A DNA stretch of 64,000 bases from Phycisphaera sp. (lineage in GTDB: Bacteria; Planctomycetota; Phycisphaerae; Phycisphaerales; Phycisphaeraceae). This document shows, in pieces, positions 1 to 64,000 of the stretch (position 1 is the stretch's first letter; each line of letters begins with the position of its first letter). The stretch spans positions 50,771 through 114,770 of the forward strand of contig WGMF01000026.1 of assembly GCA_016125215.1 (NCBI GenBank). The letters run 5' to 3'. Both the position numbers and the translations under genes were made by a program. The notes beneath the pieces were generated by a model, which saw only the letters and a program-made list of their open reading frames with translations, was not told the DNA's origin and ran no database searches.

Positions 1-513
1 CAGTTCGTCGAAGATTTTTCTATTGAGGATGGTGGCCGCCTCACCGGGGGATTTGGCGTCGGCGACAAGCGGGTGAAACCGTGTGTAGAACCCCGCTCGC
101 CACTCGTCGCGTTGTTCATTGATGACCGCGTAGGGCAGCACGTCGTTGAGAAAGAGGTCGTCGGGGATGCGTTTGGCCCAAGGGGATTGATTTCTTGCAA
201 GGTAGGCCAGGCGGACGTTGTCGAGAAGGTATTTCGCGCTGAGGCTCTTGAGGTCGCGTTCGGGCATGTAGGCGATCAGGAAGCGCAACCCCTCACGCTG
301 GTTGTCGGGCACGTCCGCAAGAGCCCGTCGTAACTGCGCCGCGTTATCGCCGGCTAAAGCGAGTTGCGCATCGAGCGTCGGTCCCAGGTGATCGTTCTGG
401 ATCAGCGCGCAGCCTCCCGTGAAGCTTGTGGCTGTGGCCAACAGCAACATCATCATGAGCGTCTTTGAATACCTGTGGAAAGCGGTTTCCGGGTGCGTGT
501 GTTTTAGCGACAT
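1..513 (-). CDS. Transglutaminase-like lipoprotein, N-terminal part (cut by window edge)
   Basis: Reading the minus strand from an ATG at 513 gives 171 open codons running off the left edge, so only the N-terminus is present. A signal peptide with a hydrophobic MMMLLLATA core leads into a lipobox (FTGGC), so the product is probably lipid-anchored. The following stretch, including PWAKRIPDDLFLNDVLPYA and INEQRDEWR, resembles the region before the catalytic core in planctomycete transglutaminase-domain proteins; that match is from memory of the family. The catalytic Cys-His-Asp region would lie outside the window. It is transcribed divergently from the esterase at 574. Confidence 0.65.
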   Translation of the reverse strand, partial: MSLKHTHPETAFHRYSKTLMMMLLLATATSFTGGCALIQNDHLGPTLDAQLALAGDNAAQLRRALADVPDNQREGLRFLIAYMPERDLKSLSAKYLLDNVRLAYLARNQSPWAKRIPDDLFLNDVLPYAVINEQRDEWRAGFYTRFHPLVADAKSPGEAATILNRKIFDEL

Positions 514-573
514 TCAATCTAACCTGTATGCTGTGTGAGCCAGCATGTTATCCTTTCACGGGAGCAACGCGCA

Positions 574-1446
574 ATGAATGCTTGCCTGACCGCTTTTTTT
601 CTCCTGACCATTGGGGTATGTGTGATGGATGCCTCAGCCGATTACCCGCCGAAGATCGAAGCCAGCCGCGTCGTAACCTATAAAACGGTCGGTGATGTCG
701 AGCTCAAGCTCTGGTTTTTTGAGCCCAAGGAACACAAGGCGCACGACAAGACGCCGGCGATCGTGTTTTTCTTCGGTGGCGGTTGGAAGGGCGGCACGCC
801 GACGCAATTCGAGCCCCACGCGCGCTACCTAGCTTCGCGTGGGATGGTGACCATCGTTGCGGACTACCGCGTGGAAAGCCGGAACAAGACGACGCCGATC
901 GAGTGCGTGAAAGACGGCTGCAGCGCGGTGCGTTACCTCCGGTCGCACGCCGATGAACTGGGCATCGACCCGGACCGCATCGCCGCCGGCGGGGGGTCGG
1001 CGGGGGGGCACGTCGCCGCGGCCACCGCGACCGTCACCGCGTTCAACGAAGAGACCGACGACACCACGGTGTCCTGTGTGCCTGATGCGCTGGTGCTCTT
1101 CAACCCCGTCTTCGACAACGGCCCGGGCGGCTACGGGCACGAGCGTGTGAAAGATTACTGGCAGAAGTTCAGCCCCATCGACAACATCCGCGAGGGCCTC
1201 CCGCCGAGCATCACGTTCCTGGGGACCAAGGATGGATTGATCCCCGTGGCCACTGTGGAGCGTTGGAAGACCGAGGCAGAGAAGGTCGGCTCCCGCGCGG
1301 AGGTCCATTTTTACGAGGGCGGGGTCCACGGATTCTTTAACAAGTCGCGGTCGGAAGCGTTTTACAAGGACACGCTCGACAAGACCGATCGGTTTCTGAC
1401 TTCATTGGGCTACCTTGAGGGTGAGCCGACCGTGAGCGAGCCATGA
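574..1446 (+). CDS. Secreted alpha/beta hydrolase (esterase/lipase family)
   Basis: This is a 290-residue hydrolase of the carboxylesterase/acetylesterase type. The ATG at 574 is preferred over a GTG at 535 because GGAG sits about nine bases upstream and a clean signal peptide follows (cleavage near DASA|DYPP). The oxyanion-hole motif is FFFGGGWKGG, a variant of HGGGW in which the histidine is phenylalanine or glycine. The nucleophile elbow GGSAGGH gives Ser near residue 141; the likely Asp is in GTKDG (about 218) and the His in GGVHGFF (about 251), so the triad looks complete. Substrate is unknown; deacylation of acetylated sugars is plausible given the carbohydrate-rich neighbourhood. The variant oxyanion motif is the one oddity. 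Confidence 0.85.
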   Translation: MNACLTAFFLLTIGVCVMDASADYPPKIEASRVVTYKTVGDVELKLWFFEPKEHKAHDKTPAIVFFFGGGWKGGTPTQFEPHARYLASRGMVTIVADYRVESRNKTTPIECVKDGCSAVRYLRSHADELGIDPDRIAAGGGSAGGHVAAATATVTAFNEETDDTTVSCVPDALVLFNPVFDNGPGGYGHERVKDYWQKFSPIDNIREGLPPSITFLGTKDGLIPVATVERWKTEAEKVGSRAEVHFYEGGVHGFFNKSRSEAFYKDTLDKTDRFLTSLGYLEGEPTVSEP

Positions 1447-1471
1447 AGTGGAACTGGGTGATGGAAGGTTG

Positions 1472-1500
1472 TGTAACCAAGCGGCCGCGTGTGTGTCTGT
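1472..1500 (+). promoter_or_regulatory. Candidate ECF-sigma promoter upstream of the sigma gene
   Basis: TGTAACC at 1472-1478 and GTGTCTGT at 1493-1500 are separated by 14 bases. The same two blocks with identical spacing occur at 2554-2582 ahead of the exporter operon. An AAC-containing -35 and a GTC-containing -10 are typical of ECF promoters. It lies about 60 bases before the sigma-factor start, which suggests autoregulation. Confidence 0.6.
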
Positions 1501-1561
1501 GGGGGTATGCGGCGTGCGTTTGAAAAAGAACGTTCCCGTGCGGGCCCTGCTGGGCTGACCC

Positions 1562-2206
1562 ATGTCGCAAGCGATGACCGACGAGCAACTGTTGACCCGC
1601 GCCAAGGCCGGCGATTTCTCGGCGTTTGCCGGCCTTGTGGACCGCCACGCGGCGGGTGTTTACACGCTGGCGCGTCGGGTCCTGCGCAACGCCCACGACG
1701 CGGAGGATGTCGTGCAGACCACCTGGCTCAAGGCCCTCGAACACCTCGGCACGTTCCGTGAAGAATCGAGCTTCCAGACCTGGCTCCGGCGGATTGCCAT
1801 GAACACGTCGCTCAATATTCTCCGGAAACATAGGGGCCTGCCGATGTCCGCCCCGCTCGGCGGCAACGATCACGACGAGTACCCCGCGCACGGCCCCGAG
1901 GACATCCGTGAATGGCGAGAAGACGCGGTCGAACAGGCGCAGCGCAGGGAGGTGCGTGAGCAACTCGACCACGCCGTCGCTGAACTCGACGAGAAGCACC
2001 GCCTCGTCTTCGTGCTGCGTGACATCGAGGGCATGAGCGTCGAGGAGACGGCCGGTGCGCTGGGCATCTCGACATCGAACGTGAAGGTCCGCCTGATGCG
2101 CGCGCGTCTGAAACTGCGTGAGCGACTGACCGGGGTGTTCGGTCAAGGCCCGGGGCTCAAGCCCGCGGGTCACGACCACAGCGGCCTGTCCACCCACCGG
2201 GGTTGA
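1562..2206 (+). CDS. ECF-family RNA polymerase sigma factor
   Basis: The 214-residue protein has only sigma regions 2 and 4, as expected for an extracytoplasmic-function sigma factor. Region 2 contains VLRNAHDAEDVVQTTWLKAL with the conserved DAEDVVQ core. Region 4 contains LVFVLRDIEGMSVEETAGAL followed by the recognition helix GISTSNVKVRLMRARLKLRE. The downstream zinc-binding anti-sigma gene begins 11 bases after its stop, pointing to a co-transcribed sigma/anti-sigma pair. A matching promoter motif in front of this gene and in front of the DUF2892-exporter operon suggests it directs both. The inducing signal is unknown; envelope or lipid stress would fit the target genes. Confidence 0.93.
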   Translation: MSQAMTDEQLLTRAKAGDFSAFAGLVDRHAAGVYTLARRVLRNAHDAEDVVQTTWLKALEHLGTFREESSFQTWLRRIAMNTSLNILRKHRGLPMSAPLGGNDHDEYPAHGPEDIREWREDAVEQAQRREVREQLDHAVAELDEKHRLVFVLRDIEGMSVEETAGALGISTSNVKVRLMRARLKLRERLTGVFGQGPGLKPAGHDHSGLSTHRG

Positions 2207-2217
2207 AGGGGATTCCC

Positions 2218-2460
2218 ATGGAATGCAAAGACCTGCTCGAGCTCATCAACCAATACATCGACGAAGAGGTCGATGCGTCGGTCTGCGAGAAGTTCGAGAA
2301 GCACCTGGCCGAGTGCAAACCCTGCCGTGTGGTCATTGATTCCATCCGTGGGACGATCCAGCTTTACCGGGGCGACCAGCCGTATGAACTGCCCGACGAT
2401 GTCCGCAACCGCCTGCACGAAACACTTCAAAAACACTGGTCCAGGCCGCAAGAGGGTTGA
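2218..2460 (+). CDS. Anti-sigma factor with zinc-finger (ZAS-type) motif
   Basis: This 80-residue protein carries the H-x3-C-x2-C zinc-binding motif (FEKHLAECKPCRV) of zinc-associated anti-sigma factors, plus an upstream Cys in MECKDL. The ATG at 2218 is chosen over a TTG at 2203 because the family starts at the MECKDLLELINQYIDEEV helix and AAGGGG lies just upstream. No transmembrane segment is visible, so it should be a soluble cytoplasmic regulator, possibly redox- or zinc-sensing, rather than a membrane-anchored one. It sits directly behind the ECF sigma gene, its expected partner. Confidence 0.85.
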   Translation: MECKDLLELINQYIDEEVDASVCEKFEKHLAECKPCRVVIDSIRGTIQLYRGDQPYELPDDVRNRLHETLQKHWSRPQEG

Positions 2461-2553
2461 CCGGTTGATCTTCCGACGTGCCGTATCGGCGCTCGAGCGG
2501 ACGAATCAATCAAAATTTTATACACGGCTTGTCCGTACGTCCGTACACTCGTT

Positions 2554-2582
2554 TGTAACCGCAGTAGGTTTCGCGTGTCTGT
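2554..2582 (+). promoter_or_regulatory. Candidate ECF-sigma promoter upstream of the exporter operon
   Basis: TGTAACC at 2554-2560, 14 bases, then GTGTCTGT at 2575-2582 exactly repeats the element at 1472-1500. The two 14-base spacers are unrelated, so the match is confined to the promoter blocks. It lies about 39 bases upstream of the DUF2892 start. Confidence 0.6.
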
Positions 2583-2620
2583 ACCGGTGACACCGCACTT
2601 GCCTTAACAGGAGCACCCCC

Positions 2621-2833
2621 ATGACCGTTGAAAAAGCGCTGCGTCTGACCGCGGGTTTCTTTGTGCTGCTCTCCGTCACGCTGGCCGTGACCGTCAATAT
2701 CTGGTGGCTGGCTTTCACCGCCTTCGTCGGGCTGAACCTCTTCCAATCGGGCTTGACCAACTGGTGCCCGGCCATGTGGCTCTACCAGAAGATGGGCCTC
2801 AAGTCTTCATGCGCGCAAGCGACGCAGGCATAA
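2621..2833 (+). CDS. DUF2892-like small inner-membrane protein
   Basis: A 70-residue protein with two hydrophobic helices (about residues 10-28 and 29-46), followed by GLTNWCPAMWLYQKMGL. That tail resembles the DUF2892/YgaP membrane-domain family, whose members often carry a Cys-Pro near the end of helix two. AGGAGC precedes the ATG. It is the first gene after the second ECF promoter and lies 18 bases before the exporter, so it is probably its operon partner. Function is unknown beyond membrane association. Confidence 0.75.
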   Translation: MTVEKALRLTAGFFVLLSVTLAVTVNIWWLAFTAFVGLNLFQSGLTNWCPAMWLYQKMGLKSSCAQATQA

Positions 2834-2851
2834 CCCCGGGACAGACCCACC

Positions 2852-5719
2852 ATGAATTTCCACCCCGCGCGATCGGTCATCCGATTCTCACTCGACCACC
2901 CGAATGTCATCACCGCACTGATGCTCGGTTCGACGCTCGTGCTCCTTGCGCTCGCGGCGATCCCCACGGTGTTGCAACACCCCGTCGGTCCGCTGCCGCC
3001 GGCCCGCATCGACACCGACCCGGAGAACATGCTCCCCCACGACGAGCCGCACCGCGTCTACCACGACCGGATGAAACGCAACTTCTCGATGTGGGACATG
3101 GTCGTCGTCGGTGTCGTCAACGACAAAAATCCGCAGGGCGTCTTCAACCCCGATTCGCTCTTGCGCATCAGGCAACTGACCGACTACGCCAAGACCCTCA
3201 CCTGGCCCGACCCCGGCTTCCCCGACGACCCGACCAAACGCCGCGGCGTGATCGAACCGGACATCATCGCGCCGTCGGTCGTGGACAACATCCAACAGGG
3301 CCGGCAGGGGGAAGTGGTCTTCAGTTGGCTCATGCCGCGCGTGCCGGTGAGCAACACACAAGCCGGCGAGGTCCGTGACGCCGCGCTGAAAATCCCATTC
3401 CTCAAGGGCACGCTCGTCAGCGAAGACGGCAAGGCCATTGCGATCTACCTGCCGATCACCAGCAAGGACATGTCGTACGAAATTCGGCAGAAACTGCTGG
3501 AGAAGATTGCCACGTTCGGGAGCGTCGATGACGAGTTCCACATCACCGGCCTGCCCGTCGCCGAGGACACGTTCGGCGTCGAGATGTTCTACCAGATGGC
3601 GATCTCCGCGCCGCTGGCGATGGGCGTGATCTTCCTGCTCATGTGGTTTTTCTTCAAGAAGCTCTCGCTCATTGTTCCGCCGATGGTCATTGCGATGGTC
3701 TGCGCCGTGGGCACGATGGCGCTGCTCGTCATCACGGGCAACACCATCCACATCATGAGCTCGATGATCCCGATCTTCATCATGCCCATCGCGGTGCTCG
3801 ACGCGATCCACATCCTCAGCGACTTCTTCGACCGTTACCGCCAATTGCGAGAGAGGCGCAAGACCATCGAGCACGTCATGGACACGCTGTTTATGCCGAT
3901 GCTTTTCACGTCGCTCACCACCGTGGCAGGCTTTGCATCGCTGGCCTTGACACCCATCCCGCCGGTGCAGGTCTTTGGCATCTTCGTCGGCATCGGCGTG
4001 TCGCTGGCTTGGATATGGACCATCACCTTCATCCCCGCGGCGGTCATGCTCATCCCCGAGCGCTGGCTTGCGTCGCTGGCCACCGGTGCCCAGGCACACA
4101 CGCACGACGAAGCGCACGGCTGGCTCGGACGCGTGCTCCCCGTCGTCGGGCAGATGACTCACCGCTACGCCAAAGCGATCCTCGTGCTCACGGTCCTGGT
4201 CTCGCTCGTCTCGGAGTACGGCATGAGCCGAATCACCATCAACGACAACCCGACCAAGTGGTTCACCGACAGCCACCCGATCCGTGTCGCGGACCGTGTG
4301 CTCAACGAACACTTCGGCGGGACGTACATGGCGTTTCTCACGCTCGCGCCCAAGGCTGAAGCAGAAACTCCCACGCCTCACACCAAGGCGGACCTACCCC
4401 CGGTCATCGACCCACCCTCGGCATCAGGCGATGCATTGCCGGACTTACCCGCGGGGCTGGGCGGCGATGGCCCGGCGCTGCCCGAGGGTCTGGGCGGTGA
4501 CGCTGTGATGCAAATGCCCACGCCCACGCCAAACACTTTCACGGTCGCTGACGAACCCTTCAAACAGCCCGAGGTCCTGCGGTACATCGCTGACCTGCAG
4601 CAATACCTGCTCACCGTGACCGACGGGCGGGGCGACAAACTCGTCGGCAAGAGCAACTCCGTAACCGACCTGGTCAAGACCGTCCACCGTGAACTACTCA
4701 GCGGCACACAGGCTGATTTTCGTGTGCCCGACTCGGCAAACGGTGTGGCAGACACGCTGCTCCAGTTCCAGAACAGCCACCGACCGCAGGACCTTTGGCA
4801 CTTCATCACGCCCGACCACCGCGAGGCCAGCCTCTGGCTTCAACTGCGCAGCGGCGACAACCGTGACATGTCGCGCGTCGTCCACGCCGTCGACCGATAC
4901 ATCCAGGGCCACCCGCTCCCGGCGGGACTCGAGCACAAGTGGTTCGGCTTGACCTACATCAACGTCATCTGGCAGGAGCGCATGGTCAGCGGCATGTTGC
5001 AGGCGTTCCTCGGCAGCTTCCTCGTGGTGCTGCTCATGATGATTTTCCTCTTCCGTTCCGGGTTGTGGGGTTTGCTCTCAATGATCCCGCTCACGGTGAC
5101 GGTGGGGCTGATCTATGGCTTGATCGGCTTGGTCGGCAAGGACTACGACATGCCCATCGCGGTGCTCAGTTCGCTGTCGCTGGGGCTTGCGGTGGACTAT
5201 GCGATCCACTTCCTGGCACGCAGCCGGGAGGCTTACAGGGAGCACGGCTCGTGGGCCGGGGCCGTCGGTCCGATGTTCGGCGAGCCGGCCCGTGCCATCA
5301 CGCGCAACGCCATCGTCGTGGGTGTGGGCTTTCTGCCGTTGCTCGCTGCGCCGCTCGTGCCCTACAAGACCGTCGGCCTGTTCATCGCGCTGATCCTCCT
5401 GACCGCGGGTTTTGCGTCGCTGTTGATCCTGCCGGCCCTGCTCACGGTGCTGGAGAAGTGGCTCTTCCCCTCGACCGCAGCCAAGTCGATGACCTGCCGG
5501 TGCGGGACCTGCGTGCTCAGCGCTCTGGCCGCCGTGGCATTGGTCGCCATCAACGTGCATCAGTTTCTGGACATCGGCTGGACACACATGACCTGGGCTA
5601 GTTTAGGCGCGGTGGTCGTGCTGCTGGGGCTGTGCTGGGCCTCGTCACGCAGGGCGTCGTGCAAGACCCCGGACACCGCGGAACAAACCGATCAACACAC
5701 GCAAGGAGCGTCATCATGA
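2852..5719 (+). CDS. MMPL/RND-superfamily exporter
   Basis: A 955-residue membrane transporter of the RND/MMPL type, which uses the proton gradient to move lipids or hydrophobic compounds out of the inner membrane. It has two repeated halves. Each has one N-terminal helix, a periplasmic domain and a block of five hydrophobic helices (first block about residues 245-405, second about 710-870). A proline-rich, low-complexity stretch (about 505-560) in the second periplasmic domain contains DLPAGLGG and ALPEGLGG. The C-terminus has two further helices and a Cys-rich link (MTCRCGTC). The stop overlaps the ATG of the LolA-like gene (ATGA). With the LolA-like and DUF1302-like neighbours it forms a likely trans-envelope lipid-transport set. 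Confidence 0.9.
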   Translation: MNFHPARSVIRFSLDHPNVITALMLGSTLVLLALAAIPTVLQHPVGPLPPARIDTDPENMLPHDEPHRVYHDRMKRNFSMWDMVVVGVVNDKNPQGVFNPDSLLRIRQLTDYAKTLTWPDPGFPDDPTKRRGVIEPDIIAPSVVDNIQQGRQGEVVFSWLMPRVPVSNTQAGEVRDAALKIPFLKGTLVSEDGKAIAIYLPITSKDMSYEIRQKLLEKIATFGSVDDEFHITGLPVAEDTFGVEMFYQMAISAPLAMGVIFLLMWFFFKKLSLIVPPMVIAMVCAVGTMALLVITGNTIHIMSSMIPIFIMPIAVLDAIHILSDFFDRYRQLRERRKTIEHVMDTLFMPMLFTSLTTVAGFASLALTPIPPVQVFGIFVGIGVSLAWIWTITFIPAAVMLIPERWLASLATGAQAHTHDEAHGWLGRVLPVVGQMTHRYAKAILVLTVLVSLVSEYGMSRITINDNPTKWFTDSHPIRVADRVLNEHFGGTYMAFLTLAPKAEAETPTPHTKADLPPVIDPPSASGDALPDLPAGLGGDGPALPEGLGGDAVMQMPTPTPNTFTVADEPFKQPEVLRYIADLQQYLLTVTDGRGDKLVGKSNSVTDLVKTVHRELLSGTQADFRVPDSANGVADTLLQFQNSHRPQDLWHFITPDHREASLWLQLRSGDNRDMSRVVHAVDRYIQGHPLPAGLEHKWFGLTYINVIWQERMVSGMLQAFLGSFLVVLLMMIFLFRSGLWGLLSMIPLTVTVGLIYGLIGLVGKDYDMPIAVLSSLSLGLAVDYAIHFLARSREAYREHGSWAGAVGPMFGEPARAITRNAIVVGVGFLPLLAAPLVPYKTVGLFIALILLTAGFASLLILPALLTVLEKWLFPSTAAKSMTCRCGTCVLSALAAVALVAINVHQFLDIGWTHMTWASLGAVVVLLGLCWASSRRASCKTPDTAEQTDQHTQGASS

Positions 5720-6735
5720 AACGCAGGGTTGTGAATGAAAAGCCCCTCCCCTTTGAAGGGGAGGGGTTGGGGAGGGGATGTGCAGCAGGGTATTTCAGAT
5801 TGTTACCCATAGTGGTGACTCGAAACACCCTCCCCCAACCCCTCCCTCTGAAGAGGGAGGGGAGTTTTCAAGCACGATCTAAGCATTGGGCAATGCTTGC
5901 GGGACTGCTGATTGTGCACGTGAGCGTGTTGTTCACGCAGCCCACGCGCGCCCAAGGCGCGGACGACAAGCCCGTTGCCACACCGGGCGTGGAGGAGATC
6001 GTCCATCACGCCAATTACATGGCCTACTACCAGGGCCGGGACGGACGCGCCAAGGTCACGATGACGATCACCGACAGCCAGGGCAGGCAACGCAACAGGC
6101 AGTTCACAATCCCGCGCCGCGACGACACGGAGTCCGAGGACCTGGCCGACGCCGCCTATCGAAGTCGGCAGAAGTTCTATGTTTATTTCCACCAGCCCCC
6201 CGACGTCGCGGGCACGGTCTTCATGGTCCACAAGCACCTGACGGGCGACGACGACCGCTGGCTCTACCTCCCCGGCTTGGACCTGGTCAAGCGCATCGCC
6301 GCCACGGACAAACGCACGAGCTTCGTCGGGTCGGACTTCTTCTACGAAGACGTGTCGGGACGCAGCATCGACCTCGACGAGCACGAACTGACGCAGACCA
6401 CCGATAATTATTTTGTATTGAAAAACACGCCCAAAGACCCGGACTCGGTCGAGTTTTCCCACTACGTGATGTATCTCCACCGGGCCAGCTTCATCCCGGT
6501 CCAGACCATTTACTACGACAAGAACGGCGAAAAATACCGCGTGTACAAGGCCCTGAAGGTCGAAACGATCGGCGGCCACCCGACCGTCACACGCTCAACG
6601 ATGCAGAACCTCAAGACCGGCAGCACCACCGACATGACCTACACCGATGTGAAATACGACACCGGCATCCCCGACGAGGTCTTCACCGAGCGTTACCTGC
6701 GCAAGCCGCCCGCGGAGTATCTTGGCAGCGAGTGA
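5716..6735 (+). CDS. Outer-membrane lipoprotein-sorting (LolA-like) protein with a repeat element in its N-terminus
   Basis: The body (about residues 85-339) is a LolA-like periplasmic carrier of the type found next to RND/MMPL exporters, with WLYLPGLDLVKRI, FVGSDFFYEDVSGR and the C-terminal TYTDVKYDTGIPDEVF segment. The start at 5716 overlaps the exporter stop (ATGA), which argues for translational coupling. Between this start and the apparent signal peptide (AMLAGLLIVHVSVLF, beginning at an in-frame ATG at 5893) lies a palindromic repeat element, read in frame as KPLPFEGEGLGRG and NTLPQPLPLKREG. Either the element is translated as an N-terminal extension or translation starts at 5893, where no good ribosome-binding site is visible. 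The role is probably carrying the exporter's substrate across the periplasm. Confidence 0.8.
   Translation: MKRRVVNEKPLPFEGEGLGRGCAAGYFRLLPIVVTRNTLPQPLPLKREGSFQARSKHWAMLAGLLIVHVSVLFTQPTRAQGADDKPVATPGVEEIVHHANYMAYYQGRDGRAKVTMTITDSQGRQRNRQFTIPRRDDTESEDLADAAYRSRQKFYVYFHQPPDVAGTVFMVHKHLTGDDDRWLYLPGLDLVKRIAATDKRTSFVGSDFFYEDVSGRSIDLDEHELTQTTDNYFVLKNTPKDPDSVEFSHYVMYLHRASFIPVQTIYYDKNGEKYRVYKALKVETIGGHPTVTRSTMQNLKTGSTTDMTYTDVKYDTGIPDEVFTERYLRKPPAEYLGSE
5743..5862 (+). repeat. Palindromic (REP/MITE-like) repeat element, copy 1
   Basis: Two G/C-rich hairpin arms, CCCCTCCCC...GGGGAGGGG at 5743-5768 and CCCTCCCTCTGAAGAGGGAGGG near 5839-5860, flank a ~50-base core, with CACCCTCCCCCAACCCC leading into the second arm. 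A second member of the family is at 8205-8304. This copy lies inside the reading frame of the LolA-like gene without breaking it. Confidence 0.7.
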
Positions 6736-6768
6736 TCGGTTGGCCAGTCTTCGTATTGGGAGTTGCGA

Positions 6769-8184
6769 ATGTTTGTGCGAGCGTCCATCGGTGCGGTGTT
6801 GGGTGTGGGTGTTGTTCTGACCACACACAGCGTGTGCGCGGAGGAACCCACGCTGCCCGAGGGGTTGGATATCCCGGCGGTCACGACACCGCCCGACGCG
6901 CCCGACCTTCCCGAAGGCCTCGGCGGTGGAACGGAACCGACCCAGCCAGCCGCGCCACCCGCGATGGCCAAAGACAAACTCCCCTTCGACCTGTCCGGCT
7001 TCTTCGAGGTGCGCATCGGGCCTTACACGCAAAGTGCGCCGGGCCAGCGCAACGTGGCTGTGGCCGAGTCACGCCTGCAGTTACAGGTAGACAAGACCTG
7101 GCACAAGGTGGCGTTCCGACTGACGGGGGATTTTCTACTCGACGCGGTGCCTTACTCGAACGCGATCGACCCCGAACTCGGCCAGGGCTGGATCGACCTG
7201 CGCGAGGCGTATGTCAGTTTCTCGCCGATCGATTTTGTGGACATCAAAGCGGGCAGGCAGGTTCTCACGTGGGGCACCGGCGATTTGCTCTTCCTCAACG
7301 ACCTGTTCCCCAAGGACTGGAACTCGTTTCTCATCGGACGCGACACCGAGTACCTCAAAGCCCCGTCGGACGCGGTCAAAGTTTCGCTGTTCAGTGACAT
7401 CGTCAACATCGACATGGTCTACACCCCGGCCTTCGACGCGGACCGTTTCGTCGATGGTCGTCGGGTGAGCTACTTCAACCCGATGGTCGGTTCGACGGTC
7501 GGTCGCAGCACGGTGCGTTTTGTGGATCGCCCTCAGCACACCTTCAGCGATGACGAATTCGCGGCCCGTCTCTACCGCAGGCTCGGCGCGTGGGAGCTGG
7601 CGGGCTACCTCTACCTCGGTTATTGGAAAAGCCCGACGGGCACGGACCCGATGACCGGGCGCGGCACGTTCCCCGGCCTGAATGTTTACGGCGCGTCGAT
7701 CCGTGGCCCCCTGGCCGAGGGCATCTTCAACGCCGAGTTGGCTTTCTACGACTCACGTGACGACCGGGGTGGGAGCAACCCCTTTGTCAACAACGACGAG
7801 CTGCGTTTCCTCGTCGGCTTTGAACGCGAGGTGGCGCCGGACTTCACCGTGGGTTTGCAGTATTACCTCGAACAGATGCTTGATCACAACGACTACCGCG
7901 CGACGCTCCCGGTCGGCGTCCCGAGGCGCGACGAGCTGCGCCACGTCGTCACCGCGCGGTTCACACTCATGACGATGATGCAGAACCTCGAGTGGTCGCT
8001 CTTTGTCTTCTACAGCCCGTCCGACAACGACGCCTACCTGCGCCCGCGCGTCCATTACAAGGTCAGCGACCACTGGTCAGCGGAAATCGGCGCAAACGTG
8101 CTGATCGGCGCTAACGAGACAACCTTCTTCGGTCAGTTCCGGGACATGAGCAACGTCTATGTCGCCGCGCGGTATTCGTTCTAA
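6769..8184 (+). CDS. DUF1302-like outer-membrane beta-barrel protein
   Basis: The 471-residue protein has a signal peptide ending near CAEE, an N-terminal proline-rich linker and a barrel-like remainder rich in alternating aromatic and polar strands, ending in the terminal phenylalanine typical of outer-membrane proteins (YVAARYSF). Segments such as WIDLREAYVSF, DIKAGRQVLTWGTGDLLFL and RFTLMTMMQNLEWSLFVFY resemble DUF1302-type porins that accompany MMPL exporters. The ATG at 6769 has GGAG upstream and is preferred to a TTG at 6763. The linker contains TLPEGL and DLPEGLGG, also found in the exporter. It is likely the outer-membrane exit of the module. Confidence 0.82.
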   Translation: MFVRASIGAVLGVGVVLTTHSVCAEEPTLPEGLDIPAVTTPPDAPDLPEGLGGGTEPTQPAAPPAMAKDKLPFDLSGFFEVRIGPYTQSAPGQRNVAVAESRLQLQVDKTWHKVAFRLTGDFLLDAVPYSNAIDPELGQGWIDLREAYVSFSPIDFVDIKAGRQVLTWGTGDLLFLNDLFPKDWNSFLIGRDTEYLKAPSDAVKVSLFSDIVNIDMVYTPAFDADRFVDGRRVSYFNPMVGSTVGRSTVRFVDRPQHTFSDDEFAARLYRRLGAWELAGYLYLGYWKSPTGTDPMTGRGTFPGLNVYGASIRGPLAEGIFNAELAFYDSRDDRGGSNPFVNNDELRFLVGFEREVAPDFTVGLQYYLEQMLDHNDYRATLPVGVPRRDELRHVVTARFTLMTMMQNLEWSLFVFYSPSDNDAYLRPRVHYKVSDHWSAEIGANVLIGANETTFFGQFRDMSNVYVAARYSF

Positions 8185-8204
8185 GGACAACCGGAAACTA
8201 TAAT

Positions 8205-8304
8205 CTCCCCTCACCTTTCAAGGGGAGGAGCGGGGGGGATGTCCGCTGTAGATTGCAGGAACGCACACCCTCCCCCGGCCCCTCCCTCTGAAGAGGGAGG
8301 GGAG
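8205..8304 (+). repeat. Palindromic (REP/MITE-like) repeat element, copy 2
   Basis: The arms CTCCCCTCACCTTTCAAGGGGAGGAG and CCCTCCCTCTGAAGAGGGAGGG are related to copy 1 at 5743-5862; the second arm (CCCTCTGAAGAGGGAGGGGAG) is identical over about 20 bases. Here it fills the gap between the convergent barrel and sulfatase genes, where the hairpins could act as a two-way terminator. Confidence 0.7.
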
Positions 8305-8322
8305 TAAGAGGACGCAGATGGA

Positions 8323-9702
8323 TTAATCTTCCTTGAATTTCCAGCTTGAAATCCCGCCGGACAGTGGGCCGACCATCGGCTTCTTCCATTCGTCGATCAG
8401 GCTGCGCAGCGCGGTGATCTCGTCGGCGTGATCCTGGTAGAGGTTGCTTTTTTCGCCGATGTCCTTGCCCAGGTCGTAGAGCTGGTCGGTTTCGCCGTCT
8501 TTGTAGATGAGTTTTGTATCACCCTCGCGGACGACGTAGAGTTCTTTGTTGTAGAACCGCCAGTAGAGCTGGGGGTGGGGCGTGGTTTTGTCGGACCCGT
8601 CGAGGAAGGGGACGAGGTCGACGCCATCGAGGGGTTTATCTTGTGCGGGTTTTGCCCCGCTGTGGTGGGCAATCGTTGCGGCGATGTCGAGCGAGCTGAC
8701 AGGCTTGTCGTACACGGTCCCCGCGGGGATTTTGCCGGTCCATCGCACGGCAAAAGGCACGCGGATGCCGCCCTCGAAAGGTGTACCCTTGTGCCTGCGC
8801 AGGGGCCAATTGTTTGAGCCGTTGCTGTCCGGCCCGCCGTTGTCGGATAGGAAGAAGACGATCGTGTTATCGTCGAGTTTGAGTTCGTGGAGTTTGTCGA
8901 GAACGCGACCGACGCCGTCGTCGACCGCCGAGACCATCGCGGCGTAGGTCTTGCGCTTGGGGTTGGTGATGTTGGGGAACCGGTTGAGGTATTGCGGCGG
9001 GGCCTGGAGCGGCGCGTGCGGGGCGTTGTAGGCCAGGTAGAGGAAGAAGGGTTTGTTCTTGGCAAGTTCGATGAAATCGACCGCGGCGTCGCTGAATTCA
9101 TCGGTGAGGTACTTGTGTGTGACGATGGGCTTGTCGTTGCGGAGGATTTTTGTCTTATACCAGTCCCATTGTGTTTTGCTGTCTTCTTCGCGATCGAGCG
9201 TGAGTTCTTCGGGGAAGTAGCGGTGCCCTCCGGAGAGGAAGCCGAAAAAGTGGTCGAAGCCGCGGACGGTTGGCCGGAGGTCGGGGTGTGTGCCGAGGTG
9301 CCACTTGCCGATGGCCATGGTGGTGTACCCGACGGGCTTGAGCAGTTCCGCGATGTTCTTCTCGGAAGTGGGCACGCCGTTGTTGGGGACGCTGGGGTCG
9401 ACGGTCGGGTTGCGCAGGGCGCCGAAGCGGTCCTGGTATCGGCCGGTGATGAGGCCCGCGCGGCTGGGGCCACAGACGGCAAAGGTGACGTAGCCGTTCG
9501 TGCAACGCGCGCCTTGCTGGGCGATGCGGTCGATGTTGGGCGTGGGGATGTCCTTGCACCCGTTGAAGCCCACGTCGGCGTAGCCCTGGTCGTCGGTGAG
9601 GATGACGATCAGGTTGGGCGGAGGGTCGGCCAGCGCCTTGAGCGTGCAGAGCGTGATGACGAGGCAGGCCACGGAGAGGCGCAGGGTGGACAATCTAATC
9701 AT
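8323..9702 (-). CDS. Secreted type I (formylglycine) sulfatase
   Basis: A 459-residue arylsulfatase-family enzyme with a signal peptide (to about residue 25). The metal-binding start LIVILTDDQGYADVG is intact. The formylglycine motif C-x-P-x-R appears as CGPSR with Cys77, followed by AGLITGRY. Other conserved segments are GKWHLG, the second metal site FFLSDNGGPDSNG, and a C-terminal DLGKDIGEKSNL. A maturase would be needed to convert Cys77. It is the last gene of a minus-strand locus containing an agarase-like hydrolase, which suggests it removes sulfate esters from an algal galactan. Confidence 0.93.
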   Translation of the reverse strand: MIRLSTLRLSVACLVITLCTLKALADPPPNLIVILTDDQGYADVGFNGCKDIPTPNIDRIAQQGARCTNGYVTFAVCGPSRAGLITGRYQDRFGALRNPTVDPSVPNNGVPTSEKNIAELLKPVGYTTMAIGKWHLGTHPDLRPTVRGFDHFFGFLSGGHRYFPEELTLDREEDSKTQWDWYKTKILRNDKPIVTHKYLTDEFSDAAVDFIELAKNKPFFLYLAYNAPHAPLQAPPQYLNRFPNITNPKRKTYAAMVSAVDDGVGRVLDKLHELKLDDNTIVFFLSDNGGPDSNGSNNWPLRRHKGTPFEGGIRVPFAVRWTGKIPAGTVYDKPVSSLDIAATIAHHSGAKPAQDKPLDGVDLVPFLDGSDKTTPHPQLYWRFYNKELYVVREGDTKLIYKDGETDQLYDLGKDIGEKSNLYQDHADEITALRSLIDEWKKPMVGPLSGGISSWKFKED

Positions 9703-9752
9703 GTGTCATCGTTCCGGGTGTACGGGGCTGGGGCAACTGTTGGGCGCGAGGC

Positions 9753-10379
9753 TCACCGTTCACCGGGGGGGACGGCTTGGACATACACGTTATCCACCCG
9801 CGCGTATTCTTTCTCATTGGCGTGGCACTGGATGCGGAGGAAGAGGGTCTTGCCCACGCCCGTGTCGTTCTCGAACGCGGCCCCCTTGCCCGCGACGGCC
9901 TCCCATGTCTCGGTGGCTTTCCGTTTGCCGCTGTTGAGCACCACGGCCCCGACCGTCTGTCCGTCGATCTTGTCGTTGTCGGTGTAATAGAGCACGAGCT
10001 CGATTGTGCTCTCGTCTCGCCACCCGGAGGCGTCGCGCCAGTGGAAGGCGAGGTTGTAGGTCTCGCCTTGGGCAATGGTGTGCCCGGTGTCGAGGCCCAT
10101 GATGCGCGAGGTGGCCTCGACGAGGTTTTCGGGCGACCCGATCTCACAGGGGAGCGTCGGCTTGATCTCGACGCCGCCTGTCTTGGAGAGCAGGTACCAC
10201 GGCGCGTAGGCGTACTTGTTCAGACCGGTGAAGCCGCCGGCGAGCAGTTCCTTGTCGTGGACGCCGTTGTCCTGCCCGTCGTCGTAATCGACGAGGACCT
10301 GCGCGTGTGCGGGGCGGGCCAGGCCCAGCGTCAGGCCGGCCAGGATAATAACAATGTGTTTAATTACGTTGTGCGCCAT
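9753..10379 (-). CDS. Secreted protein of unknown function
   Basis: A 208-residue protein with a clear signal peptide (MAHNVIKHIVIILAGLTLGL, cleavage near AHA|Q). The mature part begins VLVDYDDGQDNGVHDKELLAGG and looks like a beta-sandwich with strands such as TYNLAFHWRD, STIELVLYY and LFLRIQCHANEK. That pattern is reminiscent of carbohydrate-binding or PEP-CTERM-type sandwich proteins, but no family is recognised. It lies between the sulfatase and the agarase-like gene on the same strand, 50 and 36 bases away, so it is probably co-expressed and may bind the same polysaccharide. Confidence 0.7.
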   Translation of the reverse strand: MAHNVIKHIVIILAGLTLGLARPAHAQVLVDYDDGQDNGVHDKELLAGGFTGLNKYAYAPWYLLSKTGGVEIKPTLPCEIGSPENLVEATSRIMGLDTGHTIAQGETYNLAFHWRDASGWRDESTIELVLYYTDNDKIDGQTVGAVVLNSGKRKATETWEAVAGKGAAFENDTGVGKTLFLRIQCHANEKEYARVDNVYVQAVPPGER

Positions 10380-10415
10380 GGGGGTTCCTCTATCACGGTG
10401 TGACTGGATTGCGTA

Positions 10416-12608
10416 TTACCGGGCATCCGGGGTGTCTTGGCGGTAAAGATACATTTTCTGGCCGACCTCTCTGAGGGCTTCGCGCAGCTCGGGCCACGGA
10501 CGCCCGCCGATGTCGGTCAGGCCGACCTGGTTGTTCTCGCCGTCGCCGCGGCCGGTGAAGGCCTGGCTGTTGTATTGGAACCAGTGCGTGCCGACGCAGT
10601 CGGGGTTCTCCAAAGCCCCAAGCACGTAATCACGGTAGAGCCGGGCGCGCTCCTGCTGACTCGACGCCCAGCGCAGGCCCAGGCCCCACATCCCGCGGTC
10701 CTGTGCCGCGAAGTGGAACTCGCTCGAGATGAACGGCTTGTCCACGCCCGCCCAGTGTTTGACGCGGACCTCCCACTCATACAGGTTGTAGCTGATCACG
10801 TCGCAGTATTGGTTGGCCACGGACATCAGGATATCGTCCGACTTGTTGAATCGGCAGCCGAGGTAGAGCTGGTTGGGTGCCAGGCGGTTGACCTCCTCCC
10901 GGCAGGTCTTGAAGTAGGCTTCGCACAACTGACGGTAGAACCTTTCGCAATCGCTGTTGATCGGCCCGAGGTCGAGCGGGTCTCTGTTTTGCGACAGGGC
11001 GTCCCAGTCGGCAAAAGACGACCCTAACAACTTGTTAAGGTCTCCGATGTCCGCGTAGGTGTTTTTGAGTTGCCTGATAAAGCGTTGTTTGGCGGCCATG
11101 TCGGGCGGACCGCTCGCCGCGGCCTCGGAGGCCTTGACCGGGCCGGCCCATTTCAGTTCGTTGTTGACGAAGTACCCGATGCACCACGGGTCGCCGGCGG
11201 TGTCGGCGTGTCTTTCGAGCGATTTGCGGACATTCTCCCGGAAACTGGGCTCGAAGGGGTCGGGCAGTTTTTCAGAGAGCGACTTGTAACCGTAATGGAT
11301 CGCCACCGTGTAGGGCGTGCGGCCCATCTTCATCATCTCGCGCTGGCTCCACATGCCCAGCGTGTTCATGCCCCAACTGGCCAGGCGCCGGTGCGAGAGG
11401 TCGAGGTATTGCTCCTGCCATTTCGGGCCGAGGGCGCGGAAGAGGTTGGCAGCGGTGAAGTCGTATTCCTTGCCGTCCCCGAACTGCGCCAGCGGGTCGG
11501 TCGGATCAATAGGTGTGAAATAGTTTTCGCGTCCCACAAGTCCGGTGCGTGCGCCGCCCACGCCGACGCCCGTCACGCCGTGGCTCCAGAAGAGGTTCCC
11601 GTCGGGGTCCACCAGCCACCACTTGCCGTTGACTTTCTCCGTTCGGAAAAAGCCGGTCGCCTCCCGACGGGGTCCGTCTTTCCATCCGCCCCACTTGTCG
11701 CGGTCGCTCGGCACGGGGTGGCTCTCCAGGTCGTGCTCTTCCTCCGCGAAACTTTTACGCAGGTCTTCGTCACCCGTGATCTTGCCCGGCCAGGTCTCGT
11801 GGAGGTACTGGCCGTAGGTGTCGATGAAAGGGAAAAACCGCGTGCCCATCTCGCCCAGGATCGCGGGGACGACCGGGTCGGCGGGGCGAATGGTATAGAG
11901 TCGTAGCGTCTGCGGGTAGGGGCGCGGGGTGATGTTGATCGTGATCTCGATGATGTGGGTCGGGTCCACGCTGAGCCAGTGCGTGTAGTACCCGCCGGGC
12001 AGCCCGGTCATGTTCTTGAACACCGATAGTTGCGGGTGTTGATTGCGGTCGGCGTATTTGCGGAGCAGGTAGATCGCGCGCGTTGCGCGCTGGTGCTCGT
12101 CGAGGTACATCCAACTGATGGCGGTATCGCTCCAGTCCTTGGCACCGGGGTTCTTGGCCATGACCTTGAGCTTGAGTTCCCGTCCCTGCGCCGCTTCCAT
12201 GTCGATCAACAGGTGATTAAACGCACTCAGGTCCCATCGATTTTCCGCGCCGGAGGGGCGAAAGACCAGGGCACCGCCTTTGTCGGCCGGCACGCTCAAC
12301 ACCAGGCACTCTTTCTCCCAGGCCAGTTCGCCGTTGTGACGCACAAGCATGTCACGGTCAGCGGCGCGGGCCAAGTCGATGATCGGAGGCTCTGAATGTT
12401 CAGCCGGTGTAGGGGTTGTAGCCGTGATCGGTGGGGCGGTTGGCCGAGGTGCCCCAGCGTGTTCGATCGGCGCGGCGGGTGCTGTGATCGAGGTCGGCGT
12501 GTGGGCGGTATCCCGGTGATCCGGGGCCTGTTCTTTTGTGCAGGCGGTCAGGACACTCCCGATCACGGCCGCGGCCATGACGGTAGATAACAAGGTGTAA
12601 GTTGTCAT
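10416..12608 (-). CDS. GH50-like beta-agarase lipoprotein
   Basis: A 730-residue enzyme resembling GH50 agarases (clan GH-A). The ATG at 12608 is chosen because it opens a lipoprotein signal with lipobox LTAC; the longer frame to 12788 would add an unstructured Arg/Pro-rich leader. Residues about 80-290 form a carbohydrate-binding-like N-terminal domain. The catalytic barrel follows, with GKWWLVDPDGNLFWSHGV, YFVNNELKWAG (probable acid/base Glu) and KPFISSEFHF (probable nucleophile Glu), ending in GTHWFQYNSQAFTGRGDGEN. It should act outside the inner membrane on agar- or porphyran-like galactan. The sulfatase downstream and the LacI gene upstream fit such a locus. Confidence 0.8.
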   Translation of the reverse strand: MTTYTLLSTVMAAAVIGSVLTACTKEQAPDHRDTAHTPTSITAPAAPIEHAGAPRPTAPPITATTPTPAEHSEPPIIDLARAADRDMLVRHNGELAWEKECLVLSVPADKGGALVFRPSGAENRWDLSAFNHLLIDMEAAQGRELKLKVMAKNPGAKDWSDTAISWMYLDEHQRATRAIYLLRKYADRNQHPQLSVFKNMTGLPGGYYTHWLSVDPTHIIEITINITPRPYPQTLRLYTIRPADPVVPAILGEMGTRFFPFIDTYGQYLHETWPGKITGDEDLRKSFAEEEHDLESHPVPSDRDKWGGWKDGPRREATGFFRTEKVNGKWWLVDPDGNLFWSHGVTGVGVGGARTGLVGRENYFTPIDPTDPLAQFGDGKEYDFTAANLFRALGPKWQEQYLDLSHRRLASWGMNTLGMWSQREMMKMGRTPYTVAIHYGYKSLSEKLPDPFEPSFRENVRKSLERHADTAGDPWCIGYFVNNELKWAGPVKASEAAASGPPDMAAKQRFIRQLKNTYADIGDLNKLLGSSFADWDALSQNRDPLDLGPINSDCERFYRQLCEAYFKTCREEVNRLAPNQLYLGCRFNKSDDILMSVANQYCDVISYNLYEWEVRVKHWAGVDKPFISSEFHFAAQDRGMWGLGLRWASSQQERARLYRDYVLGALENPDCVGTHWFQYNSQAFTGRGDGENNQVGLTDIGGRPWPELREALREVGQKMYLYRQDTPDAR

Positions 12609-12708
12609 CGGTTTTCTCGGGCGTCGGCTGATCGTCGATGGGGCACGGCGGGGCGTTTGGTTGCTGAGCGCATCAAGCCAACCGTGGACCCTTTGAGCGC
12701 GAGGGGTC

Positions 12709-13551
12709 TTACGGGTCGGTGGGCCAGAGGGCGGTTTTATCCTCTCTGACGACCTGCTGCGCATCGTAGCCGCCGGTGCCGCCGGCAAAGAGATTGTCCG
12801 CCGAGGTCACGGTGCCATCGTAGTTGAACGGCCCCGTCACGTAGCTACCCACCTGCCACTCGACGCGACCGTCGTTGTAGCAGATGGACCCCGACCATGT
12901 CCCCGGCTTGTCGGGGGACGACCAGATGCTGCGGTGGGTGGCGGTGTTGCCAGCCAACGTCACACTGTCGCTGAACTTGACGAGGCGGTCGCTGGCAAAG
13001 ACCGACTGCCCGTTGGTGTTGGCCTGCCATTCGTTGGCTGCGCCTTTCATCAACGTGTTGTTCAGAGCCACGTCGTTGGCAATGCGAGGCAGCGCATAAG
13101 AATAAAACATGGTGTTCTGGTCGTAGATGCGGCCGTTGTTGATGTCCCAGGTCAAGATGCTCTGATTAATCTCGCCGGGGCTGATGAGCAATTTGGGGGA
13201 GATGTAGCCCTGCTCCAGTGCGAGGATCAACCTCATCCCGGGGTATGCGCCCGCTTTCGTGGCGTAGCCTGTCCAGACGAAGGTCTGCGTGCTGGCGGCG
13301 TCGGCTAGAGAGGCGGCGGCGTCTTTGTCGTTCAACCCGACCAGGCCGGGGTAAAGGTTGTTGTTGCTCTGCGCGAAACTAAAGAATGCCTGGTGCAGGC
13401 CACGCAACTGTGTCCGGCTGACCGCCTGCCTGGCCTTGTTACGCGCCTCACCCAGCGCCGGCAGGAGGATCGAAACCAGCAGGGCAATGATCGAGATCAC
13501 CACGAGCAGTTCGATCAACGTGAATCCGGTTTTACGGTTGTGCGTTTTCAT
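12709..13551 (-). CDS. Pseudopilin-like protein (prepilin N-terminal methylation motif)
   Basis: About 280 residues beginning [24 protein letters not shown] is the prepilin peptidase cleavage and methylation site, followed by a 20-residue hydrophobic helix. The remainder is a globular domain ending [18 protein letters not shown]. It belongs to the planctomycete DUF1559-like/type II-secretion pseudopilin group, whose role is unclear. An alternative start at 13569 adds six residues. It lies between the PEP-CTERM gene and the agarase-like gene on the same strand; the same kind of protein is present in the second locus at 30543-31358. Confidence 0.88.
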
Positions 13552-13599
13552 GTTTGTGACCCGTATCATGGTGCGGAACCGACGGTCAGGTCAAGTGAC

Positions 13600-14244
13600 T
13601 CAAGCCAAACGCCGACGCAGACCCAGCATGATTGTTCCAAGAGCCAGAACACCCAGGCTCGCGGGTTCGGGGACCTCCACCACGGACGAGGTGCCGGCCA
13701 CACTGAGCTTGACGCCTGCCCACGCGCCGGCACCGACGGACTTGAAGACCATCGAACCGTTGTTCGTGCCGTTCGTGGGGGCTAGAGAGATGGAGAAGAT
13801 CGTGTTGGCCCCGTCGATCGTCGCGCTGATCGGCGTGTCGAACGACCAGGCGTATTCTCCCGCGCCGCTGAAGGTGTAGTTGTCCGTGACCGAGCCGATG
13901 ACCACGTCGTTGCCACCGCCCGCCACACCGTCCGCGCCGAGGTAGGTGATCGTGACGGTCATTGAGGTTGCATCAATCGCCGCGCTATTTGGGCTGCCCC
14001 AACCCACACCCGTGATCTCAACCAGGCTGCCGCCGGTCCCCGCGTTGAGTGTTCCAAAATCGCGTGGTGTGCTCAAGAAAGACGGTTGATTGATCGTGGT
14101 GTCCTGATCGCCGGTCGCCGCGGCATCGATGAAGAAGTTCGGTCCGAGGCTTGCGGTGACATCACCTTTGATGATTGTCGCTGCGTGAGCGGAGACGGCG
14201 GCTGCGAGGAGGACCAGGGTCGGCAAGACGAGGTGGCGGGTCAT
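13600..14244 (-). CDS. PEP-CTERM exported protein
   Basis: A 214-residue protein with an N-terminal signal peptide (cleavage near VSAHA|A) and a C-terminal PEP-CTERM signal: VPEPASLGVLALG, a hydrophobic helix and the basic tail RRRLA. Such proteins are exported, processed by an exosortase and tied to extracellular matrix. The middle is a beta-rich domain without recognised catalytic motif. AGGAG precedes the ATG. It sits between a LacI gene and a pseudopilin gene, the same order as in the second locus near 33-35 kb. Confidence 0.9.
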   Translation of the reverse strand: MTRHLVLPTLVLLAAAVSAHAATIIKGDVTASLGPNFFIDAAATGDQDTTINQPSFLSTPRDFGTLNAGTGGSLVEITGVGWGSPNSAAIDATSMTVTITYLGADGVAGGGNDVVIGSVTDNYTFSGAGEYAWSFDTPISATIDGANTIFSISLAPTNGTNNGSMVFKSVGAGAWAGVKLSVAGTSSVVEVPEPASLGVLALGTIMLGLRRRLA

Positions 14245-14550
14245 GGGTTTCTCCTGATGTTAAGGCAGACAGTGTGTGAACGTGACCGAGGGAGATTCAA
14301 GAAGTGAGATCGTTTTTTGATACGATTGAATGGATAGTTTAATCGTCTAAACAAAATCATTATAGCTTTAAAATTCCAGGATGCAAGAGAAAAATGCAAG
14401 TCAGGGCCAAAAAATTTGGTATTGATGGCGTGACGAATCAATTACGTCACTAAATGTTGATTTATATTGGTTTATAAATTTAGACCAGGCGTGCCCGTAT
14501 ACCAGTACCGGCTTGGGTCACACCGATTTTTTTTCGCATGTCGGGCCAGC
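14245..14550. promoter_or_regulatory. AT-rich control region of the agarase/sulfatase locus
   Basis: The 306 bases hold no gene. The stretch is much more AT-rich than its surroundings and contains two inverted repeats: GTTTA-N6-TAAAC at 14337-14352 and GTGACG-N9-CGTCAC at 14430-14450. Both are plausible operator sites for the adjacent LacI-type regulator, controlling the PEP-CTERM gene and the genes behind it. Confidence 0.5.
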
Positions 14551-15636
14551 TCACGCTCGGGGATCGGGCGCGGCTCGCAAGGACGACGTCGATGCACGGA
14601 TAACCAGCTCGGTCGTGACGTTTGTGGTCAAGCTGGGCTGGCTTGCTTGGGTCAGTCGCTCAAGCAGACTTTCGACAAGTCGCGCCGCGATGCTTTCCAC
14701 GGGTTCACGCAGCGAGGTGATGCCCCCGCAGAGGTAAGCCAGATAGGGCGGATCATCGAACGCGGCCAGTGCCAGGTCGCGCCCAATCTGCCTGCCTGTT
14801 TCCACGATCCCCTGGATCGCCGCGGGTAACACCGCCGCGTTGTGGACCAGCAGGCAGTCGAAGTGGTCGCGGTTTTTTTTCAAACTTCGACAGGTCTTGT
14901 ACCACCCGTCCATCTCGTGCTCGATGCCTCCGCTGTACCAGTGTTCGAGTGCGATGGGAATCCCCGCCCCGGCGAACGCCGACAGGCAGTGCTTAGTCCA
15001 CTCGGGGTTGCCTCCGCCCGCGGCTCGACCGGGCATGTGGCTTGTCACCGTCAACACGGCTGGATGCCGACAACCGATCGACGCCATGTGTTGGGCCAGT
15101 TTGGCCATACCCCGCTCGTAGTCCACGTGGATGACGTGGCAAGCGACCTTTTGCGGAAGCGTCGAGGCGCTGCGGATGACCAGCGGCGTCTGCCGGGCAA
15201 ATGTGTCGTAAACCTCGGACGCCTCACCGAGCATCCCCTGCAGGTCGATGACGCCATCGATATTGCGTTGCAGGAGCCAGGTGAGCAGTTCGTTCTCACG
15301 GTCGGTCGTGGCCTGGGTTTCGAGGGGGATGGTGGTGTAACCCTGAACGAGCAATTCCCGCTGGATCAACGAGGTGTAGCGTGCGAAAAACGGGTTGCTC
15401 AGGTCGTTGAGCAGGACGGCGACGTTGAACGATTTCCCGGTGCGGAGCGTGCGACCGGCGTGCTGAGGGACGTAGCCCAGGTCCCGGGCGGCACGCATCA
15501 CCAGCTCGACGGTCTGGGGCCTGAACCGGTGGGCCTGGTTGCCGTTGAGGATCATCGAGGCGGTGGCGTCCGACGTGCCCGCGAGTTTACAGACATCCTG
15601 GAGCGTGGGGTGGGCCATGGAGCCGATTTCTCGCAT
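14551..15636 (-). CDS. LacI-family transcriptional regulator
   Basis: A 361-residue regulator. The N-terminal helix-turn-helix (HPTLQDVCKLAGTSDATASM, then ILNGN) is followed by the hinge helix region and a periplasmic-binding-like sensor domain starting SFNVAVLLNDLSNPFFARYT. The start at 15636 is preferred because AAGGA lies six bases upstream; 15618 is an alternative. In LacI proteins the helix is usually VS.ATVSRVLN; here it is TSDATASMILN, so operator specificity may be unusual. It heads a minus-strand locus of PEP-CTERM, pseudopilin, agarase-like and sulfatase genes, which it probably represses until an oligosaccharide is bound. It is divergent from the PhoD-like gene. Confidence 0.9.
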   Translation of the reverse strand: MREIGSMAHPTLQDVCKLAGTSDATASMILNGNQAHRFRPQTVELVMRAARDLGYVPQHAGRTLRTGKSFNVAVLLNDLSNPFFARYTSLIQRELLVQGYTTIPLETQATTDRENELLTWLLQRNIDGVIDLQGMLGEASEVYDTFARQTPLVIRSASTLPQKVACHVIHVDYERGMAKLAQHMASIGCRHPAVLTVTSHMPGRAAGGGNPEWTKHCLSAFAGAGIPIALEHWYSGGIEHEMDGWYKTCRSLKKNRDHFDCLLVHNAAVLPAAIQGIVETGRQIGRDLALAAFDDPPYLAYLCGGITSLREPVESIAARLVESLLERLTQASQPSLTTNVTTELVIRASTSSLRAAPDPRA

Positions 15637-15786
15637 TGAATCCTTTAAGTATACGGTAAGATGGTCCAAACGCAGACCCCTTTCGAGGATTCCGTGCGCA
15701 GAGCGCATCGTGGGGCAGACGGCGGCCTCCTGTGCAGCCCGTCGCCCGCAGCCCCCCAAACCCGCCACCCACAAGAGGCTTACAAC

Positions 15787-18009
15787 ATGTTAGATGCCCG
15801 CGACGTGATGCGTCATCGGTTCCCACTTGCGGTGGGTCTGCTTCTGACCGTTCAGGCGTGGGCCCTGGCGGATTCATACACGCTCAACACCCCCGGTTCG
15901 CGCGTGTGGGTCGGCCCCGAGTGTGTGGCGCTGCCTATGCAGGACTGGTCCGTCAAGGACGGCGTGCTCCTCGGGCAGGCCGCGGAGGATCGCATGGTGA
16001 GCCTGATGGCCTGCGAGACTTCCGGTGACGCGGACTTTCACGCCCGCGCATCGGTCGAGTTCACAGGTCAAGCCGACCAGTCAGCCAAAGTGGTCGGCGG
16101 GTTTATCATCGGCACACGCGACGAGGTCGGGGACTGGCGACGCAGGGCGCTGTTCCCCCAGCAAGGCGTGCGCGTCGGGATCAACGCACAAGGCTATGCG
16201 GTGATCGACGACACGCTGAGCGATAAGAGCCTCAACATGGCCAGGCCGATCGATATCGAGATCGCTTACGACGCCAAGCTCACCACACTGTCCGTGACCG
16301 CCCAGAGCAACAGGCAGCGCGTCTCGGCACAAAAGAAGATCGATCCGCAAGCTGTCGCAGGCGGCGTGGCGCTGATCGCACAAGCCCCACGCAAACGCCC
16401 CAACGCGCAGGGCCAGGACGCCATGACCTGGCAATTCCAACGTGTCACGCTTGACGGCGGGGGCATCCACGTCCACCCCGACCGAACGTTCGGCCCGATC
16501 CTCTGGTCGCAATACACGCTCAGCGATCGCACCCTCAAGATGAACGTCCAGATGCCGCCCATCGGTCAAGGCGACGCACAGAGCGTCACCCTCGAAACCG
16601 ACCTCGGACACGGCTGGCAACACGCGGCCGACGCCCCCATCGACCCCGACGCCCGCACCGCCTTGTTCAGGATTGAAAACTGGCCCAGCGAGAAGGACGT
16701 ACCCTATCGCGTCGTCTATCCGTGGGACGGCCAAACATCTGAGTGGGTCGGCACCATCCGCAAAGACCCGGTGAGTGATAAGCAGTTCAAGCTTGCCGTC
16801 TTCAGTTGCGACAACGGCTACGCCTTCCCCGCGACGCGCATCGTTCAGGCTGTCCGGATGCGCGACCCCGACATGATGTTTTTCGCCGGCGACCAGATCT
16901 ACGAGGTCTACGGCGGGTACGGCATCACACGCTGGCCCGTCGAGGATGCCACACTGGATTACTTCCGAAAGTGGTACCAGTTCGGTTGGACTTGGCGAGA
17001 GCTGCTGCGCGATCGGCCGAGCGTCATCATCCCCGACGACCACGACGTCTATCAGGGCAACCTCTGGGGCAACGGCGGCACGCTTGCACCCAAGGGCAAG
17101 AACGACAACTGGGGCGGGTACATCATGGCCCCGCGCTGGGTCAACATGGTCCAGCGCACGCAGACCGCCAACCTGCCCGACCCCGTCGACCCCAAGCCCA
17201 CGCCCTCGGGCATCGGCGTCTACTTCACTGCGCTCAACTACGCCGGCGGACGATTGGCCATCATCGAAGACCGCAAGTTCAAGTCCGGACCGGGCATCAT
17301 GTTCCAGAAGCACGGCATCAAGAACGCATCGGAACTCGACGGCACCGCACTGGACTTTGACGACGCCTCGCTCCTGGGCGATCGGCAGCTTGCGTTTCTC
17401 GAAAACTGGGGCAGGTCTTCAGACAGCAGCCCGTTCAACATCATTCTGTCACAGACCATGTTTGCACAAGTCCACACGCACGGCGGACCCAAACTCAACC
17501 GGAGCCGACGCGACGTGGACACCAACGGCTGGCCAAGCTCCAAACGCAATGAGGCTCTGACCGTCATCGAAAAAACCCATGCGCTGTTGCTCTGCGGAGA
17601 CCAGCACTTCGGCGCGCTGGTCCGTCACGGCATCAAGGACTTCGGCGACGGGCCGCTGCAGTTCATGGTGCCCGGCACGGTCAACGGCTGGCCCCGCGCC
17701 GCATGGCCCGGGGTCGAAGAAAACAACCCCGAAAAAGTCGACGGCAACCCGCTGGGCAAACGCACCGACCCCTTCGGTAATAAGATCGACGTACTCGGCG
17801 TCGGCAACCCCACCCCACGCAGCAACGTCAACGAATACGACTCCCCCGACGACAAGGCCCGCGCCAAAGGTTCGGGCTTCGGAATGGTGACCCTCGACAA
17901 GCCGGCCAAACAGGTCACCTTCGAGCTGCTCCGCTACCCCGCCGCAGACGGTCAACCCGCCGACAGCTTCGAGGGCTTCCCCATCACAATGCCCCTGGGC
18001 GGCAGATAA
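15787..18009 (+). CDS. PhoD-like alkaline phosphatase/phosphodiesterase
   Basis: A 740-residue exported metallophosphatase. A signal peptide (FPLAVGLLLTVQAWALAD) follows the ATG at 15787; 15808 is also possible. Residues about 30-250 form a beta-rich N-terminal region not typical of short PhoD enzymes. The catalytic part shows FSCDNGYAF, MFFAGDQIYE, IIPDDHDVYQGNLWG and LLCGDQHFG, which supply the metal ligands of the PhoD family. It likely releases phosphate from esters outside the cell. It is divergently transcribed from the LacI gene with about 150 bases between starts, and could be co-regulated, though nothing shows this directly. Confidence 0.85.
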   Translation: MLDARDVMRHRFPLAVGLLLTVQAWALADSYTLNTPGSRVWVGPECVALPMQDWSVKDGVLLGQAAEDRMVSLMACETSGDADFHARASVEFTGQADQSAKVVGGFIIGTRDEVGDWRRRALFPQQGVRVGINAQGYAVIDDTLSDKSLNMARPIDIEIAYDAKLTTLSVTAQSNRQRVSAQKKIDPQAVAGGVALIAQAPRKRPNAQGQDAMTWQFQRVTLDGGGIHVHPDRTFGPILWSQYTLSDRTLKMNVQMPPIGQGDAQSVTLETDLGHGWQHAADAPIDPDARTALFRIENWPSEKDVPYRVVYPWDGQTSEWVGTIRKDPVSDKQFKLAVFSCDNGYAFPATRIVQAVRMRDPDMMFFAGDQIYEVYGGYGITRWPVEDATLDYFRKWYQFGWTWRELLRDRPSVIIPDDHDVYQGNLWGNGGTLAPKGKNDNWGGYIMAPRWVNMVQRTQTANLPDPVDPKPTPSGIGVYFTALNYAGGRLAIIEDRKFKSGPGIMFQKHGIKNASELDGTALDFDDASLLGDRQLAFLENWGRSSDSSPFNIILSQTMFAQVHTHGGPKLNRSRRDVDTNGWPSSKRNEALTVIEKTHALLLCGDQHFGALVRHGIKDFGDGPLQFMVPGTVNGWPRAAWPGVEENNPEKVDGNPLGKRTDPFGNKIDVLGVGNPTPRSNVNEYDSPDDKARAKGSGFGMVTLDKPAKQVTFELLRYPAADGQPADSFEGFPITMPLGGR

Positions 18010-18130
18010 CACGGGTTCGGCCGATAAATTCCCACGTTTCTCGCACGCTGCAAGGCTTAAATCACGGACTTATTTATCCGATATATCTCCTTGATACACC
18101 CGGGTAAGGTCTTGGCCTTACGCGGGCCTG

Positions 18131-21100
18131 GTGATTGCTTCTGGATTGGAAAACGATGGAGGCGCGGTGGGTCGTATCACGGCAAAATTATTTCTCTCAA
18201 AGGCCGCAGCCCCGGTCGTGATGTTGCTGGGTATTGCTCTTTCGATCACCGCCGGTTGGATAGACTACCAGCGTATTGTTTACGAACAGCAACTCATTTT
18301 CCACCGTGAAGTGGAACGGATCGAACAACGTGTGACCGAGTTGATGAATGTGTACGAAGCGGGGTTGCGGGGTTGTCGGGGCTTGTTTGTTGCCAGCAAG
18401 ACGGTCGAGCGAGACGAGTTCCACAGCTATTTCAATTCCCGTCGACACGCCCTTGAGTTCCCCGGCTCACTGGGCATCGGGTATATCCAATACCTCAAGC
18501 GCAGCGACCTGAAGAAATTCATCACCGATACCGCGGTCGACGGCTGCCCCGGCTACCGCGTCTACCCCGACACACAGACCGATGACCTCTACCCCATCAA
18601 ATTTATCGAACCGGTCGAGAACAACCTCAACGCGGTGGGTTACGACATCGGCTCGAATCCTGACCGACGCGAGGCCGCCGACCTTGCCCGTGATACGGGG
18701 TCTTTCACCACGACCCGCATGATCCGTCTCGTGCAGGACCCGCAACAGAGGCCGGCGGTCCTGATTCTGCTCCCGTTTTACAGAGGCACGCAAAGCCCCG
18801 AGACGGTCGAAGATCGGCGGAAAAACCTCGTCGGCTGGGTCTTCATGCCGTTGATCATTGACGATGTGATGCGCCCGTTGTGCGCCGGCATCGATGAGAC
18901 ACTGGATTTTGATATCTACGACGGTACGGTCGAAAACAAGGAGTATCAGATCTTCGACCGTACCGAAGACCCCGACCACGAGGCCCGGGTTGACAGCATC
19001 CACAACGAGATATTCAGCACTTCCAGGCCGTTGCCGATCGCCGGTCGGACGTGGACGCTGCACGTCAGTGCGATGCCCGAGTTTTTCCGGCAATGGGACC
19101 CATGGCAGCCCAAGGCCCTGGGCTTGGCGGGTTGCGTTCTTTCCATCATGGTGGGCATGCTGGTCTGGGTGCTGGGCAGGCAGCGACGCGTGGCTGAACG
19201 ATTGGCCACGGAGATGACCCATGTGCTCCGTGCCAACCAGACCGAACTAAGTAAGCTGGCCATGGTCGCGTCACGCACGCACAACTCCGTCATCATCACC
19301 GACGCGCAGGGCCGGGTCGAATGGGTCAACGAGGGTTTCACCCGCGTCAGCGGTTACACGCTCGATGAGGTGCGTGGCCGAAAGCCCGGCTCCGTCCTGC
19401 AAGGCCCCGACACCAACCCCATGACCGTCAAAAAAATCCACGACGCGCTTGAGGCCGGCGAGCACGTCGATGCCCGCCTGCTCAACTACACAAAGCAAGG
19501 CAAGCCCTACTGGGTCGACATCGAGATCAAACCCGTTCTTGACGAAGCCGGCCGGATCGTCAACTTCATGGGCGTCGGCGCGGATATCACCCGGCAGGTC
19601 GAATCCCAGAGACTGGTGCAGGAGAGCGAGTCACGCTTCCGGGCCGCGATCGACGGCGGGCTGAGCGCGTTTTTCCTTTTGCGTGCCGTCCGTGATGGCA
19701 CGGATGAGATCGTGGACTTCGAGTTTGTGGATGTGAACCGCATCGGGTTGCAGATGGTGAACAAGCCACGTGAACAGGTCATCGGCAAACGGCTCTGCGA
19801 GCTGCTGCCCATCAATCGAACCGGGGGGTTCTTTGAGAAATACAAACACGTTGCGGAAACCGGTGTGCCGCTCGAAGAAGAATTTGAAATTGAAACACCC
19901 CACATCAAGACCAGGTGGCTCCACCACCAGGTGGTCCGTGTGGGCGACGGTGTGGCCATCACCAGCGACGACATCACCGACCGCAAACTCGCTGACGATC
20001 GGCTCATGGAGGAACGCACACGTCTGGCCAACGTCATCGAGGGCACGCGCATCGGCACGTGGGAGTGGAACGTCCAGACCGGGGAAACCGTTTTCAACGA
20101 GCGGTGGGCGCAATTGGTCGGCTACACCCTCAAAGAACTCGAGCCCTGCAACATCGATACGTGGAGAAAAATGGTCCATCCCGGCGACCTGGCGTCTTGT
20201 GCGGAGGCGATCTCGGCACACTTCGACGGAAAAGCGGAATACTACGACTCCGAGCACCGCATGAAACACCGCGACGGTCACTGGGTCTGGATCCACGACC
20301 GCGGTCGGGTGCTCACCCGCGACAGCCAGGGGCAACCGCTGCTGATGTTCGGCACCCACACCGACATCACCGAACGCAAAGCCCTGGAGCAGCAGCTCCG
20401 AAGCGATGCGGTCACCGACAAGCTCACCGGGCTGGCCAACCGCGCCGCGGTCCATGAGGCGATCAACAAGGCGGTGGCCGCAAACCGCTCCGACAACAGC
20501 AACCACTACGCGGTCCTGTTCCTGGACTTCGACCGGTTCAAGATCATCAACGACAGCCTCGGCCACGACGTGGGCGATGCGCTGCTCATCGAGGCGTCAA
20601 ACAGGATCAAATCCACATTAGCGGATACGAAGCCGCCCGCTTCACTGGCCGCCCGGCTCGGGGGCGATGAGTTTGTCGTCGTGCTCTCGGGGCTAGCCTC
20701 AACAAAAGAGGCCGAGGCCTACACGGACCACCTGCAGGAAGTCTTGTCCAAACCCTACCGGTTGCTCGGACAGACCGTTCACTCCTCGGCGAGCATCGGC
20801 ATCACCACGAGCGATATCTACCACCTGGGCGCAGACGAGATCCTCCGTGACGCCGACACCGCCATGTACCACGCCAAGGGCCACGGCCGGGCACGACGCG
20901 CGGTCTTCGACAAGCAGATGCATGAGAAGGTCGCCGAACGCCTCGCGCTTGAAAATGACCTGCGACAGGCGCTTCACCGCGATGAACTCGTGCTCTTCTA
21001 TCAGCCGATCCTCTCGCTCGAAAGCGGCGGCCTGGTCGGGTTCGAGGCCCTGATGCGGTGGAAACACACCCGGCGAGGCCTGATCCCGCCGGACAAGTTC

Positions 21101-21730
21101 ATCCCCTTGGCCGAGGAAACGGGGCTGATCGTCGAGATGGGGCGCTGGGCCATCGACCAGGCCATGCAACAACTCTCCAAGTGGCAAAGCACGCTCGCGC
21201 TGGACCCGTCGGTGGCCATCAGTGTCAACGTCGCTCCACGACAGCTCTCCGATACGGCCCTGCTTGACCACGTCCGTTCCGTCCTCAAACGCCAGGGTCA
21301 ATCCCCGCACAACCTCTGGCTCGAAGTCACCGAGAGCGCCTTCATGCAGGACCTCCGCTCCAGATCGGCGCTGCTGCCTCAACTGCGCGACATGGGCGTG
21401 AAGCTCGTCATGGACGACTTCGGCACCGGCCACTCCTCGCTCGCTTCGCTCCACGAGTTCCCGCTCAAGGGCGTCAAGATCGACCGCGCCTTCATCCGCA
21501 ACCTCGACAGCCGCGTGGACTACTCCGCGGTCATCCAGGCCATCGTGCAGCTTGCCCACAACCTCGACCTGCGCATCACCGCCGAGGGCGTTGAGACCAG
21601 GGAACAACTCGTGGCGCTGCAGTCCCTGGATTGCGACTACGCGCAGGGGTATCTCTTTGCCAAGCCCATGCCCCCCGAAGAAGTGGTCAAGTATTTCTTC
21701 GAGACCGGGCAGGTCCGAAAGTCGGCTTAA
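18131..21730 (+). CDS. CHASE-PAS-GGDEF-EAL cyclic-di-GMP signalling protein
   Basis: An approximately 1200-residue membrane sensor. Order: a transmembrane helix (about 27-48), a periplasmic CHASE domain (about 75-290), a second helix (about 335-355), three PAS/PAC domains (about 375-500, 500-625, 635-760), a GGDEF domain (about 770-930) and an EAL domain (about 945-1190). RLGGDEFVVVL keeps the diguanylate cyclase signature. FEALMRWKH, LEVTESAF and VMDDFGTGHSSL keep the EAL phosphodiesterase residues, so both activities are possible. The start is uncertain: GTG at 18131 or GTG at 18167, the latter with GGAGG four bases upstream. It stands alone between convergent and divergent neighbours. Confidence 0.92.
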   Translation: MIASGLENDGGAVGRITAKLFLSKAAAPVVMLLGIALSITAGWIDYQRIVYEQQLIFHREVERIEQRVTELMNVYEAGLRGCRGLFVASKTVERDEFHSYFNSRRHALEFPGSLGIGYIQYLKRSDLKKFITDTAVDGCPGYRVYPDTQTDDLYPIKFIEPVENNLNAVGYDIGSNPDRREAADLARDTGSFTTTRMIRLVQDPQQRPAVLILLPFYRGTQSPETVEDRRKNLVGWVFMPLIIDDVMRPLCAGIDETLDFDIYDGTVENKEYQIFDRTEDPDHEARVDSIHNEIFSTSRPLPIAGRTWTLHVSAMPEFFRQWDPWQPKALGLAGCVLSIMVGMLVWVLGRQRRVAERLATEMTHVLRANQTELSKLAMVASRTHNSVIITDAQGRVEWVNEGFTRVSGYTLDEVRGRKPGSVLQGPDTNPMTVKKIHDALEAGEHVDARLLNYTKQGKPYWVDIEIKPVLDEAGRIVNFMGVGADITRQVESQRLVQESESRFRAAIDGGLSAFFLLRAVRDGTDEIVDFEFVDVNRIGLQMVNKPREQVIGKRLCELLPINRTGGFFEKYKHVAETGVPLEEEFEIETPHIKTRWLHHQVVRVGDGVAITSDDITDRKLADDRLMEERTRLANVIEGTRIGTWEWNVQTGETVFNERWAQLVGYTLKELEPCNIDTWRKMVHPGDLASCAEAISAHFDGKAEYYDSEHRMKHRDGHWVWIHDRGRVLTRDSQGQPLLMFGTHTDITERKALEQQLRSDAVTDKLTGLANRAAVHEAINKAVAANRSDNSNHYAVLFLDFDRFKIINDSLGHDVGDALLIEASNRIKSTLADTKPPASLAARLGGDEFVVVLSGLASTKEAEAYTDHLQEVLSKPYRLLGQTVHSSASIGITTSDIYHLGADEILRDADTAMYHAKGHGRARRAVFDKQMHEKVAERLALENDLRQALHRDELVLFYQPILSLESGGLVGFEALMRWKHTRRGLIPPDKFIPLAEETGLIVEMGRWAIDQAMQQLSKWQSTLALDPSVAISVNVAPRQLSDTALLDHVRSVLKRQGQSPHNLWLEVTESAFMQDLRSRSALLPQLRDMGVKLVMDDFGTGHSSLASLHEFPLKGVKIDRAFIRNLDSRVDYSAVIQAIVQLAHNLDLRITAEGVETREQLVALQSLDCDYAQGYLFAKPMPPEEVVKYFFETGQVRKSA

Positions 21731-21780
21731 CAACACGAGTGTGTCCGTGAGAGATTCGGGCTTGCGCGGTGAAACCCCGC

Positions 21781-22674
21781 TCAGCCCTTGACCGCGCCGA
21801 GCTGGATGCCTTTGACCAGGTATTTCTGCAGGAGGATGAAGACGATCACCATCGGGATGACGCTCATCGCGACGGCGGCCATGAGCAGGTTCGTCTCCTG
21901 ACCGGCGGTCGAGTCGAAGTAGAGCAGGCCGATCGGCAGCGTGTAACGGAACTCACTTTTGAGCATGACCAGAGGCCAGAAGAACGAGTGGTAGTTGCCC
22001 ATGAAGGTGAAGATCGCCAGCGTGATCAGCCCGGGCCTGGTCATGGGCAGGATCACGTCCCAGTAGACCCGCCACTTGCTTGCGCCGTCGATCTCGGCCG
22101 CCTCGTCGAGGGCCTTGGGGATCGAGAGCATGAATTGTCTGAGCAAGAACGTGCCGAACGCCGTGAACGCCGCGGGGACGATCAGCCCCGTAAACCGGTC
22201 GACCCACCCCAGTGAGATCATGATCTGGTAGTTGGGGATCATCATGACCAGCCCCGGGAGCATCATGGTCGAGAGGTAGAGGACGAAGACCTTGTCGCGT
22301 CCGGGCCAGTCGAGGCGACTGAACGCAAACGCCGCCAGCGAACTGGTAAAGACCTGCAAAAACGTGACCCAGCAGGCGATGAAGATGCTGTTGACGTAGT
22401 AGCGTGCAAAGGGGATCTGGCGGAAGACCTCGATGTAGTTGTCCCAGCGCCAGCCACCCTTGCCCGGCAGCCACGAGCCGACGCCGACCTCCTCGAGCGT
22501 CTTGACGGACGTGAGCAGGAGCCAGACGAAAGGCAGGACGAGCGCAAAACTCAGCGCCACGAGCACCGTGTGCAGTACCCACGTGGAGAAAAAGCGCCTG
22601 ACGCTCACGGTGTTTTTCGCCGTGCGCACGGGGCGTGTTGGGATCGCAAGATGGTTCGGCTCAGTCGTTGACAT
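21781..22674 (-). CDS. Carbohydrate ABC transporter permease (MalG type)
   Basis: A 297-residue inner-membrane permease with six predicted helices. The cytoplasmic EAA loop reads EAAEIDGASKWRVYWDVILP, which contacts the ATPase, and the protein ends YLVKGIQLGAVKG, the usual MalG-type C-terminus. Its ATG lies inside the 3' end of the MalF-type gene (14-base overlap), so the two are translationally coupled. It completes a binding protein-permease-permease operon that lacks an ATPase gene. Confidence 0.93.
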   Translation of the reverse strand: MSTTEPNHLAIPTRPVRTAKNTVSVRRFFSTWVLHTVLVALSFALVLPFVWLLLTSVKTLEEVGVGSWLPGKGGWRWDNYIEVFRQIPFARYYVNSIFIACWVTFLQVFTSSLAAFAFSRLDWPGRDKVFVLYLSTMMLPGLVMMIPNYQIMISLGWVDRFTGLIVPAAFTAFGTFLLRQFMLSIPKALDEAAEIDGASKWRVYWDVILPMTRPGLITLAIFTFMGNYHSFFWPLVMLKSEFRYTLPIGLLYFDSTAGQETNLLMAAVAMSVIPMVIVFILLQKYLVKGIQLGAVKG

Positions 22675-24142
22675 ACTTGTTGCCGAACCTCCAGTTGAAC
22701 ATCGTGATGCTGAAGACGAGGATGAAAAGCGCCCACGAGACGGCGGCGGCGAAGCTCAACCGCCCGGTCTCGAAGCCCTCGATGAAGATGAAGTAGCTCA
22801 GGGTGGTGGTCGCACCGGCCGGCCCGCCGTTGGTCATGGTCTTGGCCATCTCGAAGCCGCCTTGAAGCCCGCCGATCGTGCTCATCACGAGGATGAAGAA
22901 CGTCGTCGGCGCGAGCTGCGGCCAGGTGACGTGCCAGAACCGCTGGAACCTGCGGGCGCCGTCGATGTCCGCTGCCTCATAGAGTTCACCCGGCACGTTC
23001 GTCAGCGCAGCGAGGTAGAGTAACATGTTGTTAGACCCGATCGCCCCCCACAGGCCCATCAGCATGAGCGACGGCTTGGCCCAGTCGTAACTCGCGATCC
23101 ACTTCGGGGCTTCCAGCCCGTCGGCCGCCATCGCGGGGAGGTTGGCAAACACCGCCGAGAAACCCAGCAAAATGAACTGCACCGTCATCGCGCACAGCGC
23201 GATCATCAGCCCCGTGCCCAGCCCCTCACCGCCCGTCGGCGGTAAAAACGCCCGGCTGCCCACGAATACGCGAAGCAAGACCCAGACCCCAACCGACCCC
23301 ATCACGCCCGCCAGCACATAGCCCGGCATCCCGCGTGTCTGTGTCCAGTACATCGCCACGACCGTCGGCAGCGTGAGCAACACCATCGGCAGCACCATTG
23401 CCCGGCCGCTCAACTCCCCCTCGTTCCACATGCGACAGAGCTTCGACACCGCCCACAGCAGCAGCGCCGCGACACCCGTAAGAAAGACCCAGCGCAAGCC
23501 GGACACCGCGGTCGGGGGTTGTTTGTTGACGAAGCCCGCAAGCGTGTCGAGCACCGGCTGCAGCGCCGCGTTGATCGGGCCGGACTCGGGGTTGTAGAGT
23601 TTCTTCCAGAGCAGGAACGTGGCGACGCCGGCGGTGAAGTGGGGCGTGTAGAAGAGTGTGCGGTAGACCGTGACGCCGCCGAGCATCCCCATCGCCAGGA
23701 TGCCGCACGCCACGCCGACGAAGAGGATGGTCATGCCCGTGGTGGCCAATCCCGTGGCGGCAAGAAGGGCGACACTGACCACCAGTCCCCCGGACGCAAG
23801 CAGCCAGGCCCACGTCCTGCCGCCCCCGCCGCGCGTGTCGCTCGAAAGCAGCATCGCGGCCAGGAGCGACCCGCCGACGCTGAAGGGGATGCCCATCATC
23901 ATGAAGAGCGTGTTGCCCAGGTAGCGTGTGAAGTCGGCCTCGGTGAAGAGGCGTGTGAAGTTGTCCAGCCCGACGAACTTGAGCGGTTCGTCCTTGAACA
24001 TGTTGTGCAGTCGCAGGTCCCAGTTGGTGAAGGCGAGCATGATGCTAAAGAGCACCGGGAAGACGGTGAACGCCAGGACGCCCAGGAAGTTGGGCGCGAG
24101 GAAGAGCATCGCGGCGCCGAGTTGTTTGCGTTTATTGGCCAA
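22661..24142 (-). CDS. Carbohydrate ABC transporter permease (MalF type) with internal membrane insertions
   Basis: This 493-residue permease is roughly 200 residues longer than usual. MalF-type segments are recognisable at the start (LGAAMLFLAPNFLGVLAF), centre (VTVYRTLFYTPHFTAGVATF) and end (EAADIDGARRFQRFWHVTWP). Between them are two extra blocks: about residues 85-130 with two hydrophobic helices after a GGGG run, and about 200-340 with about four. The start appears to be a TTG that immediately follows the TAG of the binding-protein gene in the same frame, with AAGGGGGG about ten bases upstream. The additional helices are unexplained and may bind an accessory subunit. Confidence 0.88.
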   Translation of the reverse strand: MANKRKQLGAAMLFLAPNFLGVLAFTVFPVLFSIMLAFTNWDLRLHNMFKDEPLKFVGLDNFTRLFTEADFTRYLGNTLFMMMGIPFSVGGSLLAAMLLSSDTRGGGGRTWAWLLASGGLVVSVALLAATGLATTGMTILFVGVACGILAMGMLGGVTVYRTLFYTPHFTAGVATFLLWKKLYNPESGPINAALQPVLDTLAGFVNKQPPTAVSGLRWVFLTGVAALLLWAVSKLCRMWNEGELSGRAMVLPMVLLTLPTVVAMYWTQTRGMPGYVLAGVMGSVGVWVLLRVFVGSRAFLPPTGGEGLGTGLMIALCAMTVQFILLGFSAVFANLPAMAADGLEAPKWIASYDWAKPSLMLMGLWGAIGSNNMLLYLAALTNVPGELYEAADIDGARRFQRFWHVTWPQLAPTTFFILVMSTIGGLQGGFEMAKTMTNGGPAGATTTLSYFIFIEGFETGRLSFAAAVSWALFILVFSITMFNWRFGNKYVND

Positions 24143-25801
24143 CTATTTTGTCCCCCCTTCTTCCGCCAGCCAGTGGTTGAAGGCGTACCACTTCCTGTGG
24201 AACGGGTTGTCGATCCACTCGACGGGCACGGGCTTGTTGGCGAGTCGATAGGCATCGATTTTTTTCTGCAGCTCCAGCCGACGCTCGTAATCGGGGACTA
24301 GCTTGGGCTGTTCCTTGAGTGTGCGTTGGATTTCTTCGTTGACGCGGCGGCCGGCCTGTTCCGCGGCCTGCTCGGCGGTGAGGCGGTTGTTCATGAAGGC
24401 GTCCTCGGCTTCGTTGATGTGGCGCGAGGCTACCGACTTGAGAACAAACGGGCAGGCGGGGACGGCGATGGCGATGTTCTTCGCGGCCTCGTAGAAGGGC
24501 TGGTGGATGCCGTGCTCCGTCGGGTGGTCGGGCGGATTGCGGAACGCCTCCGAGTCGGCGTATTTGGGGTTGGGCGGCAGGGCGTCGGCGTCTGCGACGA
24601 TCTGGTTGTTGTAATCGGCGCTGGCGAGGTACGCCAGGAAAAGCTCGGCCTTGTCGCGTTGCTCGGCCCCGGCGTAAACCGCGGCGCAGCGCGTGTAGAA
24701 CGTCGTGTTGGGCATGCCCCCGGGGAAGTAGGGGTACTCGGAGATGCTCATGTCCAGGTCGCCGAACTTGCGGAGCTGCACGAGTAGCCAGCGCCCACCG
24801 GTGACCATCGCGTAATTGTTGCTGTTGAACAGTTGCAGCTTGGGCCCGCCGAAGCCGGTCTGGGTGTCGAACCCGGTGCGTTCGGCCAGCGAGGGGATCA
24901 GGTGGTCGACGTACATCCACTTGTACTTGAGCTTGATGGCTTGAACAAAGCGTGGGTCGTTGATCGTGCAGCGCGTGAGTGTTTCATTGAAGGATGAAAG
25001 CCCGAGCGAGCGGTAGAGGTCGATCGACCGGACCTCGTCGGCGAAAAAGACGGTCCTGCGCTGGCCGGGCGGGTTGGCGGCGTCGACGAGTTGTTTGCCG
25101 ATGCGTTCGTAGGTCTGGGTGTCCCATCGCGCCGGCGGGACCTCGACGCCGTATTTCTCGAAGGTTTTTTTGTTGACGAAGTAAAGCCCGACCGACACGT
25201 TGCACGGGAAGGCGTACTGCCTGCCGTTGACGGTGAGGTCGGGTACGATGGCGGGGTGGGTCTGGCCCGGGTCGAAGCCGAGTTCGAGGGCGCGCTGCGT
25301 CACGTCGTCGCAGATGCCCACCGCCTGTGAGAAGTGCAGCGTGTTGCTGTTGAGGTCGGAGATTTCCGAACCCACGCCGCTGACGCCCTGGATGAGTTTT
25401 TTTTCATTAGCCGAGTTGGCGTAGTCCAGACGCAGGTCGACGGGGGGGTAACTGATCGTCAGGGGCAGGTCCTGCTCTTTGACGGCGAGGGGCTGGAGAT
25501 TTTTATCCCAGAGTTTCGGGCCGGCCGCATTGGTTGACCGCATGGCCGCGATGAGGTTGTCCGACCACCGCCGTTTCTGGAACCTGCTCACGTCATCCAC
25601 GCGCGTGAATGTGACGCGCTCGCCGTGGCCCGCTTTGATGAGCCAGGCGGAAAAGCCCGCGGCCTGTTCGATCCGCGCGGGGTTGGGGTCGGTCACCCAA
25701 TAAATCACCGGCACCGCTGTCCCGGTCGATGGCATCGACAACTTCACTGCCAGACTGGCAAAGATGAGCAAAGCGGCGACGGCGGTAAAAAGGTATTTCA
25801 A
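24143..25801 (-). CDS. Extracellular solute-binding protein of a sugar ABC importer
   Basis: A 552-residue protein with an N-terminal signal/anchor helix (YLFTAVAALLIFASLAV) and no lipobox Cys. The family-1 solute-binding fold is suggested by YAFPCNVSVGLYFVNKKTFE, AMVTGGRWLLVQLRKFGDLD and FYTRCAAVYAGAEQRDKAEL. It is longer than most sugar-binding proteins (about 430). Its TAG stop is followed immediately, in frame, by the TTG start of the MalF-type permease. The substrate is not evident; the divergently transcribed alpha-mannosidase at 25999 suggests mannose-containing oligosaccharides. Confidence 0.88.
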   Translation of the reverse strand: MKYLFTAVAALLIFASLAVKLSMPSTGTAVPVIYWVTDPNPARIEQAAGFSAWLIKAGHGERVTFTRVDDVSRFQKRRWSDNLIAAMRSTNAAGPKLWDKNLQPLAVKEQDLPLTISYPPVDLRLDYANSANEKKLIQGVSGVGSEISDLNSNTLHFSQAVGICDDVTQRALELGFDPGQTHPAIVPDLTVNGRQYAFPCNVSVGLYFVNKKTFEKYGVEVPPARWDTQTYERIGKQLVDAANPPGQRRTVFFADEVRSIDLYRSLGLSSFNETLTRCTINDPRFVQAIKLKYKWMYVDHLIPSLAERTGFDTQTGFGGPKLQLFNSNNYAMVTGGRWLLVQLRKFGDLDMSISEYPYFPGGMPNTTFYTRCAAVYAGAEQRDKAELFLAYLASADYNNQIVADADALPPNPKYADSEAFRNPPDHPTEHGIHQPFYEAAKNIAIAVPACPFVLKSVASRHINEAEDAFMNNRLTAEQAAEQAGRRVNEEIQRTLKEQPKLVPDYERRLELQKKIDAYRLANKPVPVEWIDNPFHRKWYAFNHWLAEEGGTK

Positions 25802-25915
25802 GTGCGCTCCTGACCATGCAATCTAAGCGATTCAACGGCTGGCTTCAATAGGATTTTTATTTCAGAAGGCCCAAGACCCCTGACCCCCAGCAAACTTGGT
25901 AGTCTGTTTCCCCCC

Positions 25916-25949
25916 CCGGAAGTTTTTAAGACACCGGAAATTTTTAAGA
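25916..25949 (+). repeat. CCGGAA-type short direct repeat in divergent promoter region
   Basis: CCGGAAGTTTTTAAGA (25916-25931) is followed after two bases by CCGGAAATTTTTAAGA (25934-25949). Similar CCGGAAG units occur at 29114-29134 and as five tandem units at 52424-52501. Here they lie between the solute-binding-protein and alpha-mannosidase genes. Confidence 0.6.
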
Positions 25950-25998
25950 TCACCTACGGTTTTACACTCACCGCCTACCCCCGGTTCGGAACGTCATC

Positions 25999-28986
25999 AT
26001 GCACAGGCACCCTTCCTACACTCGCAGCCGATGCAACCAACTGATCAACCGCCTCGGTCGATTGATTTACGCACAGACCCGACCCGTGCGGTCCGTCGTT
26101 GTCGCGGGACCGGTGGACCGCATCGCTTACACCGACGCACAAAAACTCACCGACTTCCGCGCGGCACAGATCGGTGAAATCTTCGGCCCGCCGTGGTCGA
26201 CGTTCTGGTTCCGCGTCGAAGCGAGCGTTCCTGTTGAATGGGCCGGCCAACGAATCGATTTACTCTGGGACAGCCAGAGCGAGGCGACACTCTGGATCGA
26301 TGGCCGAACGATCCAGGGCCTGAACATGACCAGCGGCGACCGGCCCGACGCCGTCCTGCTGCGAGGGGCCAAGGGCGGGGAAACGTTGCAATTTCAAATC
26401 GAGATGGCGTGCAACCGCAAGTTCGGCGCCAGCACCGCGGGCGGTGTTTACAACCCACTCACCAGTCCCTACCAGCTCAAGCAGTGCGAGATCGCGGTGT
26501 TCGATGAGCAGGCGTGGAAGTTGTATTTCGATGCGACCGTGTTGGCGCAGCTTGAAAGAGAACTCGACAGGGAATCGGGTGCAACGGAGAAAAACTGGCA
26601 GGGCTACCTGCTCAACCAGCTCAACCGCTTTGCCAATACACTCGACCTCGACAACCGCGACACCTGGCCCGAGGCCTCGAAAATCCTTGACCATCTCTAC
26701 CAGCACCGCAACGCCTCGCGCGTCTTCAACCTCAGCGCGATCGGCCACGCACACATCGACACCGCCTGGCTCTGGCCTTTAGCCGAGACACACCGCAAGT
26801 GCGAACGCACCTTCAGCAGCGCCACCGCCTACATGGTGGACTACCCCGAGTACCGCTTTGCCTGCAGCCAGGCTTATCAATATCAATACATCAAGGGCCA
26901 CAACCCCGACCTCTACGCGCGGATCAAACACGCTGTGCAGGCCGGCCAATGGGTGCCCGTCGGCGGGACGTGGATCGAACCCGACTGCAACATCCCCTCC
27001 GGCGAAGCGCTCTGCCGACAGTTTCTTACGGGGCAGACCTTCTTCGAGCGCGAGTTCGGCTCGCGCTGCAAGGAGTTCTGGAACCCGGACGTATTCGGCT
27101 ACAACGGCCAGTTGCCCCAGATCATGCGGCAGGCAGACATCGAGCGGTTCCTCACACAGAAACTCAGTTGGAACGCCATCAACAAGCCCGAGAACCACAC
27201 CTTCCTTTGGCGCGGGATCGACGGCAGCGAAGTCGTCACCCACTTCCCGCCTGCCAACACCTACAACGCGATGACCGGCGTGGGCAATGAAGTTCAGGAA
27301 CTCCGCGCCAACGCGGGCAACTTCAAGGACAACGACCGCGCGTCCGAGGGCTACATGCTCTTTGGCTACGGCGACGGCGGCGGCGGGCCGACCAAGCGCA
27401 TGCTCGAAGTGCTCCGGCGTGTCGGCAACCTCCAATCGATCCCGCCCACAGCCCAGCGCTCCAGCAACGAGTTCTTCGACCGACTCGAAGCCGACTGCAC
27501 AGACCTGCCCGTGCGCATCGGTGAACTTTACTTCGAGCTGCACCGTGGCACCTACACGAGCCAGGCCCTCATCAAGCGCAACAACCGCATGGGCGAACGC
27601 CTGTTGCACGACCTCGAGTTCCTCGCGGCACGCAAGTCGCTCGTGGAGGGTGCGGACTATCCCGCTCACGAGATCGACCGCCTTTGGAAGGTGCTCCTGC
27701 TCAACCAGTTCCACGACATCCTGCCCGGCAGTTCCATCACGCAGGTCTACCGCGACAGTGAGGCACAGTTCAAGGCGTTTTTCGAGGACGGCAACAAACT
27801 GCTCGGCACCACACTGGGCACGGGTGCAGCGCCCGTCAACACCGTCGGCGTCGAACGCACCGATGTCGTCGAAATCAATCACACACTGCAAGCCGTCCAC
27901 GCCAAGCCGTTCACAACTGCGCAACCGATCCAGCCCGCCGCGCCCGTGACGTTACGGCATCAAGTCGGCCTATACACCCTTGAGAACGCGCACCTGTCCG
28001 CGACACTCACCGACGCCGGCCGCGTGGTCAGCCTCGTCTCTAAACAGACCGGTCGCAACGTCCTCTCGGGCCCAGCCAATGTCTTCGAGATGTACCAGGA
28101 TTTCCCCACCAACTGGGACGCGTGGGACATCGACCCGACCCACCTCGAAACCCGCACCGAGCTGCCCGGCGCCAAGTCGCACAAGGTCACGTTGCAAGAC
28201 CCACTCCGCGCCGAGGTCGAGTTCACTTACGACATCAGCCCCAAGAGCAACATGACGCAGACGGTGCGCCTAGACGCCGACGCGCGGGTCCTGCGTTTCG
28301 ACTGCCACGTCGATTGGCACGAGTCCAAGAAGTTGCTCAAGGTCGCGTTCCCCGTGGACGCTTGTTCGATGAACGCGACCTACGAGATGCAGTTCGGCCA
28401 CGTCGAACGCCCGACGCACTACAACACCTCGTTCGACATCGCACGTTTTGAAGTGCCCATGCACCGCTGGTTCGACTTCTCCGAACCGGGCAGCGGCCTG
28501 GCGGTGCTCAACGACTGCAAATACGGCGGGAGCACGTTCGAGAACGTGATGCACCTGACCCTGCTCCGATCACCCAAAAGCCCCGACGGGACTTGCGACA
28601 TGGGCGGGCACGACTTTGCGTTTGCCATGCTGCCCCACGCCGGCGACTGGCGGAGTGCGGGAGTTGTCCACGAGGCTATCGCATTCAATCTCCCCCTGCG
28701 TATGGGTCAACCGATCGGTCACGAACCATTCGTCACGGTCGATCAACCCAACGTCATCCTTGACACGGTCAAGCGAGCCGAGGACGGCCAGGGCCTGATC
28801 GTTCGTCTCTACGAAGCGCACGGTCAGCGAGGCAAGGCCACGCTCCGTTTTGCCAAAGCACCCACACGGGTGAGCCGATCCAACATCATGGAAGACGCAG
28901 GGGAGGAGATCGACACGCGCGACGGGGGTATCACCGTGCCCTTCAGCCCGTTCCAACTGCTCACACTCCGTTGCCAGTGGTCGTGA
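25999..28986 (+). CDS. GH38 alpha-mannosidase
   Basis: A 995-residue cytoplasmic-type alpha-mannosidase with no signal peptide. The GH38 core begins at about residue 248 with IGHAHIDTAWLWPLAET, whose His and Asp bind zinc. EFWNPDVFGYNGQLPQI contains the nucleophile Asp, and LLLNQFHDILPGSSI holds another zinc-binding His. The N-terminal 240 residues are the usual galactose-binding-like ancillary region, and the C-terminal half is the beta-sandwich part (AMLPHAGDWR). It trims alpha-mannosyl residues, probably from oligosaccharides brought in by the divergent ABC importer at 21.8-25.8 kb. Confidence 0.95.
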   Translation: MHRHPSYTRSRCNQLINRLGRLIYAQTRPVRSVVVAGPVDRIAYTDAQKLTDFRAAQIGEIFGPPWSTFWFRVEASVPVEWAGQRIDLLWDSQSEATLWIDGRTIQGLNMTSGDRPDAVLLRGAKGGETLQFQIEMACNRKFGASTAGGVYNPLTSPYQLKQCEIAVFDEQAWKLYFDATVLAQLERELDRESGATEKNWQGYLLNQLNRFANTLDLDNRDTWPEASKILDHLYQHRNASRVFNLSAIGHAHIDTAWLWPLAETHRKCERTFSSATAYMVDYPEYRFACSQAYQYQYIKGHNPDLYARIKHAVQAGQWVPVGGTWIEPDCNIPSGEALCRQFLTGQTFFEREFGSRCKEFWNPDVFGYNGQLPQIMRQADIERFLTQKLSWNAINKPENHTFLWRGIDGSEVVTHFPPANTYNAMTGVGNEVQELRANAGNFKDNDRASEGYMLFGYGDGGGGPTKRMLEVLRRVGNLQSIPPTAQRSSNEFFDRLEADCTDLPVRIGELYFELHRGTYTSQALIKRNNRMGERLLHDLEFLAARKSLVEGADYPAHEIDRLWKVLLLNQFHDILPGSSITQVYRDSEAQFKAFFEDGNKLLGTTLGTGAAPVNTVGVERTDVVEINHTLQAVHAKPFTTAQPIQPAAPVTLRHQVGLYTLENAHLSATLTDAGRVVSLVSKQTGRNVLSGPANVFEMYQDFPTNWDAWDIDPTHLETRTELPGAKSHKVTLQDPLRAEVEFTYDISPKSNMTQTVRLDADARVLRFDCHVDWHESKKLLKVAFPVDACSMNATYEMQFGHVERPTHYNTSFDIARFEVPMHRWFDFSEPGSGLAVLNDCKYGGSTFENVMHLTLLRSPKSPDGTCDMGGHDFAFAMLPHAGDWRSAGVVHEAIAFNLPLRMGQPIGHEPFVTVDQPNVILDTVKRAEDGQGLIVRLYEAHGQRGKATLRFAKAPTRVSRSNIMEDAGEEIDTRDGGITVPFSPFQLLTLRCQWS

Positions 28987-29113
28987 CAGAGGCCCACGTA
29001 CACCGGGCTTGACGAGAATAACGGAGAGTAAATTTGATTCCAGGCGGGCCGGGATCGGGGGCTTGGGGGGAGAGGGATTAGGGGAGAGGGGGAAACTACG
29101 AGGTTTGCACACG

Positions 29114-29134
29114 CCCGGAAGTACCCCCGGAAGT
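29114..29134 (+). repeat. CCGGAAG short repeat pair
   Basis: CCCGGAAGTACC and CCCCGGAAGTG lie in tandem in the gap between the convergent alpha-mannosidase and FAD-oxidoreductase genes. They belong to the same short family as 25916-25949 and 52424-52501. Confidence 0.4.
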
Positions 29135-29171
29135 GTCAAGGGCTTCGCGGTGGGGTCTTGCTGGAGTCCGC

Positions 29172-30479
29172 TCAGCCCACCGTGACCGCTGCACCGGGGA
29201 CGATCGCGCCGTGTTCTGCAAGGAGGGGGCGCAGTTGGTCGATGGGCACGTCGGCACAGGGCACGCCCAGCGACACCGCCAGCGCAGCCGCGGCGCCGGC
29301 GGCCTGACCCATCGCCATGCACGACGCCTGCACGCGGTAGGCGCTGAAGGCTTCGCGGTCCCCGCTGATGCAGCGCCCCGCCACGATCACGTTGCGTCCC
29401 TCCACGGGGAGCAGCGCGCCGTACGGGATGGTGGGCACCACGCCGCGTTTGAGGGGGCGGTAGTTGGTCGGGCCTTCGTTCTTGTGCTCGTCGATGGAGT
29501 AGAAGCTGTGACACACGGCGTCGGGCCAGACGCGGCCGGATTCGTAGTCCCTGGCCGTGATGCGTGCCTTGCCACGGATACGCACCGTCTCGCGCACGCC
29601 GACCTCGGGCGAAAACCACGCGACGGTGAGTTTTTCAAGGCCCGGCTGTTGACGGAAAAAACGTGTGAGCCTGAGCATGACCCGTCGGCCCTCGATCTCC
29701 ATCGCGGTTCGTCCGGGGCTGTCCTGGGCCGACTCGCTGACGACGTGTACCGCGTTGCCCCCGTAGTCACGGAGCATGGGCTCGATCCTGCCGCCACGGA
29801 AGCCCGCGTCGCTGCGTTTTAGTTCGCCGCGCGTCACCGCTTCGTCAAAGGCTCTTTGGATCGCGTCGTAATCCAGCGTCTGCGCGTCGTACCCCGTCAG
29901 GCCCATCACCAGCGTGCCGGGCTGGCGCACGGTGTCGGCGTGTTCGACCTCAAGCCCCGCGAGGCTCACCGCGTTGGCGTCGCCGCTGCAATCCACCAGC
30001 ACGCGGCCACGCACGTCGACAAGCCCCTCTTTGCCACACAGTGTCACCCGCCACAGGTCGTCATCGTCTTCCCGCGCCACCGCGCCGACCATCGTGTGCA
30101 GCCGAAGGTCCACGCCCGCTTCGAGCACCGCCATGTCCGCGACCGCGGCGTAGACCCCGCGGTCGACCCACGTCACGACGATCCCCGAGGTGGGCTTGTA
30201 TTTCGACCCGTCGGGTACGGGCAGGCCTAACACTTCGTAAGTGCGTCGGCACATCTCCCACCCGATGCCGGCAATGACCTGTTGGCCGTAGGCGAAGAAG
30301 GTCTGGACCGCGTTGACCCCGCCGGTGGTCGTGGTCCCACCGAGCTGCGCCGCTTTTTCGACGAGTAGCACGCGCCGCCCCAGGCGACCGGCCTGGATCG
30401 CGGCGCACAGGCCCGCCGACCCGCCGCCGATCACCAGCACGTCATAGGTCTCAAAGCGATGCGGTGTGTGCGGTGTCAT
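29172..30479 (-). CDS. FAD-dependent oxidoreductase
   Basis: A 435-residue flavoprotein with the dinucleotide-binding motif DVLVIGGGSAGLCAAIQAGR near the N-terminus, followed by VLLVEKAAQLGGTTTTGGV, typical of the pfam12831 FAD-dependent oxidoreductase group. A second FAD-contact region near the C-terminus reads NVIVAGRCISGDREAF. No signal peptide is seen. This group frequently sits in planctomycete carbohydrate loci; its substrate is unknown. It follows the pseudopilin gene on the same strand after 63 bases and may be the last gene of the second LacI-controlled locus. Confidence 0.9.
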   Translation of the reverse strand: MTPHTPHRFETYDVLVIGGGSAGLCAAIQAGRLGRRVLLVEKAAQLGGTTTTGGVNAVQTFFAYGQQVIAGIGWEMCRRTYEVLGLPVPDGSKYKPTSGIVVTWVDRGVYAAVADMAVLEAGVDLRLHTMVGAVAREDDDDLWRVTLCGKEGLVDVRGRVLVDCSGDANAVSLAGLEVEHADTVRQPGTLVMGLTGYDAQTLDYDAIQRAFDEAVTRGELKRSDAGFRGGRIEPMLRDYGGNAVHVVSESAQDSPGRTAMEIEGRRVMLRLTRFFRQQPGLEKLTVAWFSPEVGVRETVRIRGKARITARDYESGRVWPDAVCHSFYSIDEHKNEGPTNYRPLKRGVVPTIPYGALLPVEGRNVIVAGRCISGDREAFSAYRVQASCMAMGQAAGAAAALAVSLGVPCADVPIDQLRPLLAEHGAIVPGAAVTVG

Positions 30480-30542
30480 GTCGCGGTCAACTCCGGGGGC
30501 GTTGCACAGAGATCGGGCTGCGGTGTCGGGGCGGGACGACGG

Positions 30543-31358
30543 CTACTTTCGTGCGTCCGGTCGTAATTCCTTCCAGACAAACTCGCCGTAGCGCTTGGAC
30601 TGCGCGTGGCCGTCGGCGTAAAGAAGGTTGATGACCGCCGTGGCGGGGTCGGGTCCGAAGCCGCCAATCTCGCGCCAGCGGAGTTTCTGGTGCCCCGAAG
30701 AGTCGTCGGAGTTGGACTTGATATCCACGGGCTGGTCGTTGTCCGATGAGGCGGGGTTGTACGTCCTGCCCCATGCGGCACCGTTTTCGATGTTTTTGCC
30801 CGAGTCGGCCGCGGTGTCGCCGCCCTGGCTCTGGGCGCCGTCGAACATCATGACCACCTCGGAGAATCGCCCGATGGCGCTGTAGATGTTGTTGTCGACG
30901 CCCGAGGCGTACGCGGCCGAATCGATCTCGCGCATGACGGCGGGGTTGGAGGAGTAGTGGTTGCCGGTGCTCTTTTCGAGCTGGGCGTTTGAGCATCGCC
31001 ACACGCCGGGGTCGTTGTTGAGATAGGGGGGGAGCACCTGGTGCCAACCGCACTTGTAACCGCCCTGGATATCCCGGCCGCGCGGGAGGACGTCCTTGTT
31101 GTCCGTGACGTAGCTGTAGAACGCCAGGCCCTGCTGGCGCATGTGACTGAGGCACACCACCGAGCCGGCCATGTAGCGGGCCTTCTTGAGCGCGGGCAGG
31201 AGGATCGAGACCAGCAGCGAGATAATGCTGACCACCACGAGCAGCTCGATGAGCGTAAACGCGCTTCGCATTGAGCGGTGCGATGGCGCAATGCCGAAAC
31301 GGTCTTTCGATGGACCGAAGATACGGCTTGAGGTTTGCTTGATCCGCGGGGTGTCCAT
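30543..31358 (-). CDS. Pseudopilin-like protein (prepilin N-terminal methylation motif)
   Basis: A 271-residue protein with the prepilin motif [20 protein letters not shown]. Counting from the ATG at 31358 (GAGG five bases upstream), the motif is preceded by an unusually long 32-residue basic leader. Starting at 31271 would give a short leader (MRSA). The C-terminal part ends with INLLYADGHAQSKRYGEFVW, containing the ADGHA segment of the planctomycete H-X9-DG family. It lies between the GH5 gene (7 bases away) and the FAD oxidoreductase. Confidence 0.85.
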   Translation of the reverse strand: MDTPRIKQTSSRIFGPSKDRFGIAPSHRSMRSAFTLIELLVVVSIISLLVSILLPALKKARYMAGSVVCLSHMRQQGLAFYSYVTDNKDVLPRGRDIQGGYKCGWHQVLPPYLNNDPGVWRCSNAQLEKSTGNHYSSNPAVMREIDSAAYASGVDNNIYSAIGRFSEVVMMFDGAQSQGGDTAADSGKNIENGAAWGRTYNPASSDNDQPVDIKSNSDDSSGHQKLRWREIGGFGPDPATAVINLLYADGHAQSKRYGEFVWKELRPDARK

Positions 31359-31365
31359 GTTCGCC

Positions 31366-33108
31366 TCACCGGGCTTTGACTTGTTGCGTGGGGGGCTTGA
31401 GGCCCAGGGCTTCGATCACGTCGGCGTCGAGCCTGCGCAGCGACGGGTCCTGAACGTCGGGGTTCTCCACGATGTCGAATCCCGCGCCGCAGTAGTCCCA
31501 GATCGTCCAGCCAAGCCCGAGTTCATCCATCTTCTTCGTAAACGCGCTCAGGTAACGCAGTCGGCTGTCACGAGGTGCGTATTGAGTGTAGACGCCCCAT
31601 TCACCGACGACCACGCGCCGGTCATGGTCGTGTGCCCATTGCGTGACCTCCGCAAAGCGTTTGTCGAGGTTGTCCTCGGTACCCCAGCCGCTGCGCAGTT
31701 GATCCGCCAGGACACTGCGTGCCTTGTCGGCGGCTTTGTCATTGGCGACGACCGACGCCTGGGCCGCGGCCAGGTTCTCCTCGGTCAGGGGCCAGGGCAC
31801 GTTGCGAAGCGGTCGGTACCAGTCCTTCATCCATTGTGCCCCTTGATGGGTGAAGGGCGAAGGCTCATAAAAATGGACCGCCCAGATGATGTTGCGATCG
31901 GTGTGTGGCACGACCTTGGGCAGCTCCCACGTGAGCATGTAAGCCCCGCCGTTGGCGATGAAGGTGTGATGCGGCGCATTGGCACGCATGACGGTCAGCA
32001 GCTTGTCCTGGTACTCGGGCCAGTTGCTGACCCAATACCCCTGACCGCCCGGCTCGTTGAGCGTTTCGAGGAAGACCCACTCCGGGTCGGTCGTCTGGGC
32101 CAGGTGTTTGGCAAACTGGCCCCACCAGGTGATGAAGCTCTGGGCGATGGGCTTGCCGGCCATGCTCTTGTAACTGGGGTTCTTGGGGTGAACATCCACG
32201 ATCACCGCCAGGCCGTGCTTGCGGAGCAGCCGGATTGCCTCGTCGTAATCGCCGAGCAGTTCGGTCTTCAACTCGCCGGTGTCCCTGTCCATGAGGAACA
32301 ACGGGTCGGTGACCAGGCGCACGTGGTCAAAGCCCGCGTCGGCGATCATCTGCACATCGTGTTCGGTGATGTACGCTTTGAAGAACTCGGGGTTGAACCC
32401 GCCCTTCTGGCCGTTCACTTTGGCGTTCCACGGTTGGCAGAACCAGTTGTTGATGTTCACGCCCCGCAGCAGTCTGTTGTAGCGCGCGTCGCTGACCGCC
32501 GGGCCGAACTCGGCTTCCGGGCGGTACTGGGCACGCAGCGCAGCGATGTCCTCTTCGGTGACGATCGAGCCGCGCACGTTGTCCACGTCCAGCTCGCCGG
32601 ACTTGGACCCGTAGATCGACAGCCGAACCATGATGCCGTTGACATCGTCCGGGACGCTGACGGTGCGGGTCTTTTCGGTCCATTCGCCGTCGCCGGTCAG
32701 GTTGCCCAGGTCGATCCACCTGCCGGTGTCTTTGCCGTCCTTGGCAAAGCGTCCCTGTACCTTGCCGCACTGGTAGCTCTTGTCGCCTGCGACGATGTTC
32801 TTCCATCGGTAACGCGCGGTGAGTGTGACGCGCTTGGCCTCGGGGGGCAGCTTGGCAATCTGTTGGATGAAGATGTCCTTGCCCGGGTCGGTGACGGAGA
32901 GTGCGACGTAGCTCAGGCCGCCCTCGTTGTGCATGACGAGCCTGCCGTTGTCTTTTGTCTGGCGGACCCAGTGCGCCGCGTTGCCGTCGGCGTCGGCGTG
33001 TGTGAAGTCGCCGTTGTCAAAGAGATTGGCGGGGGCATCGTCGCACAGCGCCGGACGCGCCGCGAGTGCAATCAGAAAGATCAAGCAAAAAACAGACAAA
33101 CGGTTCAT
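31366..33108 (-). CDS. Secreted GH5-like glycoside hydrolase (cellulase family)
   Basis: A 580-residue secreted enzyme. The ATG at 33108 has AGGAG upstream and opens a signal peptide (cleavage near ALC|DD). Residues about 25-175 form a carbohydrate-binding-like beta domain. The GH5-type barrel follows from LLRGVNINNWFCQPWN. WVFLETLNEPGG carries the probable acid/base Glu (about 350), and VVVGEWGVY the probable nucleophile Glu (about 502). The likely target is a beta-glucan or beta-mannan, but specificity cannot be read from the sequence. Its neighbours are a pseudopilin gene and a PEP-CTERM gene under a LacI regulator. Confidence 0.88.
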   Translation of the reverse strand: MNRLSVFCLIFLIALAARPALCDDAPANLFDNGDFTHADADGNAAHWVRQTKDNGRLVMHNEGGLSYVALSVTDPGKDIFIQQIAKLPPEAKRVTLTARYRWKNIVAGDKSYQCGKVQGRFAKDGKDTGRWIDLGNLTGDGEWTEKTRTVSVPDDVNGIMVRLSIYGSKSGELDVDNVRGSIVTEEDIAALRAQYRPEAEFGPAVSDARYNRLLRGVNINNWFCQPWNAKVNGQKGGFNPEFFKAYITEHDVQMIADAGFDHVRLVTDPLFLMDRDTGELKTELLGDYDEAIRLLRKHGLAVIVDVHPKNPSYKSMAGKPIAQSFITWWGQFAKHLAQTTDPEWVFLETLNEPGGQGYWVSNWPEYQDKLLTVMRANAPHHTFIANGGAYMLTWELPKVVPHTDRNIIWAVHFYEPSPFTHQGAQWMKDWYRPLRNVPWPLTEENLAAAQASVVANDKAADKARSVLADQLRSGWGTEDNLDKRFAEVTQWAHDHDRRVVVGEWGVYTQYAPRDSRLRYLSAFTKKMDELGLGWTIWDYCGAGFDIVENPDVQDPSLRRLDADVIEALGLKPPTQQVKAR

Positions 33109-33231
33109 GGGAAACTCCTGGTTGTCGTGCAATCGTCGGCAAGCTCTATCGAATCGTCACCCGTTGGGGGGGGATAAGGTCCATCCACCCCCGGTAGCGG
33201 GTACGGGCATCGCGCAAGGGCGTGGGTCGTG

Positions 33232-34074
33232 TCACAGTTCACGGCGGCGTCTGGATGACACGAGCAGCAAAACCATCCCCAGTGCCACGAAGGACGCGGG
33301 TTCGGGGACGGCCTGATTCACGGTGACGGCGCTGAACGTCCCGGCGAGTGAACGGTTGCGTTCCGATGCGGTCACGCCGAAGACTTTGTTCGACGCCACC
33401 GCGGTGATGTCGACATTGTTCGCGGTGAGGGTGTTGGTGTTGGTTCCGTCGGTGAGGGTATATGCGATGTCGACCTGAGTGGGCGAGTCATAAGAGACGG
33501 CGATGGTCCAGGTGTAGGTCGGCGTGTCACCGTTGGCCAGTAGGGTGTTTGACCCGGTCAGGAACGTTTCGCCCGATTCCGCGGCGCCGCTCTCGGGGTA
33601 GTTGCCGATGTAGCTGCCGCCCGCACTGGGTCGATTGGTGCCCAGCCCCAGCCGCTGACCACCGTTGTAGTTGGGCCGATTTTCATAGACCACGAGAGAC
33701 GCGAAGACGCCGACGGTCGGGTCGCTGGTGTTCCCGAAGAGGGTGACCCCCCAGGAACTCAGTCGGTTGGTCGTCGAACTCGAAGTGCCATCGGCGCTTG
33801 TGGTGACCGCGAAGGAGCCTGTCACGGTGAAGTTGGTCCCGGCGGTGAAGTCGGTGACGGTCGTCAGTGCGGACTGAAATGTCGCGGTGTTGCCCTGGTT
33901 GAGCCTGGAGAAACCGATGAGGTTCCCCCCGCCGTTGCTCCACGCGGCGGATGTTTCGAGCGTCATGTCGGAGTACGTAAACGCGGTGTTAACCAGCGCA
34001 GCGGATGCGACGGTGGAAGAGAGACCCAGCGCAACAACGCCGGCCAGGATTCGACAAGGTGTGCGATCAAACAT
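33232..34074 (-). CDS. PEP-CTERM exported protein
   Basis: A 280-residue protein whose true start is the ATG at 34074, which has a perfect AAAGGAGG ribosome site and opens a signal peptide (ILAGVVALGLSSTVASA). The longer frame to 34308 is out-of-gene sequence. The C-terminus has the sorting signal VPEPASFVALGMVLLLV and a basic tail RRRREL. The interior is Gly/Ser/Thr-rich and beta-predicted, without catalytic motif. It follows the LacI gene by 20 bases, so the two are probably co-transcribed. Confidence 0.9.
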   Translation of the reverse strand: MFDRTPCRILAGVVALGLSSTVASAALVNTAFTYSDMTLETSAAWSNGGGNLIGFSRLNQGNTATFQSALTTVTDFTAGTNFTVTGSFAVTTSADGTSSSTTNRLSSWGVTLFGNTSDPTVGVFASLVVYENRPNYNGGQRLGLGTNRPSAGGSYIGNYPESGAAESGETFLTGSNTLLANGDTPTYTWTIAVSYDSPTQVDIAYTLTDGTNTNTLTANNVDITAVASNKVFGVTASERNRSLAGTFSAVTVNQAVPEPASFVALGMVLLLVSSRRRREL

Positions 34075-34094
34075 TTTTGACCTCCTTTGCTGGA

Positions 34095-35132
34095 TTAGAC
34101 AGTGGGGATAGAAGGATTCGTGGGCGGTTGAAGGGTTTGCCCGTCGTGCCAGACGCACGGCAGGAGTTGCGACATTTCGTGTGGTGTTCGGTGGTCGAGG
34201 GAACGGGTCATCATGTTCGCCGCGGCCAGCCCCATGTCGTATCGAGCAAACGTGGCGCGTGCCAGGCCGGGCCAGAGGCGGTCGAGCTGGTGCATGTCGT
34301 CGCAGCACGCCAGGCCGAAGTCGCGTCCGGGGATCAGGCCCCGCTCCTCCGCGGCGCTGCGCAGCGCCAGCGCCTGGTAGATGCTGTTGGTGATGATCGC
34401 GGTGTTTGGCGTGAGTTTCTCGGCGGCGGCGGCGCGTTCTTCCTCGTGCCCCGTGCGGGGTTCGGTCATGATCTCGACTTTTAAGCCTGCCGCCGCGACC
34501 GCCTGCCTGACGCCCGAGAATCGCTGCTGTGTGCTGAAGTGGTCCCTGTGTTCAGCGGGGTAGGTGACCATACAGATGTGTTTGTAACCGGCGTCCACCA
34601 CAGCCTGCCCGGCGAGGAGGCCTGCGTGAAGCTCATCTCGTCGGACACAGCCGTGGTCACGCCAGACATTGGAATCGCACCAGACCACATCGGGGATCAG
34701 CTCTTCGAGTCGCCGCTCAACCTCCCTGGGCATCGAGTCGAGCACGATCATGCCGTCGAGCACGTGCTCCTCGAAGACGCGAGACTGCTTGGCCAGGTCG
34801 CCCCGCACGTCGTCGAGGCGTGCCATCACCATGACGTAGCCAGCTCTTTGAAGGCCTTCGTTGATGCCGAGGATGGTTTCGTAAGCCAGGGGGTGGGTAA
34901 AACGATTGCCGGGGGTGTTGGGCACCAGGACGCCGACTTGCCTTGTTCGACGGGTAACCATGGCCCGTGCGGCGGCGTTGGCACGGTAGCCGTGCTTGTT
35001 AGCGATCTGTCGAACCCGCTCCGCCTTGCGGACGACCGCGGGATAGGAGCCTTTGAGCTTCCCGTTGAGCACGCGTGAAACCGTGTTCACGGAAACGCCG
35101 GCTTCCTGGGCTATCTGGGTGAGCGTGGCGAT
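34095..35132 (-). CDS. LacI-family regulator with an apparent AUC (non-AUG) start
   Basis: The regulator has a complete LacI sensor domain (QVGVLVPNTPGNRFTHPLAY onward) and hinge region. In frame, the helix-turn-helix is complete only if translation starts upstream of the first GTG (35090): ATLTQIAQEAGVSVNTVSRV matches the family start closely. No ATG, GTG or TTG exists between that segment and an in-frame stop. AGGAG at 35145-35141 is followed five bases later by ATC ATC GCC ACG, so AUC at 35135 or 35132 is the best candidate start, giving about 345 residues. It probably controls the PEP-CTERM/GH5 locus and perhaps the divergent importer. Confidence 0.82.
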   Translation of the reverse strand: MATLTQIAQEAGVSVNTVSRVLNGKLKGSYPAVVRKAERVRQIANKHGYRANAAARAMVTRRTRQVGVLVPNTPGNRFTHPLAYETILGINEGLQRAGYVMVMARLDDVRGDLAKQSRVFEEHVLDGMIVLDSMPREVERRLEELIPDVVWCDSNVWRDHGCVRRDELHAGLLAGQAVVDAGYKHICMVTYPAEHRDHFSTQQRFSGVRQAVAAAGLKVEIMTEPRTGHEEERAAAAEKLTPNTAIITNSIYQALALRSAAEERGLIPGRDFGLACCDDMHQLDRLWPGLARATFARYDMGLAAANMMTRSLDHRTPHEMSQLLPCVWHDGQTLQPPTNPSIPTV

Positions 35133-35135
35133 GAT

Positions 35136-35460
35136 CGAGGCTCCTGTTCGGGGCGGTTTGGAAATGCCGGACTTGAAATCGCAACGTTGTCATATTATCA
35201 TCAAACCCGTTCAAATGCAATAGAAAAGTGATTCAACTCGAAATTATTTTTTCCCCCGCATCCCTTCAAGCAGGGCTATCGGGACGCGGTTGTAAAGTGT
35301 TCGTTAAACTGGAATAAGGATAGATTTTTGATTCAATACCCGGTAGACTCGCTTGGTCAATGCTTACTAACCCAGCGTTAAAAAGTTTATGCCTGGATCG
35401 ACCCGGGTTGCCTCGCGTCGGCGGATCGATTCACGGCTTTGCGTAAGAAAGAGGTCATGT
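35136..35460. promoter_or_regulatory. Divergent control region between LacI regulator and importer operon
   Basis: This 325-base AT-rich gap contains no convincing gene. The palindrome GCAACGTTGT with its CAACGTTG core (35182-35189) lies about 50 bases upstream of the LacI start. Its central CG is typical of LacI-family operators, so it may be an autoregulatory site. Confidence 0.45.
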
Positions 35461-36357
35461 TTGCGACGATTTTGTTCTACGCTGGGGCTTGGATTGCCTG
35501 CGATCGTGCTGGCTGTCTGGCTCGTGGCGTGTGGGGATCGCACCGAGCATCCGACACAAAAGCTCGTGCCCCTTGAGCAGGCCTGGCGGGATTACCGGCT
35601 GGGAGAATACCGGTTGGCACAGCGCGGCTTCGAGTCGGCCCTCGCACAAAACCCCCACGACCCTGCTGCGCTCTATGGACTGGGCATCACCTGGCAACTC
35701 CGCCGACCCGGTGAGGACCTCCGCAAAGCCAGCGAATACTTTGAACGGGTCGTCACCGATCACCCCGACAGCGACGAGGCCTCGTGGTCACTCCTGGCCC
35801 TGGCGCGCATCCTCCACACCCCCCCCGCGGATCGGCCCATCGATCACGACGCGGTCTATCTTGCCTATCAACGTGTGATCGACCACAACCCCGACCACCC
35901 CGCTGCCGACGAGGCCCTCATGCTCCAGCAGGCTGACCTGCTCACCGGCAGCGACAACCCACCGGCCCAACAGGTCGCGGACCGACTCAATCAATTTGTT
36001 AGTCAGCGTCCGCCCAACTCCCGCTTCGTCTCCACCGCGCACACCCTTCTCACCCAGGCCTGCCGACTGCTCGGGCAGCCCGACGAAGCGCTCAAGCACG
36101 CCCTGGCGTCGATGAACGCGCAGGAATCGTTGCCCGGAATGGTTGACGACACCGACCGATCGTGGACCTACTGGAACATTGCCACGCTGGCCCAGTACGA
36201 GGCCGGCAACTTCGACACAGCCAGGGAGTACTACCAGAAACTCATCGACGAATACCCCACCGACCAGAAGGTCTTCCTGGCCAAACAGAACCTCTTGACG
36301 ATGGCCCGGGTCGAGCGCGAGCTTTCGTCCGACGCCCGTCCGGGAGGTGCGCCGTGA
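35461..36357 (+). CDS. TPR-repeat lipoprotein
   Basis: A 298-residue protein read from a TTG at 35461 with GAGG six bases upstream. This start gives a good lipoprotein signal peptide (LGLGLPAIVLAVWLVAC, lipobox LVAC). The frame could extend to an ATG at 35389 but with a basic, unlikely leader. The mature part consists of tetratricopeptide-like helices, for example LAQRGFESALAQNPHDPAAL, ASEYFERVVTDHPDSDEA and TAREYYQKLIDEYPTDQK. It overlaps the downstream binding-protein gene (GTGA), so it is translated as part of the importer operon and may scaffold the complex at the membrane. Confidence 0.82.
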   Translation: MRRFCSTLGLGLPAIVLAVWLVACGDRTEHPTQKLVPLEQAWRDYRLGEYRLAQRGFESALAQNPHDPAALYGLGITWQLRRPGEDLRKASEYFERVVTDHPDSDEASWSLLALARILHTPPADRPIDHDAVYLAYQRVIDHNPDHPAADEALMLQQADLLTGSDNPPAQQVADRLNQFVSQRPPNSRFVSTAHTLLTQACRLLGQPDEALKHALASMNAQESLPGMVDDTDRSWTYWNIATLAQYEAGNFDTAREYYQKLIDEYPTDQKVFLAKQNLLTMARVERELSSDARPGGAP

Positions 36358-38072
36358 AGCCCACGTTTCTGAGTGTCGTCAAGGGTTACGTGGCGCCCGT
36401 GGTGGTCGCCCTCACCTTTGCGTGGTCAGCTCTTTCCATCTACACGCACCGCCCCGACAAGGCCCCGCCCGGCGTGGACATCACGCTGCGCATCTGTCAC
36501 TGGCAGCTCGAGACCGGCGTGCGCGACGCCTTCAACGAGATGGCGGCCGATTACCAGAAGCTCCACCCCAACGTCCGCATCGTGCAGGAGGCCATCCCCG
36601 AGAGCACCTACGGCCAGTGGATCACCACGCAGCTCATGGGCGGTGTCGGGCCGGACCTGGTCGAGGTCGGCAAGGTCCCTTACAACGTGTTACTGGGGTA
36701 CTACAACCGCTACATGATGCCGTTGTCCACCTACACCGCCCAGCCCAACCCCTACAACGCGGGCACGGAGTTCGAGGGCGTGCCGTGGCGCAAGACCTAC
36801 AAGGACGCGATGCGTGGCGGGTACGTCGAAGAGGTGCAGGAATACATGGCGATCCCCCTCTCGCAGTTCGGCATCCGCATCTTCTACAACAGGGGCCTGT
36901 TCAAACAACTCACGGGCATGGACACCCCGCCACAGGATTTCCGGGGGTTCATCGCCGTGTGTGAGAAGATCAAGACGCGGCGCGACCCCGAGGGGCGTTT
37001 CTACACACCCATCACCGCCTCGAAATACCACATCGGGTACTGGGATGCTTACATCTCCGACATCCTGACGTTCAACACGATCCACCGCGCCGACTTCAAC
37101 CGTGACGGCGCGGTCGGCTCGGATGAGTTGTTCGTCGCGTGCAAGACGGGCCGGCTGGACATGGGTTATGAGCCGTTCCGCGCACGATTCGGTGTGCTGC
37201 GTTTGCTCTGCGACCAGTTCCAGCCGGGCTTCACGGGGCTGAGCCGGGATGAGGCGGTGTTTTTGTTCGCGCAGCAGAAGGCGGTCTTCATTGCCACCGG
37301 CACGTGGGACGCTTCGAGCCTGATGGAGCAGGCCAGGGGGACATTCGACGTGGGCGTGATGAACTTCCCCGCCGTCGAGCCTGACGACCCGGAGTTCGGG
37401 TTCGCCTACGCCGGCCCGCGCTACGAACGGCCGGAGGGCGCGTTCAAGTTCGGCATCACCCGCACCTGCGAGCACCCCGAGGTCGCGCTGGATTTCCTGC
37501 GCTTCCTGGCCAGCAAACAGGGCAACGAGAAGATGAACCAGGTCATCGGCTGGATCCCCGCTATCCGCGACACCGAGCTGCGCCCGATGCTCAGGGCCTT
37601 TGAGCCCAACCTCGAGGGCGTCTTCTCATGCGACCCGTTCCAGAACCTCGGTGGGGAGACGTTTATCAGGTGGGAGCAACTCATGGCCCTCTTCCACGTC
37701 GGGCAGATCACCTACGACCAGCTCCGAAAACAGTACGAGCCGTTCTACCTCACCAAGGGCGTCAACGAGCTGGCGGAGAACCAGCGCAACCGTCGCCGCG
37801 GCGTCTTCCGTGACGACCAGTTCCTCGCGGGCTTCCGCGCACGCGCCATGGCCGCCACGGGAGACGAACGCGAACAACTCTGGCTCAAGTACCGACAGCT
37901 GGCCTCCTCCAGACTCGTCACACGCGACCTGGCCAACAGCCGACTCATGGCCCTCTACAACAAGGGACTCAACCCCGATTCCCCCGGTCCCTACGAGATG
38001 ACGCCCGAATTGCTCGAGCGCGTCAGGCAACACCTCAAGCAAAAGCTAGAGCGGGGGGGACCGGCAAGATGA
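36354..38072 (+). CDS. Extracellular solute-binding protein of a sugar ABC importer
   Basis: A 572-residue binding protein. The GTG at 36354 overlaps the TPR stop; the N-terminus has a signal/anchor helix (YVAPVVVALTFAWSALSIY). The family-1 binding fold is indicated by LHPNVRIVQEAIPESTYGQW, MAIPLSQFGIRIFYNRGLFK and TGTWDASSLMEQA. An EF-hand/dockerin-like loop, DFNRDGAVGSDELF, lies near residue 247 and may bind calcium. The C-terminal ~120 residues form a charged helical extension not usual in the family. Its stop overlaps the ATG of the fused permease (ATGA). Confidence 0.88.
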   Translation: MKPTFLSVVKGYVAPVVVALTFAWSALSIYTHRPDKAPPGVDITLRICHWQLETGVRDAFNEMAADYQKLHPNVRIVQEAIPESTYGQWITTQLMGGVGPDLVEVGKVPYNVLLGYYNRYMMPLSTYTAQPNPYNAGTEFEGVPWRKTYKDAMRGGYVEEVQEYMAIPLSQFGIRIFYNRGLFKQLTGMDTPPQDFRGFIAVCEKIKTRRDPEGRFYTPITASKYHIGYWDAYISDILTFNTIHRADFNRDGAVGSDELFVACKTGRLDMGYEPFRARFGVLRLLCDQFQPGFTGLSRDEAVFLFAQQKAVFIATGTWDASSLMEQARGTFDVGVMNFPAVEPDDPEFGFAYAGPRYERPEGAFKFGITRTCEHPEVALDFLRFLASKQGNEKMNQVIGWIPAIRDTELRPMLRAFEPNLEGVFSCDPFQNLGGETFIRWEQLMALFHVGQITYDQLRKQYEPFYLTKGVNELAENQRNRRRGVFRDDQFLAGFRARAMAATGDEREQLWLKYRQLASSRLVTRDLANSRLMALYNKGLNPDSPGPYEMTPELLERVRQHLKQKLERGGPAR

Positions 38073-39988
38073 GCGACACCGTCCGATGGAAACAGGTCCG
38101 CCACCACTGGGAGCTCTATCTCTTTATGATCCCCACGCTCGTGCTCGTGGGCCTGTTCATCTACTACCCCGCCGCGTCGGGCGTGTTCCACAGTTTCTTC
38201 CGGTGGAACGGCTCGGACATCTCCGAGTTTGTGGGCTTCGAGAACTATCTCGACCTGCTCTCGAGCACCGCGTTCTGGCAGAGCTTCAAGGTCGCCTTCA
38301 TCCTCGGGGCCTTCAACGTCGTCAAGATGGTCCCCGCGCTGGGCGTGGCCGTGTGCATCCACCGCTGCCGCAGCGTCAAGATGCAGTACCTCTACCGCAC
38401 GCTCTTTGTCATCCCGATGGTGATCCCCGGGCTGGTCACGGTGCTCATCTGGCGCAGCTTCTTCTTCGAGGCGACCAGCGGCTACCTCAACGCCTTCCTC
38501 AACTCGACGGGCCTGATCGACGTGCTCATCTGGCTCGACCACGCGATGGGGTGGGGCGGTGTCTTCTCAAAGGGCCAGAACCCCGCGTGGTTGGGCGACC
38601 CGCGCCTGATCCTTGTGGCGTGCATCGTGTGGGGCTTCCCGTGGGTCGGATCGTTCGCCGTGCTTACCCACCTGGCCAAACTCCAGGGCATCAGCAAGGA
38701 CGTCTACGAAGCGGCGGACATCGACGGCGTGTCGTGGTGGAGCAAGTTCACCAGGATCGAATTGCCGCTCATCATGGGGTCGATCTACTTGTTACTCGTG
38801 TTCGTGGTGATCGACACGATCAAGGACGCGGGGATGGTGCTGGCGCTTGCGGGCATGGAGGGCGGACCGGGCGGTGTGGTGACGGTGCCGGCGCTCTTCA
38901 TGATTAGAAAAGCCTTCATCGAACAGGAGATGGGCTACGCCTGCGCGGTGGGCATCGTGCTGACGCTCATCGTGATGGCGCTGCAGAAGGTGCTCACGTT
39001 CGTCATGAGCGGGACGATGGGGTCGGTCTGGCAGCGCCTCGCGCCGCGTCGCGTGGGCATGGACCAGTCCACCGAAGCCCCCGACCCAACCGTCGTCGCC
39101 GCGGCACTCAAACGCTACCGTGCGGCCGCCGCCTACCGCATGACCGCGGGCTATCGACGGTTGGCGGCGCTGGGTGTGTTGATGTTGCGCGCCCTCAAGC
39201 ACGGGGCGATCTGGCTGGTGCTCGCATTTGCCTTCCTGCCGCTCTACCTGATGGTCATCGTGAGCTTCAAGACCAACAAGCAGTTCTATGAGGCCCCCGC
39301 CACGCTCACCACCCCCATGCACCCAAGCAACTGGCGGACCGCCTGGGAGATGGTCACCCCCAGCGTCGCCAACAGCATGTTCATCAGCATCGCCTGCACG
39401 CTCATCACGCTCTTCTTCGCGCTGAGCGCCGCCTACTTTTTCGCCCGCAAGAAGATGCCCATGTCGGGGTTTTTCTGGAACGCGATCATCGTGCTGATGA
39501 TGATGCCGATGATTGCCAACCTCGTGCCGCTGTTCCGATTGTTAGCCGACTTGAACCTGCTCAACACGCTCAGCGCCCTGGTCATCGTCGGGGCCGCGTC
39601 GGGGCAGGTCTTTGCCATCTTTGTCTTACGCAACTTCGTGGCCGACATCCCACGCGACCTCTACGAAGCGGCCGAGATCGACGGCGCCAATCACTTCCAA
39701 CAAGTCTGGAACGTCGTCGTCCCCTTCGCCGGCCCGATCCTCGGCACCGTGGGCGTGATGCAATTCATTGCCACATGGAACGAGTTTGTCTTGCCTCTCA
39801 TCGTGATGCGCGACCACTCGAAGCTGCCGGTGATGGTTCAACTGCTCCGACTGGCCGGCGAATACATCAAATACTGGGGCCCGCTCATGGCCGGCTACGC
39901 CATCGCGAGCATCCCGGTGATCATCCTCTTCGTCTTCTCGATGAAACTCTTCGTGCGTGGCCTGACCGAGGGCGCGGTCAAAGGATGA
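38069..39988 (+). CDS. Fused double permease (MalF-MalG) of a sugar ABC importer
   Basis: A 639-residue protein that joins two complete permease units. The N-terminal unit runs to about residue 325, with its EAA loop EAADIDGVSWWSKFTRIELP near 213. A ~50-residue linker follows. The C-terminal unit begins near AIWLVLAFAFLPLYLMVIVS and has its EAA loop EAAEIDGANHFQQVWNVVVP near 532. It ends in the usual MalG-type tail RGLTEGAVKG. Normally these are two genes. No ATPase gene is adjacent, so an ATPase encoded elsewhere must energise it; the MalK/UgpC-type protein at 58234 is a candidate. Confidence 0.92.
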   Translation: MSDTVRWKQVRHHWELYLFMIPTLVLVGLFIYYPAASGVFHSFFRWNGSDISEFVGFENYLDLLSSTAFWQSFKVAFILGAFNVVKMVPALGVAVCIHRCRSVKMQYLYRTLFVIPMVIPGLVTVLIWRSFFFEATSGYLNAFLNSTGLIDVLIWLDHAMGWGGVFSKGQNPAWLGDPRLILVACIVWGFPWVGSFAVLTHLAKLQGISKDVYEAADIDGVSWWSKFTRIELPLIMGSIYLLLVFVVIDTIKDAGMVLALAGMEGGPGGVVTVPALFMIRKAFIEQEMGYACAVGIVLTLIVMALQKVLTFVMSGTMGSVWQRLAPRRVGMDQSTEAPDPTVVAAALKRYRAAAAYRMTAGYRRLAALGVLMLRALKHGAIWLVLAFAFLPLYLMVIVSFKTNKQFYEAPATLTTPMHPSNWRTAWEMVTPSVANSMFISIACTLITLFFALSAAYFFARKKMPMSGFFWNAIIVLMMMPMIANLVPLFRLLADLNLLNTLSALVIVGAASGQVFAIFVLRNFVADIPRDLYEAAEIDGANHFQQVWNVVVPFAGPILGTVGVMQFIATWNEFVLPLIVMRDHSKLPVMVQLLRLAGEYIKYWGPLMAGYAIASIPVIILFVFSMKLFVRGLTEGAVKG

Positions 39989-40196
39989 CGCCGAGGTTAA
40001 ACCGGGATGGTTACATCATGCCACAGGATGGCATTGCGGGCGACGCGTCCGTTCCCCGGAACCCGATCCATATCAGGTGTGACTTTTTACCAGAGTTTCG
40101 AGGGCGCGTGATTAGAGAGCTCGACACCGGCGGTGGTGGGGCGTGCCATGAAGTGCTCCGGAAGATGTCCCCGTGGTTTTCACCCGCAAGTGATAT

Positions 40197-40318
40197 AGGT
40201 CAAATAAGGGTCAGAAATAGGGACGACGTGCGGGTCAAGAGTTCGTAACGACTCAAGTCGCTTCTATTAAACTGACTTAAAGCACCCACGGATGCGAAAT
40301 TCCGAATCATCAATACCC
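40197..40318 (+). repeat. Left copy of ~121-bp imperfect direct repeat (possible island boundary)
   Basis: It begins AGGTCAAATAAGGGTCAG and ends ATTCCGAATCATCAATACCC. The right copy at 52147-52267 has AGGTCAAATAAAGGTCAG and ATTCCGAGCTGTCAATACCC at the same distance (122 versus 121 bases). About 32 of the first 40 bases and 17 of the last 20 match; the middle is diverged. Confidence 0.6.
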
Positions 40319-40454
40319 TTTATGGGCAAAAAACTGATTTGTCTTTTGATTATAATCAACAACACTGAAGACACTTATATCTATCTAGCCTGACCTTATG
40401 TCAGACGAAAAAAATCTTACTTTGACCCGAATAAGGGTCAAGATTCGGGCCTCA

Positions 40455-40565
40455 TCAGCTATCTGAACCCGGGCTCTGGCCATCCACATGCAGACCTGCC
40501 AAGGCCATGTCGATCACGCCGCAGATCGTCGGGCGAAGCTTGCCTTTCACCCAGACGATATGTAC
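40455..40565 (-). pseudogene. Possible remnant of a small mobile-element protein
   Basis: The minus strand reads HIVWVKGKLRPTICGVIDMA then LAGLHVDGQSPGSDS before a stop. This looks protein-like, but no start codon or family can be assigned. The frame continues upstream only into the antisense of the nucleotidyltransferase gene. It is recorded as a possible remnant only. Confidence 0.2.
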
Positions 40566-40574
40566 AGTAATACT

Positions 40575-41136
40575 ATGCAGAATATAAGCCAGAAAGTGGT
40601 GCTTCAGGCACTCGCCCAGACAGGCCAGCGCTTGACCGACATGGGTGAAACCCAACCCGTCCAAGTAGTCGTCTGTGGTGCTGTGGCGGGGATCCTCGGC
40701 TGTGACCTGGCTAGTGATCGGCAGACCTTGGACTGTGATGTGATCTCCTAGTGATCCACCTGGACGGTTTAGTGTGGTGGCCGATGCAGCCGCCCATGTT
40801 GCTCAGAGCCTCGACCTAAAGCCCAACTGGCTTAACCAGGACGCGGGGATGTATGCCCACAGGTTGCCAGCGGGTTGGCGCAACCGCTTGAGGCGTATCA
40901 ATACCTTTGGGCCGATGGAGGTGATGGTTGTCGGCCGCTGCGATCTGTTGGCCTTGAAGTTGATGGGGATTGCCAAGCGCCCTCATGACCTGGAGGACAT
41001 TGAGACGATGCGTCCTACCTCGCCGGAGATCGATTTCCTTGATGACTACCTCGACCAGCAAGAGGCTGAATCGCTCGACCGCGAAACCTTTGAGCGCCAG
41101 CGATCCATACTCAAAGAGCTCAGGAGTACATTGTGA
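40575..41136 (+). pseudogene. Nucleotidyltransferase-like (DUF6036-type) gene, frameshifted
   Basis: The first frame starts at the ATG at 40575 and contains the nucleotidyltransferase head VVVCGAVAGILG plus TLDCDVIS, with the D-x-D metal site, then hits TAG at 40749. The next frame is open from 40744 and continues the same kind of protein: VVADAAAHVAQSLDLKPNWL, then FGPMEVMVVGRCDLLALKLM, RPHDLEDI and a C-terminal helix. This matches my recollection of DUF6036-type proteins split by a +1 shift around 40741-40750. It may be a dead gene, a sequencing error or a programmed frameshift. The stop overlaps the start of the winged-helix gene (GTGA). Confidence 0.6.
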
Positions 41137-41876
41137 CCAAACCCACCATTGACAACACAATTGCCCGCTGGTCGCGTGTCGGAATCCTGTTCGGAGCTCG
41201 TCCCAGCCGTCGCACACCGGACCTTGAGCGCCTACTGCTGGACACCGCACTTGTTGCCCCCCACTACGCCCGCCTGTTTACGTTGTCAGTGACATGGTTG
41301 AGCCAATACGACAGCTTCATCGCCCGGCATCGACTTAAACGACTCATCAATGACGAACTGGAACAGGAAGCCCGGCCAATACTCGGTCTGATTCTTGATC
41401 TTGCCATCAAGCACGGTGCTACACCCACGCTAAACACTGCCGGTAAAGAGTGTGGTTCGTTTGACGAACCACGACCGCTCTTCGAGGTTCACGCCAGAAG
41501 CGCCGCCCGTAAACATCTGGCCAAGACGAACAGTTGTCCCGAAGCCATAAGACGCGGTCTCTGGGCGCCAGATGTCGATCTGAAGCTTGACGCGCTTCGG
41601 CCCGCGACCTGGATCATTCAAAATAATCCTGAACTCGTAGATCGCGCTGTCCGCAAGGGCGATCTACGCTGCACCATCCTGGAAACGCTGCGTCACGACA
41701 CTCAGGGCGAGGAACTTGACTCGGAACTCGCCCTGGTCAGGCTATGTGCCGCGAACCGACCCGCCGTCAGCGCCGCGCTCGATGACCTTGAGTGCGAAGG
41801 CTTCCGTATCCGCCGCACCGACCCCAAAGATCGACGCCGTTATCACATCGAGTTACACGCACATAATGAACCGTGA
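41133..41876 (+). CDS. Winged-helix protein paired with the nucleotidyltransferase
   Basis: A 247-residue protein starting at a GTG that overlaps the previous stop. The N-terminal ~75 residues form helices (DLERLLLDTALVAPHYARLF, RHRLKRLINDELEQEA). The C-terminal ~60 residues look like a winged helix-turn-helix (LALVRLCAANRPAVSAALDD, then LECEGFRIRRTDPKDRRRYH). No enzymatic motif is recognised. A nucleotidyltransferase translationally coupled to a DNA-binding-like protein recalls AbiE-type toxin-antitoxin or phage-defence pairs, but in the reverse gene order. The function is inferred from this pairing only. Confidence 0.6.
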   Translation: MTKPTIDNTIARWSRVGILFGARPSRRTPDLERLLLDTALVAPHYARLFTLSVTWLSQYDSFIARHRLKRLINDELEQEARPILGLILDLAIKHGATPTLNTAGKECGSFDEPRPLFEVHARSAARKHLAKTNSCPEAIRRGLWAPDVDLKLDALRPATWIIQNNPELVDRAVRKGDLRCTILETLRHDTQGEELDSELALVRLCAANRPAVSAALDDLECEGFRIRRTDPKDRRRYHIELHAHNEP

Positions 41877-41958
41877 TGGCCAAGAGTTGGAGAGGTGATC
41901 CATCAGACCTTCGGCCAAATACCTCAAGACGATCAGATATTGAGCACTTCGTCAGCAC

Positions 41959-42093
41959 GGTAAGTCGGATCGCCTCGGTGCTGCGCGTGGCTTGTTTGAT
42001 GACGGTGCCCAGCCCATGCCAGGGCGGCCCGCCGGAAGTTTCAGTCACGAAGATGGCCGGCTGGCCGGTGGTGGTGTCGATCTCGTGGGGCAT
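41959..42093 (-). pseudogene. Truncated DUF932 (phage/plasmid-type) gene
   Basis: From the ATG at 42093 (AGGAG upstream) the product begins MPHEIDTTTGQPAIFVTETS and continues PPWHGLGTVIKQATRSTEAI, a clear match to the start of DUF932/TIGR03299 phage-plasmid proteins of about 300 residues. Similarity stops after about 45 residues, and the frame then runs antisense into the end of the winged-helix gene. Only the 5' end survives, as if a deletion or insertion removed the rest. DUF932 genes are typical of plasmids and phages. Confidence 0.65.
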
Positions 42094-42131
42094 GATGGAG
42101 TCTCCTGATGAATAGATGTTGACATGAGGCC

Positions 42132-42149
42132 CTGACACACGAGTGTCAG
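42132..42149. promoter_or_regulatory. Inverted repeat between the DUF932 remnant and the giant gene
   Basis: CTGACAC-ACGA-GTGTCAG is a perfect 7-bp hairpin with a four-base loop and no T-run. It could be an operator or a weak termination structure downstream of the giant gene at 42374. The rest of 42094-42373 shows nothing else clear. Confidence 0.35.
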
Positions 42150-42373
42150 AGTTCGGGAATGACCGATGGGGTGTGGTCGGTGTCGCGGGAAGTCTGGGGC
42201 TACGAACAGCCGAACCCCTGCGCGAGGGCTCGGTGTCACAGTACCGGTACTTTGTGCAAGGTGCTGTCTTCGCTGTGGGGTCGGGTTTGGAACGGGCAGC
42301 AGAGTGAGGTCGGCCCTGAAGGTTCCTGATCTATAGGTGTGCCGACGCTTGGAAAATCAGAGTTCAGGAAGTA

Positions 42374-45160
42374 TCAGGCGATCCGTTCGATGCGGATGGC
42401 GTCGGCGTCGACGTAGTCGTTGGCGTCGTCGCTGATCCGCACTACCATTGTGCCCGAGGTGATCGTGAAGGTGCCGATGTCCTCGTAGCTGTAGCCTTGG
42501 TACACGAGGTCGTTAGGCGATTGTTCCTGATTGATGCGGATCGTATCGAGCACGACCGAACCGTCTAACACAGTGTAAGGTGTGTTGGTCGCGCGGTTGC
42601 TGTCGGCGCGCCACGTTGCGCTGATACGGTAGGTCCCGGCGGGGAGGTTCAGGAAGGTGTATGTCGCCACGTTTGCGCCGCCACCGTCACGGGCAAAGGA
42701 GTGGTCGTCACCGACGTACCGGCCCGGTTCGAGCGTGAAGCCCCACTGGCCGACCGTCGCAAAGCCCGCGTCGCGGTCGTCGAGGGTGCGGACCAGCGGC
42801 GTGAAGCCCACCGAGCCGGTCACGTTGAACGTGAACTCGCTCTCGCTGGCGTCGTTGCTCGCAAACCGCACGACCCCCGCCTTGCCGCCCGCCGTGTCCG
42901 CAAGCATGCGGATGACGAACGTCGTCGACTCACCCGCCGCCAGGCTTGTGCTCCCGAATCCGCTCACCAGCTCAAAGCCGGCGGGCAACGCGTCGAGCGC
43001 ACCGAGCGTCAACACCTCGTTGCCGACGTTCTTCACGGTCAACGTCTTTGTGATCGGCAGGCCCACCGTCGTGTTGCCGAAGGCAGCCGTGCCGCTGCCG
43101 TCAGCGATGTCGTTCGCCCCGTCGAGCACCACGATCTCCGGCCCGCTCACCGGGTCGCCCACGCGCTCGATCCGCACAGCGTCGGCGTCGGCGTAGCCCG
43201 TTGCGTCGTCACGGATCTTCACCACCAGCGTTGAACCGGTGATCGAAACCACACCCCCGATCGCATTGAATGGTCGATTGCCCTCGGTGACGCCGGCGGG
43301 TTGTAGCCGCTGGTTCACGCGCACCTCCGTCACCATCTCGCCGCCGTCGTAGATGGCAAAGGGCGTGTTGTCCGCGCGGTTGGTGTCGCCTTGCCATGTG
43401 GCGTACACGCGGTACTGACCGGGCGTGAGGTCGGTGAAGGTGTAACTGGCGACGTTGGCGCCGTGGCCGTTGATCGCGTAGCTGTGGTCGTTGCCGTAGT
43501 ACCGGCCCGGCTCGACGGTGAAGCCCCATGTGCCGGCGGTGGTGAAGCCCGCGTCGCGGTCGTCGATGATGCGGACGATGGGTTGGGGCGGGGCAACCTC
43601 GACCTTGCCGGTGAGGGAGAACGTGAATGTCGCTTCGTCGCTGTCGTTGGTCGTGAAGCTGATCGGGCCGGCGAAGACGCCCTCCGTCAGCGCGTCGAGT
43701 TTGAGCGTGAAAGTAGTGGTTTGGTCGGGATCGATGGACGTGCTCCCGAACCCGGTCACAAGTGAGAAGCCCGCGGGCAATGTGCCGAGCGACCCGAGCG
43801 TCAACACCTCGTTGCCGATGTTCTTGACGGTGAGAGTCTTGGTCAAAGACGTGCCGGGCGGCGTCGAGCCGAACGCGACCGCGCCCGTGTTGTTGGCGAT
43901 GTCGTTCGCCCCGTCGAACACCACGATCTCCGGCCCGCTCACCAGGTCGCCCACGCGCTCGATCCGCACTGCGTCGGCGTCGACGTAGCCGTCCGTCCCG
44001 CTGTCGGTCAGACGGACCACGAGCGTGCTGGAGGTGATGTTCCACGTCGAGCCGACCTGGGAATAGTTGAACCCGCCGCTTGTGATGCCCGAAGGGGCGT
44101 ATCGCTGATTGACGCGCACGGTCCCCAGCGTGGTGCCATTATCTAACACCGTGTAAGGCGTATTGGAGGCGCGGTTGCTATCGCCACGCCAGGTCGTGTA
44201 AACCTTGTAGACACCGGGCGTGAGGTTCGTGAATGTGTAGTTGGCGACGTTGCCGCCGTTGCCGTTGATCGCGTAGGAGTGGTCGTCCCCGACATACCGC
44301 CCGGGCTCGACGGATGATCCCCACGTGCCGGAGGTGGTAAAGCCCGCGTCACGGTCGTCGATCACCTGCACCACGGGCGGCGGCGGCACGTTCGTCACCT
44401 GGCCCGCGAGGTTGATCCGGAAGGGGTTTTCATCGCCATCATTGGTTTCAAAACCTAACAAGCCACTGAAGTCACCGACACCTCCGGCCGTCAACTCAAC
44501 GGTGAGTGTGGTCGATGTGTTGGGCGCAAGCGTGGCGGAGCTGAAAGGTGTGACCACCCGGAACCCATCCGCTAGTGGGTCTGGCAAGCCGAGGTTAAGG
44601 GTGACGGCGCCCTTGTTGAGGACCGTCAACGTCCGTTGCACGGGGGAACCGACGTTCGTGGTTCCGAAATCCAGTTCGCCGTTGTTTGGCATGTCCCGGC
44701 CGTCCACTGAAACTTCGATTTCAGGCGTGTAACTCAAGGCGCCAACCCGACGGATGTAGATCGCGTCTGCGTCGACGTAATCGTCCGCATCGTCATTGAT
44801 GGCGACCACCAGGGAGCCGCTGTTGGTGGTCCACAACCCACCGATACGCGAATAGTTGAACCCGTCTAAGGTCAGGCCGGAGGGAGGTTGTTCCTGGTTG
44901 ACGCGGACAATGCCCAGGGAGTGACTGCCGTCTAATATACTGTAAGGGATGTCCGTCGCACGGTTGGGATCGGCTCGCCATGTGGCGTAGACCTCGTAAT
45001 TCCCCAACGCGAGGCCCGTGAAGGTGTAGGTGGCTCGATTGGCCCCGTTGCCGCCGCGGGCAAAGGTGTGGTCGGTCCCGACGTATTTACCCGGTTCAAT
45101 GCTGAAGCCCCAGTTGCCCTCTGCAAGGAACCCCTCGTTGCGGTCGTCGATCAGGCCCTC
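42374..45160 (-). repeat. Four ~790-bp coding repeats inside the giant gene
   Basis: The (I/L)DDR(D/N)(A/E)GF start of each golvesin-like domain falls near 45150, 44361, 43570 and 42785, so the period is about 785-791 bases. Long runs such as CCGGGCTCGAC and GTCGATCACCTGC-type blocks recur between copies, consistent with duplication and later divergence. Confidence 0.7.
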
Positions 45161-48100
45161 CGTCGCGCCTTCCAGCACGATGTACGTTGTTGGGCTTGCA
45201 CCTTCGACGCCCGCGAAGTTGTACGCCCTGACACGAAGGCCATAGGGTGCCTCATCGAGGCCGACGGTAAACGCATTCATTATTACAGAGACCCCCGTTT
45301 CGTTGGAGACCGCATGGTGAAGCCACGCCGCTTCACCGGGGTCCTCAAAGTCGCCATCCCCGTTCAGGTCCCTGTCGAGTTGGACCAGCGATGCCAAGCT
45401 TGCGCCTTGCCCTTGCACCAAGTAGCTGATATTGAACCTGGGGATACCTTCCTGCACGTCCCTAAATTGCGTCGACACCTCGACCGTTGGGGGGGTGCTG
45501 TTGACCTCGATCACAAGAGGGGTCGGCGAGACGGCCTGCCTGCCCCCGTATGACAATCTCGTCCGTATCTCGTGCTGGCCATCCGAGAGTAGCGGCTGGG
45601 CCTGTGTGAATACAAGCAGGTTACTCGAATGATAGTTTGGTGTGACAGAACCCAGCACTCGACCTTGTTCATCCAGGATCTCAACCGTTGTATCGACGTA
45701 GTTCGTCCCCACATAAAAACCCAGCGAAGACGCTTTGCTTGTGATGTTGTCGGTGGAGGAGACCCCGGTGTCGGAGGCAACCCACAGGTCCGGCTTGGCC
45801 ACATAGATATTGATCGCATCTTCAAACAACCGTGTCGAACTGTTGCCAGCCAGGTCCACCGCCGTGACTTGGACATCATAGATGTCGTACCACAACGATG
45901 GATTGAAATACCACTTCCCATCATGGGAGAACCCTGGGTTGCCCGCGTAAGTCTGTCCGCCGATGTCCACACTGACGGCGTCGGCGTCGAGGTCCGTCGA
46001 CACGGTCAGGTTAGGTGTCTTTGTGGTAAGGCTCAGAAGGCCGCTGATCCCCTGGATCGTCGGGCTCTGCGTGTCCAGCGTGATGAACAACTGTCTCGTG
46101 TCCGAGGTGTATCCGAGGTATGTCTGCCGGGCGGCAAGATACCGCGGGCCGTCGGCAAGCGTGTGTAAGCCGTCCGTGGTGACAACCGTGCTCGTGCCCG
46201 TCGCCGTGGCCGAGCCGATGACCACACCCTCGGCTACGACCTCCACCAGAGCGCCGACAACTGTGCCATCGACACGGAAGACCAGCGAGTGGTCGGCATC
46301 CGAGTTGTTGAGGTTGGTGATGTTATCGATGTCGCTCGATCCCGTGTCCGATCCGGGCAGCAGGTCGAGGCCCGTCGGTGTTGGCGTAGGGTTGTAGACG
46401 AAGATGTTGAAAATGACATCGCGCGACAGGGCGGGTCCACCCGCGGTGTCGTCGTCGGTGATCCGCAACGTTATGTGGTCAACCTCGCCCAGCAATGTCG
46501 CCACGAAAGTGAACCGCCCCGTGAGCGGGTCGAAGTCCGTCACCTCTCCGTTCGCCGGACCGCTGATGAGTTCAAAGCTCAGGCTCTGCTCAACCTCGGG
46601 GTCGCCGTCCGTTGCCACAGGTGTGTAGGTGTAAGACTGCCCGGCCAGGACGCTCAGAGGCGGCGTGTAGACCAGCCCCGGCAAGTCGTTCACGTGATCG
46701 ATGGTGAAGGTGTATGTCGCGAGGTTGCTGTAGCTCACCCCGTCATAGGCTCGGTACGTGAAATGGTCCGTACCGTTGTAATCCTTGTCAGGCGTGTAGG
46801 TGTACGTCCCATCGGGGTTGAGCGTGAGTGAACCGTGCAGAACGTCATCGACAAGTAAAGCCGTCAGCTCGCTGGGGCCGGGTACTGGGTCAAAATCATT
46901 GAGCAGCACCGAGGGACCGGACACGGTGTGATCTTCCGACAGCGTGGTTTGATCATCCTGGGCGATGGGTGGCGGTGAAATATCGTCATTGACGATCGTG
47001 CCCAAACCATAACGGTCTGAAAAGTCGAAGGTGCCGGTTCCATAATCGGGATGGCGGTAAATCTCTACGAAGAAGTATTCATCATGTTCAGCCTGGGTGT
47101 CCCCGTAGACAGGCACTGTGACGTCATAGGATTGGCTCTGACCCGCGAACCAGATCAAGCTCCCGCCGACGGTATCAAGGTAATCGGTGCCTGGAGTCGC
47201 CCGGTATTGGTTATAAGGCCAGCCGGCGAGAATCGGTCGCCAATCCAGACGAATCGTGTCATACGCGGGCTTGTCGATTGAAACTGTGAAGGTAAAGAGC
47301 GTCTCACCGGAGTCGCCTTCGTATGCGGTGTAGTTACCGATGCTCAGCTTGGGTGGGCTGACAATGGTCAGTCCGCCAACATAGGTCGTTTTAATACTGT
47401 TGCCCGCATAGTCATAGGCATTGATGACGACATCAATGGAACCCAAGGGCAGCGCGTTGATGGTATTGTCGGGGATCGTCCACGAGTTTCCGTTAATCTC
47501 GGCCTCATAGCCTTTACCGTCGACTGTGATCACAAGCAAGCGGTTCCCCGCGTCTATAGTGCCTGCCAGGGCTGGTGTCGTGTCCGCAGTGACCACGGGT
47601 GTGAAAGTCACGACCGGTGCCACGGTATCGATGGTCACCGACAAAACCTGGCTCGGTCCCCAGGTCGCATGGGCATCTTCAATAGTCGCGGTGAAATCCC
47701 ACTGTCCGTCATCGAGTGCATAGCTGCCGTCGGTGGTGATCGTTACGGTGTCAAAAGCCGCGACGGCTTGACCCATCAAGATGGTCGGCTGTGCGTCGTG
47801 CCGGGCATAGAGGCGGACAATATCACCGGGGAGGGTGCCACTTATGGTGAGGTGCAGTTTGTTGTTTGCATTCGAATTGTTCTTTGTGGTGATGTTGTCA
47901 AACCCGGCGATCCCCGTGTCGTCCGAGTTCGAGAGGTCCGGGGTGCTCACCGGTCGCTTCAAGCCCAGGTCATTCCCCTCGATATTTTCACTATCGGCAA
48001 GTTGGATTCCCTGGGAGGCCAACCGCGGACCGATGACATAGGCCGAACCGATACCAGCGCCACTGCCATCGAAATGCGCACTGATCAAACGAAGACCATT

Positions 48101-49690
48101 ATTGATTGCTACGCTGTGACCGAAACTATCGCTCATCTCACCATCCGACGCGAAGTACTGCGTCTTTTCGACCCATGCCGATCCATCCCATGCAAACTCA
48201 TAGGCAGACCCACTGTCGCTTCCATTGAATGTATTGTCCGAGGGTGCGCCGATCAGGATGACACCGTTCTCAATGGCTACGCCGGTACCAAAGGCATCGG
48301 ACCGATCCCCGTTTGAGGCGGTGAGTTTCGCGTCCAAGAGCCAGGCCGACCCATCCCATCGATAGACGTAAGCCGATCCCCCGGCCGGGGTCAGTTCATC
48401 CCCCTGGTGGGACCCGACCACAATTACGCCCGCGTCCACATCCACGCTCTGACCGAATTGGTCTTTGATATCGGCGTCGGGTGCAGCCAATCGGGCTTCC
48501 TCGATCCAGGATGATCCGTTGTGTCTGTAAACATAAGCCACGCCGGCATCCTGAGCGTCGGTATCATTACCCTTTGCGCCGACAACAACCGTATCACCAC
48601 TAATGGCTATGCTGCAGCCGAACGTTTCACCGCTGAGGTTGTCCGAAGGCTGGAGCTTGGCTTCCTGGACCCAAGACGAGCCGTTCCAGCGGAATACGTA
48701 AGCCGAACCGCCATAGGAGGCTGTGTCGGAGTCGTTCATCGCACCGACGACAATCACATCGCCGCTGAGGGACACACTGCTGCCAAACAAGTCGCTCGAA
48801 CTCCCGTCTGCCGCTAATAGCAGCGCTTCGAATTCCCAGCTTGTCTGGTTCCAACGATAGACATACACCGCTCCGCTGTTGACGCCTTTGGCTGGGTTAT
48901 CGCGGTATTGCGCCCCGACAACTGCCACGTTGTCTTCGATCGCCACGCTGGTGCCGAAATAGTCGGAGCCCTTTCCGTCCGCCGCGACTAGCTTGATTTC
49001 TTGTGTCCAGACGCCCTGGCTTTGCCGGTAGATATACGCGGCACCGGTATACAAATTGCCATAAGGGGATGGATCGTTTTCAGCGCCATTGTCGCCAAAT
49101 GCTCCTATGATCGCAACATCCCCGTTCAAGGCCAAGCTAAAGCCGAACAGAGCGGACACCTGTCCATCCGAAGCCGTCAGCTTGGTCTCGGGGAGTGTCA
49201 CATACGGATCGGGCTGGGTCTGCCGATACCCCTCAGGTGTGACCTGACGGACGACATACTCTCCCGCATTCAAACCCTCGAATTGATATTGTCCGGTCTC
49301 ATCGTTGTCGGTTGTCAGGGCATCGTCCACCGCACTCGTTACCCACCGCTCACCCTCACCCTCGTCCCACGCATCGTTCCCGTTCGCGTCGGTCCAGTCG
49401 AGTTGGGCGTTGTCGTTGTCGTCGAGATAAACCGTCACCCCCGCAAGGCCCGGTTCGCCCGCGTCGCGCACGCCGTCACCGTTGAGGTCGGCCCAAACGG
49501 TCCCGCTGATCGATCCCGATAGGAGCAGGCGGTCCTCGAGCGGTTCGGGCGGGTCGAACATGGCACCGGCCTCGCTCGGGCGGGGGTCACGACACACTCT
49601 ATGCAACTGTTGTATCCGCCGCTGCCGGTCGATGACCTTGCGGTACTGGTCCTGAAGAAACCCAAAGACGTGCGAACCTATCGTGCTCAT
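42374..49690 (-). CDS. Giant multidomain cell-surface/secreted protein
   Basis: About 2438 residues from the ATG at 49690; a GTG at 49747 is less likely. Order: a basic head with LEPLEDRLLLSG-type planctomycete export signal; an SdrD-B-like domain (SGTVWADLNGDGVRDAGEPG); seven FG-GAP/integrin-like repeats of 50-60 residues each beginning L.A.DG...FG and containing VVGA, fitting one seven-bladed propeller; Ig-like, Calx-beta and cadherin-like repeats (PDKDYNGTDHFTYRAYDG); then four golvesin C-terminal-like domains (IDDRDAGFTTSGTWG) alternating with three choice-of-anchor-D domains (GPISFTTNDSDE). The last four modules repeat every ~790 bases. No C-terminal anchor is visible. It is probably an adhesin or matrix protein; no enzyme motif is seen. 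Confidence 0.88.
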   Translation of the reverse strand: MSTIGSHVFGFLQDQYRKVIDRQRRIQQLHRVCRDPRPSEAGAMFDPPEPLEDRLLLSGSISGTVWADLNGDGVRDAGEPGLAGVTVYLDDNDNAQLDWTDANGNDAWDEGEGERWVTSAVDDALTTDNDETGQYQFEGLNAGEYVVRQVTPEGYRQTQPDPYVTLPETKLTASDGQVSALFGFSLALNGDVAIIGAFGDNGAENDPSPYGNLYTGAAYIYRQSQGVWTQEIKLVAADGKGSDYFGTSVAIEDNVAVVGAQYRDNPAKGVNSGAVYVYRWNQTSWEFEALLLAADGSSSDLFGSSVSLSGDVIVVGAMNDSDTASYGGSAYVFRWNGSSWVQEAKLQPSDNLSGETFGCSIAISGDTVVVGAKGNDTDAQDAGVAYVYRHNGSSWIEEARLAAPDADIKDQFGQSVDVDAGVIVVGSHQGDELTPAGGSAYVYRWDGSAWLLDAKLTASNGDRSDAFGTGVAIENGVILIGAPSDNTFNGSDSGSAYEFAWDGSAWVEKTQYFASDGEMSDSFGHSVAINNGLRLISAHFDGSGAGIGSAYVIGPRLASQGIQLADSENIEGNDLGLKRPVSTPDLSNSDDTGIAGFDNITTKNNSNANNKLHLTISGTLPGDIVRLYARHDAQPTILMGQAVAAFDTVTITTDGSYALDDGQWDFTATIEDAHATWGPSQVLSVTIDTVAPVVTFTPVVTADTTPALAGTIDAGNRLLVITVDGKGYEAEINGNSWTIPDNTINALPLGSIDVVINAYDYAGNSIKTTYVGGLTIVSPPKLSIGNYTAYEGDSGETLFTFTVSIDKPAYDTIRLDWRPILAGWPYNQYRATPGTDYLDTVGGSLIWFAGQSQSYDVTVPVYGDTQAEHDEYFFVEIYRHPDYGTGTFDFSDRYGLGTIVNDDISPPPIAQDDQTTLSEDHTVSGPSVLLNDFDPVPGPSELTALLVDDVLHGSLTLNPDGTYTYTPDKDYNGTDHFTYRAYDGVSYSNLATYTFTIDHVNDLPGLVYTPPLSVLAGQSYTYTPVATDGDPEVEQSLSFELISGPANGEVTDFDPLTGRFTFVATLLGEVDHITLRITDDDTAGGPALSRDVIFNIFVYNPTPTPTGLDLLPGSDTGSSDIDNITNLNNSDADHSLVFRVDGTVVGALVEVVAEGVVIGSATATGTSTVVTTDGLHTLADGPRYLAARQTYLGYTSDTRQLFITLDTQSPTIQGISGLLSLTTKTPNLTVSTDLDADAVSVDIGGQTYAGNPGFSHDGKWYFNPSLWYDIYDVQVTAVDLAGNSSTRLFEDAINIYVAKPDLWVASDTGVSSTDNITSKASSLGFYVGTNYVDTTVEILDEQGRVLGSVTPNYHSSNLLVFTQAQPLLSDGQHEIRTRLSYGGRQAVSPTPLVIEVNSTPPTVEVSTQFRDVQEGIPRFNISYLVQGQGASLASLVQLDRDLNGDGDFEDPGEAAWLHHAVSNETGVSVIMNAFTVGLDEAPYGLRVRAYNFAGVEGASPTTYIVLEGATEGLIDDRNEGFLAEGNWGFSIEPGKYVGTDHTFARGGNGANRATYTFTGLALGNYEVYATWRADPNRATDIPYSILDGSHSLGIVRVNQEQPPSGLTLDGFNYSRIGGLWTTNSGSLVVAINDDADDYVDADAIYIRRVGALSYTPEIEVSVDGRDMPNNGELDFGTTNVGSPVQRTLTVLNKGAVTLNLGLPDPLADGFRVVTPFSSATLAPNTSTTLTVELTAGGVGDFSGLLGFETNDGDENPFRINLAGQVTNVPPPPVVQVIDDRDAGFTTSGTWGSSVEPGRYVGDDHSYAINGNGGNVANYTFTNLTPGVYKVYTTWRGDSNRASNTPYTVLDNGTTLGTVRVNQRYAPSGITSGGFNYSQVGSTWNITSSTLVVRLTDSGTDGYVDADAVRIERVGDLVSGPEIVVFDGANDIANNTGAVAFGSTPPGTSLTKTLTVKNIGNEVLTLGSLGTLPAGFSLVTGFGSTSIDPDQTTTFTLKLDALTEGVFAGPISFTTNDSDEATFTFSLTGKVEVAPPQPIVRIIDDRDAGFTTAGTWGFTVEPGRYYGNDHSYAINGHGANVASYTFTDLTPGQYRVYATWQGDTNRADNTPFAIYDGGEMVTEVRVNQRLQPAGVTEGNRPFNAIGGVVSITGSTLVVKIRDDATGYADADAVRIERVGDPVSGPEIVVLDGANDIADGSGTAAFGNTTVGLPITKTLTVKNVGNEVLTLGALDALPAGFELVSGFGSTSLAAGESTTFVIRMLADTAGGKAGVVRFASNDASESEFTFNVTGSVGFTPLVRTLDDRDAGFATVGQWGFTLEPGRYVGDDHSFARDGGGANVATYTFLNLPAGTYRISATWRADSNRATNTPYTVLDGSVVLDTIRINQEQSPNDLVYQGYSYEDIGTFTITSGTMVVRISDDANDYVDADAIRIERIA

Positions 49691-49930
49691 GTGAGAGTTC
49701 CCCGAACAGGCCCCGGTATCAGCCGGTCTCTCCAGAACCGGCAGCACCCGGTCGCGATTAACGGTCTACCTTCATATCTAGACCTTGTTATCCTAACTGA
49801 GTGTCGCACACATACGCAACTGATTCTTGTGAGATTTATGTCAATAATTAACCCGGTTACTCTTGGTATCCATGTAATCGTGACCGCCATAACCACAATC
49901 AAAAAACTTCCGTGCTTTTTAGTCGGCCAG

Positions 49931-50494
49931 TCATAGCCTCCGCTCCGCCTCGACCACCATTGCCCTGACCTTAGCGTAGAACGAACCCGAGCGTTTCGGC
50001 TCGAGGGGCATAATCACGCCGACACCCTCGACGCCGCCCTCGCCATCCGACGGGCAGACGCACACAGCGCGTTTGACCACGGGCAGTCCGTCCTTGTGTC
50101 CGGGGCTTCCGGGGGTACTGGGGCTTCCGGGGGTTCCGGGGGTGTCGAACTCGGACGGGTCGGGCAGTGGGATGAGCAGCGTGAGTTTGCCCGAGCCCAG
50201 CGCCTGTGCCTGCTTGCGGATGATGTCGGCGTTGAGGCCGAGTGCGATGTAACGCGGCGCCTGACCGTGGCCATTGGAGGGCTTGCCGTTGCCGGCCTTG
50301 GGGGGCCTGACCTCGGGCAGAACATCCCCAATGGGTGGGAAGCTGCCCTCTTCGACAGCCGGAGCAAGTCGGCCTTCGGATGATTCCCAACGATCACGTT
50401 CGAGTCGCACCGCAACCGGCTGCGCAGGCCGACGGTTGGGTAAGACTTCCGGGGGGACAAGGTGTGATCCACTCATCTGCCCCGGTGTCACCAC
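49931..50494 (-). CDS. Possible sliding-clamp-like protein of mobile-element type, N-terminus uncertain
   Basis: The open frame gives 187 residues from a GTG, but coding similarity appears to extend upstream (LPAVDGEHVILQATDGHQAV) to an in-frame TGA near 50566 with no start codon. A second frame from an ATG at 50741 supplies a plausible N-terminal segment, so the gene may be split by a frameshift. ATDGH recalls beta-clamp-like proteins of plasmids and phages, and PRYIALGLNADIIRKQAQAL with CVCPSDGEGG and GVIMPLEP looks like the same type. A TPGTPGSPSTPGSPG low-complexity stretch is present. The assignment is tentative. Confidence 0.45.
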   Translation of the reverse strand: MVTPGQMSGSHLVPPEVLPNRRPAQPVAVRLERDRWESSEGRLAPAVEEGSFPPIGDVLPEVRPPKAGNGKPSNGHGQAPRYIALGLNADIIRKQAQALGSGKLTLLIPLPDPSEFDTPGTPGSPSTPGSPGHKDGLPVVKRAVCVCPSDGEGGVEGVGVIMPLEPKRSGSFYAKVRAMVVEAERRL

Positions 50495-50768
50495 GCAGAC
50501 CGCCTGGTGGCCATCGGTGGCCTGGAGGATGACATGCTCGCCGTCGACAGCGGGCAGGGCACGGACGACCGGTGAGACTCAGGGCCTGGGCATTGGCCTC
50601 TCTGGCAGGCGTAGGGGCGCCCTCCGCGCCTTGAGTAGTACGGGAGGGTGTCTGGGGTGGGGTTCGATCAGAGCGCTGCAGCGCGCGCTTAGAAGCCGGG
50701 GTAGACGAAGGGCGCATCGCATTGGTGTGTGTGCGGGTCATGGGGTATCTCCGGGTGGTTGAGTGGTT

Positions 50769-50788
50769 GAATTGGCAATTGCCAATTC
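50769..50788. promoter_or_regulatory. Perfect 20-bp palindrome, candidate operator
   Basis: GAATTGGCAATTGCCAATTC equals its own reverse complement over all 20 bases. It lies just upstream of the minus-strand ATG at 50741 and about 100 bases before the MntA-like gene, so it could control either or both. A second inverted repeat, CGGCCGG-N6-CCGGCCG, follows at 50793-50812. Confidence 0.6.
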
Positions 50789-50870
50789 ACCGCGGCCGGG
50801 TCGTGCCGGCCGTGGTGTACTGGGGGGATAGGAAAACGTGATCAAGCCGACCTTATGAGGGTGGCATACG

Positions 50871-50876
50871 TATAAT
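50871..50876 (+). promoter_or_regulatory. Candidate -10 box of the mntA-hepT pair, probably leaderless
   Basis: TATAAT at 50871-50876 would place transcription start near 50883, only about three bases before the ATG at 50886. No ribosome-binding site is visible and no clear -35 box is seen. Confidence 0.4.
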
Positions 50877-50885
50877 GTTGTTGCG

Positions 50886-51197
50886 ATGCCAGCCCGACTC
50901 TCCATCAATCAAGAACTCGTCGCAGACTTCTGCCATCGACATGGGATCAGGAAGCTTTCGCTCTTTGGCTCCGTGCTGCGTGAGGACTTTGACCCCATGC
51001 GCAGCGACATTGACGTGCTGGTTGAGTTCACCCCCCTGGCCAATCAGAGCCTGAGCTACTTCGCTCTGGCCAGACTGAAGTTTGAACTGGAAGCGATCTT
51101 GAATCACCACGTCGATCTGACGCTTTCAGACAGCCTGGACCCCAACATTCGCCGTGAGGTCCTCGAGACCGCGGAAGCCCAGTATGTCGCAGCATGA
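50886..51197 (+). CDS. mntA: MntA-type minimal nucleotidyltransferase (antitoxin)
   Basis: A 103-residue minimal nucleotidyltransferase. The active-site signature is LFGSVLREDFDPMRSDIDVL, with Gly28-Ser29 and the catalytic Asp41 and Asp43. The C-terminal helices contain ILNHHVDLTLSDSLDPNIRR. MntA antitoxins AMPylate the partner HepT toxin on a tyrosine. The gene overlaps the HEPN gene by 14 bases, the usual arrangement. An ATG with a TATAAT box very close upstream suggests a leaderless transcript. Confidence 0.9.
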   Translation: MPARLSINQELVADFCHRHGIRKLSLFGSVLREDFDPMRSDIDVLVEFTPLANQSLSYFALARLKFELEAILNHHVDLTLSDSLDPNIRREVLETAEAQYVAA

Positions 51198-51540
51198 TCC
51201 AAGAGTCCGGATGCGGCACATGCTCGACAATGCCCGTGAGGCGGTCGCCTTGCTGGGGCAGAAGTCGGTCGAGGACCTTGAGCGCGACCGTTTGCTTCAA
51301 CTGGCCCTGACTCGGCTTGTTGAGGTTGTGGGCGAAGCGGCGAGCAAGGTCCCTGTCGAGACCCGTGAGGCCTACCCGCATCTGCCCTGGCGTGAGGCTG
51401 CGAGCACACGCAACATCCTCATCCACGGCTACGACATCATCCGTTACGACATCCTTCACAAAACAGTCCGCAACGATTTTCCAACGCTCATCAGGCAGTT
51501 GGAAGAGGTGCTCAAAGCCGAGGACACGAACGGGCCTTAG
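51184..51540 (+). CDS. hepT: HepT-type HEPN ribonuclease toxin (DUF86)
   Basis: A 118-residue all-helical HEPN protein with the R-x4-H-x-Y signature RNILIHGY (Arg76, His81, Tyr83). Arg and His form the RNase site and Tyr83 is the residue expected to be AMPylated by MntA. The ATG at 51184 lies inside the mntA gene, giving coupled translation; a longer frame from 51154 is unlikely. All key residues are present, so the pair appears intact. It likely stabilises the surrounding island or acts in phage defence. Confidence 0.9.
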   Translation: MSQHDPRVRMRHMLDNAREAVALLGQKSVEDLERDRLLQLALTRLVEVVGEAASKVPVETREAYPHLPWREAASTRNILIHGYDIIRYDILHKTVRNDFPTLIRQLEEVLKAEDTNGP

Positions 51541-51611
51541 CCTTACCACTCTGGTTGGGGCGGTGTCTTCATCATTGGGCAAGTCAACGAAATTGTGGTT
51601 GGTAGCTCAGG

Positions 51612-52139
51612 TCAGTGTGAGCGCCCATTGCCGCCTTGAGAATGGTCAGCAGGCTCTTGGGATCCCCCATTCTCCGGCGCGCTGTGATCGCGCTCCTCAT
51701 GGCTCTGCAGGCCCTTGAGGTGGTCGATCACCCGGCTGGCTTCGCGCAGGGTCAGGTCGTTGAAGCTCCAGCCGAACTCCTGGTCGATCTCCGCTTCGGG
51801 GTCCAGTCCCAGACGCCTTGCAATGGATTCAATGGCCCTGCGCTGGGACTGGGTCATGTCGGTGGAGCGGTCGTGACCGTTGCGGCCGTTGGACGAGCGG
51901 CGACGCGCTGTGTTATGTCGTGTGCTGCGTGTCTCGCGTCGATCACCCCGGTTGTTGTAGCCGGCCTGGGTGTGCGTGGAGGGTGCGGGTGTGTCGGAGG
52001 GATTTTTCCCGTGACCGAAATAGACGGTCTTCCCCTGGATCACCTTCTTCCAGCGCTTGGTCTTCTTGTGGAACGTGAGCTCGAGGCCGGTGGTGGAAGG
52101 GCGGCCATGAGGGGGTCTCCGGAGTGGAGTTCCCATCAT
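51612..52139 (-). CDS. Integrase-like N-terminus joined to a recombination-type C-terminal domain
   Basis: A 175-residue frame. The N-terminal part (GLELTFHKKTKRWKKVIQGK, then TVYFGHGK) resembles the arm-binding start of planctomycete phage-type integrases. The C-terminal part (SQRRAIESIARRLGLDPEAE ... LTLREASRVIDHLKGL) resembles small C-terminal domains of phage recombination proteins, though that match is weak memory. The two are joined by a low-complexity Arg/Asn/Thr stretch. No catalytic integrase domain is present. It lies 123 bases from the tRNA-Glu gene, where an integrase is expected. Confidence 0.5.
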   Translation of the reverse strand: MMGTPLRRPPHGRPSTTGLELTFHKKTKRWKKVIQGKTVYFGHGKNPSDTPAPSTHTQAGYNNRGDRRETRSTRHNTARRRSSNGRNGHDRSTDMTQSQRRAIESIARRLGLDPEAEIDQEFGWSFNDLTLREASRVIDHLKGLQSHEERDHSAPENGGSQEPADHSQGGNGRSH

Positions 52140-52146
52140 ATCATTC

Positions 52147-52267
52147 AGGTCAAATAAAGGTCAGATGAGGCGACGACGTTAGGGTCTAGCGTCTCGTGAT
52201 AAGTAATTATCTGTTAAATACGCACTTACAATATCATTTTTGCCTTTATTCCGAGCTGTCAATACCC
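52147..52267 (+). repeat. Right copy of ~121-bp imperfect direct repeat
   Basis: It matches 40197-40318 at both ends (AGGTCAAATAA.GGTCAG, CGACG..AGGGTC, and ATTCCGA...TCAATACCC). Its last five bases enter the 3' end of the tRNA-Glu gene, a common integration site. Confidence 0.6.
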
Positions 52268-52335
52268 CCTAGGGGAGTCGAACCCCTGTTCACGGACTGA
52301 GAATCCGTTGTCCTAGGCCACTAGACGAAGGGGGC
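52263..52335 (-). tRNA. tRNA-Glu (CTC anticodon)
   Basis: Folding the minus strand gives a 73-base cloverleaf. The acceptor stem is GCCCCCT/AGGGGGT, with a G-U first pair. The anticodon stem-loop is ACGGA-TTCTCAG-TCCGT with anticodon CTC after the invariant T33. The T arm is CAGGGGTTCGACTCCCCTA. CCA is not encoded. It decodes GAG. Confidence 0.93.
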
Positions 52336-52423
52336 GTGGCGGGCAAAGTTTGAAAAATTAACGCATTTTCTGGGATTGTCAAACACGTCACGTTTTTGTG
52401 GGTGGCTGGGGGTTGAGACACAA

Positions 52424-52501
52424 ACTTCCGGGGAGTTCATCTTCCGGGGAATTAATCTTCCGGGGGTTATTCTTCCGGGGGGTTGTCTTCCGGGGGTTAT
52501 T
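52424..52501 (+). repeat. Five tandem CTTCCGGGG units at the end of the acetylesterase gene
   Basis: Units of 15-17 bases each begin CTTCCGGGG followed by a variable (A/G)TT(A/C)AT-like tail: 52424, 52441, 52457, 52472 and 52487. The last unit contains the stop codon of the minus-strand acetylesterase gene. Related CCGGAAG units are at 25916 and 29114. Confidence 0.75.
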
Positions 52502-54458
52502 CCACGTCGGTTCTGAACGGGGTCGCGGGCAGGTCTTCTTTGTTGTAGAGGTTGCACGGCGGGTTGTTGGCCCAGCCGTAGCGCACCGCGACGGGGGTTG
52601 CCACATCGGGCGAGGAAACCACGACCGTGTCGCCCACGATTTTGGCATCGGCAAAGTGGAAGACCTTGTCGTCGCCCGCAATGGCAAAGCCCTTGAGCGT
52701 GTCGCCTTTCACCATCAGCCCGCTCCCGACAAACTTGAAACGCAGCACCGCTTCGTTGCCCTTGACCTGCATCGACTCGAACTGCGGGCCGCACGGGACC
52801 ACGTCCTGACCGTAGGCAATGTTCAGTGCGGATTGTGCCAGACGTTTGCCCACGTCCTGTTTGTTCCTGGGGTGGATGTTGTTGGCTTCACCGATGTCGA
52901 TGATGACCGCGTAGCCGACCTTGTCGTCGTGCTGCGCGGTGAGCAGTTGAGCCTCACGCAGCTCTGCCCAACCGGATTCAACGGGGTCTTTCTGCTCGGC
53001 CCTGAAGTTGGCCAGTTGCACGATGAAGAAGGGGAACTCCTGGCCGAACTCTTTGCGCCAGTCTGCGATCATCGTGGGCAGGAGTTTGCGGTACTGCATC
53101 GGGTTGCCCGCGTTGGATTCGCCCTGGTACCAGATCGCGCCCTTGATCGACATCGGCAGCAACGGCGAGATCATCCCGTTGTAGAGCACGGTGACGATAT
53201 TGGGGTTGCCACCGTAGTTCGTCGGCAGCGCTGTGAGGTCTTTCATCGGCGTGGAGGCTTGGTATTTCCAATCCCCCGCGAGCGAGATCGGTTTGCCATC
53301 GCCCACGGTCAGCGAAAGAAACTTGGCGTCATCGACAAGACCACAGGTCGGGCCGCGCCCGATGACACGGATGGCGATCACGTTCCGGCCGGCCTTGAGC
53401 ACGCCCGCCGGGATGGTGTAGAGCCGTTTGGGTCGGACGCGGTCCTGCTGGCCGATGACGACGCCGTTGACATAGGTCGTGTCGCCGGTGTCGATCGACC
53501 CGAGCGAGAGCTTGGCGGGCTGGCCATCGGCGGCTTCGTCCAGTGTGACGCTCAATCGGAACCACACGATCCCGTTGAAGTTTTTCAGGTCGCCTTCGCG
53601 CCAGTTGCAAGGCTGGGCCATCGTCTTCCATTCGCCGTCGTCGTAACCGGGTTTGTCCCAGCCCTGCGCCGAGCCGGGGTCGTTCTGGGCCCACCACTCC
53701 TGAATGAGCTGGTCGAAATCCTTGCCCGCGCTCTTGCGGGATTGCACATCATTCACCATCTGTTCAACCTGGGGCTTGAAGTCGTCAAGGGTCATCAGCG
53801 CTTCGGCGCTGGTCCACGCCTGTGCGACCGTGCCGCCCCATGAGGAGTGGACCAGGCCGATGGGCACGTGGAGTTTTTCATGGAGCGACTTGCCGAAGTA
53901 ATACGCCACCGCGCTGAAGCCGGGGATGGACTGCGGTGTGCAGGTTTCCCAGTGGGCATCGACGGTTTGTTGCGGTTCGACCGCGGTCTTGCGGGGGACT
54001 GAATAGAGACGGATGTTGGGGTGGTCGGCCGCGTCGATCTCGTCCTGGGCGTTGTTGGAGTTGCCCACGGTCCACTGCATGTTGGACTGCCCGCTGCACA
54101 GCCAGACATCCCCGACAAGGACATCATTGATCGTCACGGACACTTTGCCCTCGATGGTCATGGTGTATGGCCCGCCCGCCTCGAAGGGGCCGATGTGGGC
54201 ATGCCACCTGCCCGTATCGTCGGCTGTGGCTACGGCGCTCTTGCCCGCCATCGAGACCGTGACTTTTTCGCCCGGTGACGCCCAGCCCCACACCGCGTCC
54301 TGGGCGTTGCGCTGCATGACCATGTGGTCCGTGAAGAGCGGGTGGACAAAGGGCAGGGCCGGCACGTCCGCATACAACTTCGCCGGCGTCAGGACCGACC
54401 CGACACATACCCAAGCCAGAACGCACAGCCACGCACCGCGCCATCGTTTCGTGTTCAT
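52497..54458 (-). CDS. Sialate O-acetylesterase-like secreted esterase
   Basis: A 653-residue protein with a signal peptide (cleavage near LYA|DVP). The N-terminal domain FTDHMVMQRNAQDAVWGWA is the typical family start. The SGNH nucleophile is in VWLCSGQSNMQWTV, and IGLVHSSWGGTVAQAWTS and AIWYQGESNAGN carry further SGNH-family blocks. A beta-galactosidase-like insert occupies about 265-400. NIHPRNKQDVGKRLA provides the catalytic His. The family removes O-acetyl groups from sialic acids or from plant polysaccharides such as xylan; the latter fits this genome better. The ATG is preceded by AGGAG. Confidence 0.92.
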   Translation of the reverse strand: MNTKRWRGAWLCVLAWVCVGSVLTPAKLYADVPALPFVHPLFTDHMVMQRNAQDAVWGWASPGEKVTVSMAGKSAVATADDTGRWHAHIGPFEAGGPYTMTIEGKVSVTINDVLVGDVWLCSGQSNMQWTVGNSNNAQDEIDAADHPNIRLYSVPRKTAVEPQQTVDAHWETCTPQSIPGFSAVAYYFGKSLHEKLHVPIGLVHSSWGGTVAQAWTSAEALMTLDDFKPQVEQMVNDVQSRKSAGKDFDQLIQEWWAQNDPGSAQGWDKPGYDDGEWKTMAQPCNWREGDLKNFNGIVWFRLSVTLDEAADGQPAKLSLGSIDTGDTTYVNGVVIGQQDRVRPKRLYTIPAGVLKAGRNVIAIRVIGRGPTCGLVDDAKFLSLTVGDGKPISLAGDWKYQASTPMKDLTALPTNYGGNPNIVTVLYNGMISPLLPMSIKGAIWYQGESNAGNPMQYRKLLPTMIADWRKEFGQEFPFFIVQLANFRAEQKDPVESGWAELREAQLLTAQHDDKVGYAVIIDIGEANNIHPRNKQDVGKRLAQSALNIAYGQDVVPCGPQFESMQVKGNEAVLRFKFVGSGLMVKGDTLKGFAIAGDDKVFHFADAKIVGDTVVVSSPDVATPVAVRYGWANNPPCNLYNKEDLPATPFRTDVE

Positions 54459-54582
54459 GGTGGACTCCTAGATTGTTATGTAATTATCCTCTTGCGTTGT
54501 GAGCTTGGATGCAAGCCGGGGGTGTCTGGCTCTCACCCTTGGGAACGTGACGCATGTCGTGGGTGCGCCTACACTGACACCT

Positions 54583-56604
54583 ATGACCGTAGAATCAGCC
54601 CAATCATTGTCTTCCAGGGGGGATGCCATCGTCGGGATCGACCTGGGCACGACGAACAGCCTCGTGGCGTATTGCGACGAGAAGGGGCCGCGTATTTTGC
54701 CTGTTGAGTTGGGCGGGCAATCTAACAACCTGTTACCCAGTGTCGTGCGTTACGACCCCCGGTCGGGGGAGGTGGTGAGCGTCGGGCAGCAGGCACGCCT
54801 GCACGCGGTGGAGTTCCCCACGGACACGGTCCACAGCGTCAAGCGCCTGATGGGGCGTGGCATCGAGGACGTGAAGGGCGAATTGGGATATCTGCCTTAT
54901 GAAGTTGTCGAGGGCGAACACAAGACCGCGCGCGTGCGCGTGGGGGAGCACGTCAAGAGCCCGCAGGAAATCAGCGCGGTGATCCTGCGCACGCTTCGGG
55001 ACGCGGCTGAAAAGGCGCTGGGGTGCAGAGTGCGCAAGGCCGTCGTCACCGTGCCGGCTTATTTTGATGACGCCCAGAGGCAGGCCACGCGCGACGCCGG
55101 TCGGATCGCCGGGCTGGAGGTCGTGCGCATCGTCAACGAGCCTACCGCCGCGGCGCTGGCGTACGGGATCGGTCTTCACCAGTCACCCTTAGATACACCC
55201 GTGAATACCACAAAATCCCGTGATGGCTCGGTGTCGCTGAGCACCAAGTTCAACCCCAAAGCGTGCAGCGAAAACTCGCAGACCGGCGATGCCATCGCCG
55301 GCGTTATGGGGAACGCTTCCGGGGGCGGGGGACATACCATCGCGGTCTTCGACCTCGGCGGCGGCACGTTCGATGTCTCGATCCTCCGTCTTGAAAAAAC
55401 CGACACCGGCATGGTGGACCAGGTACTGGCGACATCGGGCGACACGCACCTGGGCGGCGACGACGTGGACCGACTCATTGTTGAATACCTTCAGCGCAGG
55501 ATTGCCGAGCAGTTTCACATCGAACCCAACTTCCCACCCTCGACCCGACAGGCCCTGCGCAACTTTGCCGAGGCGATGAAGATTCGACTCTCCACCGAGC
55601 AAAGCGCTGATATTGAGATTGATCTCGGTGAAGGGCGAACCTTTCGGGGCACGCTTACGCGCAGCGAGTTCGAGAAAATGATTACGCCGTGGGTCGATCG
55701 GGCGATCGCGTGTTGCGCACAAGCAATCGACGCCGCCGGCTTGGCGACCGACGGGAAACTTCCGGGGGTCGAGCGCGTGGTTATGGTCGGCGGCTCGACA
55801 CGCATCCCGCTCGTGCGTGGACGTGTGAAAGCGTTCTTCCAGACCGAACCCTACACCGCGCTGAACCCCGACGAGGTCGTCGCCCTCGGGGCTTCGGTAC
55901 AGGCGTCGATCCTCATGGGCCTGCGGTCCGACATGTTGTTACTCGACGTGATCCCGCTTTCGCTGGGCATCGAGACGATGGGCGGCGCGGTGGCCAAGCT
56001 CATCGTTGCCAACACGACCATCCCCGCCCGTGCGACCGAGCAGTTCACCACCTACGCCGACGGGCAGACCAACGTCAAGCTCCACGTCCTGCAGGGCGAA
56101 CGCGAACTTGTCGAGCACTGCCGATCGCTGGGCACGTTCGAGCTGCGCGGCATCCCCCCGATGCCCGCCGGGTTGCCCAAGATCGAAGTCACCTTCCTCG
56201 TCGATGCCAATGGCGTCCTCACCGTCTCCGCCATCGAGAAGCGCAGCGAAATCACTGCCCATATTCAAGTCGTCCCCAACCACGGCCTGACCCGCCAGGA
56301 AGTCGCCGACCTCGAAGCCAGGAGTTACGAACACGCCAAAGAGGACATGACCGCCCACCGCCTGATCGACCTGCGCAACCAGGCCCGCCTCGACATCCGC
56401 CAGATCCAGCGCCAACTCGCCAAGGTCGGCCACGAACTCGACGAGGCTCAGAGCCAAACCATTACCCACCACGTCGCGCTCGTCGAAGACTTCTTGAAAC
56501 AACCCAAGCCCGACCCCGAACCCTTCCACCACGCCCTCGACGCGATGGACAAAGCCACCGTGCGCTTAGCGGAACTGGCGATCAAGCACGCGCTGCAGGA
56601 TTGA
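54583..56604 (+). CDS. Hsp70-family chaperone (DnaK/HscA type) with an ATPase-domain insertion
   Basis: A 673-residue Hsp70 from the ATG at 54583. The nucleotide-binding domain shows [49 protein letters not shown] and [17 protein letters not shown]. Between the last two lies a ~50-residue Ser/Asn/Gly-rich insertion (about 198-250) absent from DnaK. The substrate domain follows ([14 protein letters not shown]), then a helical lid without the EEVD-like DnaK tail. It is probably a paralogue specialised for a client, HscA being one possibility, though no iron-sulfur genes are adjacent. Confidence 0.93.
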
Positions 56605-56704
56605 CATCAATTTTGATCGGCCCGTCTCCTCATCCATAAAGCCGGCAATGGTATCGCCGGTCCCCACACTTCACATTGAGTCACCATCAAACGTGTGTCT
56701 CACA

Positions 56705-56727
56705 CACTGGCGGGCAAGCCGCCAGTG
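56705..56727. repeat. Perfect hairpin in a convergent intergenic region (REP-like)
   Basis: CACTGGCGG-GCAAG-CCGCCAGTG is a 9-bp stem with a 5-base loop, without a T-run. It lies between the Hsp70 gene and the convergent membrane-protein gene and may be a dispersed palindromic repeat or an RNA-stabilising structure. Confidence 0.5.
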
Positions 56728-56766
56728 GCACCCCGTAATCGATCACGCACTACGCTATGGATAAAG

Positions 56767-57552
56767 TCACCCGATCAGCATCTTTGCAAAGCTCTCCCAC
56801 GCCGGCGTAGCGGAGAAGTGGAGCATCGCGATGTAGGTGACAGCCAGGATCGCCACGCCCAGGGCGAGCCATTTCTCGAAGCGGCGATACACCAGGCAGG
56901 CCAGTGCGAAGAAGATCAGGCCCAATGAGACGGAGGCGTGCATCGGGCCGAGCTGTTGGGCCCACCACGAGTCGCCGAGGTGGGTGTTGATCCAGGTGAA
57001 GCGTCCGAGCGCCGCGGAGAGGGCGTTGACGGTGGCCATGAGCATCATGGCGCGGTGGACGGGCGGGTTCTTGCGTTGCCAGACGGCGACGGCGACCAGG
57101 ACGGCAAAGAGCGTGATGGCGGTGAGGGGGACGTGGATGAAGCGCGGGGGGAGCATGCCGAAGATCGCCAGTTCGGGCGGGTTGTTACGGGCGGCACCGA
57201 TAGCGGTCATGTAGCCCAGGACCACGATGATTGCCGCAAGCGCCGCTCCGTATCGGCCCACGGCCATGTGGAGTTTGCGTTTGCCCATGGTGATGATCGT
57301 CGGCTGTGCAATCAGCAGCAGCACCCAGAGAGTCATGGCCAGGCCGTGAATGATGAGCAGCACGCGGATCGCGGGGTTGAGTGGGTGTCGCGGGTAGGCT
57401 TGGCCGTGGAGGAAAAAGTCCTTGAAACCGTAGAGCGCGATGAACAGACAGGCCACGGCGCAGACCGGGTAGAACAGGCGTTGCGTGCCAAGACGAGCCG
57501 GTGTCGAGGGGCGGGCCGTGCCGACCGGCGGGAGGGTGGGGGCTTGTGTCAT
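56767..57552 (-). CDS. Integral membrane protein of unknown function
   Basis: A 261-residue protein with about seven hydrophobic helices, the first near FYPVCAVACLFIALYGF. Conserved-looking polar positions are LIIHGLAMTLWVLLLIAQP, RKLHMAVGRYGA, RFIHVPL and VHRAMML: several histidines at helix ends that could bind heme or metal. This layout resembles DUF2306-type or cytochrome-b561-like proteins, but I cannot assign a family firmly. A Coa1-like gene lies upstream on the same strand at 57672, so a respiratory role is conceivable. Confidence 0.75.
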   Translation of the reverse strand: MTQAPTLPPVGTARPSTPARLGTQRLFYPVCAVACLFIALYGFKDFFLHGQAYPRHPLNPAIRVLLIIHGLAMTLWVLLLIAQPTIITMGKRKLHMAVGRYGAALAAIIVVLGYMTAIGAARNNPPELAIFGMLPPRFIHVPLTAITLFAVLVAVAVWQRKNPPVHRAMMLMATVNALSAALGRFTWINTHLGDSWWAQQLGPMHASVSLGLIFFALACLVYRRFEKWLALGVAILAVTYIAMLHFSATPAWESFAKMLIG

Positions 57553-57671
57553 CGTTTGGGTGTTTGAGTAAGAGGCGGGTTATCACCGGCGTACGATACG
57601 GCGGGATACGACGATTTTACCAGCGTCAATCATCACACAACACGCTACGAAGATTGCGCGGGTCGTCATCC

Positions 57672-58088
57672 TTATGGCGACGTGAGCAGGTCGATGCGCT
57701 GGCCGGTCTTGCTGTCCATAAAGACGAGCGAGGTGAACGTCCACTGTCCCACGGCTTTGTAGGCGGTGACGTAGAGGGTGCCTTGGCCGTTCGGGCCGGT
57801 GACGGTGTAAGAAATATCCGCGTTGCCTGACGAGCCGTTGACGTTGATGTTGCCGGTGACAAACATGCCCGCGTGGATGGGTGAGCCGATCGCCTGTTGG
57901 ACACGGGCGTCGGCCTGGGCGGCGGCAAGGGAGTGGGTGTAAGCGTCGGATGACTTGATGATGCCGAAGATCAGCGACAGCAACAGCCAGACAAACCCGA
58001 CGCAGCCCGCGACGGGGACAAGGATCGCGGTGGGCACGACCCAGAACCCGTTGCGTCTCCACCAGTTTTTTTTCTGAGGTTCTTGCAT
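57672..58088 (-). CDS. Coa1-like (cytochrome c oxidase assembly factor 1) family protein
   Basis: A 138-residue protein with a transmembrane helix at about 17-45. This is followed by IIKSSDAYTHSLAAAQADAR, VQQAIGSPIHAGMFVTGNIN, and GSSGNADISYTVTGPNGQGT, a pattern typical of the Coa1/Tim21 family domain. In mitochondria Coa1 helps assemble cytochrome oxidase; bacterial members are poorly studied and often simply annotated as Coa1-domain proteins. The soluble domain should lie outside the cytoplasmic membrane. Confidence 0.8.
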   Translation of the reverse strand: MQEPQKKNWWRRNGFWVVPTAILVPVAGCVGFVWLLLSLIFGIIKSSDAYTHSLAAAQADARVQQAIGSPIHAGMFVTGNINVNGSSGNADISYTVTGPNGQGTLYVTAYKAVGQWTFTSLVFMDSKTGQRIDLLTSP

Positions 58089-58233
58089 GGGGGCACCGGG
58101 GAAAGGGTCCAGAGCCGTGGCTTGGAGATGCGTGACATGATCTTAACGCCCAGTCTGACAAGGCGACAATGCCCGGTTTGTGTTGAATGGGGTTTGCTCA
58201 ACCTCCGGGGTGCTGTGGTATTCTGATCCAGTC

Positions 58234-59325
58234 ATGAGCACGCCGATCACTTTGCACAACGTCCGCAAGCAGTTTGGCCAGACGGTGGCGGTGGCTGGGA
58301 TCGACCTGCAGATCAACGCGGGGCACCTGTTTTTTCTGCTGGGGCCATCGGGCTGCGGGAAGACTACGCTGCTTCGGATGCTGGCAGGATTCAGCGAACC
58401 GACGGGCGGGACGATCCACTTTGGCAAGCTCGACGTGACGCGTGTGCCCGCCAACAAGCGAAACTGCGGGATGGTGTTCCAGGGTTACGCCCTCTGGCCC
58501 CACATGACGGTGGCACAGAACGTGGCGTTCGGGCTGGAGGTCCGCAAGGTCGAAGCCAAGGAGCGTGACAAGCGCGTCGAGTCGGCGCTGGCGTCGGTGC
58601 GGATGACGCCCTATGCGCAGCGCAAGCCCAACGAACTCTCCGGCGGGCAGCAGCAGCGCGTCGCCTTGGCGCGGGCGCTGGTGATCGAGCCGACGGTTTT
58701 ACTGCTCGACGAACCGCTGTCCAATCTCGACGCGAAGTTGCGACTCGAGATGCGCAGCGAGATCAAGCGCATCTGCAACGAGGCCAACATCACCGCGTTG
58801 TATGTCACGCACGACCAGAAAGAGGCGCTGTCGATGGCGGACGGGATTGCGGTCCTGCGTGACGGCAAGGTCGTGCAGGTGGGCAAGCCACGTGAGCTAT
58901 ACGACAGGCCCGCTAACCGTTTCGTGGCGGACTTCCTCGGTGAGACTAATTTTGTCCCCGGCGAGGTCGTGGCACGTGAACGCGACCGTGTGGTGCTTGA
59001 GACGCCGGCGGGTCGCCTGGTTTCGACCGCTTACCCCGGCGACCTGCCCTCGACGGGCAACGTGACTTGTTCCATCCGCCCGGAGGCGATTCGGCTCGTC
59101 CACACCCGGAGCGTGGGCCCGCAGGACAGCACCGCCCTCGTCAACACCCTCGACGTGCAGCGAAAGGATGTGGTCTACCTCGGCGAAGTCTCGCAACACA
59201 CCCTCGCGGTGGGTGAACACGTCACGCTCAAGGCTTTCGAGCTGCACCCGCAATCGCTCAATGGCGACACGGACTCGCTGCGTGTGGCTTTCGACGCCGC
59301 GGACGTCGTGATTTTGAGGGACTAG
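58234..59325 (+). CDS. MalK/UgpC-type sugar ABC transporter ATPase
   Basis: A 363-residue ATPase from the ATG at 58234. It contains Walker A (LLGPSGCGKTT, about 35-45), the Q-loop GMVFQGYALWPHM, the signature LSGGQQQRVALARAL, Walker B LLLDEPLSNLD and the H-loop YVTHDQKEA. A C-terminal TOBE regulatory domain follows (TCSIRPEAIRLV). Such ATPases often serve several carbohydrate importers. It stands alone, and the two importers in this window (21.8-25.8 and 35.4-40 kb) lack their own ATPase, so a shared role is likely but not shown by the sequence. Confidence 0.95.
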   Translation: MSTPITLHNVRKQFGQTVAVAGIDLQINAGHLFFLLGPSGCGKTTLLRMLAGFSEPTGGTIHFGKLDVTRVPANKRNCGMVFQGYALWPHMTVAQNVAFGLEVRKVEAKERDKRVESALASVRMTPYAQRKPNELSGGQQQRVALARALVIEPTVLLLDEPLSNLDAKLRLEMRSEIKRICNEANITALYVTHDQKEALSMADGIAVLRDGKVVQVGKPRELYDRPANRFVADFLGETNFVPGEVVARERDRVVLETPAGRLVSTAYPGDLPSTGNVTCSIRPEAIRLVHTRSVGPQDSTALVNTLDVQRKDVVYLGEVSQHTLAVGEHVTLKAFELHPQSLNGDTDSLRVAFDAADVVILRD

Positions 59326-59470
59326 GGGTGGGACACGTCTGAAGTCTGATTTTTGATGTCTGATGTCAGCGTCATCGGGCCTGATACGATCCAACCAGCC
59401 ACCAGTCACTCCATGGGCACTCAAGTGCCCAAGCCAGCCGCCCGACTACTGCTCACCACTCACTGCCATC

Positions 59471-59926
59471 ATGCCCATTGACCCGACGAGTTCGCCCGAG
59501 GGTATCCCCATAGGGGCACGGCATTTACCGTGGTCGGCGGTGCGTTTTGTCATGAGCCGCAGCTCCGGGCCGGGGGGGCAGAATGTCAACAAGCTCTCGA
59601 CCAAGGCGACGCTGCGTGTGAGGGTGGAGGCGTTGGGCGTGGTGCTTGATGACGGAGCGCTCGATCGTGTGCGACTGAACTTCCGGGGGTCGATCAACGA
59701 CAAGGGGGAGCTGGTCATCACGTCGCAGGAGTCGCGCTCGCCGATGAGCAACCGCGCATCGTGCGTCGAGCGCTTGCGTGAGATGTTGATTGCCTCGATG
59801 CGTCGGCCGCGCGTGAGGAAGAAGACACGTCCGACACGCGCCTCGAAAGAGCGTCGCATCGATGACAAGAAGAAGCGTGGCGAGGTCAAGCGCAAGCGTT
59901 CGAGCGGTCGTGATGTGGACGATTGA
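59471..59926 (+). CDS. arfB: ArfB-like peptidyl-tRNA hydrolase (ribosome rescue)
   Basis: A 151-residue protein with the release-factor GGQ motif in SSGPGGQNVNKLST (residues 35-37) and the very basic C-terminal tail (RRPRVRKKTRPTRASKERR) that ArfB/YaeJ inserts into the empty mRNA channel of stalled ribosomes. The ATG at 59471 is preferred over an upstream in-frame start because the preceding 36 codons are unlike the family. Confidence 0.92.
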   Translation: MPIDPTSSPEGIPIGARHLPWSAVRFVMSRSSGPGGQNVNKLSTKATLRVRVEALGVVLDDGALDRVRLNFRGSINDKGELVITSQESRSPMSNRASCVERLREMLIASMRRPRVRKKTRPTRASKERRIDDKKKRGEVKRKRSSGRDVDD

Positions 59927-60004
59927 GCGCCGGGTTTGAAGAAAGCTCAAGGTGTGATCGGGGATCAGCCGATAAAAAAATTATTGGTGAATGTCAAAAA
60001 TCTG

Positions 60005-60033
60005 TTGACACGCGATGGATGAGTTGGTTACAT
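60005..60033 (+). promoter_or_regulatory. Strong sigma-70-type promoter of the lysine-rich peptide gene
   Basis: TTGACA at 60005-60010 and TTACAT at 60028-60033 are separated by 17 bases, close to consensus. They lie about 46 bases upstream of the 21-residue ORF at 60080. Confidence 0.65.
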
Positions 60034-60079
60034 TCTCTTGAAGCTCCGCTGGCGTTGAGCTGGTGAAAGGAAGGTCGCT

Positions 60080-60145
60080 ATGGCTAAGAAGAAGAAGGCT
60101 GCTAAGAAGAAGGCCACCAAGAAGGCCGCGAAGAAGAAGAAGTAA
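60080..60145 (+). CDS. 21-residue lysine/alanine-rich peptide (histone H1-like tail)
   Basis: The ORF encodes MAKKKKAAKKKATKKAAKKK plus a final K: 14 Lys and 5 Ala in 21 residues. A GGAAGG ribosome site lies seven bases upstream, a near-consensus promoter at 60005 and a clear terminator at 60310, so it is a complete small transcription unit. The composition matches the AAKK-type tails of bacterial histone H1-like and other nucleoid proteins, so binding to DNA or RNA is likely, though the function is unknown. Confidence 0.7.
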   Translation: MAKKKKAAKKKATKKAAKKKK

Positions 60146-60309
60146 GTTTGATCGAGATTCGTTTGTTTCGTTGATTCGACATGTATCGATCGTGGGCAAG
60201 GAAGCCCATCTTCTCCCGTTCCGATTCGAAACACCCGCGGGCCTGTCGCTCCGAATTACCAGACAGACTCGCCAAGACGAACCTAGCCAGCCACGGAGCG
60301 ATCTTAAAG

Positions 60310-60335
60310 GGCGTCCCCAAAGGGGCGCCTTTTTT
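60310..60335 (+). terminator. Rho-independent terminator
   Basis: GGCGTCCC pairs with GGGGCGCC around a CAAA loop (one G-U pair), followed by TTTTTT. It would end the transcript of the lysine-rich peptide. Confidence 0.8.
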
Positions 60336-60395
60336 CATGGGAAAATCCTGCGGTTTGATGCGGAAGGCGCCGGGCTGAATCTCAAATGTTGGGCA

Positions 60396-61658
60396 TCACG
60401 CCCGGCGCTCGGCCAGTTCGATGATCTTGCTTGCCGCGGTGGATGCAAAAGAGGTCTGGGCAAACAGCTCGCCGATCAACCGCATGGCGCGCACCTGCCG
60501 TTGTCGGCTCTGGTCGTCCGTGACCAGTCGGTCGACCGCTTCCACGATCGGGTCGACCGCGCCGAAGTGGGGGACGAACTCGGGCACGATGTGCCTGCGT
60601 CTGGGGTCGGCGGCAAAGAGCGCAGCGTCGGCGTGGGCAAGCGAGGTCTGGGCAATGAGGTTGGGCAGCGTAAAGGTCCGCGTCTTGATGACGAACTGGC
60701 CGACGAGCTTCCACGAGAGGTAGTGGGTGTTGTAGAGCACGACGATCGGCTTCTTGTGTGAGACGACCTGGAGCGTGGCTGTGCCCGAGACCGCGAGCAC
60801 GATGTCAGACCACGCCATGACGCGGTCGGCCTGGTGCGTGACCATGCTAAGACCCTCGGGCAGACTGTCACTCCGGGCCATCGCACAGGTGATCTTCGTC
60901 ACGAGCTTGGCCGCGTCGTCGTGGGCCGCGGCGATGAGGCCCTGAAGATTCGGGTGACGCTCGCGCAGGCGCACGAAAGCGCGGTACATGGTGGGCCAGT
61001 TCTGTTTGATCTCGCTCTTGCGTGACCCGGGCAGGAGGGCGAGTTTGGGACCCCCGCTCGGCAGGTCGGAGAGATCGCATTCCTCCGGGGCTGAAGGGGG
61101 CCTGTTGAAGACGGGGTGGCCGACGAAGGTGGCGGGGACGCCGCGCTGTGAGAACCAGGGTTGCTCGAAGGGCAACAGCGCCAGGGCGTGGTCGCTGAGC
61201 TTTCGCATTTTTTTGATGCGCCACGTCCCCCACGCCCAGAGTTGCGGGGCCGCGAGGTGGACGATGGCCGCGCCGGGCTGTGTTCTTCGCACCGCTTCGC
61301 AGATGCCCCAGTTGGCCGCCGGGCTGTCGGTGGGGACCAGCGCGAGGATTGGGTTTTGCCTGAGCCATGCGGTCAGGCGTTTAACACGCTGGTGGTGCGA
61401 CCAGGCCTGTGCCACCGCCCCGACGAGCATGACGGCGTGTCGCGTGGTCTCTTCGATGATCTCGGCGCCGGCCTCCTTCATCTTCGGCCCACCCAGCGCC
61501 GCGATGCGCAGTTGGGGGCGTCTGCGTTTGAGTTCAGCGATGACCGGGGCGGCCAGGGCGTCGCCGCTGGGCTCGAAAGCGGTGAAGAGGATGCAGGGGG
61601 ATTTCGCCACGCAGCGATAGTCTATGGGGCATTGCGTGCATGGGCCAAGTCGTGACAA
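60396..61658 (-). CDS. lpxB: Lipid-A-disaccharide synthase
   Basis: A 420-residue glycosyltransferase of lipid A synthesis, joining UDP-2,3-diacylglucosamine and lipid X. The N-terminal SGD motif appears as LFTAFEPSGDALAAPVI (usually GE.SGD). WAWGTWRIKKMRK, FVGHPVFNR and LALLPGSRKSEI are family blocks. The start is unsettled: TTG at 61658 or GTG at 61610 (VAKSPCIL), the latter closer to the usual family start. Its presence indicates that the organism makes lipid A. Confidence 0.88.
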   Translation of the reverse strand: MSRLGPCTQCPIDYRCVAKSPCILFTAFEPSGDALAAPVIAELKRRRPQLRIAALGGPKMKEAGAEIIEETTRHAVMLVGAVAQAWSHHQRVKRLTAWLRQNPILALVPTDSPAANWGICEAVRRTQPGAAIVHLAAPQLWAWGTWRIKKMRKLSDHALALLPFEQPWFSQRGVPATFVGHPVFNRPPSAPEECDLSDLPSGGPKLALLPGSRKSEIKQNWPTMYRAFVRLRERHPNLQGLIAAAHDDAAKLVTKITCAMARSDSLPEGLSMVTHQADRVMAWSDIVLAVSGTATLQVVSHKKPIVVLYNTHYLSWKLVGQFVIKTRTFTLPNLIAQTSLAHADAALFAADPRRRHIVPEFVPHFGAVDPIVEAVDRLVTDDQSRQRQVRAMRLIGELFAQTSFASTAASKIIELAERRA

Positions 61659-61693
61659 GGATCAATCGTGCAAGACGTGGCAAGCCTGTGAGT

Positions 61694-62731
61694 TCAGGCG
61701 TTGTAGGTCGCTGCCCGGACGGCCTCGGCGATCTTGCGTGCGTGGGGGAGCATCTCCTGTTCCAGCGCTCGGTTGTACGGCGCGGGCACGTCGTCGTTGT
61801 TGACGCGGTAGACGTGGTTGTCCAGGTCATCGAAGCAGCGTTCGTGGACCTGCGAGCCGATCTCTGAGGCAATCGAAGAGAAGGGCCAGGTCTGATCGAC
61901 GACCACACAGTAGTTGGTCTTGCGGACGCTCTGGGTGATCGTGTCGATGTCGAGCGGGCGGATGGTGCGTGGGTCGATCACTTCACAATCGATGCCCTCC
62001 TTGGCCAATTCTTCCGCGGCTTCGAGGGCAAAGTGCAGCGTGCGACCGATGGCCACCACGGTGCAGTCCTTACCCGGCTTGACCACGTGGGCCTGACCGA
62101 AGGGCAACAGAAATTCTTCATCGCCTTCCGGGGGTGCCCACCGGTTGGCCAGGTAGTGCGAGAAGTCTTTGTCTCCGCGTGCGCCCATGCCGAGCATGCG
62201 TTCGGATTCGAGGAAGAAGACGGGGTCGTCATCGCGGATGGCGGTCTTGAGCAGGCCCTTGGCGTCGCGCGGTGTGGAGGGGATGGCCATCTTCAGACCC
62301 GGCACCGAGCTGAACATGGCCTCGACGCTCCACGAGTGGGTCGACCCGAGCTGACCGCCGGCCCCGTTGTTGCCACGGAAGACGATGGGGCAGCCGAACT
62401 GTCCGCCGGACATGTAGAGCATCTTGGGCGCGTTGTTGATGATCTGGTCAGCCGCGACGAGACAGAACGACCAGCTCATGAACTCGATGATCGGGCGCAG
62501 GCCGTACATCGCAGCGCCGATGCCCAGGCCGGAGAAGCCTGTCTCGCTGATGGGCGTGTCGATGATGCGTCCGGGGCCGAAGCGTTCGAGCATACCCTGC
62601 GAGACCTTGTAAGCGCCGTTGTAGTAAGCGACCTCTTCGCCCATGAGGAAGACGCGCTGGTCGCGCTGCATCTCTTCACACATGGCTTCGTTGAGGGCGT
62701 CGCGGTATTGGATTGTGCGGGTGGTGACCAT
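61694..62731 (-). CDS. pdhB: Pyruvate dehydrogenase E1 component, beta subunit
   Basis: A 345-residue E1 beta subunit beginning MVTTRTIQYRDALNEAMCEE. Conserved blocks are FLMGEEVAYYNGAYKVSQGM, DTPISETGFSGLGIGAA, RGNNGAGGQLGSTHSWSVEA and the C-terminal DQTWPFSSIASEIGSQVHER. The ATG at 62731 is chosen because a longer frame (to 62827) carries an unlike leader. Normally the E1 alpha gene lies directly upstream; here that place is taken by an HNH nuclease gene, and no E1 alpha is in the window. It supplies acetyl-CoA with E1 alpha, E2 and E3 encoded elsewhere. Confidence 0.92.
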   Translation of the reverse strand: MVTTRTIQYRDALNEAMCEEMQRDQRVFLMGEEVAYYNGAYKVSQGMLERFGPGRIIDTPISETGFSGLGIGAAMYGLRPIIEFMSWSFCLVAADQIINNAPKMLYMSGGQFGCPIVFRGNNGAGGQLGSTHSWSVEAMFSSVPGLKMAIPSTPRDAKGLLKTAIRDDDPVFFLESERMLGMGARGDKDFSHYLANRWAPPEGDEEFLLPFGQAHVVKPGKDCTVVAIGRTLHFALEAAEELAKEGIDCEVIDPRTIRPLDIDTITQSVRKTNYCVVVDQTWPFSSIASEIGSQVHERCFDDLDNHVYRVNNDDVPAPYNRALEQEMLPHARKIAEAVRAATYNA

Positions 62732-62787
62732 GTTGAAGTAGAGCTCTGACTTTCTTGATTGATCTTGGACTGACCTATTCTGCGAAC

Positions 62788-63129
62788 TCAGCCTTTCTGA
62801 GTTTCTGGAAAAACCTCGGATTCCCAAAACAGGCGGCAGTCATTGTGTCGTTTATTAATTTTCTTCATTTTGGCGGCAAATGCGTTATCAAAATCTGGTT
62901 TTTCTTGAAAAACAATACGGCTGGTGATTGAGTTACATGAACTACAGCATGTAACTAAGTTTGAGGCTTCGTTTGTGCCGGAAGCGCTGCGTGGAACCAC
63001 ATGATCCAAAGTTAGCTGCTGCCATGAAAGAAAGTCACTCCCGTCAAACCCACAATAGCGGCATCTGAAGCCGTCGCGTTTGAAAATAGGATGCCCATGA
63101 CCTCGCAAAGTTTCTCGATATTTTTGCAC
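62788..63129 (-). CDS. HNH endonuclease
   Basis: A 113-residue HNH nuclease. The zinc-binding pairs are CRYC and CCSSCN, and the catalytic core LTLDHVVPRSASGTNEASNL contains the HNH His and Asn. No other domain is attached, so it may be a restriction-type or mobile-element nuclease or part of a defence system. The DNA here is distinctly more AT-rich than the neighbouring pdhB gene, which suggests acquisition. It lies on the same strand upstream of pdhB with about 55 bases between. Confidence 0.88.
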   Translation of the reverse strand: MQKYRETLRGHGHPIFKRDGFRCRYCGFDGSDFLSWQQLTLDHVVPRSASGTNEASNLVTCCSSCNSITSRIVFQEKPDFDNAFAAKMKKINKRHNDCRLFWESEVFPETQKG

Positions 63130-63209
63130 GGCTCATTAATGTGTTTATTGGTTTATGACAACTAAAAATTTCCAAGAGTCTGAAAGATGTTACTTTTGTT
63201 CTTTCCGGT

Positions 63210-63443
63210 CTAACGCAGGTAAAGCGAATCGGCGCAAAGGTCGACGCCACAATCCCAAAGCGCCTCGCCCGCTTCACCGACGGTCACGTGCTCAAATACA
63301 CCCTCCCGATCCCAAGCGGCAAACACGCCTTGACCCGTAAGGTCGGAGACATCCACCACACCGGCATGTCCGTCAGTGAAACGAACCCGCAGACGGTATC
63401 GCCCCTCTGGTGAAATCGATCTGAGCTGATGGGGAACGTTCAT
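63210..63443 (-). CDS. DUF2442 family protein
   Basis: A 77-residue protein with RLRVRFTDGHAGVVDVSDL and the C-terminal DCGVDLCADSLYLR, which match the small DUF2442 family; members are frequently found in toxin-antitoxin-like gene pairs. The ATG at 63443 follows the stop of the upstream 79-residue gene by 10 bases. The longer frame to 63590 is a shadow of that neighbour. Confidence 0.85.
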   Translation of the reverse strand: MNVPHQLRSISPEGRYRLRVRFTDGHAGVVDVSDLTGQGVFAAWDREGVFEHVTVGEAGEALWDCGVDLCADSLYLR

Positions 63444-63453
63444 CGCGGTGTAC

Positions 63454-63693
63454 TCAGTCGGTAAACCGATCAAAAAGATCGTTGAGTTTGGCTTGATCGA
63501 ACAACGACCCATCGCTCTTGAAGACCTCGACCTCGACCGAACCGTCCGCGAGGACATCGATCTCCCAGCGTTCACCGGGAACGACCACATCCACCGACAC
63601 CGCGCCCTCGCGGTCGTTGCGGACGCGGTAGTGGATCTTGGCCTGACGCAGCCTGTCCAAGAGCGTGTAGAGGTTGTCGGTGCGCGTTTTCAT
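63454..63693 (-). CDS. Small hypothetical protein in the DUF2442 cluster
   Basis: A 79-residue acidic protein: MKTRTDNLYTLLDRLRQAKI, then a beta-rich part including VVVPGERWEIDVLADGSVEV. No family is recognised. It is followed by the DUF2442 gene and its ATG overlaps the stop of an upstream small frame (ATGA). Together they look like a three-gene micro-operon. Confidence 0.7.
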   Translation of the reverse strand: MKTRTDNLYTLLDRLRQAKIHYRVRNDREGAVSVDVVVPGERWEIDVLADGSVEVEVFKSDGSLFDQAKLNDLFDRFTD

Positions 63694-63894
63694 CGATCAA
63701 ACCGGGTATCGCTAAGGAGTTTGCGGATCGTTCGGAATCCCGGGGTGTTCCTCTGCGCTTCAGCGTTCACCTGTTCCCATGTCCACTCAAGCAGGTCTTC
63801 CCAACGTGGCGATCCGGGTGGCAGGGGGGCTTGTCTTACGCTGGATTTCTTTAGCCGCAGTCACTACTGTCCCAACGTTTGATGCAAGAATCAT
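63690..63894 (-). pseudogene. Possible small gene split by a frameshift in a C6 run
   Basis: From the ATG at 63894 the first frame reads MILASNVGTVVTAAKEIQRK and would end about 15 codons later. Removing one C from the run CCCCCC (plus strand GGGGGG at 63824-63829) joins it to PPGSPRWEDLLEWTWEQVNA and onward to LLSDTRFDR, whose stop overlaps the next ATG. The joined product is about 67 residues. It may be an error in the sequence, a phase-variable gene or a pseudogene. Confidence 0.4.
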
Positions 63895-64000
63895 TCTAAC
63901 TTCAATCAACCGCGCGATCTGCAACGAATCATGACCTGCATCGACTTCAATTCGATCCCATCATGGAGCCTTTCCTCAATGTCAGGAGAGGCTCATGTAC

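Follow-up and report, generated by a model that had tools for sequence, protein, structure and literature searches.

The locus described here raises the question of whether an ECF sigma factor controls both its own gene and the transporter operon that follows it, each of which is preceded by the same pair of short sequence blocks. Our explanation for the locus, which lies within the 64-kb stretch of DNA that we analysed (the window), combines an ECF sigma factor, an RsrA-like thiol switch, two promoters and a transporter operon, and we regard it as likely when taken as a whole. The TGTAACC-N16-GTCTGT sites are likely the -35 and -10 elements of promoters recognised by the sigma factor whose gene lies between the two sites. 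An RsrA-like zinc anti-sigma factor would hold the sigma factor until oxidation or persulfidation of cysteines frees it, and the freed sigma would switch on its own gene pair as well as the DUF2892-MMPL-LolA-porin operon, whose products may carry some lipid-like or thiol-reactive substrate across the envelope. Among the matches listed in the open-licence PMC literature, the portions of text available contain no description of this sigma/MMPL system. The features of the locus are collected in Table 1.

Table 1. Predicted promoters and genes of the sigma factor locus, with positions in the window
Feature	Position	Strand	Remarks
Predicted ECF promoter, sigma-antisigma genes	1472..1500	+	-35 TGTAACC 1472-1478, -10 GTCTGT 1495-1500, 16-bp spacer
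ECF sigma factor, 214 aa	1562..2206	+	Sigma70_r2 4.1e-19, Sigma70_r4_2 1.5e-16
zf-HC2 (ZAS) anti-sigma factor, RsrA-like, 80 aa	2218..2460	+	C3, C23, H29, C33, C36 invariant
Predicted ECF promoter, transporter operon	2554..2582	+	-35 TGTAACC 2554-2560, -10 GTCTGT 2577-2582; kept before DUF2892 in relatives
DUF2892 / YgaP-like transmembrane protein, 70 aa	2621..2833	+	PF11127, E=5.4e-12
MMPL/HAE3-type RND transporter, 955 aa	2852..5719	+	profile match
LolA-like protein	5716..6735	+	PF17131, E=2.7e-57; palindromic repeat element in N-terminal part
Porin-like outer-membrane beta-barrel	6763..8184	+	weak DUF1302 match

The preliminary description had placed two blocks, 14 bases apart and with unlike spacers, once 5' of the sigma gene and once 5' of the operon. 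Both copies of the 29-bp pair TGTAACC-N14-GTGTCTGT were located exactly so, and the gene order agrees; the sites end 61 bp before the sigma ATG (1562) and 38 bp before the DUF2892 ATG (2621), respectively. In the genome-wide search that the preliminary description had called for, many unplaced random matches were not seen: besides these two exact copies, the whole 4.04 Mb genome (4,039,219 bases) contains no third; a single copy deviates at one position and four deviate at two, while a reversed-pattern control gave two matches. Scans of the window with Rfam (gathering scores) and for tRNAs found one tRNA-Glu and nothing near either site. The two-block score of 15 for the two 150-bp upstream regions was equalled by one of 3000 shuffled pairs. 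It was also reached by 3 of 945 control pairs made from the regions upstream of the window's other called ORFs. This control gives a background rate only, and the real sigma gene is absent from it, the ORF caller having taken an overlapping ORF on the opposite strand. The window by itself is therefore modest evidence, a good guess rather than a proof, and the case for the motif is carried by comparative genomics. With this addition, the pair appears to us a convincing ECF promoter pair.

The copy with one mismatch, GTGTCGGT, lies on the minus strand of contig C13 (83544-83572, corresponding to L127 4545-4573), 34 bp before the gene of a secreted-looking protein of 445 aa. Neither Pfam nor NCBIfam gave a match for this protein, and the other eight sigma genomes examined contain no relative of it; its gene is a possible candidate for a third regulon member.

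We searched a genome collection for stretches encoding MMPL relatives and found 123, labelled as many phyla, of which the best 80 loci were kept; many of these 80 genomes are MAGs and possibly incomplete. At E<=1e-40, none of 150 other genomes of the window's own order contained a match to the window MMPL. A sigma orthologue (E<=1e-30) is present in four of the 80 genomes (3/50 and 1/30), namely G151 (locus L009, labelled Nitrospinota), G180 (L045, Nitrospirota), G200 (L082, Manganitrophaceae) and G212 (L062, labelled Nitrospira). The pattern TGTAAC-N17-RTCTRT matched three times in the 80 loci, in L009, L045 and L082, each time 5' of DUF2892, and in none of the 76 loci of genomes lacking a sigma orthologue. 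The fetched locus of G212 starts within the MMPL gene; a different contig from this genome (L106) has the order sigma, anti-sigma, motif, DUF2892 and MMPL start, so that the motif stands before DUF2892 in all four sigma-positive genomes, three times in the fetched locus and the fourth time on another contig. Fisher's exact test for the co-occurrence of sigma and motif gave p=4.9e-5, counting three of the four and not corrected for kinship. Three looser patterns had 6, 38 and 45 matches, with 2, 2 and 6 of them at most 400 bp upstream of an operon gene, and only the three places with N16 spacing before DUF2892 were kept from them. A chance likeness of two unrelated intergenic sequences, for which the 3 of 945 control pairs could be cited, is in our view refuted, since the motif recurs in other phyla with unchanged position and spacing; the probability of this reading is close to negligible.

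The search was extended to relatives of the sigma factor (E<=1e-40), which were found in 5 of 18 genomes of the order of G200 (with G593 and G595 new), 2 of 5 genomes of the phylum of G151 (G606 new) and 4 of 392 genomes of the window's phylum, the window's genome included (the others being G392, G564 and G328). Ten whole genomes with a sigma relative contain nine matches to TGTAAC-N17-RTCTRT: two each in the window's genome and G180, one each in G151, G200, G212, G593 and G595, and none in G392, G564 and G328. The link between sigma, motif and DUF2892/MMPL operon, as first proposed from the window, was borne out by co-occurrence, with all nine matches preceding the operon or sigma and all seven genomes that have both sigma and MMPL operon carrying the motif. 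The three genomes without a motif match also lack an MMPL relative at E<=1e-60. A reversed control gave seven matches in the ten genomes compared with nine real ones, so that the position exceeds background and the number hardly does. Five of the supporting genomes belong to one order and are therefore not independent.

Individual genomes vary this arrangement. In G180, the operon is split into DUF2892-MMPL and LolA-barrel-sigma-anti-sigma, and each half has its own motif copy, with unlike spacers. The unrelated genes that split it (L108, 4400-13640) include, by reading, toxin-antitoxin-like small genes. G606, outside the ten-genome search, has TGTAACT-N16-GTCTTT before DUF2892 and a divergent sigma gene. 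In G328, ORFs assigned by reading give the order DUF2892-sigma-anti-sigma, followed by an outer-membrane-factor/membrane-fusion/RND set, and GTAACC-N17-CTCYRT can be read before both DUF2892 and the OMF-MFP-RND exporter (L104, 7249-7278 and 8728-8757, minus strand); the box score of the site before DUF2892 is 14.8 with a spacer of 17 and 1.7 with a spacer of 16. This is possibly a weaker, off-consensus replicate in which the exporter was swapped under the same regulator. In G200, the sequence TGTAAC-TTTCAAGG-GTCTAT after MMPL (L082, 7658) looks like a further, possibly decayed copy of the promoter in which the spacer is shortened.

The outside sites had first been found with patterns derived from the preliminary description's motif, which introduces mild circularity. 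EM motif finding with the window left out, run on eight upstream regions taken from seven other genomes, gave TGTAACnTnnnnnnnnnTnnnGGGTCTAT, with sites that start 61-109 bp before the start codon and with boxes and spacing as in the window. This run removes the circularity for the operon site, although not for the sigma site. A two-box matrix from the eight outside sites scored 18.7 for both window sites, which tied as best on both strands of the 64 kb, the next score being 14.7. The full-width de novo matrix, which includes T-rich spacer columns, scored 12.8 for the site at 2554, second on its strand and below the 14.6 of position 8782 inside another gene. The site at 1472 scored 0.5, about the same as the best non-site before the sigma gene of G606 (0.0). 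The -10 element reads GTCTGT at both window sites and GTCTAT at six of the eight outside sites, and the core conserved with relatives is TGTAACC-N16-GTCTRT. As a recognition motif, the originally described pair thus stands for both boxes and their spacing, which recur in relatives, but not for the leading GT of its second block, which is unconserved.

The sigma factor has the features of the ECF family. Its sigma2 and sigma4 domains are the only ones in the protein, the gene of a zf-HC2 anti-sigma factor adjoins it, with an adjacent pair also in eight other genomes, and the sequence is 46-50% identical to its relatives in those eight. An AAC in the -35 element and a promoter of its own, both of which belong to the ECF features listed in the available part of PMC8103513, are present in silico. 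We built a tree of 130 sigma sequences, consisting of nine with an adjacent anti-sigma, two solitary ones (having no anti-sigma relative in the 20-kb stretches L102 and L103) and 119 others from 120 listed (1338 found). The nine paired sigmas, each with a site or candidate site, fall into one clade (30 members, support 0.889), and both solitary sigmas are outside it. That the motif belongs to some other regulator, be it a transcription factor or a different ECF sigma, and co-occurs with this one by accident is very improbable: the first look did give several sigma candidates per genome, presumably other sigma genes, but the motif tracks the sigma orthologue across 4 of 80 genomes, is absent from genomes with solitary relatives only, and has the form and spacing of an ECF promoter. 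The operon promoter is very probably a target of the encoded sigma factor. With it, a sigma factor that lacked an assigned target would gain a promoter code, TGTAACC-N16-GTCTRT, together with a single main target.

ECF16 is a known group with a similar promoter. For EcfF-OsrA of Bradyrhizobium, the accessible text of PMC3420878 proposes a promoter tGTAACc-N16 that is autoregulated and oxidant-responsive, and the -35 element and spacing are common to the window sites. However, as far as that text goes, the -10 element of ECF16 is CGAA, compared with GTCTRT in the window system, and OsrA has six predicted membrane helices, whereas the window anti-sigma is a zf-HC2 protein of 80 aa.

The preliminary description had further proposed an autoregulated ECF regulon. 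The operon half of this proposal is conserved, but a site before the sigma gene was found in the window alone, that is for one of 11 sigma genes. In the 250 bp upstream of these genes, the window site has a box score of 18.7 and the other ten have no good site, with scores of 6.0 or less (10.8 or less with a spacer of 15 or 17). In G180 and G200 the sigma gene is downstream of operon genes; in G212 and G595 it is upstream of the motif; and in G151 it lies on another contig. Autoregulation is therefore plausible here and not conserved, and the overall picture would be one of a conserved operon link with a variable feedback arrangement. One could suppose that the operon is the only target, that the site before the sigma gene is a relic and that the sigma-antisigma pair is transcribed from some other promoter with no feedback loop. 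The ten sigma genes without a site would fit this, as would the sigma-70-like TTGTCG-N17-TATAAT that can be read before the sigma gene of G151. Nevertheless, the window site retains both boxes and their spacing at the distance from the ATG given above, within an intergenic gap of 115 bp that follows the preceding gene, and a sigma-70 scan showed nothing promoter-like from 1380 to the start of the sigma gene; moreover, the position of sigma downstream of operon genes in G180 and G200 would give feedback by another route. We thus consider the relic improbable, and autoregulation from the site at 1472 is fairly likely.

The signal can be approached through the anti-sigma factor. C3, C23, H29, C33 and C36 are invariant in all nine relatives, and among them are the N-terminal cysteine and the H-x3-C-x2-C pattern of zinc ligands that mark RsrA-like redox ZAS proteins (C3, H29, C33 and C36). 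RsrA (5frf/5frh, E=0.0033) is the sole PDB sequence match at E<=0.1, and the RsrA equivalog TIGR03988 was missed with 35.3 bits compared with a cut-off of 62.5. From the aligned stretch we infer that C3 would correspond to Cys11, H29 to His37, C33 to Cys41 and C36 to Cys44; in the solved RsrA construct, Ala and Ser stand opposite C23 and C33. According to the available sections of PMC4960319, the trigger disulfide of RsrA requires Cys11 with Cys41 or Cys44. The AlphaFold model of the anti-sigma factor is poor (pLDDT 72, pTM 0.50, third segment as strands), and a model-based comparison with RsrA was dropped for this reason. The arrangement resembles SigR-RsrA of Streptomyces, which responds to disulfide stress, in pairing an ECF sigma and a small zinc anti-sigma that has an N-terminal Cys and H-x3-C-x2-C, and the same sections of PMC4960319 include the SigR-RsrA genes themselves in the SigR regulon. 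It differs in its target, which is a transporter operon, and in an anti-sigma that scores under the RsrA equivalog cut-off. A signal of the thiol type seems somewhat favoured by these residues.

The predicted products of the operon invite a different reading of the signal, in which the sigma/anti-sigma pair senses an envelope or lipid disturbance rather than cytoplasmic thiols and the operon would serve lipid transport in the envelope. The MMPL/HAE3, LolA-like and porin parts hint at traffic of lipids or amphiphiles, and the MMPL protein has a weak similarity to the HpnN hopanoid transporter model, missing the cut-off with 62.7 compared with 751.85 bits. Against this, an 80-aa anti-sigma with RsrA-type Cys/His shows no hydrophobic segment visible by reading, and elsewhere the operon adjoins BigR-like regulators and SQR-like or CoA-disulfide-reductase-like enzymes. 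We consider an envelope signal rather unlikely, and the thiol switch is kept as the preferred reading. The operon is a putative exporter, a label taken from the MMPL family. The AlphaFold2 model of the barrel (pLDDT 73, pTM 0.71) has 17 strands of at least 8 residues, and its best Foldseek matches are porins, with TM-scores by query length of 0.37-0.53 among the 50 listed. By gene arrangement, the operon is similar to MMPL and outer membrane lipoprotein-sorting operons of Porphyromonas and Prevotella, in which MMPL stands beside a LolA-like gene with an adjacent regulator of its own; unlike the window operon, these are TetR-linked and iron/hemin-regulated (PMC10434189, PMC10470040, both in the excerpts available). 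Two copies of a palindromic element (CCCCTCCCTCTGAAGAGGGAGGGG with a partner arm) are present, one at 5738-5867 within the stretch coding for the N-terminal part of the LolA-like protein, the other at 8207-8305 after the barrel gene. Should the element be an insertion, the original start of the signal peptide of the LolA-like protein may have been displaced by it.

The neighbours of the operon in other genomes point to sulfide or persulfide stress, a context that would be linked to the window by homology. ArsR-like ORFs are present in 21 of the 80 operon loci, several of which are too short to judge, and 18 of these 21 are within 400 bp of the MMPL gene. Ten of the 21 have cysteines exactly 66 apart, a spacing that the accessible portions of PMC7315123 and PMC10451225 also give for BigR (C34/C100) and SoxR (C50/C116); for the one ArsR-like protein tested, the best NCBIfam match is BigR, below the cut-off (99.9 compared with 155 bits). 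Ten neighbours picked by eye divide into five with HTH_5 and five with Pyr_redox_2, three of the latter having a rhodanese domain, and of three Pyr_redox_2 proteins run on NCBIfam one matched an SQR model only and two had CoA-disulfide reductase as best match, all below cut-offs. In these respects relatives of the operon resemble the persulfide-sensing ArsR systems of the SqrR/BigR type. Unlike them, the window and the sigma-positive loci have an ECF/anti-sigma pair instead: no ArsR-like ORF, and thus no adjoining ArsR with two Cys 66 apart, was found in the 64-kb window, nor was an ArsR-like ORF found in the fetched loci of G151, G180, G200, G212, G593, G595, G606 and G328.

From this distribution we infer that the ECF/anti-sigma pair may have replaced a persulfide-sensing repressor on the operon. 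Reactive sulfur as the signal is a tentative proposal, and no sulfur gene was seen beside the window operon. More doubtful is the wider idea that a reactive-sulfur-sensing ECF/RsrA-like pair took over, in several phyla, an operon that elsewhere is under SqrR/BigR-type repressors, with MMPL-LolA-porin serving in protection against, or movement of, reactive sulfur or thiol-reactive compounds. A swap of repressor and ECF/anti-sigma pair on one operon would, if true, be a clean example of regulatory replacement, and the widespread MMPL-LolA-porin operon would gain a regulatory and chemical context in thiol or sulfur stress. The anti-sigma gene of G180 is followed by that of a metallo-beta-lactamase/rhodanese protein, and a similar ORF can be read in G200. 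The latter genome also encodes a protein with a THAP4-like heme-binding domain between barrel and sigma (L082, 10054-10611).
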